Translations under genes and position numbers: made by a program | Shown here: piece after piece, positions 1 to 64,000 of the stretch | Layout of the letters: every line of letters starts with the position of its first letter | Numbering within the stretch: position 1 is the first letter of the stretch | Notes under the pieces: generated by a model | Databases searched by the model: none | The model's input: the letters and a program-made list of their open reading frames with translations, nothing else | Told to the model about the DNA's origin: nothing | Source of the DNA: Pontederia crassipes | Taxonomy: Eukaryota > Streptophyta > Magnoliopsida > Commelinales > Pontederiaceae | Length of the DNA: 64,000 nucleotides | NCBI GenBank assembly: GCA_030549335.1 | Contig: CM060195.1 | Span: 50,005,975-50,069,974 of the forward strand | Reading direction: 5' to 3'

Positions 1-1475
1 TAATTTTTTTCACCATTTTTTATTTTTTATTATTTAACTAAAAAATATTATATTATAATAATAATAAATGTAAACTACTTATAGTAAAATATTTTAATTA
101 TAAAAATATTAATTTTTTCTTTCAACCAAATAAGATGTAGCGTAGAAATATAATTAGAATACGATATTCTTTAGAATAAATGTTTTTATTCATGCAAAGA
201 AATTCTCTAATCAAACGGCCCCCATAGGTGTCGTTTGAAAGTCGAATAGAGATGATGGATGATTCTATTCGGCCGACTTGTTTGATTCTTAAGAAAATAT
301 GAGTGTGCAAAATGACAATCATTACCCTTCGCTGTGTTAAGTTTTCGACTCATGAACAGTAAATTAACAAATATACCCCAACTGCAATAGGAGAATACAC
401 ATATTCATCCTTTTTCAACGAATAACGCAACCTAAAAAACATCTTCCCAACAAAAATTGATCCTTGTCGATACTTAACCCTAATCTAGGCGTCATTTGAC
501 AAAATTCAACTGATTAAGTAATTATCCCGTCGTCTATCCGAAAATCAAACTTCGTTCTTGAGTCTTTGAATGAAAACAAGCTAATTATTTTTTATTTTTT
601 ATTTTTATAATGAATAAATATCTTCAAAATAGTGTTTGAATAAAAAACAAAAAAATATAGCAAGAACTCACGAACTCCACCATATGTAGATCACAAGCTA
701 AGAGAAGTAAGATTGGGTGAAAGTACGAAAATGCCGCTATCCCTTAAATAACAGAATAGAAAAAAAAATCACACTTTAAAATATATTATACGCCGCACTC
801 ACATAATAAAATAGTGTATTTTGACATATAAATTAATAACGACAACCAAAGTAGGTCGAATGGAATCATGATTCTTAAATAAACATTAAAAAGTTTTTAA
901 AATCTTAAAACTAAATTGTAAAAACAAATATACCTAAATTTAATTAAAAAATAAAAAACAAAATCTTTAGGTCGTCAACGTATCCAACTTTTGATGGTGA
1001 ACACCCATAATTGACATTTTTATTCTTAAATTTTTTTATTAAATTACTGTGCCTCGATTATTTATAAATATGTTATGTTTAAAAAAATAGAAATGGGAGG
1101 GGCACAACCCCCTGACGTTATTTTTTTTATTGAGTTTATAAAGGAAACAAAAATATAAATTTAACATAAAAGTAGATATATATATAACAGGAGGGAAAGA
1201 CCTTTAGGGTCTTCATTCATGTTTGGATTGTTGATTTAGGCTACAAAATCAATCAAACAAAACAGCATTTGGTGCAGTACTTGCATGCATTTAGAAGGTT
1301 AATACCAGAGAGTACCGGTGGCCATGAAAAGCCATTCTCTTATTTGTTTTCTATGTTTCACAAGCCTCTCTTCGACAGAGGTAACATCCGACAGACTGCA
1401 ATACGTTACATCCAGTTCAACCTGTACCAGAAAAGAAGAAAGAACATGAAGCACTGTTCTCTTTGCCTCCGAAGA
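1..1475. other. AT-rich spacer and 3' flank of the MADS gene
   Basis: I see no convincing coding region here. The sequence is AT-rich with short homopolymer tracts. The part nearest 1475 is probably the 3' untranslated region of the minus-strand MADS gene. Short reading frames at 122-322 and 1269-1481 have no recognisable domain and no codon bias. Confidence 0.5.
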
Positions 1476-1743
1476 TCATAATGGCAACAGTCTATAAAAC
1501 GAATAACATTTATGTTCTGCAGTCAAATGTTGTGCAGCATTATCCTAGATGTTGCCACATCTAATTCCACCTTCATCCTAAAGAGAATTAAGTAGTAATC
1601 AAAGTCTTGTTCTCATAATACAGTCATACATGTATTATGTATAGGATCATGCAGACAGGAAGCAGAACTCAAACATGTAAGTCAAATACAAATGTCACAC
1701 AAAAGAAGGAAAAAAACGAGAGATTGTATATGTAATAATAGCT

Positions 1744-1793
<50 letters not shown>

Positions 1794-4700
1794 ATGAGTT
1801 CCGCTCTAAGGAGTCCGAACTATCGGTTTCTTTTCTGGTTGCTTAGTTATAAACTTTTAAGTACTTAAGCAGAATGGCACCATAAGAATCCGAGAACTTA
1901 CCCCAGTTTCAGCGAAGTGTCAGAGCTGTAATCGTTGCCTTGGGGCGCTGATGCAGAGAGTGTCGAAGCATTGGTCACTGATTCCGATGATTGTCCATCT
2001 TCGTAAGTAATACTTTCAGACTCATGGGGCGCCACCACTTGTTTCTCTATCGTGGTTATCTTGGCCACCTGCAACTCCAAAAGTAATCTTAAGTTCTTTT
2101 AACGAGGAAGAGGCAGATGACTTGAGAGTTTATGTAAAGGAACTTATACTATTAACAGAAAGTATTACTTGTTGCCTGAGTTTCTCGTTTTCTTCCATGA
2201 GCCTCTTTCCCTGTTTGTAAGAATCAAGTTTGTATATCAATCACAGTTGAATAAAATGCATATTGTGGACGTCAACGCTAAAACTTCGCGTTCATTGCAA
2301 TTTTCAGTTTTCCTGTTAACTGATAGACTCCCAAATCAGTAAAAACTAGTTTGATTTCAGATAGCTTACTAAGCAATCTACGTGCTAGATTTTTTCAATA
2401 AGAACTCAGCTGTGCTCAAATAGAGTATCCAAATTTTCATGAAATTGCAAGAAAAAAATCAATATATTAAATCTGATACCATAAGAAATCTAATACCGTA
2501 TTCTCAGATAACAAGCTTCATTTCTGCCATTAGTTGGAGTGTAAACCAATTCACAATTTGACTAGTTATAAGCTAGGGATTTTAACTTTTGTCAAGATGA
2601 TTAATTAAGGCTCCAATCCTGTAAGTGACGGGGATAATATTATTTTCAGATGGTCCCTTTCTCTGAATTTTCTAATGACTTCATTCTTGTATTAAGTAAA
2701 CTTTTGTCTCTCACTAATACTGGAAAATGTTCGTCAATATGTAAGATTTTCAAAGTTGATGGACATGCAATATATATTCACCTTTTCTTGGAGACTGCTA
2801 ATCTGCTCCATGATTTGCGCACCCTGAAATTGCAAAATCAAAGAGCTTGGTAATAACATTAAACAATTTAAATGCAGGGAGAGGATTTAAAATCTGAAGT
2901 AAGCAATTAATGTCAATGCCTTTTTATCTAGGACGCGCTTTAATCCTGTTTCGAGTGTCCTCTCAAGCAGCTGCAACTCATGAATGGTTAATCCATGGAG
3001 CTCTTCTCCTCTCATCTGCCTGTAGTTAATTAAAACTTAGAATGGCAACTACCAAGGAAGGACACATTTACGAGGACTTGCAGTGTGGAAGACATCAAAT
3101 ATGCATAGTGAAAGTATTGCACGAAGGAAACACCTTAGCCGAAGGCTTGTTTCTGTGACCTGCTGAGTCAAGTTTGCATACTCGCTATTCTCTACCTGAA
3201 GCCAAACAGACATCCACTGCCCATTAGTTTTGCTGATAAGAAGTAATTCTCCAACTGTTAGCTAGCTAGCAACTCAACGGCATGCATGCATGAATATTCA
3301 TTAGATAAAGTTATAACTTCTGATATATGAGTTGCCACTATCTAAGACAAGTATTCTTTCCAGAACTTGTTCTGAGTGGGATTATGATAGACTTCGGTTT
3401 CTTCAGCATAAATGTTCATAGATGTTAACTATCAATTACTTCAGCATAAATGTTCATGGCACTGCTCGTCGGTAAATTATCAGTTTTATCACAATCAGCA
3501 ATTAATTGGAAACACACCAGAGAATAAATATTACAACGAATTTCGCCCATTGTTATTTTGACAAAGTTTTATACTAGGTAGTTTCAGATATCAACGATAA
3601 AAATAAAACGTATATGTCCCTTGTGACAACTACACACACATATATATCACATTAAAATGATGTGGACAATGAAGCTTAATTAAGAGCAAACTTACATTTA
3701 AGTCAAGAGATGGTTGCTTATCTTTCTGTAGGTTCTTGGAGTGCACATTGTACTTTTCAAGTATCTCGTTCATACTTGAAGACAAGAAATAAAAGGAAAA
3801 GAAATTTATAATTAAGTAAACATTTGATATAAATGACTAAAATAAAGATGTGGCATATATGAAAATTTGAATAACAATTTTATGAAATCAAAGGAATTGG
3901 TATTTCAATTACCAAGTGGATACTAACTGAACTAGATGATAAATATAAACAATATAAATGAATAAAAGTCAACTAATTGCGCAACAAACATTATTTTCTT
4001 TGAGAAGGCAACATACATTATTACATGATTTTTGAATTATTTTTTGTTATAATATGATATGTAATGCTTGCAATTTTCTATTTCCCTATTTTAAAATTAA
4101 AAATAAATAATAGAACTTCATTTATAGCCGGTCCCAAGCTCGGATAAAGGAGGAGGGTTGTGTTAGGCCCCGACAGCCAACATAAAATCATGTCGAATCT
4201 TATGAACATGGATCAACGAATGCGTCGTATGATCCATGTAGCCGACCCCACCTAGTGGGATAAGGCTTTGTTGTTGTTGTTGTTGTAATAGAACTTCATT
4301 TATTATGCTAAAGTTTAATGATTTTCTTCAAACAAGAATAATTTACCAAGCAATGAGGAATTTGAAATTAGTAAAGACATTGCATAAGCAATATTTAAAC
4401 CAAAAATATTAGATGTAAATGAGAATTTCAAATGGCTGCTCTAAAATCAACAGATGCATCTAAAAATACTAATGAAACTAAGGCATTTACTTGATTATTT
4501 ATATCTCATTTTTACAAAACGGTATCATTTTGACATGTCAAAGATTAAAACACTAATGTCTGCATCAAAAAATTTTTTATAGACAAGCCAAACTTGTACA
4601 TATAATCCGTTGATGCCAAAAATACTTGTTTGTTTGTCCGATAAGCATCAGTTATAATTTGCTAGTTTTCCAGTGAACTTGCTTGTAATTCTAATGGCAG

Positions 4701-5163
4701 AGAATTTGTAAGATATTTCGAGGAGAGTTCACATTCAGAGATGATGCAACAACAACAACAACAAAGCCTTATCCCACTAGGTGGGGTCGGCTAACATTCA
4801 GAGATGATGCAATGTATCAATAACATATCTACTCCACTTATCAGTAGATTTCATGATAGAAACATATACAATTGGCCGGAGTTTGGTTGTATGGCTGTAA
4901 CCATCCCCAGATCACTATGGTGGCCTTGCTAATGCATATTATCTTCCAAGGTGGATTCCAGGAATGTATATGAGCTAGAAATATGGCATGCTACTTATAT
5001 TCTCAGATAACTTTAGATCACGAATAGTACTTGTCAAATAAAGCAGCAAGTATCTTGGTCGTTTTGATTTACTAATTAATGTTTCACATATATATGCCTC
5101 AAGTATCAAAAGAAAATAAGGTTTCATATGACACCATATATATATATATATATATATATCATT

Positions 5164-5197
<34 letters not shown>

Positions 5198-6168
5198 TTT
5201 GATATACAGATACAAACTAAGTTCTTCCTTGAGAACATGTTAAAAATGTTTATACAATAAATGTCTACATGCATGATTCATTCTTATAGCATTCTTACTT
5301 CTGCCTACATAATTATACACAGCGCTTCTCGAGATACTAATTTAGTCCCGGACCAAAAAGTGAAATATATTAGTAAAACTAATAAATTGTTCCCTAACAG
5401 TGTAGGCCCCCCATTCAAAATTTCCTTTTGACCTTATCATAATCGTTCTATAGTCACGATGTATTCATGAGAAGAAAAATCGATTCCTTGAGCTCACTGC
5501 CCAAATCAGCCATTATCAACTAGACCAAATAGAGCATAAGATCACAAGATTCGGCAGGGTTGATCACTTCCAGAGATGTACAAGAAATACAAGGATGATG
5601 TCAAATGACAAGAGGAAATAAGTTTTTAAGATCGTTGTTCTCCCTAACTACTTTTGTGTTCACTAGTTCTTCATATTGCTCATTCTAACCTCAACTCAAG
5701 CTGGCAATTGCTCTCGTACACATATCCAAATTTTATACAGTACTATACGTACCCTAAGACGAATGATATAACATCCTCTAATTAACATCTTGAAAACAGT
5801 CACCTTGAAAAAAAAAACATTCATCTAATTATCATAGATGTCCAGAAGTAGTAGCACTATTCCACCATCTTAATTGCATAAATTTAACCCTAAAGTTGCC
5901 TCTTTTATGCAAAACCCCTTGTACTACAGAAGCTTTTCAGACGGGATCAAACAATTAAAGATCAATGTTTCTGTAGCTTTAATTACCTGGAGCTGGCGAA
6001 CTCGAAGAGCTTGCCGGTGGAAGAGAAGACGATGAGCGCGACGTCGGCATCGCACAGGATGGCGAGCTCCGCCGCCTTTTTGAACAGCCCCCTCCGCCGC
6101 TTCGAGAAGGTCACCTGCCTCGCCGCCGTGTTGTCGATCTTTCTGATCTTAATCTTCTCCCTGGCCAT
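1476..6168 (-). CDS. SVP/StMADS11-type MIKC MADS-box transcription factor
   Basis: Type II (MIKC) MADS-box factor of the SVP/AGL24/JOINTLESS clade. These are nuclear DNA-binding dimers acting on flowering time, meristem identity or dormancy (family knowledge). Exons on the minus strand: 6168-5987, 3774-3696, 3195-3134, 3019-2920, 2823-2782, 2210-2169, 2068-1902, and tentatively 1491-1476. Exon sizes 182, 79, 62, 100, 42 and 42 bp match the family exactly. Residues 1-60 are the MADS domain (starts [13 protein letters not shown]; contains [12 protein letters not shown] and [18 protein letters not shown]). The I region and K domain run from about 61 to 170 as a coiled coil. The C-terminus ends SLKLG. 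With the 16-bp last exon it ends SLKLGLLPL (229 aa); without that splice the frame stops right after SLKLG at 1898. Intron 4 has a GC donor instead of GT. Intron 1 is 2.2 kb and holds two RTE-family insertions and TA repeats. The start is set by the conserved MAREK. Confidence 0.92.
1748..1794. repeat. Compound (CT)n(AT)n microsatellite
   Basis: Uninterrupted CT repeats pass directly into AT repeats. The tract lies in the last, tentative intron of the MADS gene. Confidence 0.9.
2918..2919 (-). promoter_or_regulatory. Non-canonical GC splice donor, MADS intron 4
   Basis: Exon 4 must end at 2920 to give the family-typical 100 bp and to join exon 5 (GAQIMEQ) in frame. The next intron bases on the minus strand are GC (AAG|GCATTG), while the acceptor at 2824-2825 is a normal AG. 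The only nearby in-frame GT donor is 15 nt upstream (CGC|GTCCTA), a poor consensus match; using it would drop residues VLDKK. Confidence 0.65.
4126..4285 (+). mobile_element. Short SINE-like element sharing an RTE LINE tail, 5'-truncated copy
   Basis: About 160 bp running from AGCCGGTCCCAAG to a (TTG)n tail, flanked by an 18-bp direct repeat (4108-4125 and 4286-4303). Its last ~55 bp are nearly the same as the 3' end of the RTE LINE fragment at 53740-54064. It lacks the first ~20-30 bp seen in the copies at 38937 and 55269. It sits in MADS intron 1, opposite to the gene. Confidence 0.9.
4749..4793 (-). mobile_element. 45-bp 3' tail insertion of the same RTE/SINE family
   Basis: A (CAA)n run followed by the reverse complement of the family's terminal ~30 bp (GCCGACCCCACCTAGTGGG), flanked by an 18-bp direct repeat at 4731-4748 and 4794-4811. 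This is an extreme 5' truncation produced by target-primed reverse transcription. It cannot be assigned to the LINE or to its short relative because both share this tail. It lies in MADS intron 1. Confidence 0.88.
5135..5202. repeat. Two (TA)n blocks separated by a short unit
   Basis: Two runs of about 25 and 30 bp of alternating T and A, each ending in ATCATTTGATAT. This looks like a local duplication of the repeat plus its edge. It lies in MADS intron 1. Confidence 0.85.
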
Positions 6169-7006
6169 CCTCCTCCCTGAATATACTTGGCAACAGCAAA
6201 TTATAACGACCAGCTCGAAAGCCAGCAGCCAGATCGCACCGAAAACACGTGAATATGGGAAAAAAAAAGCAGCAGCAAAGAGCACCTCAAAACCCTTGGG
6301 ACAATGGAAAGTTACATGGCATGAACCCTAAAAATTAGACAAAAAAATAGAGAGTGTGAGAGAGAGAGACTTGAGCACCAATGGCGAAAGGGATTGCAGC
6401 GATCAGCCTTGGAGTCACAGGGATTTGCCCTCTTCGGTTCCGATTGGTGCTGCAGGAAATCACACACGGACCGATGAGCAAACCGCGGACGCAAAGAGGA
6501 GGAGAGTGCTGAAAGACGTCCCCTTTTATGGTAAATTTGCGCCAAAGGGGCAGCCAGACATATACTCTTACGTTACTATTCACGGCCAGTCATGTGAAGT
6601 CTTTTTACCGTCACGCGGGTCAATCCATCTTTTCTACCTCCCTCCCTCCCTCCCCCCCCCCCCCCCCCCCCCCCCGAGAAATCTCTATCGAAGAGGCCGC
6701 ATAGAAGTTTGCGAGATGGCACTACGCTTGGGATGAACGGTGGATTCGCGGGGGGGTTGGAAGTTGTTTTAAGTGGAAGGATGTTTTGTTATCATCCGTC
6801 CATTTCTCGCAGACGTCGCTGTCATAGTCGTTTGGATCTTCACTGGATTGAATAAATGTTGGCTTTTCCGTACGGTTCGCGGGACCCACTCGACCATACT
6901 TCTACAAACGGACAAAATCTATACAAAACGCATTAATCGAGAATAAAACATATATAAGCATTTACTCCCGAATAAATAAATATATGCACGAAAATTAGAA
7001 CTATCT
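6169..7006 (-). promoter_or_regulatory. Upstream region of the MADS gene
   Basis: On the minus strand the leader is CT-rich (6345-6370). A run of about 24 C lies at 6652-6675, preceded by a CCCT repeat. I could not fix a TATA box. The L1 insertion at 7007 leaves about 840 bp of original upstream sequence next to the gene. The small overlapping reading frames here look like chance. Confidence 0.45.
6997..7006. repeat. Target-site duplication of the L1 element (left)
   Basis: The 10-bp word AGAACTATCT occurs here and again at 13063-13072, exactly bounding the L1 element. Next to this copy is the element's A-tail, seen as T on the plus strand. Confidence 0.85.
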
Positions 7007-7029
7007 TTTTTTAAAAAAAAAAACTTTAA

Positions 7030-10000
7030 CTATTTATTACTTTGCAAAATTACATCATGATACAAGATATTGAGAAGATTCGAAGGGAGATCCTCATCAC
7101 AAAAAATTTTAAATCCTTGGATCCTGCCCATGTTAGCCAAGAGATCAGCAGCTCTATTACAAATTCGATAACAATGCTGAATGCGAATAGCATCAAAAGT
7201 GTCCATGAGCGCCCAAATAGAGTGGACAATATTATGGATCCGCCAAGGACAAGCACGCCTTCTGTTGATAGTGTTCACCAAATCCTCCGAGTCGACCTCC
7301 GCAATGATGCTTTTAAGGTCTCTCCTGCTACATTCCTGCAATCCTTGAAGCAACCCCCAAGCCTCGAGCTCAATGATGTCGTCCGCGTCGCGCCTACAGC
7401 AACCTGCAGCCACAAAGGTGTTGTTAGGGGTACGAATAATGTAGCCCACTCCCCCCGGCCCGGAAGAATCAACAAAGGATCCATCCGAGTTAATTTTGAC
7501 CCAAGGATCAGCCGGGGGCTCCCATCGGACACTAACTGTGTCCAGGGGGTTCATTGCCTCAGGGACATGAGTGATCACATATTTCTTATGAGCAGCGACA
7601 GCACGCTCCCAGACATTAAGCACGGTTGCTTGCTTGGAACTAAAGTGTTTATCATTTCTTGCAATCCAAAGACCCACAAGCAAAAAGCAAAGAGAGACCG
7701 AAAAATAAGTTTAGATCTCCGGTCGAGTTCCTGACCTTCCTTGATCCAATCCCCAGTGTGCCAGGAATCCATAAACTTAAAAGTATAGTTAATATTCAGT
7801 TAAAGAATAAACCATAATTCGCAAGAAAATGGGCATTGAAAAAACAAATGCGCATTTGTCTCAGTATTGAAACCACAGAAAAGGCAGTTAGCATTAAGGA
7901 AATGACCAAAACGCAGAAGAAAGTCCTTTGTCGGGAGGCGGTTATACATTAACTTCCAAAGGAAAATAGAAATTTTATGAGGCACTTTAATCTTCCACAA
8001 AGAGTTCCAAGCAAGCCGTCCAGGTGCTAATGTCGAGCATGAGTCACTGCAAAGAAATCGATGTACAGAGTTTGCATTAGCCAAGCCGTTAGGATCCGCA
8101 ATCCACACCCATGAATCATCACTGGCAATGGTAGCAGGTAGATGTATTGCAAAAATTCTAGAAACCAAGTGGGGACCAAAACAGTTATTAAGCAAATTAA
8201 CATTCCATACATTATCAATAGTGAGATCATGAACATTTTGATGCAAGGATAGCATATCGATATTAACAAAAGTAGGTTTGAAAGCAAATGGAATACCAGT
8301 GGCCCAAGGATCCATCATTATGCTAGTATTATGCCCATTGCCAATTCTTTTTGAGAAGTCATTCCTCAACTCACCAACAGCATCTCTAAGGATCCTCCAC
8401 GACCAAGCAAGACCAGAGTTCTGGCTAGGCTGAAGGTCCAGGGAGTGGCCAGTAATGCTAGACCAAGGGTGAAGCTGGCCGTACTTCTGTGTTACAAGAG
8501 TGGTCCAAATAGTATTATCCCCATTAAGCAGTGCAAGAATCCTTTTGGCCAGAAGGGCCAAGCGGATGTGGGTTAGCTTCCTAATACCAAGGCCTCCTGC
8601 CTCCTTAGGTTGCTGAACAATGTTCCAATGAAGAAGGTGTAAGCCTTGCTTACCCTCAGAGTCCCATAAGAAACCTCGGGTGATCTTCTCTAGGCAATTG
8701 ATCACGCCAACAGATATATGAGTCACATCTAATGAATACATAGGAATATAAGTTATGACTGATTTAATTAGAGTAACTCTACCAGCCTAATTGAGAGAGC
8801 ATCTCTTCCAACCAGCTAACCTTTTGGAAATTTTTTTAATGGCTCCCCGTTGGTTACTGGCTGGAATATGTTTGTATGAGATATGGACACCTAAGTATGT
8901 GAAAGGAAAGGATCCAGCATTCATATTCAAGAGTTGTTTAATGAGTTGACTCCTGTGCACGGATAACTTAGTTGGGAGGTATAGCTCAGACTTTTGAGGG
9001 TTGAGTTTTTTGTTTGTTAACATACCATAGAGTTGAAGTGCTTTCTTTAAATTAATACAATTCTTCCTAGTAGCAGCCACACAAATGAGGAGGTCATCAG
9101 CATAAGCAAGGTGGCTCAAACTGAAGTGTCCAAGGCAAAAAGGTTTGATGTTACCACTAAGGACCTCTTGATTCAGGATGGAAGATAGGACTTGAGATGT
9201 TAAAATGAACAAGTAAGGGGACAAAGGATCCCCCTGTCTAATACCCTGTTGGCTTTGAAAACTATGTGACAGGGCCCCATTCACACAGCACCTAAAGTTG
9301 GGAGACCTAATACAAGCTAAAATTCAGTTAATGAACTCCGGAGGAAAGTTCATGCTGTGTAAGATGGACTCAATGCCGTACCAAGAGACCCTATCAAATG
9401 CTTTCTCCATGTCTGCCTTAATGAGCATATGCTTATGTCTACCCTTACCCAAAGAGTGCACAAGCTCCTCGGCAGCAAGGATATTATCGTGAATAACTCT
9501 ACCTTGCATGAAAGCAGATTGGGCAGGATCAATTAAGGAAGGGAGCATAGGCTTGAGTCTATTAGCCAGTAGTTTTGCAATGACCCTATAGATTATATTA
9601 CAAAGTGAGATTGGTCTGTAGTCATTCACCACTTTTGGTGACTGCTTTTTACGAATAAAGATTAGGGTGGTCCAGGTCCAAGCATTGGACATCCGCCCAC
9701 TGCAGAAGAAGGATTGGATGTCTCTAGAGAGCCTAGGCCATATGATATCCCAATACTTTTGATAAAACTCCACAGTGAAACCATCAGGACCAGGAGCCTT
9801 GCTAAGAAGCATTTGCCAGAGTGTATCCTTGATTTCTTGGGTGGTAATAGTTGCTAACAAATTAGAGTGGTCCCTAGAGTGAATTTTAGGTAAAGCTGGC
9901 CAATTATCGATATGTATTCTGGGGGTATTTTCTGCCTTCCAAAGGTTTCTATAGTGATTAACAAACATGGTCTTAATTCCCTCCTCATCCTCCACCATAG

Positions 10001-11138
10001 CCCCCTCATCATTGATTAACATTGATATCTTGTTTGTTCTCTGCCTAATCATTGTGCTTAGATGGAAGAAACGGGTATTCCTATCCCCATCTTTCACCCA
10101 TTTAACCCTAGACTTGGACCACCACTTCATACTAATTTGATGTCTCAAAGCCGCATGCAGGTGGTAAACCGCTCTCAACTTGCCACATTCTTCCTCAGAT
10201 AACCCTGACTTACTATCCTTAAGTTCTAACTGTTGAATTTCCTCAAGAACTAGCTCAGCCCTGTGTTCCAATCAGCCCAATGAATTTTTGTTCCAGTATA
10301 AGGTTTTTTCCTTAATAGCCCTTAAAGTCTGAGTAGTTGAACTGTGGGAGTTTCATTCACGTTGCACAATTGCTTTGGATTCACTATAATTAAATCAGAA
10401 ATGTTCGTACTTAAAATGTTTAGGTCGCTTTTTGTTCACATTTGAATGAAAAAGCAATGGGGAATGGTCAGAAGGGCATCTAGCAAGAGATTTCAATATC
10501 ATATTTGAATAGGAAGTGACCCATTCACTGCTGACCAGGACTCTGTCTAGCCTACACAGAATTCTAGCTGCCCCCTGCCGGTTATTACACCAAGTGTGCT
10601 GGGGTCCAATTAGGTCGACATCCACAAATCCCTGACTAGTAATGAGATCCTGAAAGGTTCTGTTTGACCTAGTTGGGCTGAAAGGTTTACCCCCTCTCTT
10701 ATCAGTAGGATGCAAAATAGAATTAAAATCACCTAAAAGTATCCATGGTATGTCATCTAAATTTATATGTCCTAGCTGTTCAAATAACATGGAACGTTGA
10801 ATTGGAATTGTACTAGCATACACGTATGAAATCAAGGAAGAAAAACCGCCGACACTAATGATCGCGTGAATTACCTGATTGTCAGTGCTAATAAGAGTAA
10901 TCTGAATTTCCTGATGCCGCCAGGCCAGGAGAATGCCACCCGCCGCGCCATCGCCCTCCTGATAGCAGCCAGACCACTGATTGCCCAGCCGCCGTATAAT
11001 TTTGTTCCCCTGTACTTTAGTCGCATGTGTTTCTAGAAGTAAAATAACATTCGGATGGTACATGTCAATAATCTCCCAGAGCCGATCCCTAACCTTGCTC
11101 CGGTAGGCCCCTCTACAATTCTAAGATAGAATCTTCAT
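7030..11138 (-). pseudogene. L1 ORF2 (endonuclease, reverse transcriptase, RNase H), decayed
   Basis: Makes and integrates the element's cDNA in intact relatives. In order on the minus strand: APE endonuclease (about 11063-10395; LLLETHA, GDFN, LDRVL, SDHSP), reverse transcriptase (about 10100-8800; ISLCNIIYRVIAKLLANRL, DMEKAFDRV, QGIRQGDPLSP, AYADD), zf-RVT (about 8000-7800; CLFCGFNTETNAH), RNase H (about 7560-7090; NSDGSF, ELEAWG, EVDSED, ADLL, so all four acidic residues remain). Stops in the main frame lie at 11123, 10397, 10355, 10274, 9326, 8789 and 7802; the frame shifts near 7690-7700 just before LVGLWIARNDK. Each stop is explained by one C-to-T or G-to-A change of a Trp or Gln codon. 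The full length would be near 1370 codons, normal for plant L1. Confidence 0.93.
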
Positions 11139-13043
11139 GGATCGACACCCGGTTGCCCGGCCGTCACCTGCATAGCAACAGTAGAAGGTGGTAGTTTACC
11201 TTTCTTTGATTTCTGAGTCCTCATGATCTGTTGGAGAGGTGGCAGAAGGGAAGGAGGCACCCTCCGCTTGATTCTACTTTTCTTTTGCTCCTTCCGCAAC
11301 GCCGGTACAAGATCCTCATCTGGTTCTTCACCCTCATCTTCTATTTCCACGTCGCGGGAGATCTGGCCCTCCTCCAGCTCGCAGACGACCTCTGAAGGGA
11401 CGCTGAGGGTGAAACGTTCACGAACCTTCTCCGCCAATGCATCATGTGCCATGGGCGTCACAGACTCAGACAGTACCTGTGCCTGCAGGGGGTTAGTCGG
11501 AGGAGGGCCGCAATTTGCCCTAGCAGAATTAGCAGGAGAGAGGGAGGCAGCTAATGGAGGAAAGGCATCGTTAAAAGTCTCGGTGATGGCGTGTGGGGCA
11601 CGTGGCAGGCGATCCAGCGGGGAAGATGTATCACGATCGTTGAGAGAAGTTGTATGCACGCCACTTGTCATCATCGGGGCCACCACTTCGTCTGAGAAGC
11701 AATCAGAGCCGTTGTGAGTGCTTTCCAACCCAAGATCAGACGTTGTACCCCTGCCGTTGCTACCATCTAACGGATCATTAGGGTATCCGTTAGGCAGTAG
11801 AGACCGCGTGCGATCTCCATCGTCAGATCCAGGCTCATGGTTGAGATCGAGGTCCGCGAGGGCCGCGAACCGACTCCCCGAACCCACCGGCTCAGCAAGC
11901 TGGACCGGCCGCCGCGGTGAAGCATCGGTCCGTCCATGGTCAGCAGCATCCACGCCGGTACTAACAGCGTCCAGTGATCTCCCTACAGGACCAGGGCATT
12001 GGAGGTCACCTCTACGTCGACCGGGGAATGACCGGAGCCATGGCCCGAACAACAGTACCTTCTTCCCCTCTGTTCCGACGGCCGCCGACGCATTACAGCC
12101 TTCGAATCGGTGACCTACTAAACCACAGTGAAAGTAGAAGATTGGCAGATTATCGTATGATACACGTTGAAAATACCTACTGCCATCCGGATTCCGCACA
12201 CAGACTCCTTGCTTGACCGGCCGGCGTAGATCCATGTCGATGCACACCCGCACTTCAGATCCCATATCCCCAGAGAGCGTGGATTCGTCAACTGCTAGAG
12301 TAGTGCCGAAGCATCCAGCAATACGCAGGACGGAGCTACGATTCTAGAGCTCGAAAGCAGGTCACCCAAGCGGATCCAGATCGGCAAGTTTGTAGGTAGG
12401 TCACCGGTCGCGCGGAAGAAAGGTCGAGGCTGGGAAACGACAAGCATCAGACCTCTGATGCTCCAAGGGCCACCTGTCAGCACAAGCATGCGTTCCTGCA
12501 GACATTCAAAGGAGAAAACGTAAAATCCCCTTCCCATTTCCTTGATATTCACAGCCTTCTTGGTCTGCCAGAGCAGCGGAAGCTCCTGCCGAAGAGACTC
12601 AAGGGGAAGATGTCCGGCGACCCTCTCAACAAGGCATCGCTTCAGTTCTTCTGACCGGTCAGCTACATCTTCCGCGAGTATAGCCACTTCTTCCGTGATT
12701 TCCTCCTGTAGACATCTGAGCTGATGCGAGGAGATGAGGTCTGAGGTGCGCCTCACCTCCCGTCCGATGTTCACACCACGGCGATCTATCCTTGCCACAG
12801 CAGCATCTCTGTAAGATTGTTTGTGGGGGAGAGAGGGGGGTGGAGGCAGTGGTGGAGATGATGGAGGGGGATTTTGGAGGTTGCTCGTGGACAGGAACAT
12901 GTTTGAAGGGAGATTAGAGGTGGAGAGAAGGGGGGGAGGAATAGGGAAGGAGAGGGGGGGGGGAGGGGGGGGGGGAGGGGCGAGCGGCTCCGGCGAGGCG
13001 GGCGATCCACCGGAGCTAGGGTTCCCGCATCGCCCTGACTCAA
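11135..13043 (-). pseudogene. L1 ORF1 (gag-like, DUF4283/zinc knuckle), decayed
   Basis: RNA-binding partner of ORF2 in plant L1 elements. Three reading frames follow each other: a Pro-rich N-terminus (to about 12890), a DUF4283-like core (12900-12295; ends FFRATGDLPTNLPIWIRLGDL), and a C-terminal part (12265-11135; GSEVRVCIDMDLRRP, then a knuckle in which the first Cys is replaced, FYFHCGLVGHRFEGC). A frameshift near 12340-12355 separates core and C-terminus, because the downstream frame reads back into RIAGCFGTTLAVDES. A second shift may lie in the poly-C tract at 12957-12977 (Pro codons). The first ATG is uncertain. Confidence 0.85.
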
Positions 13044-13062
13044 GGTCGCCTTTTCTAAAACC

Positions 13063-13072
13063 AGAACTATCT
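13063..13072. repeat. Target-site duplication of the L1 element (right)
   Basis: Second copy of AGAACTATCT, directly beyond the 5' end of the minus-strand L1. Confidence 0.85.
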
Positions 13073-13799
13073 AATATAGTGCGAGACTATGAAGCTGAAT
13101 AATTGATTATTTTATTAACTTTTCAGGATCACCATAATATTACATTTAAATTAGCAGAAATCTGAATCGAAAGAATGAGAGGATTTTTCAAATTATTAAT
13201 GGACGTTTGTTATAAAAATAATTATCCATTTTAGTATATCTTTATAAGTTTTCTTAATGTTATATTTGTAAAGAATATTGTTGAACTTATTTATCTTTAT
13301 TTCTTTAAATTATATTCGTTTATTAATAATGTGACAAGATATTTAAAATAGTTTATTAGGGTATTTTCATATTTTTAAACTATTTTAATTATTATTTACA
13401 TCACAAGTACTTACCAATTATACTCTTTTCCAGTTCTTATGAATTTATCGTGTCTTTTAATTTGCTACTTCATTTTTATGTAGCTAAATCCATGAGTAGA
13501 TTTTCAAATGGAGTAAAGTGTATTCTTTTTTTTTTTTACTTTTTGCATTTGTTTGGTGAAAGTCGAGCATTAATGTATTATTTTACAAAACCAAAAAAAC
13601 AAAAGAAATCAACTTTTTCTTATCAAATTTATCACTTTTTTTAAAGAACAGACTAATTTTTGTGTGACTAGATCCACTTTGGAAATGGGAAAGGTATTAT
13701 TCAAGGAATGTAGTTTTTTTTATTAAATTGGTTATGATAGCACAAGTGTTTAATGTGTGTTCAAAGCATCCTCTACGAGCACCTTCCATCACTTCTTAA
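13073..13799. other. AT-rich spacer
   Basis: No gene, RNA or repeat structure that I can support. Short frames such as 13450-13644 are low-complexity. Confidence 0.5.
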
Positions 13800-14003
13800 C
13801 ATTATGTTTGGATGAACACTCGTTAAAGCGGAGTGAAAAGAATGAGGGGAAAGAAAATGAGAGGAAATGGAAGAAAATTTTTACACTTCAATTTGGGTTG
13901 AAACAAAATAGCACCAAAGAAGGGGAAAACATTCAAACAAGAGGAATTTTTTCCCTTCCCCTCCCCCTCTTTGCTCTCTATTCACCTCAATCCAAACATA
14001 GTG
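13800..14003. mobile_element. Tourist/PIF-Harbinger-like MITE
   Basis: A 204-bp non-coding element. Its ends form imperfect inverted repeats (CATTATGTTTGGAT at the left, CACTATGTTTGGAT on the opposite strand at the right). It is flanked by TAA on both sides (13797-13799 and 14004-14006), the trinucleotide duplication typical of PIF/Harbinger. The interior is purine-rich. Family assignment rests on the target duplication and the TGTTTGG terminal motif. Confidence 0.6.
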
Positions 14004-16224
14004 TAACTGTTGGCTGGATAACTATATCAGCGGCGCACTCATAAAGATTTATGTTCATGAACAAACCGATACTAAAGCGTTTATCATCCAACAAAGCAAC
14101 GAGTGCTTTATAGCAACAATAAAATTCACAAAATAATATAATTGCATATTTAACAAAAAGATTCGATCATAGCATAAATTTTGGTGACATATGAGAAATT
14201 AAATAAATAATATTTTATTCTAAAAATTATAGTTGGAAATCATTATTATTCGAAATTAGGAGAGAAATGGAGAGGAAGTTAGAAGAGATAAGGAGCAATG
14301 TGAGTTGGAATATAATTGTTATATGTATGGTTATCGGATAAATAATTAATTTTGAATTTAATTAACTCTAGGTGGCTATGAAAAGAGTTAATTAATGGTA
14401 GACAGTCATGATTAACTCAAAATTAATATAGGACTTTATAAAAGTCAAATTTCTAATTACAACTTATAAATATGTCCTAACGAATGGGTGAAAACTCTTG
14501 GCAGTGAAACTAAATTTCTAATCACAACCCTTACTTATTTTCCTTTGCGCGTGAATCGAGCTCTTTCATAGCGCAAACGACGTTTGATTTTGAAGTCCTC
14601 ACATAAGATATCACCATCCAAGTGATCGGTGAGACATCGTCGGAGAGTAATCAAAGTTTGGTATTTCGTGTAATCAATAAATAACATGAACTCAATTAAT
14701 TTTTCAACCAACTTAAAGATACATAAGAGGAATTTCTATCGATATAGAAATCTAGACCATGTAATTTATACTCAGATTAATTTAGTATATTTTTTTATCA
14801 ATTTGAATAGTTATCACATTAAAAAAAGGTCAAAAAATCGTGTCAGAAATATAATTCTCCGATGACAGTAGAACTCGGTTCGGATTTTGTTCTGCCCGGC
14901 CTAGGTTCTATAGAACTTAGATCGAATTGGTTTAAGAACGAGTTCGATAAACTCGGCTCGGATTCTTGTTCAACATGAGCTCTTATTTTGCGTAAAAAAA
15001 TAACGAAAGTGAATGGGATCGACCACCTGATTACACATCATACTCGATCCGAATTTCACCAGGCCAAGAGTAATTAAATTGGACAAATTGAAACATGGCC
15101 TGGTTCCCGCTGTTGCAGATAGGTTTTTGAGAACATAAACTTATTTTTAATATTAAAATTATAGTTAATTCAATTATTATTATTGATTGTTACTGATCTT
15201 TTTATCATCATGTATAATCCTACCATTGTTATAGCGTTGACTTGGTAATATTTTGATCTCGTCTTATTTTACATAATTGAAATTGATATTGAGCTCATGT
15301 CTAGTGATTGCCTTTAAATGATGACTAATTAAACTAAATTAAAATATATGGGATAGATAGTCTAAAAATTACCTTTGCCCTATGTATGTCCATTAATTCC
15401 CCGCCATATACGAATCTATCAAATTGAATTGGACTTATGGTAGGACCGATCATTGGTATGCATGAAAGTAACATAGTGTTCCTTAATTGATTGTGCTCCC
15501 TATTGTATTAGATAAGATCGAAGAACTGAATGAATTCAATCGAATTAAATGAAATTAATATTGAATTGACAATTGTTATTACTTAATTATATCGAATTAT
15601 TGTTGGTCAATGATCATTGCTTATCGAATTAAAAATTATTATTTGAAAATTAATTACTGATAATATAATTAATGTTTATTAAATTAAATTTTTTTATTGA
15701 TTTATAGTGGTATCTTGATCTTAATGTGATATATTGTTCTACATTGATTATTATATTATATTATTTGTTAAATTATTCATTCATTGATTTTATATCTTTT
15801 CAATTGAGCGTTATTTATCGTTGTTGAACTTTACGTATTGAGTATTTTTATACTCATAAATTTTTTTATACTCGAATTCATGCAAATTAGAGTTATAGAG
15901 GATGATCTTGCACATGGATTCACTCAGTGACATAAGATATTGCACAAACATTATGATTGAGTCTTCATGTAGTTATCTCATTTTACTATTTTTTGCATAT
16001 TAATACTGTGAACTTATGATCTAGTTATTTTGATTATCATAACTTATTAGTTAGTACTACTGAAAAAAAATTCATATTTTATTATTATATTTTGAAAAAT
16101 AAATTTATAAAAGTTTTCTTGTAGCATCTATCAATTTTCTGAGCATGAGATTGCCACATGCCGTCTAAGCGTTAGAATATAAGCGCAAACTCAGCCAAAA
16201 TTTTTTTTTCATGCATATTTAATG
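14004..16224. other. AT-rich spacer
   Basis: Long AT-rich stretch without supported genes. Around 14870-15110 there is a GC-richer patch with words such as CTCGGCTCGG and TTCGGATT, resembling fragments of old LTR or hAT-derived sequence, but I could not find its ends. Confidence 0.45.
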
Positions 16225-16362
16225 ATGAGCAAAGATAGAGGTGTTTAATGGCTAACATTGATGACAAGTAAAATTAACTAATCTCAAAATTTTCAAACCG
16301 ACTCAAATTAATTAACTCAATCAAACTTGGATCCACCTGTTCCGATGAACACCTCTCTAATG
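16225..16362. mobile_element. Possible small hAT-like MITE
   Basis: A segment of about 138 bp with inverted ends: AGAGGTGTTTAATGG at the left and, on the opposite strand at the right, AGAGGTGTTCATCGG. The ends resemble the hAT-like element at 61856-62273. I could not identify a convincing 8-bp target duplication, so this is tentative. Confidence 0.35.
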
Positions 16363-16684
16363 TAGTGATTTTTTTCAAATACAAGCAATTTTGATTAGGA
16401 CGTTCAATCAAACACTCCTAAACAAAAAATGCTACTGCCATAAGTTCGAATATATTTTTCTCAAATTTTGTAAATATGACAAAATTATCTACCTTAGTTG
16501 TTTTGATATAATATAAGACATGTAATACCGTGCTTTACATAAAATAATTGAATACTAACAATGATTTGGTTTTAATATTTGTAGTACGTAGAATTGTGAA
16601 AATAGACATGGAAATAATGAAATAGGCAATACTATTTTGAAGATTATCATAAATATAAAGATCTTATTGGAATGCCTCACATCT

Positions 16685-16688
16685 CTCA

Positions 16689-16752
<64 letters not shown>
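16685..16752. repeat. Compound (CT)n(CA)n(TA)n microsatellite
   Basis: Three adjoining dinucleotide tracts. The neighbouring pyrimidine-rich sequence to about 16920 yields chance reading frames in both directions. Confidence 0.9.
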
Positions 16753-16754
<2 letters not shown>

Positions 16755-17180
16755 AAGAAGAGGAACGGTCGAACCCTCTTCCTCTTCCTCTGCTTTATCT
16801 CCCTTCCACTTCCTCTCCCCTCTTCATTGCTACGTCCGATCACGAATGGGGAGGTCAAAAAAAGAACCCCCCTCCTCACATTTCCCCCTTCGTCTCTCTC
16901 CCTCACTCACTCTTTGTTCTTCCTTCGATGACGCGCATGAACGACAATAGAGGGAGGCATTCCAACAAGCATTTCTGGCGTGGACGATGCAGGGGTAGCG
17001 GCGGACGGCAGCAAGCGACCGAGGACAAACATCGCAAGGATGAACCACAATTTCATAGGCTAAGATGTGTGAATTCGGGATCTATCTCATAATTTGGTTT
17101 CTGGACGATTTATGCATGCTTGGGACCGAACAAAAAGTAGAACCCATGATAAAAAAGAGTAGGAAACTTGCTACGTAATG

Positions 17181-17243
17181 TTTACTACTTGTGCGATCGA
17201 TATACTTGCCGAACTTTTCTACTCTATAGAAAAGTAGCCATCA
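17181..17243 (+). repeat. Remnant of the gypsy 5' LTR (its 3' end)
   Basis: This 63-bp segment (contains TGTGCGATCGATATACTTGC) recurs nearly unchanged at 29766-29828. It is followed directly by the primer-binding-like site, as expected for the end of a 5' LTR. Sequence further left does not match the 3' LTR. Confidence 0.85.
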
Positions 17244-17376
17244 AGTTTTTTGCGCCGTTGTCGGAGACTTTTTCTATCTTTTTCTTACTACAGGTTACTA
17301 TTTTTTTATTTTTTTCGAACATCCTGTGCAATCAAATCGGACTTCTATTCAGGAATTAACCGTGTCATCATTTGAA

Positions 17377-17531
17377 ACGGTTCGTGTTTTCTGAAAAAAC
17401 GGCCCGCAATTTTTTCTGCACATTTTCACAAAAGGCAACTTAAACACGGTCCGCGTTCACAATACACGGCCCGTATTTTATAGCCGAGCTCACGAACACG
17501 GTCCGTGTTTTGATCTACACGGTCCGTGTTT
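17377..17531. repeat. Cluster of palindromic words AACACGG-N-CCGTGTT (gypsy leader)
   Basis: About six exact or slightly changed copies of one short palindrome in 155 bp of untranslated leader. A perfect 15-mer lies at 17495-17509 (AACACGGTCCGTGTT). A second, larger cluster lies at 27979-28740. Confidence 0.8.
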
Positions 17532-17739
17532 CGTTCTTTATTTCAAATATATATATATTTTTAGCCACCTGATTTTGTCAATAATTATTTCAAACTATTC
17601 TTGATTTAATTGCGCTCTGGAATCCTCGAATAAAACAATAAAGAAACATAATACCAGAAGCTCAAAAGAACCACTTCTCTTCAATCCTGAAATAGAAAAA
17701 TTTGCTAAACAACAAAGGAAAGTTATAAGAATCAAAGAG

Positions 17740-19766
17740 ATGGTGGAAAATCAACAACAACAACAACCAGTAATTCAAAATCCAAATCCAAATTATGGGA
17801 CGATGAGGAATTACACTATTGGTCAGATGAATTAGACCCATGGAGCATTACTCTTCCAGACATCAACACCAATTTCCATATACAACATGGCACATTTCAA
17901 ATGGTGCAAAATGACCAATTTAGTGGAAATCAAGATGAAGATCCTTTTGGACATGTTAGGCAATTTCTTCAATTGTGTTCTACTTTTAAATTTCATAATG
18001 TTTTTTATGATGCAATTATGTTGAGACTCTTTCCCTTCTCCTTGAGAGGGAAAGGAGCCACTTGGCTCCATACTCTACCCGAAGGAACAATCACAGACTG
18101 AAGAGAGATGCGGCAAAAATTTATCAACAAATATTGTCTGTCCCAGAAAGCAGCTCGACTAATCTCTGATATCAAAGCATTCTATCAACAAGACTCAGAA
18201 ACTATGCATGAAGCATGGGAAAGGTTTAAGGAACTTGTATCTCGTGTTCCTTATAATATACCACTTCATGAATAAATTCAATTTTTTTTATAATAGTGCT
18301 ACTTTCACCGTACGAGATAAGATTGACACTTCTACAGGAAGTTCCATGAATGATAAATCTCCTGAAGAGATTTATAATATTATTGAAAATCTTGCTATGA
18401 ATCATTGGCAAAATAATAGGATCAGAGAACCACCACGAAAGACAAGTGCCTATCAGATAGACGACAACACTCAACTTACGGCGCAAATAGAAGCCATGAA
18501 TAAAAAATGGAGACATTGATGAGCCGCTTCAATGAAAAAGCCCATGTTAAATCCGTACAACAAACTTGTAAATTTTGTAGTGAATGACACTCTACTTATG
18601 AATGCCCAATGGTTTCAAACTCTAACCCTTCCACTTCTTTTGAAAATGTTATTTATGTATCGAATAATAATTTCAGGAACAATCAAGGGGGCAATTATGG
18701 CGCATATGGATTTGGGTTGACAAATCTATCCAACTACTCTTGGGTACATCATCGAGGTGCTCCACCTCCAGGATTTCAACCGCACAATGATGACAAACCT
18801 CAAGCCGAACCAAAATCCAACTTGGAAGATGTATTGGCTAAGTTTATCAAAATAGTGGATACAAAATTTGTAAATCAAGAAACCTCAATTCGCAACATAG
18901 AAAATCATGTGGGACAATTAGCTAACATGATTGCAAGTAGACAACCAGGTTCTCTTCCTAGCAATACAGAAAAGAATCCGAGGGAAGAAGCGAAAGCAGT
19001 CAAATTGGGAAGTGGCAAGGAGCTACCAGAACCAATACCTACTTCGACCCCAGATCAACCATCTTCAGCTCAACCATCTTCAAATCAATCGCCTACATCA
19101 TTAGCCAAAAAGGAGGTTACAAAACACCAGATTCCTGAAAAATCTGGAAACCTGTCATATCCTAAAAAATATCGACAGGAACAATTAGATAAACAATTTT
19201 CTCATTTTTTAAAAATTTTTAAGCAAATTCATATTAACATTCCATTTCATAAAGCGCATAAACAGATGCCCGTATATGCCAAATTCATGAAGGATGTACT
19301 CTCAAACAAACGGAAAATTGAGGAAACGGGCTTGATCAAATTAACAACTCAATATTGTTCTGTTTGTAAAAGAGATTTGCCGACAAAAGAAAAGGATCCA
19401 GGGAGTTTTACTATGCCCTGCACTATTGGAAATTGTTTTTGTTCCAAGGCACTATGTAACTTGGGTGCTAGTATTAATCTGATGCCGTATTCCATTTTTC
19501 AAAAATTAGGTTATAACGAGCTTAAGGATACTTCGGTGATGCTTCAATTCGCGGATCAATCCATTAAAAAGCCTAAGGGCCTCTTAGAAGATGTTATTGT
19601 CAAAGTTGATAAATTTACATTCTCAGCAGATTTCATCATCATGTATATGAATTCAGAAGTCGAAGCACCTATCATCTTAGGTAGATCATTTCTCGCTACG
19701 GGCAACCCTTTAATAGATGTCAAAAAGGTATATCTCGCTTTAAAAGTGGAGAATGAAGAACTGTGT
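17740..19766 (+). pseudogene. Gypsy gag and protease region (fossil)
   Basis: The capsid-type part is recognisable at 17900-18110 (GHVRQFLQLCSTFKFHNV, LFPFSLRGKGATWL), followed by a gag spacer. An aspartic-protease region lies at about 19420-19760 (CNLGASINLMPYS, APIILGRSFLATG). The region is broken. The protease region ends at the copia insertion. Confidence 0.85.
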
Positions 19767-19990
19767 TGTTACGAAAAGAGGAAGAGAGATCGCACGAAAT
19801 ACAGAAGAACGCGAAGAAGAAAAACGACGACGGCTCTTTGTTATGGAATAATGATGATTACAAGAACAGATCTCTGTCTAGACCCCTAGTGAGTTTATAT
19901 AGGCACTCCCTTTAACAGATGATTGGAATTACATACGGACTGAGACTCTAAATAAATCTCCTAAAAATAGGACACATATCTCGTGATAAG
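19767..19990 (-). repeat. Copia LTR copy 1 (outer left, divergent end)
   Basis: Begins TGTTACGAAAAGAGG like the other two LTRs and matches them to about 19918. Beyond that it departs from them, so only part of an LTR is clear; the right limit is approximate. Confidence 0.75.
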
Positions 19991-20039
19991 GAAATAAATC
20001 AAATCCGAATCACAAACAGAATACCCCTAAAAAATTTTG

Positions 20040-20249
20040 CTTCAAAAGCGCAAAATTTTAACAAAAATTTTTCTTCGACACGTTTGAGAGCGGCGTCCAG
20101 ACTCCTTGTTACTTCAAAAGCGTCCGCATCTTGATCTGTCACAACCCAAAACTGTTCCTGTCGTTGAACTTCTCCACGCTCACGTTGTGCGATGTCATCT
20201 CCCTGTTGATCGAGAATCGCTGACAAATCCTAAGGCTCTGATACCAGTT
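20040..20249 (-). pseudogene. Second copy of copia leader and gag start (fossil)
   Basis: Repeats the primer-binding site, leader and first gag stretch found at about 24310-24527. With the LTRs on both sides it forms an internally deleted second unit sharing the middle LTR with the main element. Confidence 0.8.
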
Positions 20250-20492
20250 TGTTACGAAAAGAGGGAGAGAGTGATCGCACGAAATACAGAAGAACGCGAA
20301 GAAAAAAATAGTGGCGGCTCTTTGTTATGGAATAATGATGATTACAATGATAGGTCTCTGTCTAGACCCCTGTGGAGTTTATATAGGCACTCCCTTTGAC
20401 AGATGATAGTGAGACTCCCGTAATGAAATTCTGCTGAAGCGCCTGACTATGTAGGGGGACAAACTGAGTTCAGATTCAAGGCATTATTAACA
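20250..20492 (-). repeat. Copia LTR copy 2 (3' LTR of the main unit)
   Basis: 243 bp with TGTT...AACA ends, next to the polypurine tract on its internal side. Pairs with 24528-24771. Confidence 0.93.
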
Positions 20493-23400
20493 AATATCCA
20501 CCTTGACTTGATTCATCTTCAGAGCACAAAAGCACGCCACGTCGTCGCCAGTCCCATCTTGAAGCTATTACCAAATATTTATGTTAAGCAAGTCCAAACA
20601 ATGTTGGAACTTGCCATAAGGAACAAATTTGATGAACATATCAGCTGGATTATTTTCAGTGACAATCTTCTTCACCTTGATCCTCTTCTCAGTGCGGATG
20701 AAGTGATATCTGACATCAATGTGTTTAGTTCTTTCATGATGTACTTGATCCTTGGCTAAATATATTGCACTCAGACTGTCACAGTGCACTATAGTCTGCT
20801 CCTGATGTAATCCGAGATCTCCAACTAAGCCTTTTAATCAGATACCTTCCTTGACAGCTTCTGTCAGTGCAATGTATTCAGCCTCTGTGGTGGACAATGT
20901 AACTGATGGCTGAAGTGTAGCCTTCCAACTAATAACTGAACTGTCCAAAGTGAAGACATAGCCTGTCATAAATCGTCTTCCATCAACATCTCCAGCATAA
21001 TCCGAATCTGAGTACCCTGCAACCAATCACTATTTATCACTTCTGTATATGAGGCCAATATCAGATGTTCCTCTCAGATACCGAAAAATTCGCTTCACTG
21101 CTTGCCAGTGCTCCTTTCCTGGATCGCTCATGAACGTCTGACAACACTGACTGCATGAGCAATGTCTGATCTTGTGCAAACCATGGCATACATCAGACTT
21201 CCAACTGCACTAGCATATGAAATCCGAGACATGTACTCCTTTTCTGCTTCTGACTTTGGTGCGAAGGCAACAGAAAGATGAACATTTGCAGCTAATGGAG
21301 TATTCAAAGGCTTCGCTCCAGACATTCCAAACCTGGATAAAATCTTCTCAATATAACTTTTCTGAGATAAGAAGAGTTTACTCTGTGCGCGATCCCTTAG
21401 AATTTCCATCCCCAGAATTTTCTATGTTGCACCAAGATCTTCAATGTCGAATTCTGCACTGAGTAGCTTCTTCAAATTCTGAATGTCTGTCATGTCTCTG
21501 GCAGCAATAAGCATATCATCAACATACAAGAGCAGATAGATGGTGGAGCCGTCATTCACCTTCTTGTAATATACACAGCAATTATAGAGACTTCGACTGA
21601 ATCCCTTACTGATCATGAAGCTGTCAAACCTCTTGTACCATTGTCTGGGAGACTACTTCAAGCCATACAGAAATTTTCTTCAGACTACAAACTTGACTCT
21701 CCTTTCCTGAAATGGAGAATCTCTCTGGTTGGCTCATAAGAATGTCTTCTTCAAGTTCTCCATGGAAGAAAGCAGTCTTCACATCAAGTTGCTCGAGCTC
21801 TAGATTCTGATGTGTTACAAGAGCAAATAGCACCATGATAGAAGTATGTCTGACAATAGGTGAGAATATCTCATTGTAGTTTACACCTTCTTTCTGACTA
21901 TAACCTTTAGCAACCAGCCGTGCTTTGTATTTCGTGACTTCAACTCCTGTAATTCCTGCTTTCTTCTTGAAGATCCATTTACAGCCAACAACCTTCCTGC
22001 CTTTAGGCAACTTGACCAACTCACACGTCTGATTCTTGTGAAGAGATTCCATCTCCTCACCCATAGCAGCGATCCACTGTCCAGATTCGGCACATGTGAT
22101 GGCATCACTATAAGAGGACGGCTCTAGGGACTCCACCTCTTCAGCTACCTGTAGTGCATAAGCAACCGTGTCCTCGAAACCATATCGCTTAGGAGGACCC
22201 ACTTCTCTACGAGAATGTCTAGCAGCAATTGACTCCTCTTCAGGTTGCTCATCAGATTCTTCACATTCTGATTCTTCTTCTTGATGTGATCCTTCAGCAT
22301 CATCCTCAGTTGGAGTGATTTCAACCTCCACATGTTTATTGACACTCTCTTCAGCCTCCACCTTCAACTGAAGCATTGATGCTTCATCAAAGGTCACGCT
22401 TCTGCTGTGGATGACTTTGTGTTCTGAAGGAGACCAGATTCTGTAGCCCTTCACTCCTGCACCATATCTCATGAACACCCCTTCTTTGGTCCTTGGCTCC
22501 AACTTTTCTTCACTGACGTGATAATATGCTGGACAATCAAAAACTTTCAGACAAGTATAATCAGCAGGATTTTTTTACCATACCTCAGTTGGAGTCTTGA
22601 GATCAATCGCAGTCGCCGGACTTCGATTCACCAAGTAGCAAGCTGTGTTAACAGCTTCAGCCCAGAATGTCCTATTCAGGCCAGCGTTAGAGAGCATGCA
22701 CCTTGCCCTCTTCAGAAGTGTATTGTCCATTCGTTCTGCAACTCTATTCTATTGTGGAGTATCCCTGACTGTGCGATGTCTGGCAATGCCTTCATCTTTG
22801 CAGAATTGGTCAAATTCAACAGAACAGAACTCCAAACCATTGTCAGTGCGAAGATGCTTTACTTTCTTCAACGTCTGATTTTCTACCAGAACCTTCCACT
22901 GCTTGAAGGCCCTCAAGGACTCATTCTTGTGTTTCGTCATGAATACTCAAGTCATCCTCGAGTAGTCATCAATCACATATAGGAAGTATCTCGCACCTCC
23001 TAATGATGGAACACGAGAAGGACCCCAATAATCGGCGTGGATGTAGTCAAGTGTCGCCTTCGTCCTGTGCACTGCCTTGCCAAACTGAGACCTTCGCTGT
23101 TTGCCGAATACGCAGTGCTTGCAGAAACTAATTTCAGATATCTTCTTCTTTCCTAGAAGACCTCGTTTGCTGAGGATATTCATCTCGTTCTGACTCATAT
23201 GCCCAAGCCGCATGTGCCATAATTTAAACCTATCTCATTCGGATGAACTAGCAACTGCAGCAACGCCAGAGACTGTCTTGCCTTGTAATACATACAAGGA
23301 CTTCTGTCTGACTCCCTTCAGAACCGTAGCATCACCCTTCATGACCTTGAGGATGCCTCCAGCAGCATTGATCTGACACCCTTTAGAATCGAGGACTCCA

Positions 23401-24480
23401 AGTGATATCAAATTCTTCTTCAGTTGCGGAACATGGCGGACATCTGTCAGCGTCCTCACAAGATTGTCATAAGTCCTGATCTGCACAGAACCGATTCCAA
23501 CTATCTGATAGGCTGCATCGTTGTCCATGATGATGTTTTCATCATCAATCTTCTAATAAGTTGAGAACCACTCTTTATTCGGAGTCATATGATAGGAACA
23601 CCCCGAATCCAAAACCCAACTATCTGCCAGACATCCTTGATCAGAAGCAGCCAGAATTAAATCATCTTCGAAATTCTCAATTTCCTGTGCCACCGCAGCG
23701 ACGGAGGCCTTCTTCTTCTTCGGACAATTCTTCTTCCAATGACCTGGTTTCTTGCAGTAATTACAGATGTCTTTCGCAGTGATTTTCTTCTACTTCGACT
23801 TAGATTTCTTTGAATTCGAGGACTGTCTCTTCTCTGCGGTCGATATCAAACCCGCGGCCTGAGTCTCTGCAGAATTTTCAGATGTCCTATGCCGAAGTTC
23901 ACGAGTATGAAGACTCGATCTTACTTCTTCCAGACTTATAGTTTCCTTCCCGATAATCATAGATTGAACGAAATTTTCATATGATGGAGGAAGCGAAAGT
24001 AACATAATTATGGCAGCATCTTCATCCTCGATCTTAACATCGATATTTCTGAGTTCCATCAACAAAGAATTTAACTGATCAAGATGTTCCTTCAGAGGGG
24101 TACCTTCCTGCATGCGGAGAGAGAACAGACGTTGCTTCAACAATAACTTGTTAGTGAGAGACTTCATCATATATAGACTCTCGAGTCTCAACCGCAGACC
24201 GGCCGCCTTTTCTTCATCTGCGACCTCGATTATCACCTCATCCGCCAGACACAACAGAATCATCGAGTGCGTCTTCTCCTCCTGTGCCGCCAAAGTTGCG
24301 AGGTCGATATTCTTTTCTTTGCCCTTCGAGTCTTCCTCCTTTGACTTGTTCTTCGACACGTTTGAGAGCGACGTCCAGACTCCTTGTTGCTTCAAAAGCG
24401 CCCGCATCTTGATCTGCCACAACCCAAAACTGTTACTGCCGTTGAACTTCTCCACGCTCACGTTGTGCGATGTCATCTCC
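20493..24480 (-). pseudogene. Copia gag-pol region (fossil)
   Basis: Gag of the UBN2 type at about 24476-23790 (starts MTSHNVSVEKFNGSNSFGLW), zinc knuckle near 23765 (CNYCKKPGHWKKNC), protease near 23600 (DSG), integrase about 23213-22650, RT about 22110-21420 (YVDDML motif), and the RNase H and C-terminal part about 21030-20568. Integrase before RT marks Ty1/copia. The coding region is broken. Confidence 0.92.
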
Positions 24481-24527
24481 CTGCTGATCGAGAATCGCTG
24501 ACAAACTCTAAGGCTCTGATACCAGTT

Positions 24528-24771
24528 TGTTACGAAAAGAGGGAGAGATGGATCGTACGAAATACAGAAGAACGCGAAGAAGAAAAATGGCGGCGGCTTT
24601 TTGTTATAGAATAATGATGATTACAAGGATAGGTCTCTATCTAGACCCCTATGGAGTTTATATAGGCACTCCCTTTGACAGATGATAGCGAGACCTCCGT
24701 AGGAGAATTCTGCTGAAGCGCCTGATTATGTAGGGGGACCAACTGGGTTCATATTCAAGGCATTATTAACA
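24528..24771 (-). repeat. Copia LTR copy 3 (5' LTR)
   Basis: 244 bp with TGTT...AACA ends, followed internally by the initiator-Met primer site. Contains a TATA-like GTTTATATAGG shared by all three LTR copies. Confidence 0.93.
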
Positions 24772-27700
24772 TGTATTTTAATATTTCTCATGCTCTCGAA
24801 CGACTTTTAGATTTATCATCTTGTTATTCTATTAAGATCATGTTTCTGACGAATTTGAACAGGTAGTACCAGAAGTGATAATGAACCCTTACACAATCAT
24901 TGAAGAATCAATGGATAACACTGAAGACGGAATTGACTTAGATGAAAAAGAGTCAATCCCTTTCAAGGAATCCGTCTTAGAGAAGACAGACATACCTTCT
25001 TCATCACCAAACCCAGAACTCAAGAGCTTGCCTACTCATCTCAAATATACTTTTCTCGAAAAAAATTCATTTCCTCTGAATTAACTGACATAATGGAAAA
25101 CAAACTTTTACAGGTTCTCAGGAAACACAAAAAAACTATTGCTTGGTCCATCAATGATATCAAGGAAATATCCCCATCAATATGTATGCATAAGATTTTG
25201 ATGGAAAAGAAAAGTAAACCAAGCACCCAATTTCAGCGTATGTTAAACCCAACTCTGAAAGAGGTAGTTAAGAAAGAAGTAATCAAACTTCTCGATGCAT
25301 GTATCATTTACCCTATGTCCGATAATCCTTGGATTAGCCCCGTACAAGTAGTACAAAAAAAAGGGGACATCACTGTAATTACTAATAAGGAAATTGAGTT
25401 GGTACCTAGCAGGACAGTTACAGGTTGACGTGGGTGTATCGACTATCGCAAACTCAACAAAGCAACACGCAAGGATCACTTCCCTCTACCATTCATGGAT
25501 CAAATGTTGGAACGAATAGCAGGACATAGTTTTTATTGTTTTTTAGATTGTTATTCATGATACAATCAGATTGTTGTGGCGCCTCAAGATCAGGAGAAAA
25601 CAACATTTACCTGCCCGTACGAAACTTTTACCTATCGAATGATGCCCTTTGGACTCTGCAACGCACCGACAATATTTCAAAGATGCATGATGGCAATATT
25701 TACTGATATGAATGAAAAGATTCTTGAAATCTTTATGGACAATTTTACTTTGTTTGGTGACTCATTTGACAATTGCCTTAAAAATTTAACCTCAATTTTG
25801 CAGCGTTGTGAAGAAACAAATCTGGTATTAAACTGTGAAAAATGTCACTTCATGGTGAATGAAGGCATTGTCTTTGAGCATAAGATTTCCAATAAAGGAA
25901 TCGAAGTAGACAAGGACAAGGTGGATGTAATCGCAAATCTACCCCCGCCCACATCTGTAAAAGTTGTCCGGAGTTTTTTGGGTCATGCTGAATTTTAGAG
26001 AAGATTTATCAAGAATTTTTTCAAGATAGCCAAACCACTCACCAATCTTCTCGTTAAGGACACTAAGTTTATTTTCAATTCTAATTGCATATTTGCTTTT
26101 ACTACATTAAAAGAGAAACTTACATCTGCTCCCATTGTTGTAGCCCCTGATTGGAGTCTTCCGTTCGAACTCATGTGCAACGCTAGTGATGGAACCATCG
26201 GTGCTGTATTAGGACAAAGGCGGGACAAAATTTTTTGAGTCATCTACTATGCTAGCCGAACTCTAACTCCAACTCAAATGAATTATGCCACAATGGAAAA
26301 AGAGTTTCTAGCTATCATTTTTGCTTTTGATAAATTCCGATCTTATTTAATCTGCTCACAAGTTGTTGTCTACACTGATCATGCAGTTATAAAATATCTC
26401 ATGACAAAAAAAGAAGCCAAACCTCGACTACTCAGGTGGATTCTTCTTTTACAAGAATTTGACATAGAGGTTAAAGATAAGAAGGGGACCGAAAACGTCG
26501 TAGCTGATTATTTATCTCGTTTGGAAGTTTATCCAATTGAGAAAACTGATATACTTGAAGAATTTTCGGATGAGAAAATCTTTTATTTCAATTCTTGTGA
26601 TAAAGTAAAAATAATTGATAAGTCATCTTGGTTTGCTGATTTTGTAAATTTTCTTGCATGAAATTGGCTCCCTACAGGATGGACATCACAACAAAAGAAA
26701 AAATTCTTTTCAGATGTGAAACATTACTTGTGGCAAGATTCATATCTTTTTAAGGTTTGTGCAGATCAAGTAATTAGACGTTGTGTTCCTGAATCTGAAT
26801 TCAATAGCATTCTTACACATTGCCACACAAGGGAAGCTGGAGGCCACTTCGGCCCCAATCGGACAGTTGCAAAAATCTTGAAAAGTGAATTTTATTGGCC
26901 CACTATTTTTAAATATGCTCAAATTTTTTGTAAGTCATGCGATCAATGTCAAAAGACTGGTAACATCTCGAAACTTCATGAAATGCCCCAAGCTATATTG
27001 TGATATTTTTTATGTTTGGGGAATTGACTTTATGGGACCCTTCCCTAAGTCATTTAATAACGAGTACATTTTGGTTGTTGTAGATTCTGTATCTAAGTGG
27101 GTAGAGGCGATTGCCTCTCCTACTAATGATGCAAAGGTGGTGGTTAAGTTTTTTAAAAAGAATATTTTTTCTAGATTTGGCACACCTAGAACTATAATAA
27201 GTGATAATGGCACCCATTTTTGTAATAAATTATTTGTAGGACTTTTGACGAAATTTGGAGTTACACATAAACTCAGCACTCCATATCACGCGCAAACATG
27301 AGGTCAAGTTGAGATATCTAATAGGGAAATAAAATGCATTTTGGAAAAAACTGTGAATTTCTCTAGAAAGGATTAGTATGTTAAATTAGATGATGCTTTG
27401 TGGGCCTATCGTACTGCTTTTAAAACTCCTATTGGAATGTCACCATATAGACTTGTGTTTGGTAAGGCGTGTCATTTACCTGTTAAATTAAAGCATAAAG
27501 CTTATTGGGCTACTAAATTTCTTAATTTTGAGCCTACAGAAACAGAAAAGGAAAGATTACTCAAGCTGAATGAACTGGAGAACTCCGAAGTAATGCTTAT
27601 GAAAATAGCAAAATATATAAGGAGCGCATAAAAAATTGGCATGATCAACGCATACAAACTAGGAATTTTCAACTTGGTCAACAAATTCTCTTATATGACA

Positions 27701-27910
27701 GTAGACTTAGACTTTTTTCAAGTAAACTTAAGTCCAGATGGACGGGCCCCTTTCTTATAGTCTCCTCATCACTTTTTGGAGTTGTTGAAATTTGCACAAT
27801 GGACAAAAAGTATCAATTCAAAGTCAATGGACAACGTCTCAAGAACTATATAGGTGGTGTTCATCATGAGGAAGTTGATTTTATTATTCTTATTGATCCA
27901 TGATTATGAC
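24772..27910 (+). pseudogene. Gypsy RT, RNase H and integrase region (fossil)
   Basis: Reverse transcriptase about 25100-26000 (MMPFGLCNAPTIFQRCM, the catalytic region and LNCEKCHF), RNase H about 26040-26560 ([29 protein letters not shown]), integrase zinc-binding region about 26800-26980 (HCHTREAGGHFG ... CDQCQKTG), catalytic core about 27010-27480 ([22 protein letters not shown]), then the usual C-terminal part to about 27900. The region is broken. Confidence 0.9.
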
Positions 27911-27978
27911 TAAGTCAAGATGAAGACTATAAATCAGAACTATTCTATCTAAACTTACTCTTTTTGAGAAAAAAATTC

Positions 27979-28740
27979 ACACGGCCCATGAGTCGTGTCC
28001 CCCATTACTGATAAATTTGCTCGTTGTGCAGAATTTTTAAATAACACGGACCGTATTTTCACAAAATGGGCCATGTAATGCAAATGCAGAAATGCGGACC
28101 AGCTGTCACGCATTCAGTAACACGGCCTGCGTTGGCACAACATGAGCCGTGTTACTCCTCGGAATCGTAAACGCCAAAGTCAAACACGGACCGTTTGACA
28201 GCAACACGGTTCGTGTTGCACTGGGATACGCAAACCCGTCACCTACCTGCATTTACAACACGGCCCGAGTCGCCATAAGATGCCCCGCGTCGGATCGTCC
28301 CCACACCCATCTCCGATCGTCTTCTCCGCCGCCGTCAACATCCGCGCTCACCGTCGAACCGCACCACCACCAGCGTTGCCACCAGCCGCATCGCCGAACC
28401 ATCTTCGTCCTCTTCTCCGCCACCGTCGGCAAGTCCGCCGCCGTCAGAAAGCCCACCGCCGACTGCAAGTCCGTCGTCTGCACCGAGTCACCTCATCGCC
28501 GGCTTCTTGTGCGGCATATTTTCGCCGGCTTCTTCGACCACATTCACGATGACCACAGTCCGCCGCCGAGAACGACATCGACTTCTCTCAGAAACTCCGA
28601 TGACGAACTTGCAGAAAAATGGACCGTGTTTCTGCAACACTGACCGTGTTCTTCAAATAACACGGCCCGTTTCTCCACAACATGGTCCGTGTTGCTTACT
28701 GTCACAAACAAACAGTTTTACCTTGAAACGGTCCACTTTT
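27979..28740. repeat. Second cluster of AACACGG-N-CCGTGTT words (gypsy 3' region)
   Basis: About a dozen full or half copies of the leader palindrome are scattered through 760 bp between integrase and the 3' ORF, for example near 28032, 28203, 28257, 28657 and 28680. The intervening sequence is GC-rich and yields chance Pro/Arg-rich frames. Confidence 0.75.
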
Positions 28741-28747
28741 TTTCCTC

Positions 28748-29182
28748 ATGGCAGCGCCCCGCACAGTCTCCATGGATTTTGAGGAGGTCGGTTTGGACGC
28801 CCCCGAGCCAACTATGGTACCGAGACCCCCATACGTTGATTATAGAGATGGGGATCTTGCCCGCGCTTTGATGAGGCTTCATCGAATGGAATCACCGGCC
28901 ACCAAATTTGCTTGCCCTTGTTTCATGCATGACACTAATATTACTGATGATATTTTGATTCTTTTTGGACGCATAGGGATGGTAGAGTTCATACTGAAAA
29001 ATTGGCCAACATATGATCGAGTGGCTTTGAAATTTCTAAGTTCATTTCAGATGACGCACACAAGCTTTGCAGGAGAAGCGTCAGAGCAAATATTTTTCAG
29101 GATGTACAATGATGACTACACCAAAGGGAATAGAAGAGAAGGAAATCATCCATTCAGAGAGTCTTGTGGCTACTTTGTCTAG
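28748..29182 (+). pseudogene. Extra ORF downstream of gypsy integrase (fossil), possible ATHILA ORF-1 relative
   Basis: A 144-codon frame beginning MAAPRTVSMDF and containing TYDRVALKFLSSFQM and IFFRMYNDDY. The spacing of these blocks resembles the plant ATHILA ORF-1-like domain (a stretch like TYPELTLEFLSTL followed by ITFRLFG). The match is by eye and weak. Its place between integrase and the 3' LTR fits the Athila/Tat lineage. Confidence 0.4.
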
Positions 29183-29765
29183 AGTCACATCTTAGAGTTT
29201 TATTTTCTTGCTCCTCTTTTGTACTCTGAATTTCGGCTTTATAATGTTTTATTCTTCAGCAATGGAGTAATCTTCTTTTGTTGGTTTTACATTGCTGAAC
29301 TCCACTTTATTTCGATGAAAGATTATTTTATGAATATGAATATTCTATTTGAATCAAATTTATTCTTAAACATCTCGTATCTCTCGCCTATCTACTCTTG
29401 AGATTTAGTGGGTGTGGACTTAGACTTACTCGGTTGAGAAGTCTTTGAGATGAATCAATCATTTATGTTTTAATCCTTAAATATTTGGAGAACGATTTGG
29501 TTAAACTTTCTCCAAATATTTAACTGATACAACAGATAGGACATCTGGTTAGAGTCCTAATTTATTTTATTTCCATCAGATGTAATTTTCTTACTCGATT
29601 AACGGTGGAGGAATGTTTAGTAAAACTAACATTTCTTCTAATTGGTATTTCTTTTTCTTGGATCTGCTCCTTGTTTCCTTCATGATTATCTTCTTAATTC
29701 ATTTCTCTACAAGAATTGTCATCTAGTAAGAGTGAGAGATAAAAGTCCTCGTGGGATCGATATTT

Positions 29766-29828
29766 TTTACTACTTGTGCGATCGATATACTTGCCGAACT
29801 TTTCTACTTTATAGAAAAGTAGCCATCA
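29766..29828 (+). repeat. 3' end of the gypsy 3' LTR
   Basis: Matches the 5' LTR remnant at 17181-17243. The LTR's left end is not resolved; it starts somewhere after about 29185. Confidence 0.85.
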
Positions 29829-31935
29829 AAATCAAAACACTCGAACTACACAACTCGCGCAGTTTTTTATAAACAAAGAACCCGGCCCGGATTGTCCATA
29901 ATCTGGCCCGAATTAGACCAACTTGGACCGAGTCCTTCCTAACTCGGTCCGGATCCGCCATTAACGCTTCCCCCGAACTTTGCTCACACCAGCAACCCGG
30001 CTCGGGCTCTGTCTGACCTGACTTGGGTATCGACCGGAGAAGGCGATCAGACGGATCGACTTTTTCGATCCGATCGCGCATTCAACTTAGCCCGAGTATG
30101 ACCCTGACCCGGCCCGGGTTCTTATTCGATTTTTTTTGAGACTGATTTCGTCAGAAGCTCGGCATGGGTTCCTCCCGGACTCGGTTGGGGTTCTGACCAA
30201 CACAATGTTAATATTCAGATTTACGAACCCATATTTACGTAATTGATATATAATCTTTCCATCAAGATAATTATGCTCAACAGAACCATGTTATCCCTCT
30301 AATGATTAAGCAGAATCGAAAGATTGTAATGTCAACTTCATTGTGATCCTTCATGAACGATGAATGATGATTCTTATGAATTATGTGAAGAACAATGATG
30401 AACCTTTATGATTTCTATGAAATGATAAATGATCGTCCGCTCCCTCTCCGGACGATCGTTGAAAAGAACTTATGATGGACGATCGTTTGACTTCCGGATG
30501 TCCGGTATGTGAATAGTGGTATTCGACCCTAACCGAACTCTCTGATTTTATTAGGCTTCTGTCCACTTGATTTGTTAAAGAAAGAAAATAACTTAAAGAT
30601 GATTCGGAGCTATGATTCATACGGCCTTGATCAATCTTCGAAATTCGAATTGAAAGAGAGGTCTGTGATGACTCGGAGCTTCGCCCCTTACAGCCTTAAT
30701 CGATCTTCGGATCGAAAGAGAGGTCCGGTATGATGGGAGAAAGTTAAGCCAGTTTGCACTTCCTCATAGGTTACCATTTGAAATTTCTCCTTTACAAATG
30801 ATTCCTCCTTGTGCGAGGTCATCCCAGCTCGACGAGGCTAGCCGTAGCACTGATCATCCACTGACCCATGATTATCAAAATACTTGCACCATGAGTGTAG
30901 ACAACGGTACTTCCTAAAAGAATGAAGAGCTCTTCCAAAGAACGAAAGAATGAAATAACGAAAAAAAAATGAATGAATGAAAGAATGAAAGAAAAAAAAT
31001 GAAAGAAAGAAAGAAAGAAAGGAAATAAAAAGATATGAATCATGTTATGATCACTCTCCACTCTATTATCCACTTTTACATTTCATTATATGATCTCTTC
31101 ATGCTTATTCTGACATATCTAATCTAAGATTTATACGAACTCACACTTAGTTTTATGTTGATGGTTGAGCTTATTTCCCTGTGTGAACCCACGGATACAT
31201 GATGATGACTTGTGACGTGTTGGTGTGCACGTAAAGACTTCATTTTGAATTATATGTGCATATGGTTATAGTCATGTGTAGTATGAGTCGTATTTTTATT
31301 CATTATATTAGATGATATACTTATCTAGATTAGGTCTTGGTCGATCGCAGGTGTTTCTATGTTGTACTCATACTTTTATCGAGAATATTGGATGTTATCT
31401 TTTTGTTTCCGCACTATATTTTCTTTCGGGATATTTTTGACACATTTACCAAGTTGCTTTCACATTTTCCTATTTATTGTTGTATTATTCCATTTGCTAA
31501 GTCTTCCGACCGTTGGGTTAATAGAAGAGTCAAGTTAAAGAAAAGAGAAGAGAAAGAAAGTAACGCATGGGAGATGATTGGCTACATTTATTTTTATGTC
31601 CACTTAAACAACTTTTTTAATACAATTAGTACCACGTGAAATTTAACTTTATATAGTGGAAAGTACCAGTACGTAGCTTATTTTTATTGACTTCAATTTT
31701 AGAAAAAAAAGAGTAATAATTTAGTAAACACTTGCTAGATAAAAAGCCCAAAAATAGTGATAAACTATTTCAAATTTATAGATGACCAGAGATTATATTT
31801 TTGTTGAATGGTTAAGCATTTATTTTCTTTTTTCATTCTTAAGTCGAGTTAATGAGAGAGAAAAATCCCTGACTTGTCCTTTTCTTGAATAGATTCATAT
31901 ATATATGGATGCGTTAACGAGTGATGGCCTATTAA
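29829..31935. other. Repeat-derived spacer
   Basis: 29878-30195 contains a third cluster of palindromic words, here of the form AACCCGG-C-CCGGGTT (best copy ACCCGGCCCGGGT at 30107-30119). An imperfect tandem duplication of about 65 bp lies at 30598-30730 (GGAGCT ... GAAAGAGAGGTC). A GAAA-rich tract covers 30950-31025. The stretch 31130-31400 has the look of an LTR or retroelement end, but no boundaries or domains could be set. No host gene seen. Confidence 0.5.
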
Positions 31936-32226
31936 GGCCCACAGCCCAGCCCGAAACGAGAAAGAGGGCCCTTCCTAATAATCCCCAACAAAATATTATG
32001 AGATTTCCTCTCCCCGTTACGAGGCAATGCACAGCGGCGCCAAAAGCCGTAATTACTAAAGTTACCCCTGTGCAATTGACAAAAAATATTAAATAATAAG
32101 TACTTATAGGCAAACCCACTGTTCCGTTTGGTCATTCTGGTCACTCGCCAAACTACCTGATGCAATCCCTATATATTCTCGCTCCCGCAGTCTCGGCGGA
32201 ATTCTTTCCATTGAAGGAAAGCGAAC
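31936..32226 (+). promoter_or_regulatory. Promoter of the DnaJ-like gene
   Basis: A TATA box (CTATATAT) lies at 32168-32175, about 50 bp upstream of the start codon. A GGCCCA site-II-type element is at 31936-31941 with further GCCCA words just after it. Such elements are common in promoters of genes active in growing cells. Confidence 0.6.
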
Positions 32227-33354
32227 ATGGACTTCGCCGCCGCCGCCGGCATGCGATCGGAGGCGGAGCGGTGGCTGCTGGACGCCGTGAAGCTCCTCGC
32301 GATGCGAGACCTCGAAGGCAGCAAGCTCTTCGCCAGCCGCGCCATGGAGTACGACCCCTTCCTCGACGGGGTCGATGAGGTCCTGGCGGTGGCCGACGTG
32401 CTCCTCGCCGCCCAGCGTCGCGTCAACAATCACGTCGACTGGTACGCCGTCCTACGACTCCCTCATCCCTCCGTCGACGGCAGCGGCGGTCCCGACTCGT
32501 CCTCTTCGTTGGAAGCGGTGAAGCGGCAGTATCGATACTTCGCCCTGCTCCTCCGGCCGGAACGCAACAGGAACCCGGGAGCCGACTACGCCTTCAAACT
32601 CGTCTCCGATGCCTTCTCCATCCTCTCCAACCCGGTGAAGAAGTCTCTGTTCGACGCCCAGCTCCGCGTTGCCGCTTCTGTGGCCGCCGGCGCCCGTGTT
32701 CCTGCCACGAAGGGGACCAATCCAACCCCCTCCTCGCACCCGGGCGAGCCCTTTTGGACTGCTTGCCCGTCCTGCTGCTACGTGCACCAGTACGCCCGGG
32801 AATACGTCAACCTGTCGCTGCGTTGCCCCACCTGCTGCCGTGCTTTCTTCTCCAGCGAGCTCGCGGCGCCTCCCACAATCGTCCCCGGCTCCGACAAGTA
32901 CCAGTGCGCCTGGGGATTCTTCCCGCTGGGGTATCCCAATGGGCCAAAGTTTAATTTTGATGCGAACTGGAAGCCCTTCCATCCAGTGCATCCTAGCAAT
33001 GATGCCCGCGACACGCGAGAGGCGTCAAGGCAACCGGCAAATGGACACAGTGAGGCCGGAGCCACGGTGCAGAAGGAGAACGCCGGCCAGCCGCCCAAAC
33101 CAGCGGTGCTGCCCGGTAGGAACAAGAAGAGGATGGCGCAGAAGAGGGTAGGCAGGCCTCCCATAAAAAGTGCAAGGTCGCAGGAACGTCAAGGAAGCGG
33201 AGCGAGGCCGAGAGGTCGTGATGACGAGAAGGCCGACGGTTTCAATGGCGCGCGCGGCAGCGTCGACTGCGATGTTGATGTTAACTTTTTCATCGACATG
33301 GATGTATCAGATGAGATTACGGGCGATCTGCAGGACCTGCCGTTTGCTTTCTGA
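32227..33354 (+). CDS. DnaJ-like protein without HPD triad, short DUF3444-family relative
   Basis: A single-exon gene of 375 codons. Residues 1-65 form the helical N-terminal region typical of the plant J-protein/DUF3444 family (EAERWLLDAVKLL, GSKLFASRAMEYDP). Residues 71-145 match a J-domain (DWYAVLRL, LVSDAFSILSNPVKKSLFD), but the HPD triad needed to stimulate Hsp70 is replaced by RPE (110-112). Residues 177-210 hold two CPxC pairs (CPSC, CPTC) in the usual FWTACPSC context. Near 305 there is an AT-hook-like GRPPIK in a basic stretch, and the tail is acidic. The C-terminal DUF3444 domain of the longer relatives is absent. I infer a nuclear, chromatin-linked role; it is not a standard Hsp70 co-chaperone. 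The start fits the TATA box and the family N-terminus. GC-rich codons contrast with the flanks. Confidence 0.88.
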   Translation: MDFAAAAGMRSEAERWLLDAVKLLAMRDLEGSKLFASRAMEYDPFLDGVDEVLAVADVLLAAQRRVNNHVDWYAVLRLPHPSVDGSGGPDSSSSLEAVKRQYRYFALLLRPERNRNPGADYAFKLVSDAFSILSNPVKKSLFDAQLRVAASVAAGARVPATKGTNPTPSSHPGEPFWTACPSCCYVHQYAREYVNLSLRCPTCCRAFFSSELAAPPTIVPGSDKYQCAWGFFPLGYPNGPKFNFDANWKPFHPVHPSNDARDTREASRQPANGHSEAGATVQKENAGQPPKPAVLPGRNKKRMAQKRVGRPPIKSARSQERQGSGARPRGRDDEKADGFNGARGSVDCDVDVNFFIDMDVSDEITGDLQDLPFAF

Positions 33355-33480
33355 AGGATGATGATGAACCTGTTCTTGGAGCTTTTTTTACTGCAACATT
33401 GCAACTTTGACATTGGTGACTATGAACTTGAACTTAGATATATATTCCTATAAGCAGTATATCCATTTTTGCCTTCCTAT

Positions 33481-33486
33481 AATAAA
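33481..33486 (+). terminator. Candidate poly(A) signal of the DnaJ-like gene
   Basis: AATAAA about 127 bases after the stop codon. Confidence 0.5.
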
Positions 33487-34900
33487 TTACATATAGATGG
33501 ATACATTATTGTGTGCCCTACTGCCCTGCCCACTAGATTTTGATTCACTCGCATGTTATTTTATCATTACACAACTGTGGAATGTATGATTAGAACTGTG
33601 CAGACTGTCGTTTCATAAGAACTTTTTGTGAACTCGATCTTTCTGCATGAAAATCGAGGGGGAAGCTAGAAAGTGTCTTGGTTTTTTGGTCGAATCTAAA
33701 TAGATTTTTTCCTCTTCTTCCAGCTATGTTAAGCAACATCTTTGATTAGATTTGATCGTTAACAACATTATCAATTTTATATTAACAAATATACTCTGTA
33801 ACTTCTCAAGCGATTTTATGATTTTTTTTGTTTTTCTTATGAATTTGTGATACATTTAACAGAGGAATCCTCATATGTACTATTTTCATTGTCTTTCAAC
33901 TTGAACATAATAGAAATAACTATTACTTTATCTGATATAAGTTGAATAACAAGTTATATTATTTTTTAACCGTGAAGCAACATGAACAATACAATCAAAT
34001 TATTCTAACATTCTTATACCGCAATCTTGTATGATCTGCTTCAATTTCTTACAAATGGGGAAAAAATGCTAATTGGTAAATAGATACAAGATTATCCTTG
34101 AAAATGTAAACTCATTGAGCTTTTTAGCCATACAAATAAGACGCTAATTCTAATAATATTTCTAAAAGATTGCGGCTCGAGCATTCATTCATGGGACGTC
34201 CGAAGAGCCAGGTCGCCGGCCACGGTGAGAACTGTCCTTGTCAGTGGCGTCGAACTCGAAGCAGCGGCAGCGAGAATCGGCAAGATCTCTGTGCATCGTC
34301 GGCGTCGATCGAGCAACGGCAGTGGCAGGCAGCAGCACCGCAGCGATCATGTGGTTATGACCGTGAAGCACATTTGAGGGTGGAAGTCGGGCGAATATTT
34401 TTTATCTCTTTTTTCCTCTTCTTTATTATCAACGTAAGAAAGATTTTTTAATTTCTAACTTAATTTGTTTAAGAGTGACAGGCACCCTACATAAATACTT
34501 ATATTTAATAGCAGAGTCAAAGAAAACGCCCAACGGCAATGGCCATATAAATAATATATTCACAAGAAAATATTTTCTTCTGAACGTCAATATATTTATT
34601 TCATATTACTTTTGAATCTTCTAAATGTCTGAGGTTTTTTTCGACTAAGTTTTATAATTAAATATTCAACAGAATGGCAGGTGAACATCGATATTAAAAA
34701 TGAATTTGATTCACACAAGGTTGTTAACGACTAATGTACAAAAATCTTCTACTAATCAAGCAGTTAAAAAATTTGATTGTACGAAAGGTTCATAAATATA
34801 CAAAATCTTTATTTATCCGGGGAGAAATATAATTTGTTTAAGCGAATGTAGGCATTTTCACGAGTATCTATTAGTATTAACGAGTTCCTTCAATTAAGGT
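33487..34900. other. Spacer between the DnaJ-like gene and the snoRNA host gene
   Basis: AT-rich. A GC-rich island at 34170-34400 encodes a 93-residue frame without recognisable domains. Nothing else that I can support. Confidence 0.45.
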
Positions 34901-35131
34901 CCTTTCCTAGAAGCTACGTATACTTTTTGATACGATCAAAATGCAAATCAAATTTAGGTGATAGTTGAATGGGAACAAGAACAGTGGTAATACATTCTTT
35001 AATCCGATGAACAAAGAACAAATTGACATATCCGAGTAAATATATAAGATTAAAAGATAAAAGATACAAAAAACCAAGTAAGCATAAAGGATAAAAGATA
35101 CAAAAGAAATATTGAACTGGGGTATCCAAAT

Positions 35132-35233
35132 GGGATCAGAGTTACTGGCTTGGCAATTCTCCTGAAGAGAACTGGTAATGAAGCGCTCAGTATGTTCACG
35201 GTCGATCATCTGGGGAAAGGCTCATCATTTCAC
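35132..35233 (-). ncRNA. C/D-box snoRNA-like copy 1 (most distal)
   Basis: Minus strand: C box ATGATGA (35228-35222), internal D' CTGA in CATACTGAGCG, a short hairpin (GTTCTC...GAGAAT), D box CTGA (35139-35136). About 60 bases around the C box and D' are the same as in the other two copies. The hairpin region is the most divergent of the three. Confidence 0.6.
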
Positions 35234-35337
35234 CATTGAAGGAAATCCCCAACATTTAAAAGAAAATAATGTTCGCACAAAAAATTTAAGCAGAAAACAA
35301 GAAACTCTATAGATTCACAGTATATATAAGATCCGAT

Positions 35338-35435
35338 TAGATCAGAGTTACTGGCTTGGTGTTCTCCAAAGAGAACAAGTATAAGCGCTCAGTATGTTCA
35401 CGGTCGATCATCTGGGGAAAGGCTCATCACTTCAA
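35338..35435 (-). ncRNA. C/D-box snoRNA-like copy 2
   Basis: Minus strand: C box GTGATGA (35430-35424), D' CTGA, a perfect internal hairpin GTTCTC-TTTG-GAGAAC, D box CTGA (35345-35342). GATT before the C box and AATC after the D box could form the short terminal stem of a C/D snoRNA. The base next to the D box is preceded by GCCAGTAACT, the expected place of a guide. Confidence 0.65.
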
Positions 35436-35514
35436 TCTTTGAATCGAAAAAAAATCCATCGAAGGTTCATAAAAGATTGAAACGTTATTCTGAAAGTAGT
35501 ATTTTGGAGATCGA

Positions 35515-35613
35515 TGCGATCAGAGTTACTGGCTTGGTGTCCTCCAAAGAGAACGATATTAAGCGCTCAGTATGTTCATGGTCGATCATCTGGGGAAAGG
35601 CTCATCACTTCTG
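35515..35613 (-). ncRNA. C/D-box snoRNA-like copy 3 (nearest the promoter)
   Basis: Minus strand: C box GTGATGA (35608-35602), D' CTGA, hairpin GTTCTC-TTTG-GAGGAC (one G-T pair), D box CTGA (35523-35520). The sequence before D' (CCGTGAACATA) and before D (GCCAGTAACT) is conserved in all three copies, as guides would be. I could not match either guide to rRNA from memory. Confidence 0.65.
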
Positions 35614-36107
35614 TCTCCCAATCGGAACAAAAACCATCTAAAAGTAGAAAATGAAAATTAAGACTTAATGGCTCGGATTCTACCTACCTCAAGAGAACGA
35701 ACGCAATTAAAAAACAAAAACGAACGAGGAATGAATAATCAGATATAGCAATAAGGTACAGAAAATTCAGGGAATAAATCGTATAGCAAAATACCAAGAA
35801 ACATGCAAGATGGCCGGCGGTGCAAGGCCGGTCTACATAAAAAAAGATGACCGGAAGTCACGACTTTGGCGACGGGCCATACGCGGCGGGGAAGAATTTT
35901 CCCGACGCGATATAACTTCTCAAACGCAAACGGATAAAATTTGAAGCAGCAGACGAGGGAAGCAGAAATATCAGAAAGGTAACAATTGGCAGTGGTGTTG
36001 CCAAAACCACCGACGTCGCCGACACATGGCGTAAGGAGACGGCGGCCGGAATGGGAGATGAAGACGACTTGAAGGGTATTAATAGCGTTTCTGGGAGGAA
36101 GACGGGG

Positions 36108-36261
36108 AAACCCTAACCTCGGATCTTAAACTTGATCCAGCGGTCGAAAGAGGACCACGTCATGGTGTTGGCAAACGAGATGTTATGGTGGATTTGTCAG
36201 GCGGCGGCAATTAGAGACTTTATCTTATGTTGGGCTTGCTACGTGCTTTATTTAGTGGGCC
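36108..36261 (-). promoter_or_regulatory. Telo-box and site-II promoter of the snoRNA host gene
   Basis: Plus-strand AAACCCTAA at 36108-36116, TGGGCT at 36231-36236 and TGGGCC at 36256-36261. On the minus strand the two site-II elements lie 115-150 bp upstream of the telo-box. No TATA box was seen. Confidence 0.6.
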
Positions 36262-36613
36262 TGTTTTGTGATCGGATCCACTTGTGAAGAGGATCCGATT
36301 CGAATCGATTCATTGCGATCCGATTTTTATTTTTTTCCTTTTTTATTTGTACGTATTATATTTGATTTATTTTTTTAATAAAATAAAATAATTTAAATAC
36401 AGAAGGAATACTAAATATTTAGAAAAAATAGTTTATACTTTAAAATAAATATAAAATAATAAGAAAACAATTTTTAAAAAAATTGGATCGTTAAATAATT
36501 CGACTATCCGACCGAATCGGATTAGATTGAGTTAGAACATCCTGCCATGCATAATAATATTGTATATTTCACTTAAAATGGGTTGTTTGCAAAACATGTC
36601 CCGATACAAATAA

Positions 36614-36651
<38 letters not shown>

Positions 36652-37426
36652 TCTTTTTTCAAGTAGTTCCTGATAAGTTTGAGAAAAAAAGGCGAGGACT
36701 TTCTTTCTAAGATCACAAGTTTTTTATATGCATGATTTAAGAAAGCGGAGAATATGATTTTTTTTAGAATATGGATATGACATGCAAGAATTACCCAATT
36801 AGATCAACCAACAAGATCCATCTTCGTATTTAAAATTTTAACATTTTTTCATGTACGAAACATTTATAATTTTGATCTAAAATCAACGTTATTTTTAATT
36901 ATCATTAATCTTAAAAGCTTATGCTATTAAGAACACATGGAAAATATTACAATTGAAAATTAACGCAATGCAAATGCGAGAATCATCGTAGCAAAAAAAA
37001 TGCAGAATTTCCCTTCGAAAGCACTAAATTGTGTTGCGATATGACAGTTCCAAAATTGTGGAAGGAATGAGAAGTTTTTTTTTTGTTTTGATTTTATAGC
37101 ATTAGTTACATAAAATTGAAATTTTCAACAGTAGAAACCAATTCATGATGTACCAAATACACCACAACCTAACACATTCGTTTATCTTATTTTGACAACG
37201 TAGATTAATATCCAAATGTTCCAAAGATTTTATATGAATAATATCTGGAATACTACATGTGGACAATTAAACGTAAGAGGTTAAGATGTTAAAAAGAATC
37301 AGCAGGCTCCTCTGAGCTCACGTTTCACAATTATTCTTTTAACCCTGTTCTTGTGAATTGTGTAGTATACAGATTAACAAAAACAATAAGGCAAAGAAAG
37401 CACTAGTGGATAAACCACTTCTTACT
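36262..37426. other. AT-rich spacer
   Basis: Contains an (AT)n tract at 36616-36650. Near 37300-37426 it becomes the 3' flank of the minus-strand SerRS gene. No other gene seen. Confidence 0.5.
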
Positions 37427-40400
37427 TCATTGCCTTCTTTCATCTTTTGGGGAAATACAGCTGAGTCCTCCCATGAAAGGTCTTAGTGGTTCTGGAATTA
37501 GTACAGTGCCATCTTCCTGCTGGAAATTCTCCAATAAGCATATGATCATGCGAGGAACAGCGCAGGCGGTGGCGTTCAGTGTGTGCACAAACTGTGTAGG
37601 TGGAAGGGCCTTGCCTTTCTTCGAAGATGATGATGATGATGAATCAAAGGACGCTGGTCGGAAACGAATACCAAGTCTTCGACTCTGGTAGTCTGTGCAG
37701 TTTGATGCGCTTGATATCTGTTAAGACAATTTTATGCTTTAATTTAACATCCATGATAAAAGAAGCGCAACAAAAAGCAGGACTAGGAAAGACTTGCATT
37801 TGTTGAATAGAAATTCAAGGACCTCATTTGTGCTATTGTTTTGTTTATTTTACTATTTTCACGGCTATATAACATTATTTCCACATACCTCGCCATACCG
37901 CCCTAAACCTGGCATCCATGCCTCCACATCAAACTTGCGATATGCAGGAGCACCCAAGTCTCCAGTAGCCATATCCAAGGTTCTAAATATGACAGCAAAA
38001 GAATAACGTCAAGACCAATAGGAGTCATAATGAACTAGAAATTCAATAAACTTACTTGAAATGTAGACCAAGAGAGGAGAAAAGATCTTCCTCAAGAGCA
38101 ATAAGCTCTTCATGATAGAAGTTACTCTCCTCCGGCCGACAAAAAATAAACATCTCAACTTTGCTAAACTGGTGCACTCGGTAAAGACCCCTGCTCAGGA
38201 AGGATTACAGCTTACCATATTCAGCACAAAACATTTTTGTAACTATCAAGAGTCATCTCAAAGCATAACAACATTTTTGTAGCCAAAGAACACAACATGA
38301 TCCCTGCATCTTAAATGAAGGTCATAACTCATAAGATATGGACTCACTTTGTGGCAGTTCCAGCAGCACCAGCTTCAGTACGGAAACAATGAGAGAAAGC
38401 TACATATTTTAAGGGAAGACTGGATTCACTGAGAATTGCATCCATATGAATGCCTCCTACTGGAATTTCTGCTGTTCCAATTAGGCATTGATCACTTCCT
38501 TCAATTGAATACACCTATCGACATGGGCAAGAAAACTATCAGAGTATGCAAGGATTCATTATTTATATCAGCTTCCTGCAAGTGTCTTGTCCAAATTTGT
38601 TGCAAAAGGAAAGTTGAGATTTGAGACTATCAAATACTACAAGTGGGAGAACAAATTTAGAACTGGGGTATCAATCCACCAAACAAGCAAATTATAGACC
38701 AAAAATTATTCTGGGCATAACTATAAAGAAAAAATATTTGCCATGGACACTAACACAACGCCCCTACTTTTGGTTTTTCAAAACTATATCAGATAAGAAG
38801 TCCTCATTTCCTTACTGTTTTGTGTATGAGCTTACATGTACTCTAAAAAAATGTACATTTATATTTTTTGAGGAGAATGTACATTTATATTTGTTCAATC
38901 GGCATACACAAATTTTAATTTATTATGCAAAAAATGAATCTCATGAACTCCGCCTATGTTTTATAGCCGGTCCCAAGCCCGGATAAAAGAGGAGGGTTGT
39001 GTTAGGCCCCGACAGCCAGCGTAAAACCCTGTCGAATCTCATGAACATGAATCAACGAAGCGTCGTATGATCCATGTAGCCGACCCCACCTAGTGAGATA
39101 AAACTTTGTTGTTGTTGTTGTATGCAAAAAATGCTGCAACTATTGGAATTTATTTATTATCAATTGGAGTCACCAAATTAGCATGCTTTTCAAAGCAATG
39201 AAAAGTATTATTGTATTAATTCGGTTGGATGACCTATGATGTTAGCTGGATCAAGGATGTCTTAACATCAACTAGCTAATTTGCACAAAACATTGATGGA
39301 CATACATAAATTATAGGTTTCAAAAGAGGAGTTGAAAAAATGGACAATACACATGCTGAAAATGACATTAATTTTTTATTATACCATATAACAAGTTTAG
39401 ATTGAGTTAAAAAAAACAATGTATTATAAACAGAACTCGACAAACAAACAAGCCATCTCCTATCCAAACCTGAGTATTTTGCCCCCGAGGTTGAAAGCCA
39501 CATTTCTCAACCACAGATGACCTCACGATCTCTGGAGTGATAAGTGGTGTGAAACCTCTTTTAGAAACTTCCGAGATTGTCCAATTGATAAGAGCCATCT
39601 CTAGCAAAACAGCCTCATTCTTTAAGTAGTAGAACTTTGAGCCACTCACCTGGAAAAAAACATGAAACAGAAAATCAAATAGCTGCTTGAAGTAAAACCT
39701 CTGGAGATCTTGAAATCAACTTAGTATTTCCAAGAATAAAGATGCCATTTTTTTAGAAATTGAGTAATCAGTTTGTGCTTCTCTAGATAGTATACTGTTA
39801 TTATAAATCATAGATTAGAACAGGTTCGAATATTTGAAAATGAGATAGCAAGGACAAATCTTTACAAATCATTGTAAATATCTTCCATAACATAAGTGGA
39901 AAGGTTAAACAGAGACATTTTTAGGGTTCTGGAATAAAGTTGCATTATCGTACAATTTAGGACATCTTTGATTCAAGCATAACTGGGAGCAATCGTCAAG
40001 AAATGGCTAATACTAGATAAGGCACATTTCAAAAGTGTTGAATGCAAATTTCACATGGAGAAAGCAAAACAATTAACTAATTCAGTTGGCATGTCCCTGA
40101 CTCCAAAAATATTTCTAAAGCTTACATACACTTCACGTGTATTTTTTTTTGTTTGAGAAGAACTTCACGTGTATTTGGAAATAAACAATGTTCACAGGAA
40201 ACCAAACCTACAAGTTGAAGGAGAAATACATACCTCAGCTGCAGCATCAAAATCAAACAAATCAAGCTCTTTCCCTAGCTTCAGGTGATCCTTTGGGGCA
40301 AAAGCAAATTCTCTTGCACTGCCTACCTAGGCAAATTTGGAAAAAAAATGAAGATGCATATACCAGATTAGTTTTGTGGTAAGAAAACTGATGAGGAAAA

Positions 40401-41416
40401 CAATAATGGGAATTAGACTACCATCTTTCGGACTACAGAACTTTCCTCTCCACCAACAGGAACATCTGGATGCGAAGTGTTTGGTATACACTGTGCCTCC
40501 TGCTGAAGCTGGTCAGAGAGTTGAACAAGATTCTCTTCTAAAGCAACCAGGGCTTCTTTCAAACTTTTGCCTACAATAAAGATCGAGATTAAGCTAAGCA
40601 GACGTTGTAAAAGCATGCAGAGTAAGTGCTAAACTTAAAGCTTTGCAAACATCAGTATTCACCTTCTTCTACGAGAGCTTGACGGACAGAAGGTTCTAGC
40701 TTTCCTTTCATTTTGTTTGCAACCGCATTTCTTTCAGCTCGCAGACGTTCAACTTCCTGCCATCTGTGACCAAAAATTAGATTCATGCAGCATAACATAT
40801 GAGAATTACTGGGACGATGCACATCAGATACAATCACTTAGAAGACGTGTCGAAAGCCTATGCTCACAATATTGAAAACTCAAACTTGTGCCGAATTTGA
40901 AGTCTTAAAGGAAAGCTCTGACCTTTTGGACGCTTAGCAATTTTTCATAAAGCTCAAGCACCAGCTCCAAATTGGCACTCGAGTTTCTGTTTCTGATGTT
41001 GGCTGCAACGATTTCCTTGTTGTCCCTGATCCATTTGAAGTCTATAGCGGCCTTCCATTGCGGCTTGGCAGCAACAGCGGCACTCACTGATAGACAAAAA
41101 AACCGCTTTCTAACTATCAATAAAAGCGACAGACAATTTTGGCAAAAACATATCAAATGTGCAAAAAGGAGGCACCTTTTTCTTCTTGCGCGACAAGGGA
41201 GGCCATCGGATGGGCGGCGGCGGCGGAGAACGTTCTCAGAAGGTAAGGCATCTGAGACCTCCGGAGGAGGCAATTCCCTGAATCAAGGGCCGGGAGCAGG
41301 TTTGCGGTCAAGGCTTTCAGTGGGGAGAGGATAGATGGGTGGCGGCAAATCGAAGGGGCAGACGTTAGAGCGTAGAGGGTCGCCCCTCCGAAATACCCGG
41401 TTGATATCATCCCCAT
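37427..41416 (-). CDS. OVA7: Organellar seryl-tRNA synthetase
   Basis: Class II aminoacyl-tRNA synthetase that charges tRNA-Ser; this bacterial-type form serves chloroplasts and mitochondria. Exons on the minus strand: 41416-41176, 41086-40923, 40756-40663, 40570-40422, 40326-40234, 39649-39470, 38514-38348, 38190-38056, 37982-37889, 37717-37427. All introns are GT-AG and the exons sum to 535 codons. Residues 1-85 are a Ser/Ala/Leu-rich transit peptide; about 90-215 form the long tRNA-binding coiled coil ([18 protein letters not shown]), then THPDVPVG. Motif 1 is near 280, motif 2 at about 346-358 ([13 protein letters not shown]), motif 3 near 490 ([14 protein letters not shown]). [19 protein letters not shown] and [11 protein letters not shown] are the ATP/serine-site blocks. 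A run of seven Ser (near 465) is not usual. Start: first of two close Mets (41416, 41410); a Met far upstream (41620) is less likely. Intron 6 holds an RTE-family insertion. Confidence 0.93.
38937..39120 (+). mobile_element. SINE-like element with RTE tail, complete-looking copy
   Basis: 184 bp from AATCTCATGAACTCCGCC to (GTT)n, flanked by a perfect 13-bp direct repeat TATGCAAAAAATG (38924-38936 and 39121-39133). It lies in SerRS intron 6, opposite to the gene. Its first 12 bases repeat a word found again inside the element (AATCTCATGAAC near 39035). Confidence 0.92.
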
Positions 41417-43427
41417 GAGGTGTTCGATAGGATAGAGAAGGTGGGCACGGAAGCCGGTTGACGGATGGATACGTCGGCGCGGAAAGCGGCAGGCGGCAGG
41501 TGCCGGAGGACGGTCGCGAAGTGATGGTGAAGAAAGAGGCGAAGAAGAAAAGCGGGGAAATGAGGCGCAAAAAAGAAAAAAAAAAGAAGAAGAAGATAAA
41601 TGACTGCACGTGAACGGCATGCCCTATTTCTCTTAAATGAAACGAACGGTTGATATGATACCCGCATAGAATTATCTGATTAAAACCACAGGCACCGCTT
41701 ACAACCCAAAAAAACATCAGAACACCAAAAAAAAATCATTAATGAGGTTTCATATCTGAGTTTTTAAATATTTTATTTATGTTTGTATAATATTTTTTTT
41801 GGATTATAAGGAGATATGCATAAATGTAACACATAAAATTGCATCGTTACGTTACACTCTTGTTTTGATTAAAAAAATCTTTTTATTTTGCAAGATACAA
41901 CCCGCTAACCCAGAGTTTTTTTTTAAATTACATGGTAACAACAAAATATGTATATATTTCAGAGTGGCAATAGTTTGTTATTTCTGAACTTTGGAATGAG
42001 AATGTATCAAGATCAAATTTCTATGTATTGATTTTACCTTTTTTTTTGTTTTTAATAAACACGGGAACAGACGTTTTCCAAATTCTTATATCATTGTGTA
42101 TAGGAAATAAAATTTTCGGAATTTAGCAAGGTCAAAAAAATTTTTACATTAGCATTGATTTAAGAAGGGTTAAATAAGGTGGAAGTATACAATATTATAT
42201 ATATATTGATAAGTCAATAATTATATAATTAAATGATTATGTTACCTTGGTGATACTTTTACTTTAATGAGTTTAATACAGAATAATTGAATGAACCTCA
42301 AATCAAGTTTGATTAATTTAGAAGGATGGCAGATGGTTCCAAGTCAACTTTTTCCGTTCCACTTTTGTTAAAATAGATATAAATTCATATATTACTTGTA
42401 ACGCCTCCAAACCAACGCACGCCAACTTGAAAACGTTACGAACGTTGTGACTTTGACCATAGTATTAATCAAGTCTCAGTCAGCGAAAGAAAGAATAAAG
42501 ATAAAGAAAATAAAAAAATATTAATTACGAAAGTCTAGAAAAATATCTACATCATCTTTAAGGAATATTATATAGTTCTACATCATGAGTTAATAAACGT
42601 GAAAGAAAAATAAAATTAAATAAGCCATGTTGTTCATGTGCTTTCTAGTCCGAGCATCGTCGTACCACATCGACTCAACATCATCCCTGACTTTGTTATG
42701 TGGAAATCAAACACAAAAAAGAAGATCCTTCCGTAAGCTTTACAACCTAGTAGGGAACCATAAAGATATACAATGCATAACATTAAAATTTGATGGTGTA
42801 CTTATTTTGAGCAGAAGATGAAACATGGAATCTTCATAAATCATAATATGAGATATCAATAAATGTCAATAATCAATAGAGTCATATGGTACATTGTAAA
42901 CTTAAATCAATAGCATGTTTCAAAGTATAATAATAACTTGACTTGATATTCATGCTTGCTTTACTTATTTATATTTCTTAATCTTGTATCATGCTTGTTT
43001 TACTTATCCATACTTCTTAATCTTATTTCGTATTTAGCAATCATGATGATTTTAGGTGTCTTTAAATTTTTTAGGTATGCTGAACAAACGATACAGCCTT
43101 ATGCGGATCAATGAATGATCAAACCATGATCAAGAGAGCCACTCTTATCTTAAGGCACTTGACTTGGACTAGCAATCTGTTATTCATTTTTCATCTTAAC
43201 TTATTAATCACTTTAGAAACTTGTTATTTTTTGTTCTTCATACAATGTGGACCATAAGATCGGTAGACAAATAAATTAGTAAAATGATTCATATCTTAAT
43301 CATGAATCTTAGTGAGAACATGACATTAAATCAGTCGTACACATGATCAATCATAAAAGGAAAGCAGACAATAGTCATATCAAAATAAAGGATAAGGATG
43401 AGCGTAATAAAAGGTCAATGTGGTGGT
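41417..43427. other. Upstream region of SerRS and spacer
   Basis: 41417-41620 is a pyrimidine-rich leader on the minus strand. Beyond that the sequence is AT-rich. Around 42390-42480 words such as TTGTAACGCCTCC resemble the end of a Tekay/Del-type LTR, but no complete LTR was delimited. Confidence 0.45.
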
Positions 43428-43703
43428 AAGGCACAGGCGTGCAAGGAGAGTCAGCACGGACATTCTTGAAAGGTGGAATGGTCAGAAGGTAGCACGACCA
43501 TTACTAAGTATGTGGGTGGTCGATCGGTTCAGCAGAACGGTCGACCGTTCTATAGGCTTCTACGGTAGGTTATGGCACGAGCATGCCAAACAGTGGCACG
43601 GGCGTGCCTGATCATGAGGACAATCGACCGATTTTATACTTGGTGGCTTGGTCGATAGCTTGGTCATGGCACGGGCGTGCCGGTTGTGTGGCACGACCGT
43701 GCC
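43428..43703. repeat. Cluster of GGCACG-GG-CGTGCC palindromic words
   Basis: Four good copies lie at 43574-43587, 43595-43608, 43668-43681 and 43690-43703, with a degenerate one near 43431. Copies of GGTCGACCG-type words are interspersed. The block is much GC-richer than its surroundings and is probably part of an LTR-element remnant. Confidence 0.7.
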
Positions 43704-44320
43704 GGTGAAGAATTCCAGCCGATTTCAATTCGAAAATCACACAATTCGTTAACAGGATTTCACTATAGATTTGTTTCTACATCCTAGCAATCATTATGAC
43801 AGAATAATAATAATAAAAATCAAATCCTACAAGCAAATTAGTTAAGCAATTATACAAACAAGAAGAAAACATGGAAATCAATTTCCTTTCATGAAACTTT
43901 CGTAATCTTTCATTCGTTTAACATGAACCACCAATAATAAAAGGAATTTGATCTATTCAAATTATGCAAAGTGATTTCAATTCACCCACTTCTTTACTTG
44001 TTTGTCCTTGCTTTGATTCGTTGAAATTTCTATCGGTCGTCGCCTCTGTGCCCTCTCTGCGCCCCTTCCTCCTCTGGCCGGTCATCGCCTGCAGAGCAAA
44101 TATGAATCGAAGAAGAATATGAGGAGGAGATGTAGAAATTTGGAAATATGTGAGGGGGAGGGAAAGGATGCTCGGCCGTCCTTACTGCATATGAATAATA
44201 GATGTGTTTTCTTGGATGGACAACAAGTCTCGACCAAAAATTGACCTCTGTTGGTATGAACACGATATGGGGGGAATTTTGATATCATTATCCCATTGAT
44301 TTCTTCAGATATGTTTTTCT

Positions 44321-44384
44321 CCCCCCCCCCCCCCCCCCCTCCCCCCCCCCCCCTCCCCCCCCCCCCCCCCCTCACACACACACA
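44321..44384. repeat. Poly-C runs followed by (CA)n
   Basis: Runs of 19, 13 and 17 C separated by single T, then CA repeats. The minus strand therefore carries three long G runs. Confidence 0.9.
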
Positions 44385-45132
44385 ACTATAATTCTCCGTG
44401 GCTGTTTCATTTTATCCTATTTTGTTTTCATTTTTTTGTTGTTGTTACATTACTAGTATTGGATGTCGGTAATTTGAGAAAATATGTAATCGAACAATAA
44501 AATAATTATGATTAGTTAATGGATGTTTCTCTCTCTATCCATATTCTTTGTACATTATTAAATAACATTACATTAAATTATTTATGTCCATTATATTATC
44601 TTATTCATTTAATTCGAATTATCTAAAAAATTCAATTTAAATTACCTATGCGAGGAGTGACATTGATATTCTCACTTATTTGCTTTCTGATTTTATATTT
44701 TTGTCTTCTTTATTTTAATGGGTTTTAAAATAATTTGTAACATTTGATTAATTATTCATTGTTTGTTAGTTTAATTTTTTAAATATATTTGTTAATTTGA
44801 ATTTATGATCTACTCTTAATTATTAAATGCACATCGTAATGCACCCATATATAAAATATAAACAGATAATTGTATTATTAAGTTGGATTATTGTCCTTTT
44901 AGTATGTTTCTTTTAACATATTTTGTATAAGTTTAACGATACAATGCAATTGAAGTTTCTAAACTTATATGTTACATATTTTTATATGTAATTAAATACT
45001 GTTGATTTCTTTAACCATTAAACTAAACACAAAATAATAATAAGTTTTTTATCCTTAAGGTAGCAAATTTGATAGAATAATAACCACTATTTAACAGATA
45101 ATATTCTTTTTATCACAAAATGACATCGAGGA

Positions 45133-45135
<3 letters not shown>

Positions 45136-45194
<59 letters not shown>
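45136..45194. repeat. (TTA)n microsatellite
   Basis: About nineteen uninterrupted TTA units. Confidence 0.93.
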
Positions 45195-45195
<1 letters not shown>

Positions 45196-48100
45196 ATGCC
45201 TTTTATAGCACAAAATCATATTTTGCTAAAAAAATATCAATGTTTATAACATTTTTTAAGCATCATGTAAATTACATATTTATTATATAATATCGTCAAA
45301 TCATATTGGCAGATATATATACATATTAAGTAGTGTACACCATATAAGGATACACAAACAATATTGTTAATTGTGTCGTGGACTCATAAAAATTCAAGGA
45401 TACATCATATGTAAACAATCAAATATATAAGGAATAAATAAATATATATATTAAATTATAAAAAATACCTTTTTCATAGTTGCCTTTTGTACATACTTTT
45501 TATATTATTTTAATCACATAATATACCAACTTGTTAATTTGAAGTTAATAATTGACATTTAGTCTATTTGAAAAGGTTACAAATGAATGAACATAAAATA
45601 TTAATTACGTAAGATGATTTTTTTAAGATGTTGCAAAGAAAATAATATGGCATGATATTAATAGGGAAATAATTTATTATTTTTTAAGTTAATGATTAGT
45701 TAGTAATTTAAATAGTTAATTAGTAATAAAACATAAAATTTAAAATAACATTATGAAGGAAAAATATGATAGAAAATTAACACGAAAATTAATGTATAGA
45801 ATTATTATTATTTGAGCCTTAAGCATGCATTTATGACATAAAAGTTAGATAGCAAATAATATAAACACTATAAAAGCAGACTAATTTATATTTGATAAAT
45901 GAAAGCAGTGCATGATAATATGAACTTCTTCGTCTCTTGCGGACCATTTGCGTGAAGAAACAATAAATAATAATATCTAAACTATCTATTTTAATACTAT
46001 GAGAACATGATCTAAATAAATTCTCAATTTCAATAAAGATTATTTATATTCATGAAATAGAGAACATGTATATCAAGGCATGCAACCTTGTGCATCCATG
46101 TCCATAGCAGGTATAGACAAATAGTCTAACTCATTATACACTATTATTTTTCAATATGTTTGCTATGCGTGATTCCAAAATCACAACATGCAGCACCTAT
46201 TTAGGCATTAGATAATCTAAATATTCATCATCATCTTAATTTATTCAACATCAATTTAAAAGCCACTACAAATGAATAATGATTTTATGCATAGACATTT
46301 GTATATACATTAACAATTTTGGCAAATAAATTTCACAAATAAGATTTGTAATCAACCAAATAATTAATGTTAAAAAATGCATAAAAAATTTGCACCTATC
46401 CTAATAAGAAAGCTAAAATCAAATGAATAAGAAAACTAAAATAAAAAGATTAATTATGTGCATATGTATATATAATAAGAAGATGAAGAAGAAAACAAGA
46501 AACTCACTCAGCAAATGTGACATCAAACAACTTCATACATGACAGAATTTTAACATTTTATTAAACTCCACAAATCACGATAGGTTTCAGCAAATGTGTC
46601 ACCATCTCCTTATATAGATATTTATAATAGTTGTATTAACTAATCTCATATGCACCTAATTCAGTTAATAAAACTAACTTGCGAAGTGTGAACCCACCAA
46701 AAAAAACTCCCACAAAAAAAAACTGACTTGTAGTTTCATATTTTAAAAAAAGTATGTATAGTTTATGCATATAAATAATAAATAAATATTTAATAGAAAT
46801 GTGGCTTTCTATCAATTGCGAGAGAGAGAGAGAATCCATCGGTTGCGATTATATTCTAAGAATAAAGACAGTTGCTAAATACAATCACCACTCCACTAAA
46901 AATCTATAATATAATAATTAGTTACACCATATTTATATATTTTAATTCTAAATATTTGGAAGCATGTCAAATTTCAATTAAAACATTATATTTTTGGAGT
47001 TAACTTATTTTAAACATATGATAACATCTCTTGTGCTAATATCTAATTATATAAGTTACTGTGATTGATATTTTCTAAAAGGGCATCATTTTGATATTTT
47101 GGTTTATCATTTATCAAAAAAGGAGAAAAATTGCTAATTGAGAAAAATAATCACATGTTCAAGGCAGTTCAAGAAAGTAGTTTCATCTATAAGTTACAAA
47201 AATGAATATATGCTCTTTTATCTATAATTTCGAATTATATTATGATAATGGATATGGTTACTAAATACAATAACCACCTCACTAAAAAAATATATTAATT
47301 ACTTATATCATATTAATTAATTTTAAATTTGTTTATTTAAAAGCATGATAAATTTCAAATGAGATATTATATTTCTGGAGTTAACTTAAACATATGGTAA
47401 CATCTTATGTACCATTATATAATTAGGACATTCAATCTATAAAATGCAATGTAGTCTAAATAGATTTGCTTATCTTCCAAATTCACCAACATTTTCTATG
47501 TAAGAGTGATTAATTTGTAATACTTTTAGTGATTAATTTTCTATGTAAGTGTCAAATGTCATTCTCCCTTTGAAAGTACTCTCTTTTTAATATAATATAT
47601 ATGTTGGAATTATGTTCCAATATAAAAGATCAATTTACGATTACCATCCAAATTAGAACTATATCATTAAAAATATTTTATTACTTAGATGTTATAAACA
47701 TTTTTAATATTATTTAGAATTCACAAAAGAACACAAAAATTTGTAATTAAGATATATACTTGAATGAATATATAAATAACTAGATGATTTTTTTTTAAAA
47801 AAGGTGCTGCAATCATTTAGGCCATCTAATAACCATTAGGGAATTATTAGATAGCTCCTTTTACATAAGATATCACATTTACTTTATTTTTAAAAAAATA
47901 GGATGCGCATATCAAAATATGGCATTAAATTATCTTTTACTAATACAGTTTCCCTCCACCCATAAGTATAAATTATCTTTTATTGTGTAATGTGTTAATT
48001 CCAATTGGAAAATAGCAAAATTTTCAAACTTAGTTAATATTATAAAATATATCCAACTAAATTTAAATCTTTTGAAAATATATTTTAAACTATGCCACGG

Positions 48101-51100
48101 TGAATTTCGTTATTGGTGCTACCGACAACTATAATTGTTGAATAAGTCAAATCGCTATTGTAATTTATTACTAAGAGCCAATTTGATGAATATACTAGGT
48201 AGATTATTTATTGTAGAAATTTTTTCACATTGATCATCTTTTTAATAGGAATAAAGTAATACTTTTAGAAATAAAGTGAAATTATCTATTAATAAAAGCT
48301 CAAATGGAGTTGAGTGCATGTATTCGATTAGCTTGCGAGGAGGGTCATTCCAAAAGTAATGACCTTTATATACACGTACACAAATGGGGTTAAATAATCT
48401 ATAGCAAAATTTAGTTATCTATGACATTGATCACCAATATAACATGGAATAGCTTCTAACATTTTTTTAATGCTTTTTATGATATTGCAAAGATTCAGTG
48501 GGCATCAATTTTGATATTTGACAAATTGTATTAGAGAGGTTGAATTGGATCTGATGGATATATTTGATATGTCACACTAAGAATGGAAAATGATTCCTTG
48601 TAAGAGTACCTACGCTTATGTCAAATTCTTAGTTCCTGCAAGGATAAAAATATTGATGTTAACTCATAGTATCTATGCAACATATTGTGTTTGATTATTT
48701 CATAATAAAAAACTTAGATTATTTCATATTGTTCTTGAACTATCACAATATAATATAACTTGATATTGTAATAGTTCAAAATCTCTAATTAACTTTTTCA
48801 ATTCAATGTATAGCAACATTATGTGCCGTGCTTTTGTAATGAACAATGTTGTGTGTTTTTTTCAAATAATAATATGATGTTATAAAAATAAGCCTAGCAT
48901 TGATATTTTCTTTCAACTTCTGCAATATAATTTTGATTTAAATAAGTTGCAAAAAAATACCTTTTATCACTTCTATATGAGACTAGTATCATGTGTCCTT
49001 CTTAACTATGAAAGTGCTTACTACTTGCTAATACTACAACACAAGGTTTGCATTAAAGTTGACACATTGCAAACTTTTGATTGCATTGACATGTGATTCA
49101 AGACATGTACTCACTTTTTTCATAAAATATAAACACTATTATGATGAGGGGCACATTAAACTTATGAGGTGCTTAATAACTTTTTGCAAAAAATTTGAAG
49201 TCGAATAAAATACTTTTAATATAATTTTGTAATAGGAAAATAGTTTACTTTTTGAAATTTATGTAAATAACCACCAATAAAGTCTTCTTTGTTATATCAA
49301 GATCATTCACATTAAATTTTGTGCTAAGAAACTTTTTCAAAATTTTAATATTTGATTGAGCAAATAGTTGACTGAATGATTCTTCACTTTTTGCCATACT
49401 ATATATGCGAGTTTCAAATTCTAATGTGTTACAAGAGTAAGTAGCACTCGAAATTAGTTTCTATATCTTATTATAAATTTCAATAACTAGACGTTTTTTT
49501 TGCTTTCGATGCATTCAACTTTTGGACTTTTAAATTTTTTCTTGAATATTCACTTGAAATCGACTTTTCTATTTATAGATCACTCGGTTAACTCCCAAAT
49601 TTAATTTTTGTGAGGTGTTTCAATCTCTTAATAAATCATTATGATCTATTGCTCAAATTCTATATATGTGATGATGTCCCAATTTCTAGAGGACTCCAAA
49701 AACTTTACGGTTATACTGTTACTTAACGAACAAATTTGGATGAATCCTAACTTTATTTTATTTTTCCTTTTGCATTTATATTGTAATACATTATACTTGT
49801 CGCCTCTTCACAAGTTTTCGTTGATTGATTTGTTTTATGATTCATGAAAAAGAAGTTTCTTTACTATATGAGATTATTAATATGTTTTAGCTACTACCTG
49901 AATGACAATCATTGATACCATGCACTTTTGATGAACAATAAACATTCACTAAAGACTTTTTGTAGCTTGAAAAAGTATTACTGTAGCTAATAATTTAAAA
50001 AACAAGGAGCAAAGTTGAATTAATTTAAGACAACAAACTTAATTTTGATAACAGTTGAAAATATGATAATACCTTAAATAACAACCAAGCTAAACATCAT
50101 TTGTTCTCCAATTATAATTACTAAACTCCATATCAAAAGATGCTCCCATACTAGCCACGTAGACAATAGTACAAAAAATTTGACAACTTCATGATCGGCA
50201 AAATATTTAATAAAGAATATTTTTTATTGTTGTGCATATCATAATGAGATGTAAAATGACTCAATTGTCTATCTACTTATGTATATTGATGATATACTTA
50301 TAAAATATAAAACATTTAGTAAAAAAAATCTTTAGTGTAGAGTCATGAAGTTTTTTGGTAATAAACTAAACACCTTACAACAAGTATCCATTCATTTGTA
50401 TTGAAAAATATGTTGAAGGGATAGAAGACGGGCAAAGTGAATAACCTAGACATCATGTTCATCAAGTAATTTATATTAGCAAGTTCTAATATCATTTATT
50501 TTTATCAATACTCACAATTAGTAATAGGCTCAAAACTAGATTTGATCGCAGTGAAGTTAAACAAACATATATTTAAAGAATTCAATTCGAATTGAGTATT
50601 TATTAATAAATTTTTCAGATGAAAAATATTCTCCAATAACAATTTCCACACTCCACAATAAAAAGAACTAATAATATTTTACATACATAAACTCATTGGA
50701 GGTTAGAATTAAAGTCATCTGGCTTCAAAATAATTATTATACTCTGAAAATTTGTAAAAATGATATATGGAAGTGTAAATCCAAAAATGATTTACATATG
50801 TAGATTCATGGTTGGATCAATATTTAATGATAGATGTTTATTTAAATTATTTTATGATATCATCATGACATCAAATGGCTAAAATTATCTTAACTTTCTA
50901 TATTAAAATTCACCATCAGATTTCAATCTAACGGTTAGACTACACATGTAAATCTTTTATGGGTTTACACCTAAGGAGTGACGAACTAAGATGGTGCCGG
51001 GAAGAAAAAAAGGAGGGAGAGTAAGAAGATGGAGATAAGAGTCAATGAGATAAGGACAAGAGTATAATAAATTTAGTATATGTTTTAAATACTACACATA

Positions 51101-51562
51101 TATTTCAATAGTCAAAATTATAAATAAATTTATTTCTAAAATTACGAGAAATGATATGTAAAACCAGTTTTTATGAAGTTAATGATTATATCTATATTTT
51201 TCATTTTTCTAAGTGAATGAAAAATGGGAGTATAGACTCATGTTATTTTTTATTCTGTACTTAATATCACCCAATGCATTTTTTGGACAATAATATTATT
51301 CACAAATATTAGATCGTGTAATATTATATCTATATAGATGCATACAACTTGTTTAACTCTATCAAAATGGCGAGCAATGGGCTTTTGGATCGAAACTTGC
51401 ATAGATAACAAAAGCCCAAAATGCTTCCTCTATACACGTGGCATCCAAGTTTATTTTGTTCGTTTCTCTCACGTTTGTTTCCTTTTTTCCTGTTCTCTTC
51501 GCGACCAAAACCTCTGCGCTCGTCGTCTTCTCAGCTGTCCCCGGTGGACTCCGATCGGCGCT

Positions 51563-54500
51563 ATGATCTCGCAGTTCTTTGTTCTCTCGCAGCGAGGAGA
51601 CAACATCGTCTTCCGAGATTGTAATCCCTTCTGTGTCCTAGCTCTTCTCCTCTCTCTCTCCTCCCTTTCGTTTCTTTATTCGTCGCCGATCTCATCACTT
51701 GTCCGTGCCGATTTACTTTTAACTGCATTTCTAGCACAAATTTGACGCGCGGGCGATGAGATCCGAGGGTTTCGGTCGCTTCAAAGCTCTAGAGTCATGT
51801 TAATCTGATTGCTGTTGCAAAAAAAATGTGGATTTTTTAATCACAATTTGCCGCAAAATTTTGAGATTTCTATGATTTCTTTACTCTCTTACGACTTAGA
51901 GAAGATACCAAATTTTATCTGTAATGAATTATCGAGGTTTCAAGTGCTTCGGATTGTCAGTGGATCTGTTTGTTCCCCGTCGTCAAGTCTCAAGGCTTTG
52001 AAACTTCGAGCTGATGTACAATTACGTTCCTGTTATAGTAAACATATTGGATTAGACATCAGAGTATGTGACGCAGATCTCTAGTCAAATTCCTTGGTCC
52101 GATGCATGAGTTTTTGTACAATGACTTGCCAATTTCCATTCTGGTAGGTTACTATGTTTTCATGTTTTGATATTCTGAGATCCCACATTTATCCCCTCGT
52201 TATGTTCTTTTTCTTTGGTTTATTTAGGTTTCTAAAAAGCTTGTATTGTATATAGAAAATGAAGGTTCCAAGTTCTCTATATCTTATTGATTACATAGGA
52301 TTTCTTAAAAATTATCGATCAATCTGTCCACTATTTCCATTGTTTCATCTTGTTGATTTTTTTTGAGATATATAGCACTGGTATCAGTTAGAAATAGGTG
52401 GATGAGATTTGGAGTATTTTCTATGCAATTTGAAATTCAATTTTATCTTGTTAAATGCTGCAGATCGTGGTGAAGTACAAAAGGGAAGTACAGAGATATT
52501 CTTCCGCAAAGTAAAGTTCTGGAAAGGGGATGAAGTGGAGGAGGCGCCACCTGTCTTTGTAGGTATTTGCATATTCAAACTAGGGCATTGCAATTTTAAT
52601 GCTGGTGCTGTATTGTATCAATTTTGAAACATCGTTCTCTCATTGTATCTCATGAACAATCTCTTTTTCCTTGTTAGAACGTGGACGGAGTTAATTACAT
52701 TCATGTGAAGGTTGCCGGATTATTTTTTGTGGCAACGACAAGAATTAATGTTTCACCATCTCTTGTTTTGGAGCTCTTACAAAGAATTGCACGCGTCACA
52801 AAAGATTACTTGGGGGTTCTTAATGAGGATTCTTTGCGAAAAAATTTTGTCCTGGTATACGAGTTGCTTGATGAAGTAATTGTAAGTAACTTTCTTTCTG
52901 CATTGCAACTTTCTATCCTTATTCTCCTGGAGTATATGCAATTACTGTCTGTTTGATGTAAAGTTCTAAAAGTTTTCCCTCAAAAAACATGTAAATTTCT
53001 AAAATTTTCATTTTCTTCAAAAAAATCATAATTGATATTGGCTCCTACATATGAATTCTGCTTTTAGGACTTTGGCTATCCACAGACTACTTCTACGGAG
53101 GTTTTAAAGTCTTATGTATTTAATGAACCGATTGTGGTTGATGCTGGACGGCTACCGCCTCTTGGCCCTGCAGCAATGTTCATGGTAGGATGAACCATCT
53201 TTCTATTATCTGTAATATCAGTCTTTGGGATACTGTAGAATATTGCTAATCTAATGGCTGATATTTTAAATGTGCAGCAAGGTACGAAAAGAATGCCTGG
53301 AACAGCTGTCACCAAATCAGTTGTAGCAAATGAGCCTGGTGGTAGGAAGAGAGAAGAAATCTTTGTCGATATCATTGAAAAAATAAGTGTGACGTTTAGC
53401 TCAAGTGTGAGTAAAATTTGTATTTCTCATCAATTATTATTAATATTACTGCTAATACTACTACTAGTATTATTATTATTGTCTCCAGATACAAGTCAGT
53501 TTCTACCAGCCTTGATTTTCAGGTGCAGATATTTTTATACCTTTTGCCAATGAATCATTTTATATGACAAAAGTTTTAGTTCATGGTGGGTTGCTTTAAT
53601 ATATCTTTTAGGGAAAAAACTTCTTTTGGTTAAAGTGGATTTAATTTAATTCCTATCTGGCTGTTGCTCCTTTGACTCCAAAGTCTTTCCACTCTATTTC
53701 ATTTTAAGGATTTAATTTTAAGCTATTTGATTACTCAAGATTAGATAAGATTAGGAATGACCATATACGTGAACGAGTCGGAGTGGCTCCTATTAGTGAG
53801 AAAATAGTAGAGAATCGTTTGAGATGGTTTGATCATGTTCAGAGAAGACCATTAGATGCGCCAGTAAGAAGAGTAGATCAAATAATCTGGAGTCCGATTA
53901 AAAGAGGGAGAGGGAGGTCAAGGCGAACACTTGGCGAACTAATAGAGCAAGATCTATTGGTGAATAATATACCGAAAGGTTTGGTTACTAATAGAGCGGA
54001 ATGGCGTCGTATGATCCATGTAGCCGACCCCACCTAGTGGGATAAGGCTTTGTTGTTGTTGTTGTTGATTACTCAAGTATTAATCCCTTGCCATTCAATT
54101 TTCAACCTCCTAATTTGTTATGTTAAGAAGTATGAAGATTCTAGGCATCAAAATGTAGTATTGACAATCATATATATTAACACTTACATATGTACATTCT
54201 CACAACCTTATGAGGACAGTTTTAAATTAAGGGTATAACATAATACCAAATCTATCAACATGGGATAGAAATTAAAATCTACACCAACTTGGTTGTTCAC
54301 CCAAAGCTGATCAAAATCTCGACAGGAATCTTACAAAAGAAAAAAATGCCCTGTTCTTGGTCTCTATGGATTAATCTTCTTGAGATGATTGAAATTGGTT
54401 GGCCATATTGATTCGTTGCTTTAGCATAAATTTAGTTATTCTTCTTTAGCTTAGTTTAATTCATCTCAAAATTTTGGCTACTGAAACAGTATAGTCTTCC

Positions 54501-57500
54501 TGTTTTTGGTAAAAAATTGGTCTTTACAATATTTTGTGTCCTTTGTTTTCCACGAGCTGTCAATGTAGATCCAATTGGTTTCCTACCTCTTCAAAGTTAG
54601 ATGTCTGTGATATTGCAGGGTTATATACTCACATCAGAGATTGATGGGACTATCCAAATGAAAAGTTATCTTACTGGAAATCCAGAAATTCGTCTTGCTC
54701 TTAATGAGGACCTGAGCATTGGTAGAGGGGGCGCATCAGCTTATGGTATGATCACGTCAGTAATGTTTTTTATTAAGATAATTCATGATGTTCCTTATAT
54801 TTAGTAAATAATTTCATTAGCCTATACGAATGCATATTAAATAATGTATTTTAATACGAGTTTCCATTTAACATCTTTGTCATAATGATTGGTTGATGGG
54901 TCTGTCTGTTGTTTAAAGGTTTGTCACGTAGGTTTGGTATTGCACTGATAAGACAAACAAATAGATAGCTCTAACATAGGCCTGGACGATACGTTGCTTG
55001 GTTCGTGACAAGTCTTCCAATAAATGTTTCCGATCCTACCCTGCCATCGGCAAAGAAAGTTCTTCAAACTTTTGCCGAAGCTTAGACTTGGCTGTACTAA
55101 CTTGCCCAACTGTTGAAACATAAAAAAAGTTGGTATCGTTATCATAAGAATCGATGGATCAGTTTTCAAAGGGCTACCAGATTAATAGTACTATACGATA
55201 TTTGTTTTCTTAATTTATATGGACAATTCAATATGTTGATTAAATATATCTCTTTGCATATCAATTTCAACTCCGCCTATGTTTTATAGCCGGTCCCAAA
55301 CCCGGATAAAGGAGGAGGGTTGTGTTAGGCCCCGACAGCCAGCGTAAAACCCTGTCGAATCTCATGAACATGGATCAACGAATATCATTGAACGGAATGG
55401 CGTCGTATGATCCATGTAGCCGACCCCACCTAGTGGGATAAGGCTTTGTTGTTGTTGTTGCATATCAATTTCCTCTCATATTAAGCTGAGATAGGCTGCC
55501 TCGTAAAAAACTGGGGCAGGCCATTGTTAAGTCATCAAATCACATTTCCCATCAATTAGTCAGCGCGTGAAAATTCATTTCCAAGCGACATGGTCATTTG
55601 AAATGGTGCCTACCCAATGAACATGTGGTGGCTGATATTCGTGAAGAGTTCTGAGCACATTGTCTTTTTGTTTAGTTGGTGGTTGAACTCATGAACAAGA
55701 TCTTCCAAAATGTAAATATATCTAGATCAATAATTTGTTATGGTTGTAATGTTGTAGCATGAAATGCTCAAATTTGCCTATATACAGTTGTAAGTTCCTT
55801 TACTTTTATCTGTAGTTACAAAGTTATTTCTCATCTTGCCATGGACACTGAATATTTCCTAGCTGTGTGACTTGTGTTGGTAGTTTTTGTTTCCATGTTC
55901 TTTGCCTCACTCTTTGACTACACTGCAGACTACAGAAGTTCTGCTGGAGGAGGTGCCGTTATATTGGATGACTGTAACTTCCATGAATCTGTTCACTTAG
56001 ACAGCTTTGATGTCGATAGAACTCTGGCATTAGTATGTACATCCTTTTTATATTAAAGTCAAAATGTGGAGCACTATGTCCTCTGTTTTCTGTATCTTTT
56101 TGCAGTATTACATACTTAAGGCTGCCTCTTTGTTCTGTGTAGATACCTCCAGATGGAGAGTTTGCTGTAATGAATTATCGTATGACTCAAGAATTTAAGC
56201 CCCCCTTCCGTGTTAATGCACTGATTGAAGAAGCAGGTCATCTAAAGGTGCAGTCATGCTTCCGTGTTTTTAATCTTCATTAATGTCAGATATCTCCTTT
56301 TATTCATTTTATTTTGAGATTCTACTTAATCTCTAATACTTTCTGAATGCATATTATAGGCTGAAGTTATTATAAAAGTACGTGCTGACTTTCCGTCAAG
56401 TGTCACCGCTAACACGGTTTCTGTACAAATGCCAGTGCCAACTTATACTTCAAGGTGTTTGATCCTCTTGTGCTGCATGACAAATTCATATTTCATTTTT
56501 TGAGGAGAACAAATTCATATTTCACGTATACTGTTTTCTTATGTTTTTTGCTTGGGTGTCGAGTATAACCTTATATTTTTTGGAGTGTGATAGAAGAATT
56601 CTGATAATTCCATTCATACCCTAGTCAACATGTGCAACATGGGATGAAGCATTTTTTTAGAGAGATTGAGATTAAGTGAATTGTTGAAACCTAAGAATCA
56701 ACAGGGTAACTTTGTTGCCTTTTGGGTGGAACTATATGACCGTTGATTATATCCCAAATGATATACGGTGAGGGAGGTAGTAATAAAAAAAGATCATCTT
56801 TCATAAGGGATGTAAAAAGTATCCAACGCCAATGAATAGGCCTTGCGGATAAAGAGTTTTTCTTTCTTTGTGAGGGTGCAGTTAAATATTTGGAACAGTA
56901 CATTATGGATCCTCATTTTTTCATCATGAATTCATGATCTGTTATGATCTTCCTGAAAGAGTCAATATTTCCACTACTGATTGCTACTTTGCAAATACAT
57001 CGCCTTGCATGTGCACATCAAATTCTCAGCATACATTCTATTTTCATTTTTTTAAACTTGTCTTATGCAGGGCCAGCTTTGAGTTGGAGCCTGGGGCAGT
57101 GGGACAGTCGACTGATTTTAAAGAGGGTAGTAAAAGAATTGAATGGACCTTAAAGAAGGTAAGTTGCTAGTTGCCTCTTGATTTTTTGTCCTTGGGATAT
57201 TCTTGCCGCATTAAAGAAGGAAAGGTTAAAATTGATGTTCGGTCAAATTGCAGATTGTTGGTGGATCTGAACACACTCTGCGTGCCAAGCTTACGTTTTC
57301 TCAGGAATCACATGGTACAAGATTGTTGTCATGAATCTTGATTAATTAAATTAATAAGCTGGCATCTGTTGCAAAACTCATTTCTCTAATACAGGAAACA
57401 TAACAAAGGAAGCTGGGCCAGTTAGCATGAACTTTACGATTCCAATGTACAATGCATCAAAGCTTCAGGTAAATTTAATTTCTTCTTTTAAGGGTAGCTC

Positions 57501-58057
57501 GTAATATTTTAGATATTGATCTTTAGTCATCTTATCATCGTAAAATCCCTGGATGATTATTTATCTTTAGTCATCCACTGCCCAGCCAATTTGAGCTCTG
57601 AACTGGCAGTTGGACCGGTGAAATGGCGAGTACAATCCTAAGCCTGGTCTGGGTTTAAGCTATCTATACTAAGTAAACCTTATTGACTTAATTTAGTTGA
57701 AAATTTGGCTGCTTACTTTGTTCGGGTTTGTAGTTCTTGACAAATTGTTGTATAACTCGATCGACAAAATAATTCTGCATTATAAATTGCCCTTTTGTAT
57801 TACTTGTTTACTCTGTAGATAAACATTTTCTTCTTCCGGGATGACCTCTTTTATTTCTTCCAACTATGTCTTCTTCTTATTTTCTTTCTTGTAAATTGTA
57901 ATATTGAAATTCAGTCTATTACAGCTTTTATTGATGTCAAACGCCTCTCTCATTGCAGGTAAGATATCTTCAGATAGCGCAGAGATCGAAAACCTACAAC
58001 CCATATCGTTGGGTCAGATATGTCACCCAGGCGAATTCATACGTTGCTCGTCTTTAA
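51563..58057 (+). CDS. AP4M: AP-4 complex subunit mu
   Basis: Medium (mu) subunit of the AP-4 adaptor at the trans-Golgi network, which binds Tyr-based sorting signals and helps send cargo to vacuoles (family knowledge). Exons: 51563-51620, 52464-52558, 52678-52881, 53068-53184, 53278-53406, 54619-54745, 55929-56032, 56143-56247, 56360-56454, 57071-57158, 57254-57314, 57395-57468, 57959-58057. All are GT-AG and sum to 451 codons, the usual family length. Residues 1-140 form the longin-like N-terminal domain (MISQFFVLSQRGDNIVFRDY, DGVNYIHVKVAGLFFVATTR, KNFVLVYELLDEVI); about 175-451 form the mu homology domain (REEIFVDIIEKISVTFSSS to the end YVTQANSYVARL). Nothing is missing. Intron 5 holds an RTE LINE end and intron 6 its SINE-like relative, both in the gene's own orientation. 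A possible alternative end arises if introns are retained. Confidence 0.96.
53740..54064 (+). mobile_element. 5'-truncated RTE-clade LINE, intact ORF end
   Basis: 325 bp flanked by a perfect 13-bp direct repeat TTGATTACTCAAG (53727-53739 and 54065-54077). From 53741 one open frame runs to a stop after VADPT (54037) and encodes the C-terminal end of the plant RTE endonuclease/reverse-transcriptase protein ([45 protein letters not shown]). It has no stop or shift, so the insertion is young. The (TTG)n tail matches the short elements at 4126, 38937 and 55269. Confidence 0.93.
55269..55460 (+). mobile_element. SINE-like element with RTE tail, longest junction
   Basis: About 190 bp from AACTCCGCCTATG to (GTT)n, flanked by a 12-15-bp direct repeat (TTGCATATCAATTTC; 55254-55268 and 55458-55472; the first TTG may belong to the tail). 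Unlike the other copies it keeps the bases GAACGGAATGG before GCGTCG-type sequence, which extends its match to the LINE at 53995 onward. In AP4M intron 6. Confidence 0.9.
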
Positions 58058-59510
58058 GAATAGGAACCCTCAGTTCTGTCATTTGACTGTCATCTCCCCA
58101 AGTATTCGCGTCACCATGATTGGAGAAAAACGTAGCTCGTTCTGTTGTAATTCTGTGATCTTCGCAGCCTTTGAAATAATAAACACGTGTTAAATTTGTG
58201 TGACATGCAAATATTCCAACTAGACTCCGAATCTTTATCTGCAGGTTGCTGTGTTTTTCAAGCAAAATTTTGAGACGTCGTTCATGCGTTTTATGTTTGT
58301 CTCGAATATCTCCTACGGACTTGTAGTAATGTCAGTAATACCTTGCCACATTTGATACACAACTTATCTCCATGTATCTGCGTTGCATTTAACATCATAC
58401 AATAAAATCATCGACGGAAATAAACGAATTCAATGAATTATTTCTCCAATTTTTTATGACCAGACCAACGAGTTTGCCAGCTGAAGTATCAGCATCGAGT
58501 CTCCAGGTACAAGCCACTCGCCAGCTCAGTTCACAAAAGTTTGGCAGTTTGCCTTCAACACCTATCTGGTCGCTAGCGAGTAGAAACATGGATAACATTC
58601 TCCAGCAGCCATGACAAAGCATGATCTAGACACAAATGTGACATACACAAATGGTCTCGAGTGATGTCCAGCGATTCCAGCCTGCTGCTGAGGTATTCAT
58701 CTTTCTTACATTTCGGATTCTGCATTTTTTTTATCCCCATTCTGTATGGAACGATATTCTCCTAACCAACATTTATAATTTAAAATAATAAATAAATTAA
58801 TATACGAATTATGTAAAATATTAAATATATATTTTCATATTCATTTTTATCATCTTGTAATTCTATATTAATTCAATTGTTATATTTATAACGGTTTTTT
58901 TATTAAATTTATGATCAAATTCTTATTCGTTATCCATTAGTATCTAATTGTTATTTTCTAATTAGACTACTATTCTCGTCAGGTAAATCTACGAGTCTCA
59001 CACCAAAGAAGAAAAGTTAAGGTGCATCCGATCAACTAACTCCCCCAGGCTATCAAGAGATTATGATTTATCTTACAATGTGGTCGGCCTTATAATATTA
59101 ACATATAATAAAATCTCAGAATGCTTAAACCCTCTGTTGCATTCGACATTTTGGTTCACTTTGGCTAATCATGGAGTCCAGAGCTTGAACCAACTGCAGA
59201 AACAACAAGCTGAATGAAATCGATGCCGGTAACTCTACAACATTGTAGATAGGCAGGGACAACTACATAATACATAGCTGTTCTACATGCAACATTGCTA
59301 GTAGCCGAACCATTCGCAGAGTACGTTCGTTAAAACAAGTAACTCGCAGAGTACAGTTCCAATATGAATCAGGAACTCCGTTCTAAAGCATAACCAGATC
59401 GATCAAATAACACCAGAAATATGTATTGCATCTATATGCATGTCTAGCTATCCTTGTAATCTCACTGACAGAATCGAACACAATGAAACAACCCATGCAT
59501 GCAGAATGAA
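58058..59510. other. AP4M 3' flank and spacer to the AHL gene
   Basis: A candidate AATAAA signal for AP4M lies at 58178-58183, about 120 bases past the stop. The stretch 58400-58700 is less AT-rich but contains no recognisable product in either direction. 59100-59510 includes the probable 3' UTR of the minus-strand AHL gene. Confidence 0.5.
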
Positions 59511-60492
59511 TCAGTATGGCAGCGACGTATGCCAGAGCAGATCAGAAGGGAGCTGCCCGCTGAAGATGGACAAGCCGCCGCCGGGAGCGCCGCCGCTGGG
59601 ATGGTGATCGTAGAAGTAGTTGCCCTGTGGATATTGGTGCTTCGGTGCTTGGCCTTGGTCGTCCTCGACGTTTTCCTCCTCGTCGAAGTCATCGTCCTGA
59701 TGGGGTTCGGCTTCCAGGGCAACTCCGCCGTTGGCGTCGCCCTCCTCCTCCGCCGGCAGGTGGTGGACAGTGGGGTCAGAGAAGGCGGCCACCACCACTA
59801 CCAATGTCCCTGCTGTCACCAGTGGGCCTATCACCGTGCCTCCCAGCACACGACCTTGCTGTCCTGACAACAACACCTTTAGTTCATCGGCGCCGCCGAA
59901 GACGACGGTCTCCGATATAGTCGGCGGTAAGAAGGTGGCGGAGACGGAGAGGACATCGAACCGGCCGCCGTAGAGTGAAGGTCGAGGCGCTCGAAGGGGA
60001 CGGCTGTCCGGGCTGACGAAGGCTCACGTTGGCGACCTCGCCACTGACGCCGAGGACGCAGATGCCAACCCCGTGGCGACGGGAGAAGGCGGCGAGGGCG
60101 AGGGCGACGTCGCGTCCCCCGGAAATTTTCAGAATATGCGCTCGCATGCCGCCGGTCGAAGAAGGGAGGAAAGAAGAAGGCGTCAGGACGGCGACTTCCG
60201 GTGCGGCGACGATCGCGGCACGAGGCGGCTTGGGCTTGTTCTTGGAGCCCGGCGGGCGGCCTCTCCGGCGCTTGACCATCTCGATGCTCGCCCCATCCTC
60301 GCGCCTCTCTGGTTGGCCCTCGCCGGCGCCGCTGTCCCTGCGTCTCTTGTTCAGCTCCTGGTAGCCTCTGCTGTCCACCTCCTCGGAGCAGCAGTTCATA
60401 TCTGATGATGACGCCGGCTGCACCTTGGCACGCGGACCTGGTGGAAAGAGAAGCGAGAAGGCTTGGAGTTGTTGGAGGCGTCGATAGATCAT
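59511..60492 (-). pseudogene. AT-hook motif nuclear-localised (AHL) protein gene with apparent frameshift
   Basis: AHL proteins bind AT-rich DNA through an AT-hook and assemble through a PPC/DUF296 domain in the nucleus. Counting from the Met at 60399 (MNCCSEE), residues 44-59 are a type-I AT-hook (RRRGRPPGSKNKPKPP) and 85-143 the first half of PPC (MRAHILKISGGRDV, GICVLGVSGEVANVSLRQP). Near 59970-59980 the frame is lost. The other half continues one frame over: YGGRFDVLSVSATFLPP, SGQQGRVLGGTVIGPL, VVVVAAFSDPTVHHLP, an acidic linker, and a stop at 59511. A 2-bp loss in CTCT, or a 1-bp gain, explains it. No splice signals suit an intron there. It may be a real null allele or a sequencing error, because both halves are otherwise well kept. 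An upstream in-frame Met (60492) gives 31 more residues of doubtful value. Confidence 0.88.
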
Positions 60493-60545
60493 ATAGGACC
60501 TAAAAAGATGTACATGACGATGACGGGAGACGGCTTTTTTTTGGC

Positions 60546-60546
60546 T

Positions 60547-60600
<54 letters not shown>
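60546..60600 (-). repeat. (GA)n tract upstream of the AHL gene
   Basis: About 25 GA units; (TC)n on the gene's strand, 60-200 bases upstream of the likely start. GA-repeat tracts in plant leaders are known binding sites for BBR/BPC factors, so a regulatory role is possible. Confidence 0.75.
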
Positions 60601-60604
<4 letters not shown>

Positions 60605-61855
60605 AGAGTGGGGTCAAGTTGGTTGGAACTCGGAAATGAGGAGAGATGAAATGGACGGAAATCATGTTGTGTTAGCAGATGTGGATTTGGATTTTTTTGT
60701 TTTGTTAAATTTTACTTATAAAATTATATATAATTTTAATTTTATAAAGTTGAATATGAAAATATGCACTAATTTCATACAATATGATTGACTTTCAAAA
60801 TATCTTGATGATAAAATGGTAGACACGTGACACTCAAAATCTTATCTTTTTAATTTTTTTACCCGATTTGAAGTTAAAAAAACTCAAGGTCCGTTAAGAG
60901 TTTTCAATTTAGAATTTTGAAATTATTAATTTGATCAAAGAGAATGTTGTTAAATTAGTTTAAAATTAATTTTAATAAATGTTTGGATGAGAAATGGGAA
61001 AAGGTACAATATATTCTTTTGAAAAAGATAAATTATATGTTGAAATGGAATTACGATAAATAATTATTTTGTAAGAAATATATTTTAAAATATAATATAT
61101 TCATAAGATAATAACAAATATTAAATAATCATATTATACATAATAAATAAAATATTTAATATGACTTATCTTTAAATATTTGTACAATGCCTAATTTATT
61201 TAGTCTAGTAATTAATGAATAATTTTTTTTATGGCAAGTTTAGAATCTTTATTAACTCAACCAAATAAGCTATATAATATTTAATAATAAATTATTACTA
61301 GTTAATTAAAATTTAAAATTGGGTTAATTAAAATTTAAAGATAAAATTCAAAATGCATTGATAAGCTAAAAAATTAACGTGATAGAATGTGAGAGAGAAG
61401 AGAGAAGAAAAAAAAAACTAAAAAAAAAGTCATGTAAAAAGTAAAAATATGGAGGAGCGAAAACAGTGAAGTGTTAGGGGCTTCCTCATTCTTCTCCGGC
61501 TTAGAAGTGGTTGACTAAGCTTATAATTGAAAGCATTTATTTTATATGTTTATAATGTTTTAAAAAAACAATTTGGGAAACTCCAATTTATTTTGTAGAA
61601 GGAATAAATTGATAATTTAATAAATAAATATATTATTTTATCCTTAGAATATAACATAACTTTTTTATATGTTTCATCTATTATAATATTAAGTTTTTTT
61701 ATCATTTGACTAAAATAATATTTTTTAAGTTTTTTCTTATCAAATACGTGATTGCTTATTTTTTAAAATCACTTTCAGCTGTTAAATTACTTAGTAATAT
61801 TTTAACTTATCAATTATTTTATATTCAAAACAGGTCATTCCTCCCACGTCATCAC
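60601..61855. other. AT-rich spacer upstream of the AHL gene
   Basis: Strongly AT-rich, with no supportable gene or element ends. Confidence 0.5.
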
Positions 61856-62273
61856 TAGAGGTATTCACGAGTCGGATTTGACCCAACTTAACTCGTCCAA
61901 TTTTTATCGGGTTGAGTCGAGTCGGGTCAGCCCACTTTGGGAGGTTGGGTTGGATCAAATCGAGTTGGATCAGGTCGGGTTACTCGACCAACATTTTTTT
62001 TAAATTTTTTTTCTTACTACTTCTTTATTATTTAATATAAAATATTATATAATATTTATTTAAAAAGCATGAAATAACTTATTCAATATTTAAACATTAT
62101 TTTACACATTTAAAATATATTTTTTATTTTTATACATAATATAAACTGAAAAACTATAAAAAATAAAAAATCGAATCTTCGAGTCGAGCCAAAAAATTTC
62201 GACTCGTACTGGACCTAATCTGGCCCAAACTGATTGAGATCGAATCGGATTATTGAGCTCATTGAACACCCAA
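61856..62273. mobile_element. hAT-like MITE
   Basis: 418 bp with related inverted ends (TAGAGGTATTCACGAG at the left; TTGGGTGTTCAATGAG on the opposite strand at the right) and an 8-bp flanking duplication with one mismatch, GTCATCAC (61848-61855) and GCCATCAC (62274-62281). The arms are GC-richer, with repeated GGGTCGGGT and GACTCG words in inverted arrangement; the centre is AT-rich. It has no coding capacity. Confidence 0.65.
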
Positions 62274-62281
62274 GCCATCAC

Positions 62282-64000
62282 GGTAGAATCCATTAGAATT
62301 ATATCTAATTAAATATTCATTTTGACCTCGTTCTGGGGAATCGTTAGGACCTTTATTTAATCAAATTAATAAGTCAGATGAATAAACTTCTCAAATCTGA
62401 TAACAGTGTTCAGCGATTTCAGAGATTAGAATGAAATGAGGTTTTGTGCTTTGTTTTTATCTAGTAATGTAACTTTATCAGCCGTACGTATCAGGATCTC
62501 ACTGTTAAAAATAAAACAGTCAAACATTTTCCGGAATCATCACTACTAATCCACATGTTGGTAATTCTCCGAATCTTTAAACCAATACTAAAACTCAAAT
62601 GGTAGTGATAGCTCCTCAATATAAATTATTTTAATTTTTTTATCTTTTATTTGTATTAGGAAAAGATCTAATGTCTTAATTCTTATGAAATTTAAAATAA
62701 ACCTTGTAGATCTTTTATGTTTTGTGCATGTGCTTTTTTCTTTAATATTTTTTTTACCAATACCATATTTCAAATGGGATTAGCTAAAGTTCAGTAATCT
62801 TTTAAGAATTAGAGCTACTAAAAAATATATGATAATTCAATATGGAAAATACTATTTTGGGAAGAAGAAGACAAGACGACCTTTATAATATATATAGGAA
62901 AGGTTGGTGAAAGGTGGACAGAGGGAAGGAAAGGCACACAGGCAACGAGGCACGAGAGTTTGAACAGGTAGTAGGACTTTTCGGAAAGAAAGGGATAGAG
63001 ACGAAGGATCCAATCAGCTCCGGCACAGAGATTTGGTTGGCCGGATTGCGGTGGTGATCTTGCCGTAATGGACGCTACATGCATGCGGTCATGAAAGAAG
63101 AAGCTCAACGTCATCTTCCGAAGTTACCTTAATGGTGGAGGGATTAAAATAGTGTTCACGCCAGTTGATATGAACCAATACAACCCTGGCTGGAAAGGAT
63201 GGATACCCACCATTCCATGCACATTCCTAGTTGCAGTGGATAACATGCAACAGGTGATGAGCCGCATGCAACTTTTTCCTTTTGTCACTTCTTTGCCCAC
63301 TGGAATCTGCTCTAAATGCGACAGATCAACACTGCTACAAGTTCGTTGGTTAAAAGCATTTGTCACCTTGAAGGTTAAATCCGGCATAGTGTTTATTTTT
63401 ATAAAAAATAGTCAAATGATATGAAAGTGTCATGCTTTGTATGATGAACATGTATCTAGATATTGTGAGAACATCACTGTCTTTTAGGCCCTTCGATTGC
63501 TGGCTCTCGATGGCTTCTGGCTTTTTGCCAACTCAGGGTACAGCACAGATGCAGCAACCTCCAAATTCCTCAGCTCATGTGATGTTTCATGCTAAGCTAG
63601 CAAATGACACGAGCTGCTTAAACAGCTTCCTCTTTTGTTTTTCTTCGGTTACTCAGGCTTGAAATAACATCTTTCTTGGTAACTCCTCTTCCAGGCTTGA
63701 AAGATAACCAGACTGCTAGTTTGTGAGGAGAATGTAAAGATAACTCTATGACTGAATCTTAAAGATCATGAGAATTATTCAATCCATAAGTCACTTTTGA
63801 ACTTGACATCTCGAGGAAGGTAATTTGTTCCTACAATTCAAAGCAACTTTGCATCTGTTATCTAGGACTTGCTCTTGGAAACTGACACCATGAGCAAGGC
63901 CAATAGAACATTATAGTTGAGAGCCAGCAATTTGTAGGCGAACTTTGTATGATTGAGCAAAAAGGACTCGGTTGACTAGACTATTAGCTAGCCTTTACTT
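62282..64000. other. Spacer at the right edge
   Basis: A TATA-like sequence on the minus strand (CTATATATATTATAAA, about 62903-62888) has no recognisable gene after it. The less AT-rich part 63000-63720 may contain exons of a gene continuing past the window, but no domain could be read in any frame. Confidence 0.4.

Follow-up and report, generated by a model that had tools for sequence, protein, structure and literature searches.

Three small RNA units stand in a row on the minus strand of Pontederia crassipes contig CM060195.1, within the 64,000-nucleotide stretch analysed here (the window). A scan of this 64 kb window with Rfam 15 gave three matches above the gathering score, all to RF00149, the box C/D snoRNA family snoZ103. 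Their E-values (1.4e-16, 3.6e-14 and 6.1e-13) rule out chance, and all three units align to the model over positions 1-100 of 100. The units and the conserved elements upstream of them are listed in Table 1.

Table 1. Features of the snoZ103 locus in the window
Feature	Position	Strand	Details
snoZ103 copy 1 (first in minus-strand direction)	35516..35614	(-)	RF00149, 77.9 bits
Parts of copy 1			C box 35602-35608 GTGATGA; internal CTGA 35567-35570; hairpin 35539-35554; D box 35520-35523
snoZ103 copy 2	35337..35436	(-)	RF00149, 87.2 bits
Parts of copy 2			C box 35424-35430 GTGATGA; internal CTGA 35389-35392; hairpin 35361-35376; D box 35342-35345
snoZ103 copy 3	35131..35234	(-)	RF00149, 73.1 bits
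Parts of copy 3			C box 35222-35228 ATGATGA; internal CTGA 35187-35190; hairpin ~35154-35175; D box 35136-35139
Moderately conserved block, promoter to first snoRNA	35783..35880	(-)	identity 0.92 to C14, 0.62 to C10/C9
TATA-like element TATTAATA	36077..36084	(-)	23 bp past telo-box; 4/4 triplet loci
Telo-box TAGGGTTT (AAACCCTA on +), inside GTTAGGGTTTCCCC	36108..36115	(-)	identical in 4/4 triplet loci
TGACGTGG within CATGACGTGG	36155..36162	(-)	identical in 4/4 triplet loci
Two Site II elements	36231..36261	(-)	TGGGCT 36231-36236, TGGGCC 36256-36261 (+ strand letters)

The initial annotation, made from the sequence alone, had described the units as an unidentified C/D-box-like RNA, possibly an orphan or specific to the lineage. 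Its class assignment was right, and a reading of the sequence alone had picked out a real RNA gene. The label of unidentified is dropped, since all three units score 73-87 bits against a gathering cut-off of 44 bits; nor is the RNA likely to be a private invention of the lineage, the family being catalogued in Rfam. The name snoZ103 comes from work on rice. As in the family, the C box, UUUCCCCAGAUGAUCGAC, CAAGCCA and CUGAUC are kept in the units; unlike the family consensus, which has CUGU as the internal box, the units have CUGA, and the length of their hairpin differs from copy to copy. No snoRNA of another family exceeded its Rfam cut-off in the window or in four 9-kb stretches, and a permissive local scan added a single sub-threshold match, to sR46 (17 bits, cut-off 50).

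The strand, spacing, C boxes and terminal CTGA boxes reported earlier for the three units were all reproduced. From C to D box the copies measure 89, 89 and 93 nt, and they are separated by spacers of 89 and 113 nt. Pairwise identities between the units are 0.94, 0.87 and 0.89, whereas the two spacers are identical at 0.54, which is the top of 100 shuffles (mean 0.49). As the units are alike and the spacers lie at the shuffle ceiling, the part that has been kept is the RNA itself, in agreement with the earlier claim that only the candidate RNA is conserved.

We searched the whole genome assembly (1.13 Gb, 43 contigs) with RF00149. It holds at least 13 matches at five places, all 13 over the cut-off; the number is a lower bound, with 52 of the candidates scored. 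Twelve of the copies are arranged as four triplets, one on each of contigs C13 (the window), C14, C10 and C9, and one extra copy lies on C10, 42 kb from the triplet there. Copies are named below by contig and position within the triplet.

Across the genome copies the anatomy of a box C/D snoRNA is well preserved. A C box of the form RUGAUGA and a D box CUGA near the ends were found in 13 of 13 copies, the C box reading GTGATGA in 11 and ATGATGA in two. The internal box (D') is less uniform: CTGA, as claimed for the window, is indeed present in its three units and in 11 of the 13 genome copies, but two copies have TTGA. Kept in every copy are a 28-nt stretch from the C box to CGAC, the sequence TGAACATA followed by C or T and then TGAGCGCTT, and the segments CAAGCCA and AACTCTGA; for this count the copies were located by part of the 28-nt stretch, which recovered the same 13 as the covariance model. 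The description of the RNA as conserved and C/D-box-like is therefore borne out, both by the RF00149 scores and by the boxes, and the 13 copies pin down which letters are under selection, namely the 28-nt C-box stretch, TGAACATA.TGAGCGCTT and CAAGCCA.

The internal hairpin noted earlier folds in each window unit and in all 13 copies, with varying sequence and length (a result obtained without a shuffle control). The sequences flanking the terminal boxes pair better with their own partners than with partners permuted across 12 copies, where 6 of 1000 rearrangements did equally well (mean -5.5 for own against -4.1 for swapped partners, spread 2.8). This pairing is weak in five of 13 copies (-1.2 to -1.6 kcal/mol), and the comparison allowed the pairs to sit anywhere relative to the boxes. 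No C' box was obvious by eye in the copies.

The four triplets form two young pairs, C13/C14 and C10/C9, within which units are 0.96-0.98 alike and spacers 0.80-0.95. When one pair is compared with the other, units that occupy the same position still share 0.82-0.89 identity, while the spacers share 0.55-0.60, about the level of the highest shuffles. In a tree of the 13 copies the position labels cluster (three changes; none of 200 shuffles as low), with each position forming one clade in 36, 1 and 50% of bootstrap trees. It is likely, as far as such sequence comparisons go, that the triplication preceded the older duplication, and we read the cluster as having been kept through two duplications. 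PMC4660826 and PMC5122169 describe snoRNA paralogs as frequent in plants, both within clusters and following genome duplications.

The extra C10 copy opens a stretch, 4.3 kb long or more, that recurs on this contig with 99.98% identity (L020:4681-9001 and L022:4137-8457) and matches the last copy of the C10 triplet (copy 3) together with the DNA beyond it. Either the duplication happened very recently or the assembly is in error here; a search for a telo-box ahead of the extra copy found none.

Upstream of each triplet lies a set of promoter motifs. In all four triplet loci a telo-box precedes the first C box by 412-514 bp and is followed at a distance of 22-23 bp by TATTAATA, which is absent from the TATA words that PMC4660826 uses. 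The sequence CATGACGTGG, upstream of the telo-box, is a possible extra promoter element. According to that study, promoters that combine a telo-box with Site II elements (TGGGCY) in the 1 kb upstream mark plant polycistronic snoRNA genes. This combination is present at C13 and C14, both of which carry two Site II elements; at C10 and C9 the telo-box is kept, and no Site II element was found within 1200 bp upstream of their triplets. The block between promoter and first snoRNA, in which stretches resembling GCGTATG and CGCCA.AGTCGT are largely kept, gave no Rfam match and is probably the non-coding leader of a precursor.

Taken as a whole, the locus is a genuine snoRNA cluster, conserved and of an ordinary kind, whose members all belong to a single catalogued family. 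Its three box C/D snoRNA genes on the minus strand, all of RF00149 (snoZ103), very probably form one polycistronic unit. The promoter motifs, together with an upstream frame that has a late methionine and no Pfam match, point to a single non-coding precursor from which the three snoRNAs would be processed. For transcription, processing, snoRNP assembly and target we infer the following course. The telo-box/TATA-like promoter at about 36077-36162 would drive the synthesis of a single non-coding precursor by RNA polymerase II; each unit, guarded by its C/D kink-turn, would then be excised and assembled into a fibrillarin-type snoRNP, which would pair through the conserved segments with another RNA, most likely rRNA. 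The outcome of such pairing could be guiding of 2'-O-methylation or a placeholder role in ribosome assembly. The short spacers, the single upstream telo-box promoter and the snoRNAs in a row resemble plant polycistronic clusters as described in PMC4660826 and PMC5122169; the locus differs from them in containing one family only and, at C10 and C9, in the lack of Site II elements within 1200 bp.

Alternatively, a protein-coding host gene might contain the cluster, in its leader or in an intron, and release it from there. A stop-to-stop frame of 128 aa (35739-36125) is indeed located just upstream of the cluster, and C14 has an open frame of 126 aa that partly resembles it. However, the first methionine of the C13 frame is residue 108, the C14 frame has none, the longest frames in C10 and C9 reach only 80 and 83 aa, and the 128-aa frame has no Pfam match. 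The frames next to the cluster thus give a protein-coding leader no support, and we regard a host gene as unlikely. The initial annotation had named a dispersed transposon repeat as a finding that would refute it. A dispersed or SINE-like repeat in place of genes has next to no probability: the units do recur, but the at least 13 matches in 1.13 Gb lie at five places, 12 of them within four paralogous triplets, and between the older pairs nothing but the RNA is kept.

A target for the conserved segments would give the catalogued snoZ103 a function; the literature we searched named none. For a search of our own we used as stand-in rRNA the rDNA of another eukaryote (L039), comprising full 18S, 5.8S and LSU model positions 1-1289 and 2711-3401, and from the Pontederia genome itself an LSU fragment, a truncated copy covering model positions 2389-3399 (L052). 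The missing middle of 25S was represented by a provisional plant sequence. The stand-in comes from a record titled as a Dehalococcoidia MAG (JAKUNN010000063.1), in which eukaryotic 18S, 5.8S and two LSU parts are found; these are eukaryotic contamination of a bacterial genome record. The best of 24 LSU matches in the Pontederia genome, 431 bp long, lies in the truncated copy (L052:5945-6761), the others listed being shorter. Fifteen contig stretches of the genome gave no Rfam match and six more no rRNA. The assembly may underrepresent ribosomal DNA, although the search passes over words that are very common.

No rRNA target passed the shuffle controls against the stand-in rRNA, the own LSU fragment or the provisional middle of 25S. 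One reading, to which we give an even chance, is that snoZ103 is a conventional guide for 2'-O-methylation of a site in rRNA, snRNA or another RNA. Guiding is what most C/D snoRNAs of known function do, and of the species' own rRNA the comparison covered only the LSU fragment. In the best single match GAGCCUUUCCCC pairs over 12 bp with GGGGAAAGGUUC, a part of plant 25S taken from the provisional sequence. Single duplexes in general were at shuffle level, 90 of 150 shuffles being as good against the stand-in rRNA and 13 of 100 once the provisional 25S middle was added. We took as the mark of a guide at least 9-10 bp with the target, ending next to D or D'. In this canonical register, followed for copy C13_1 only, the stand-in rRNA offered two runs of at least nine pairs next to D (18S 831 and LSU 1059), but these contain two and three G-U pairs, and next to D' there was no run of at least nine pairs. 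In one U2 snRNA of the genome, none of the best six runs listed ended at a box.

Two single pairings with named sites were considered and set aside. One, of GUGAACA with UGUUCAC in the A-loop of Arabidopsis 25S (U2922/G2923), comprises only 7 bp; on a provisional numbering its register is wrong for U2922, and at this point of the snoRNA the family consensus in Rfam is UGAuuAUA. U2922 of Arabidopsis 25S has no reliable guide according to PMC8053127. The other, of GAUCGACCA with UGGUUGAUC at the 5' end of 18S, has 9 bp including one G-U pair and is at chance level.

Among the pairings the best lead is a two-part one. The reading built on it, a refinement of the cluster explanation that leaves the identity of the genes unaffected, appears doubtful to us: here snoZ103 would be a non-methylating placeholder or chaperone that clamps the peptidyl-transferase region of 25S, working in the manner of yeast snR190. 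Its first arm, CAAGCCAGU, which precedes the D box, matches ACUGGCUUG of the LSU; its second, UGAGCGCUU, located at and after the internal CUGA, matches AAGCGUUCA, which lies 7-8 nt further downstream in the target. The paired site is one that we take to be the peptidyl-transferase region. The arms flank the internal hairpin, which would bridge them, and the pairing is colinear. For 12 of 13 copies this was the top two-part match, whether the stand-in LSU or the own LSU fragment served as target, and both arms lie within segments kept in most copies. Since arm 1 ends four bases before the D box, clamping fits better than methylation.

Against this stands that shuffles were as good in 17 of 150 cases for C13_1, 12 of 200 for C13_2 and 5 of 200 for C10_3, that C14_3 scores 19.3, under the shuffle means of about 20, and that C9_2 has its best two-part match in 18S. 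C14_3, C9_2 and C10_2 are altered at the end of arm 1, the second arm of the Rfam consensus (UGUGCGauu) pairs more poorly, and the longest conserved stretch, CCUUUCCCCAGAUGAUCGAC, is left unused. Moreover, the copies are related to each other and the scheme was picked after the match had been seen.

The precedent for such a mechanism comes from yeast. In PMC8536666, snR190 is described as a C/D snoRNA with two antisense segments, one of them to 25S domain V, and divergent C'/D' boxes; paired with domain V, it serves as a placeholder and does not methylate. A mechanism of this type therefore exists. By comparison with snR190 the pairing of snoZ103 is weaker and not significant. The fuller proposal, that snoZ103 is a bipartite, non-methylating clamp on the peptidyl-transferase region of immature 25S, the functional counterpart of snR190, with triplicates kept through two duplications for dosage, we consider improbable.

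The remainder of the window contains frames with protein domains. Downstream of the cluster, on the plus strand, is a frame with a DnaJ domain (PF00226; 32215-33354), in DNA that is shared at about 92% with the C14 locus. Pieces of a Copia-type retrotransposon (RVT_2, SH3_retrovirus, Retrotran_gag_2) occupy 21624-24620 on the minus strand, and on the same strand frames with zf-RVT, accompanied by a zf-CCHC_4 match below cut-off, extend over 7800-12343 and probably belong to a non-LTR element.
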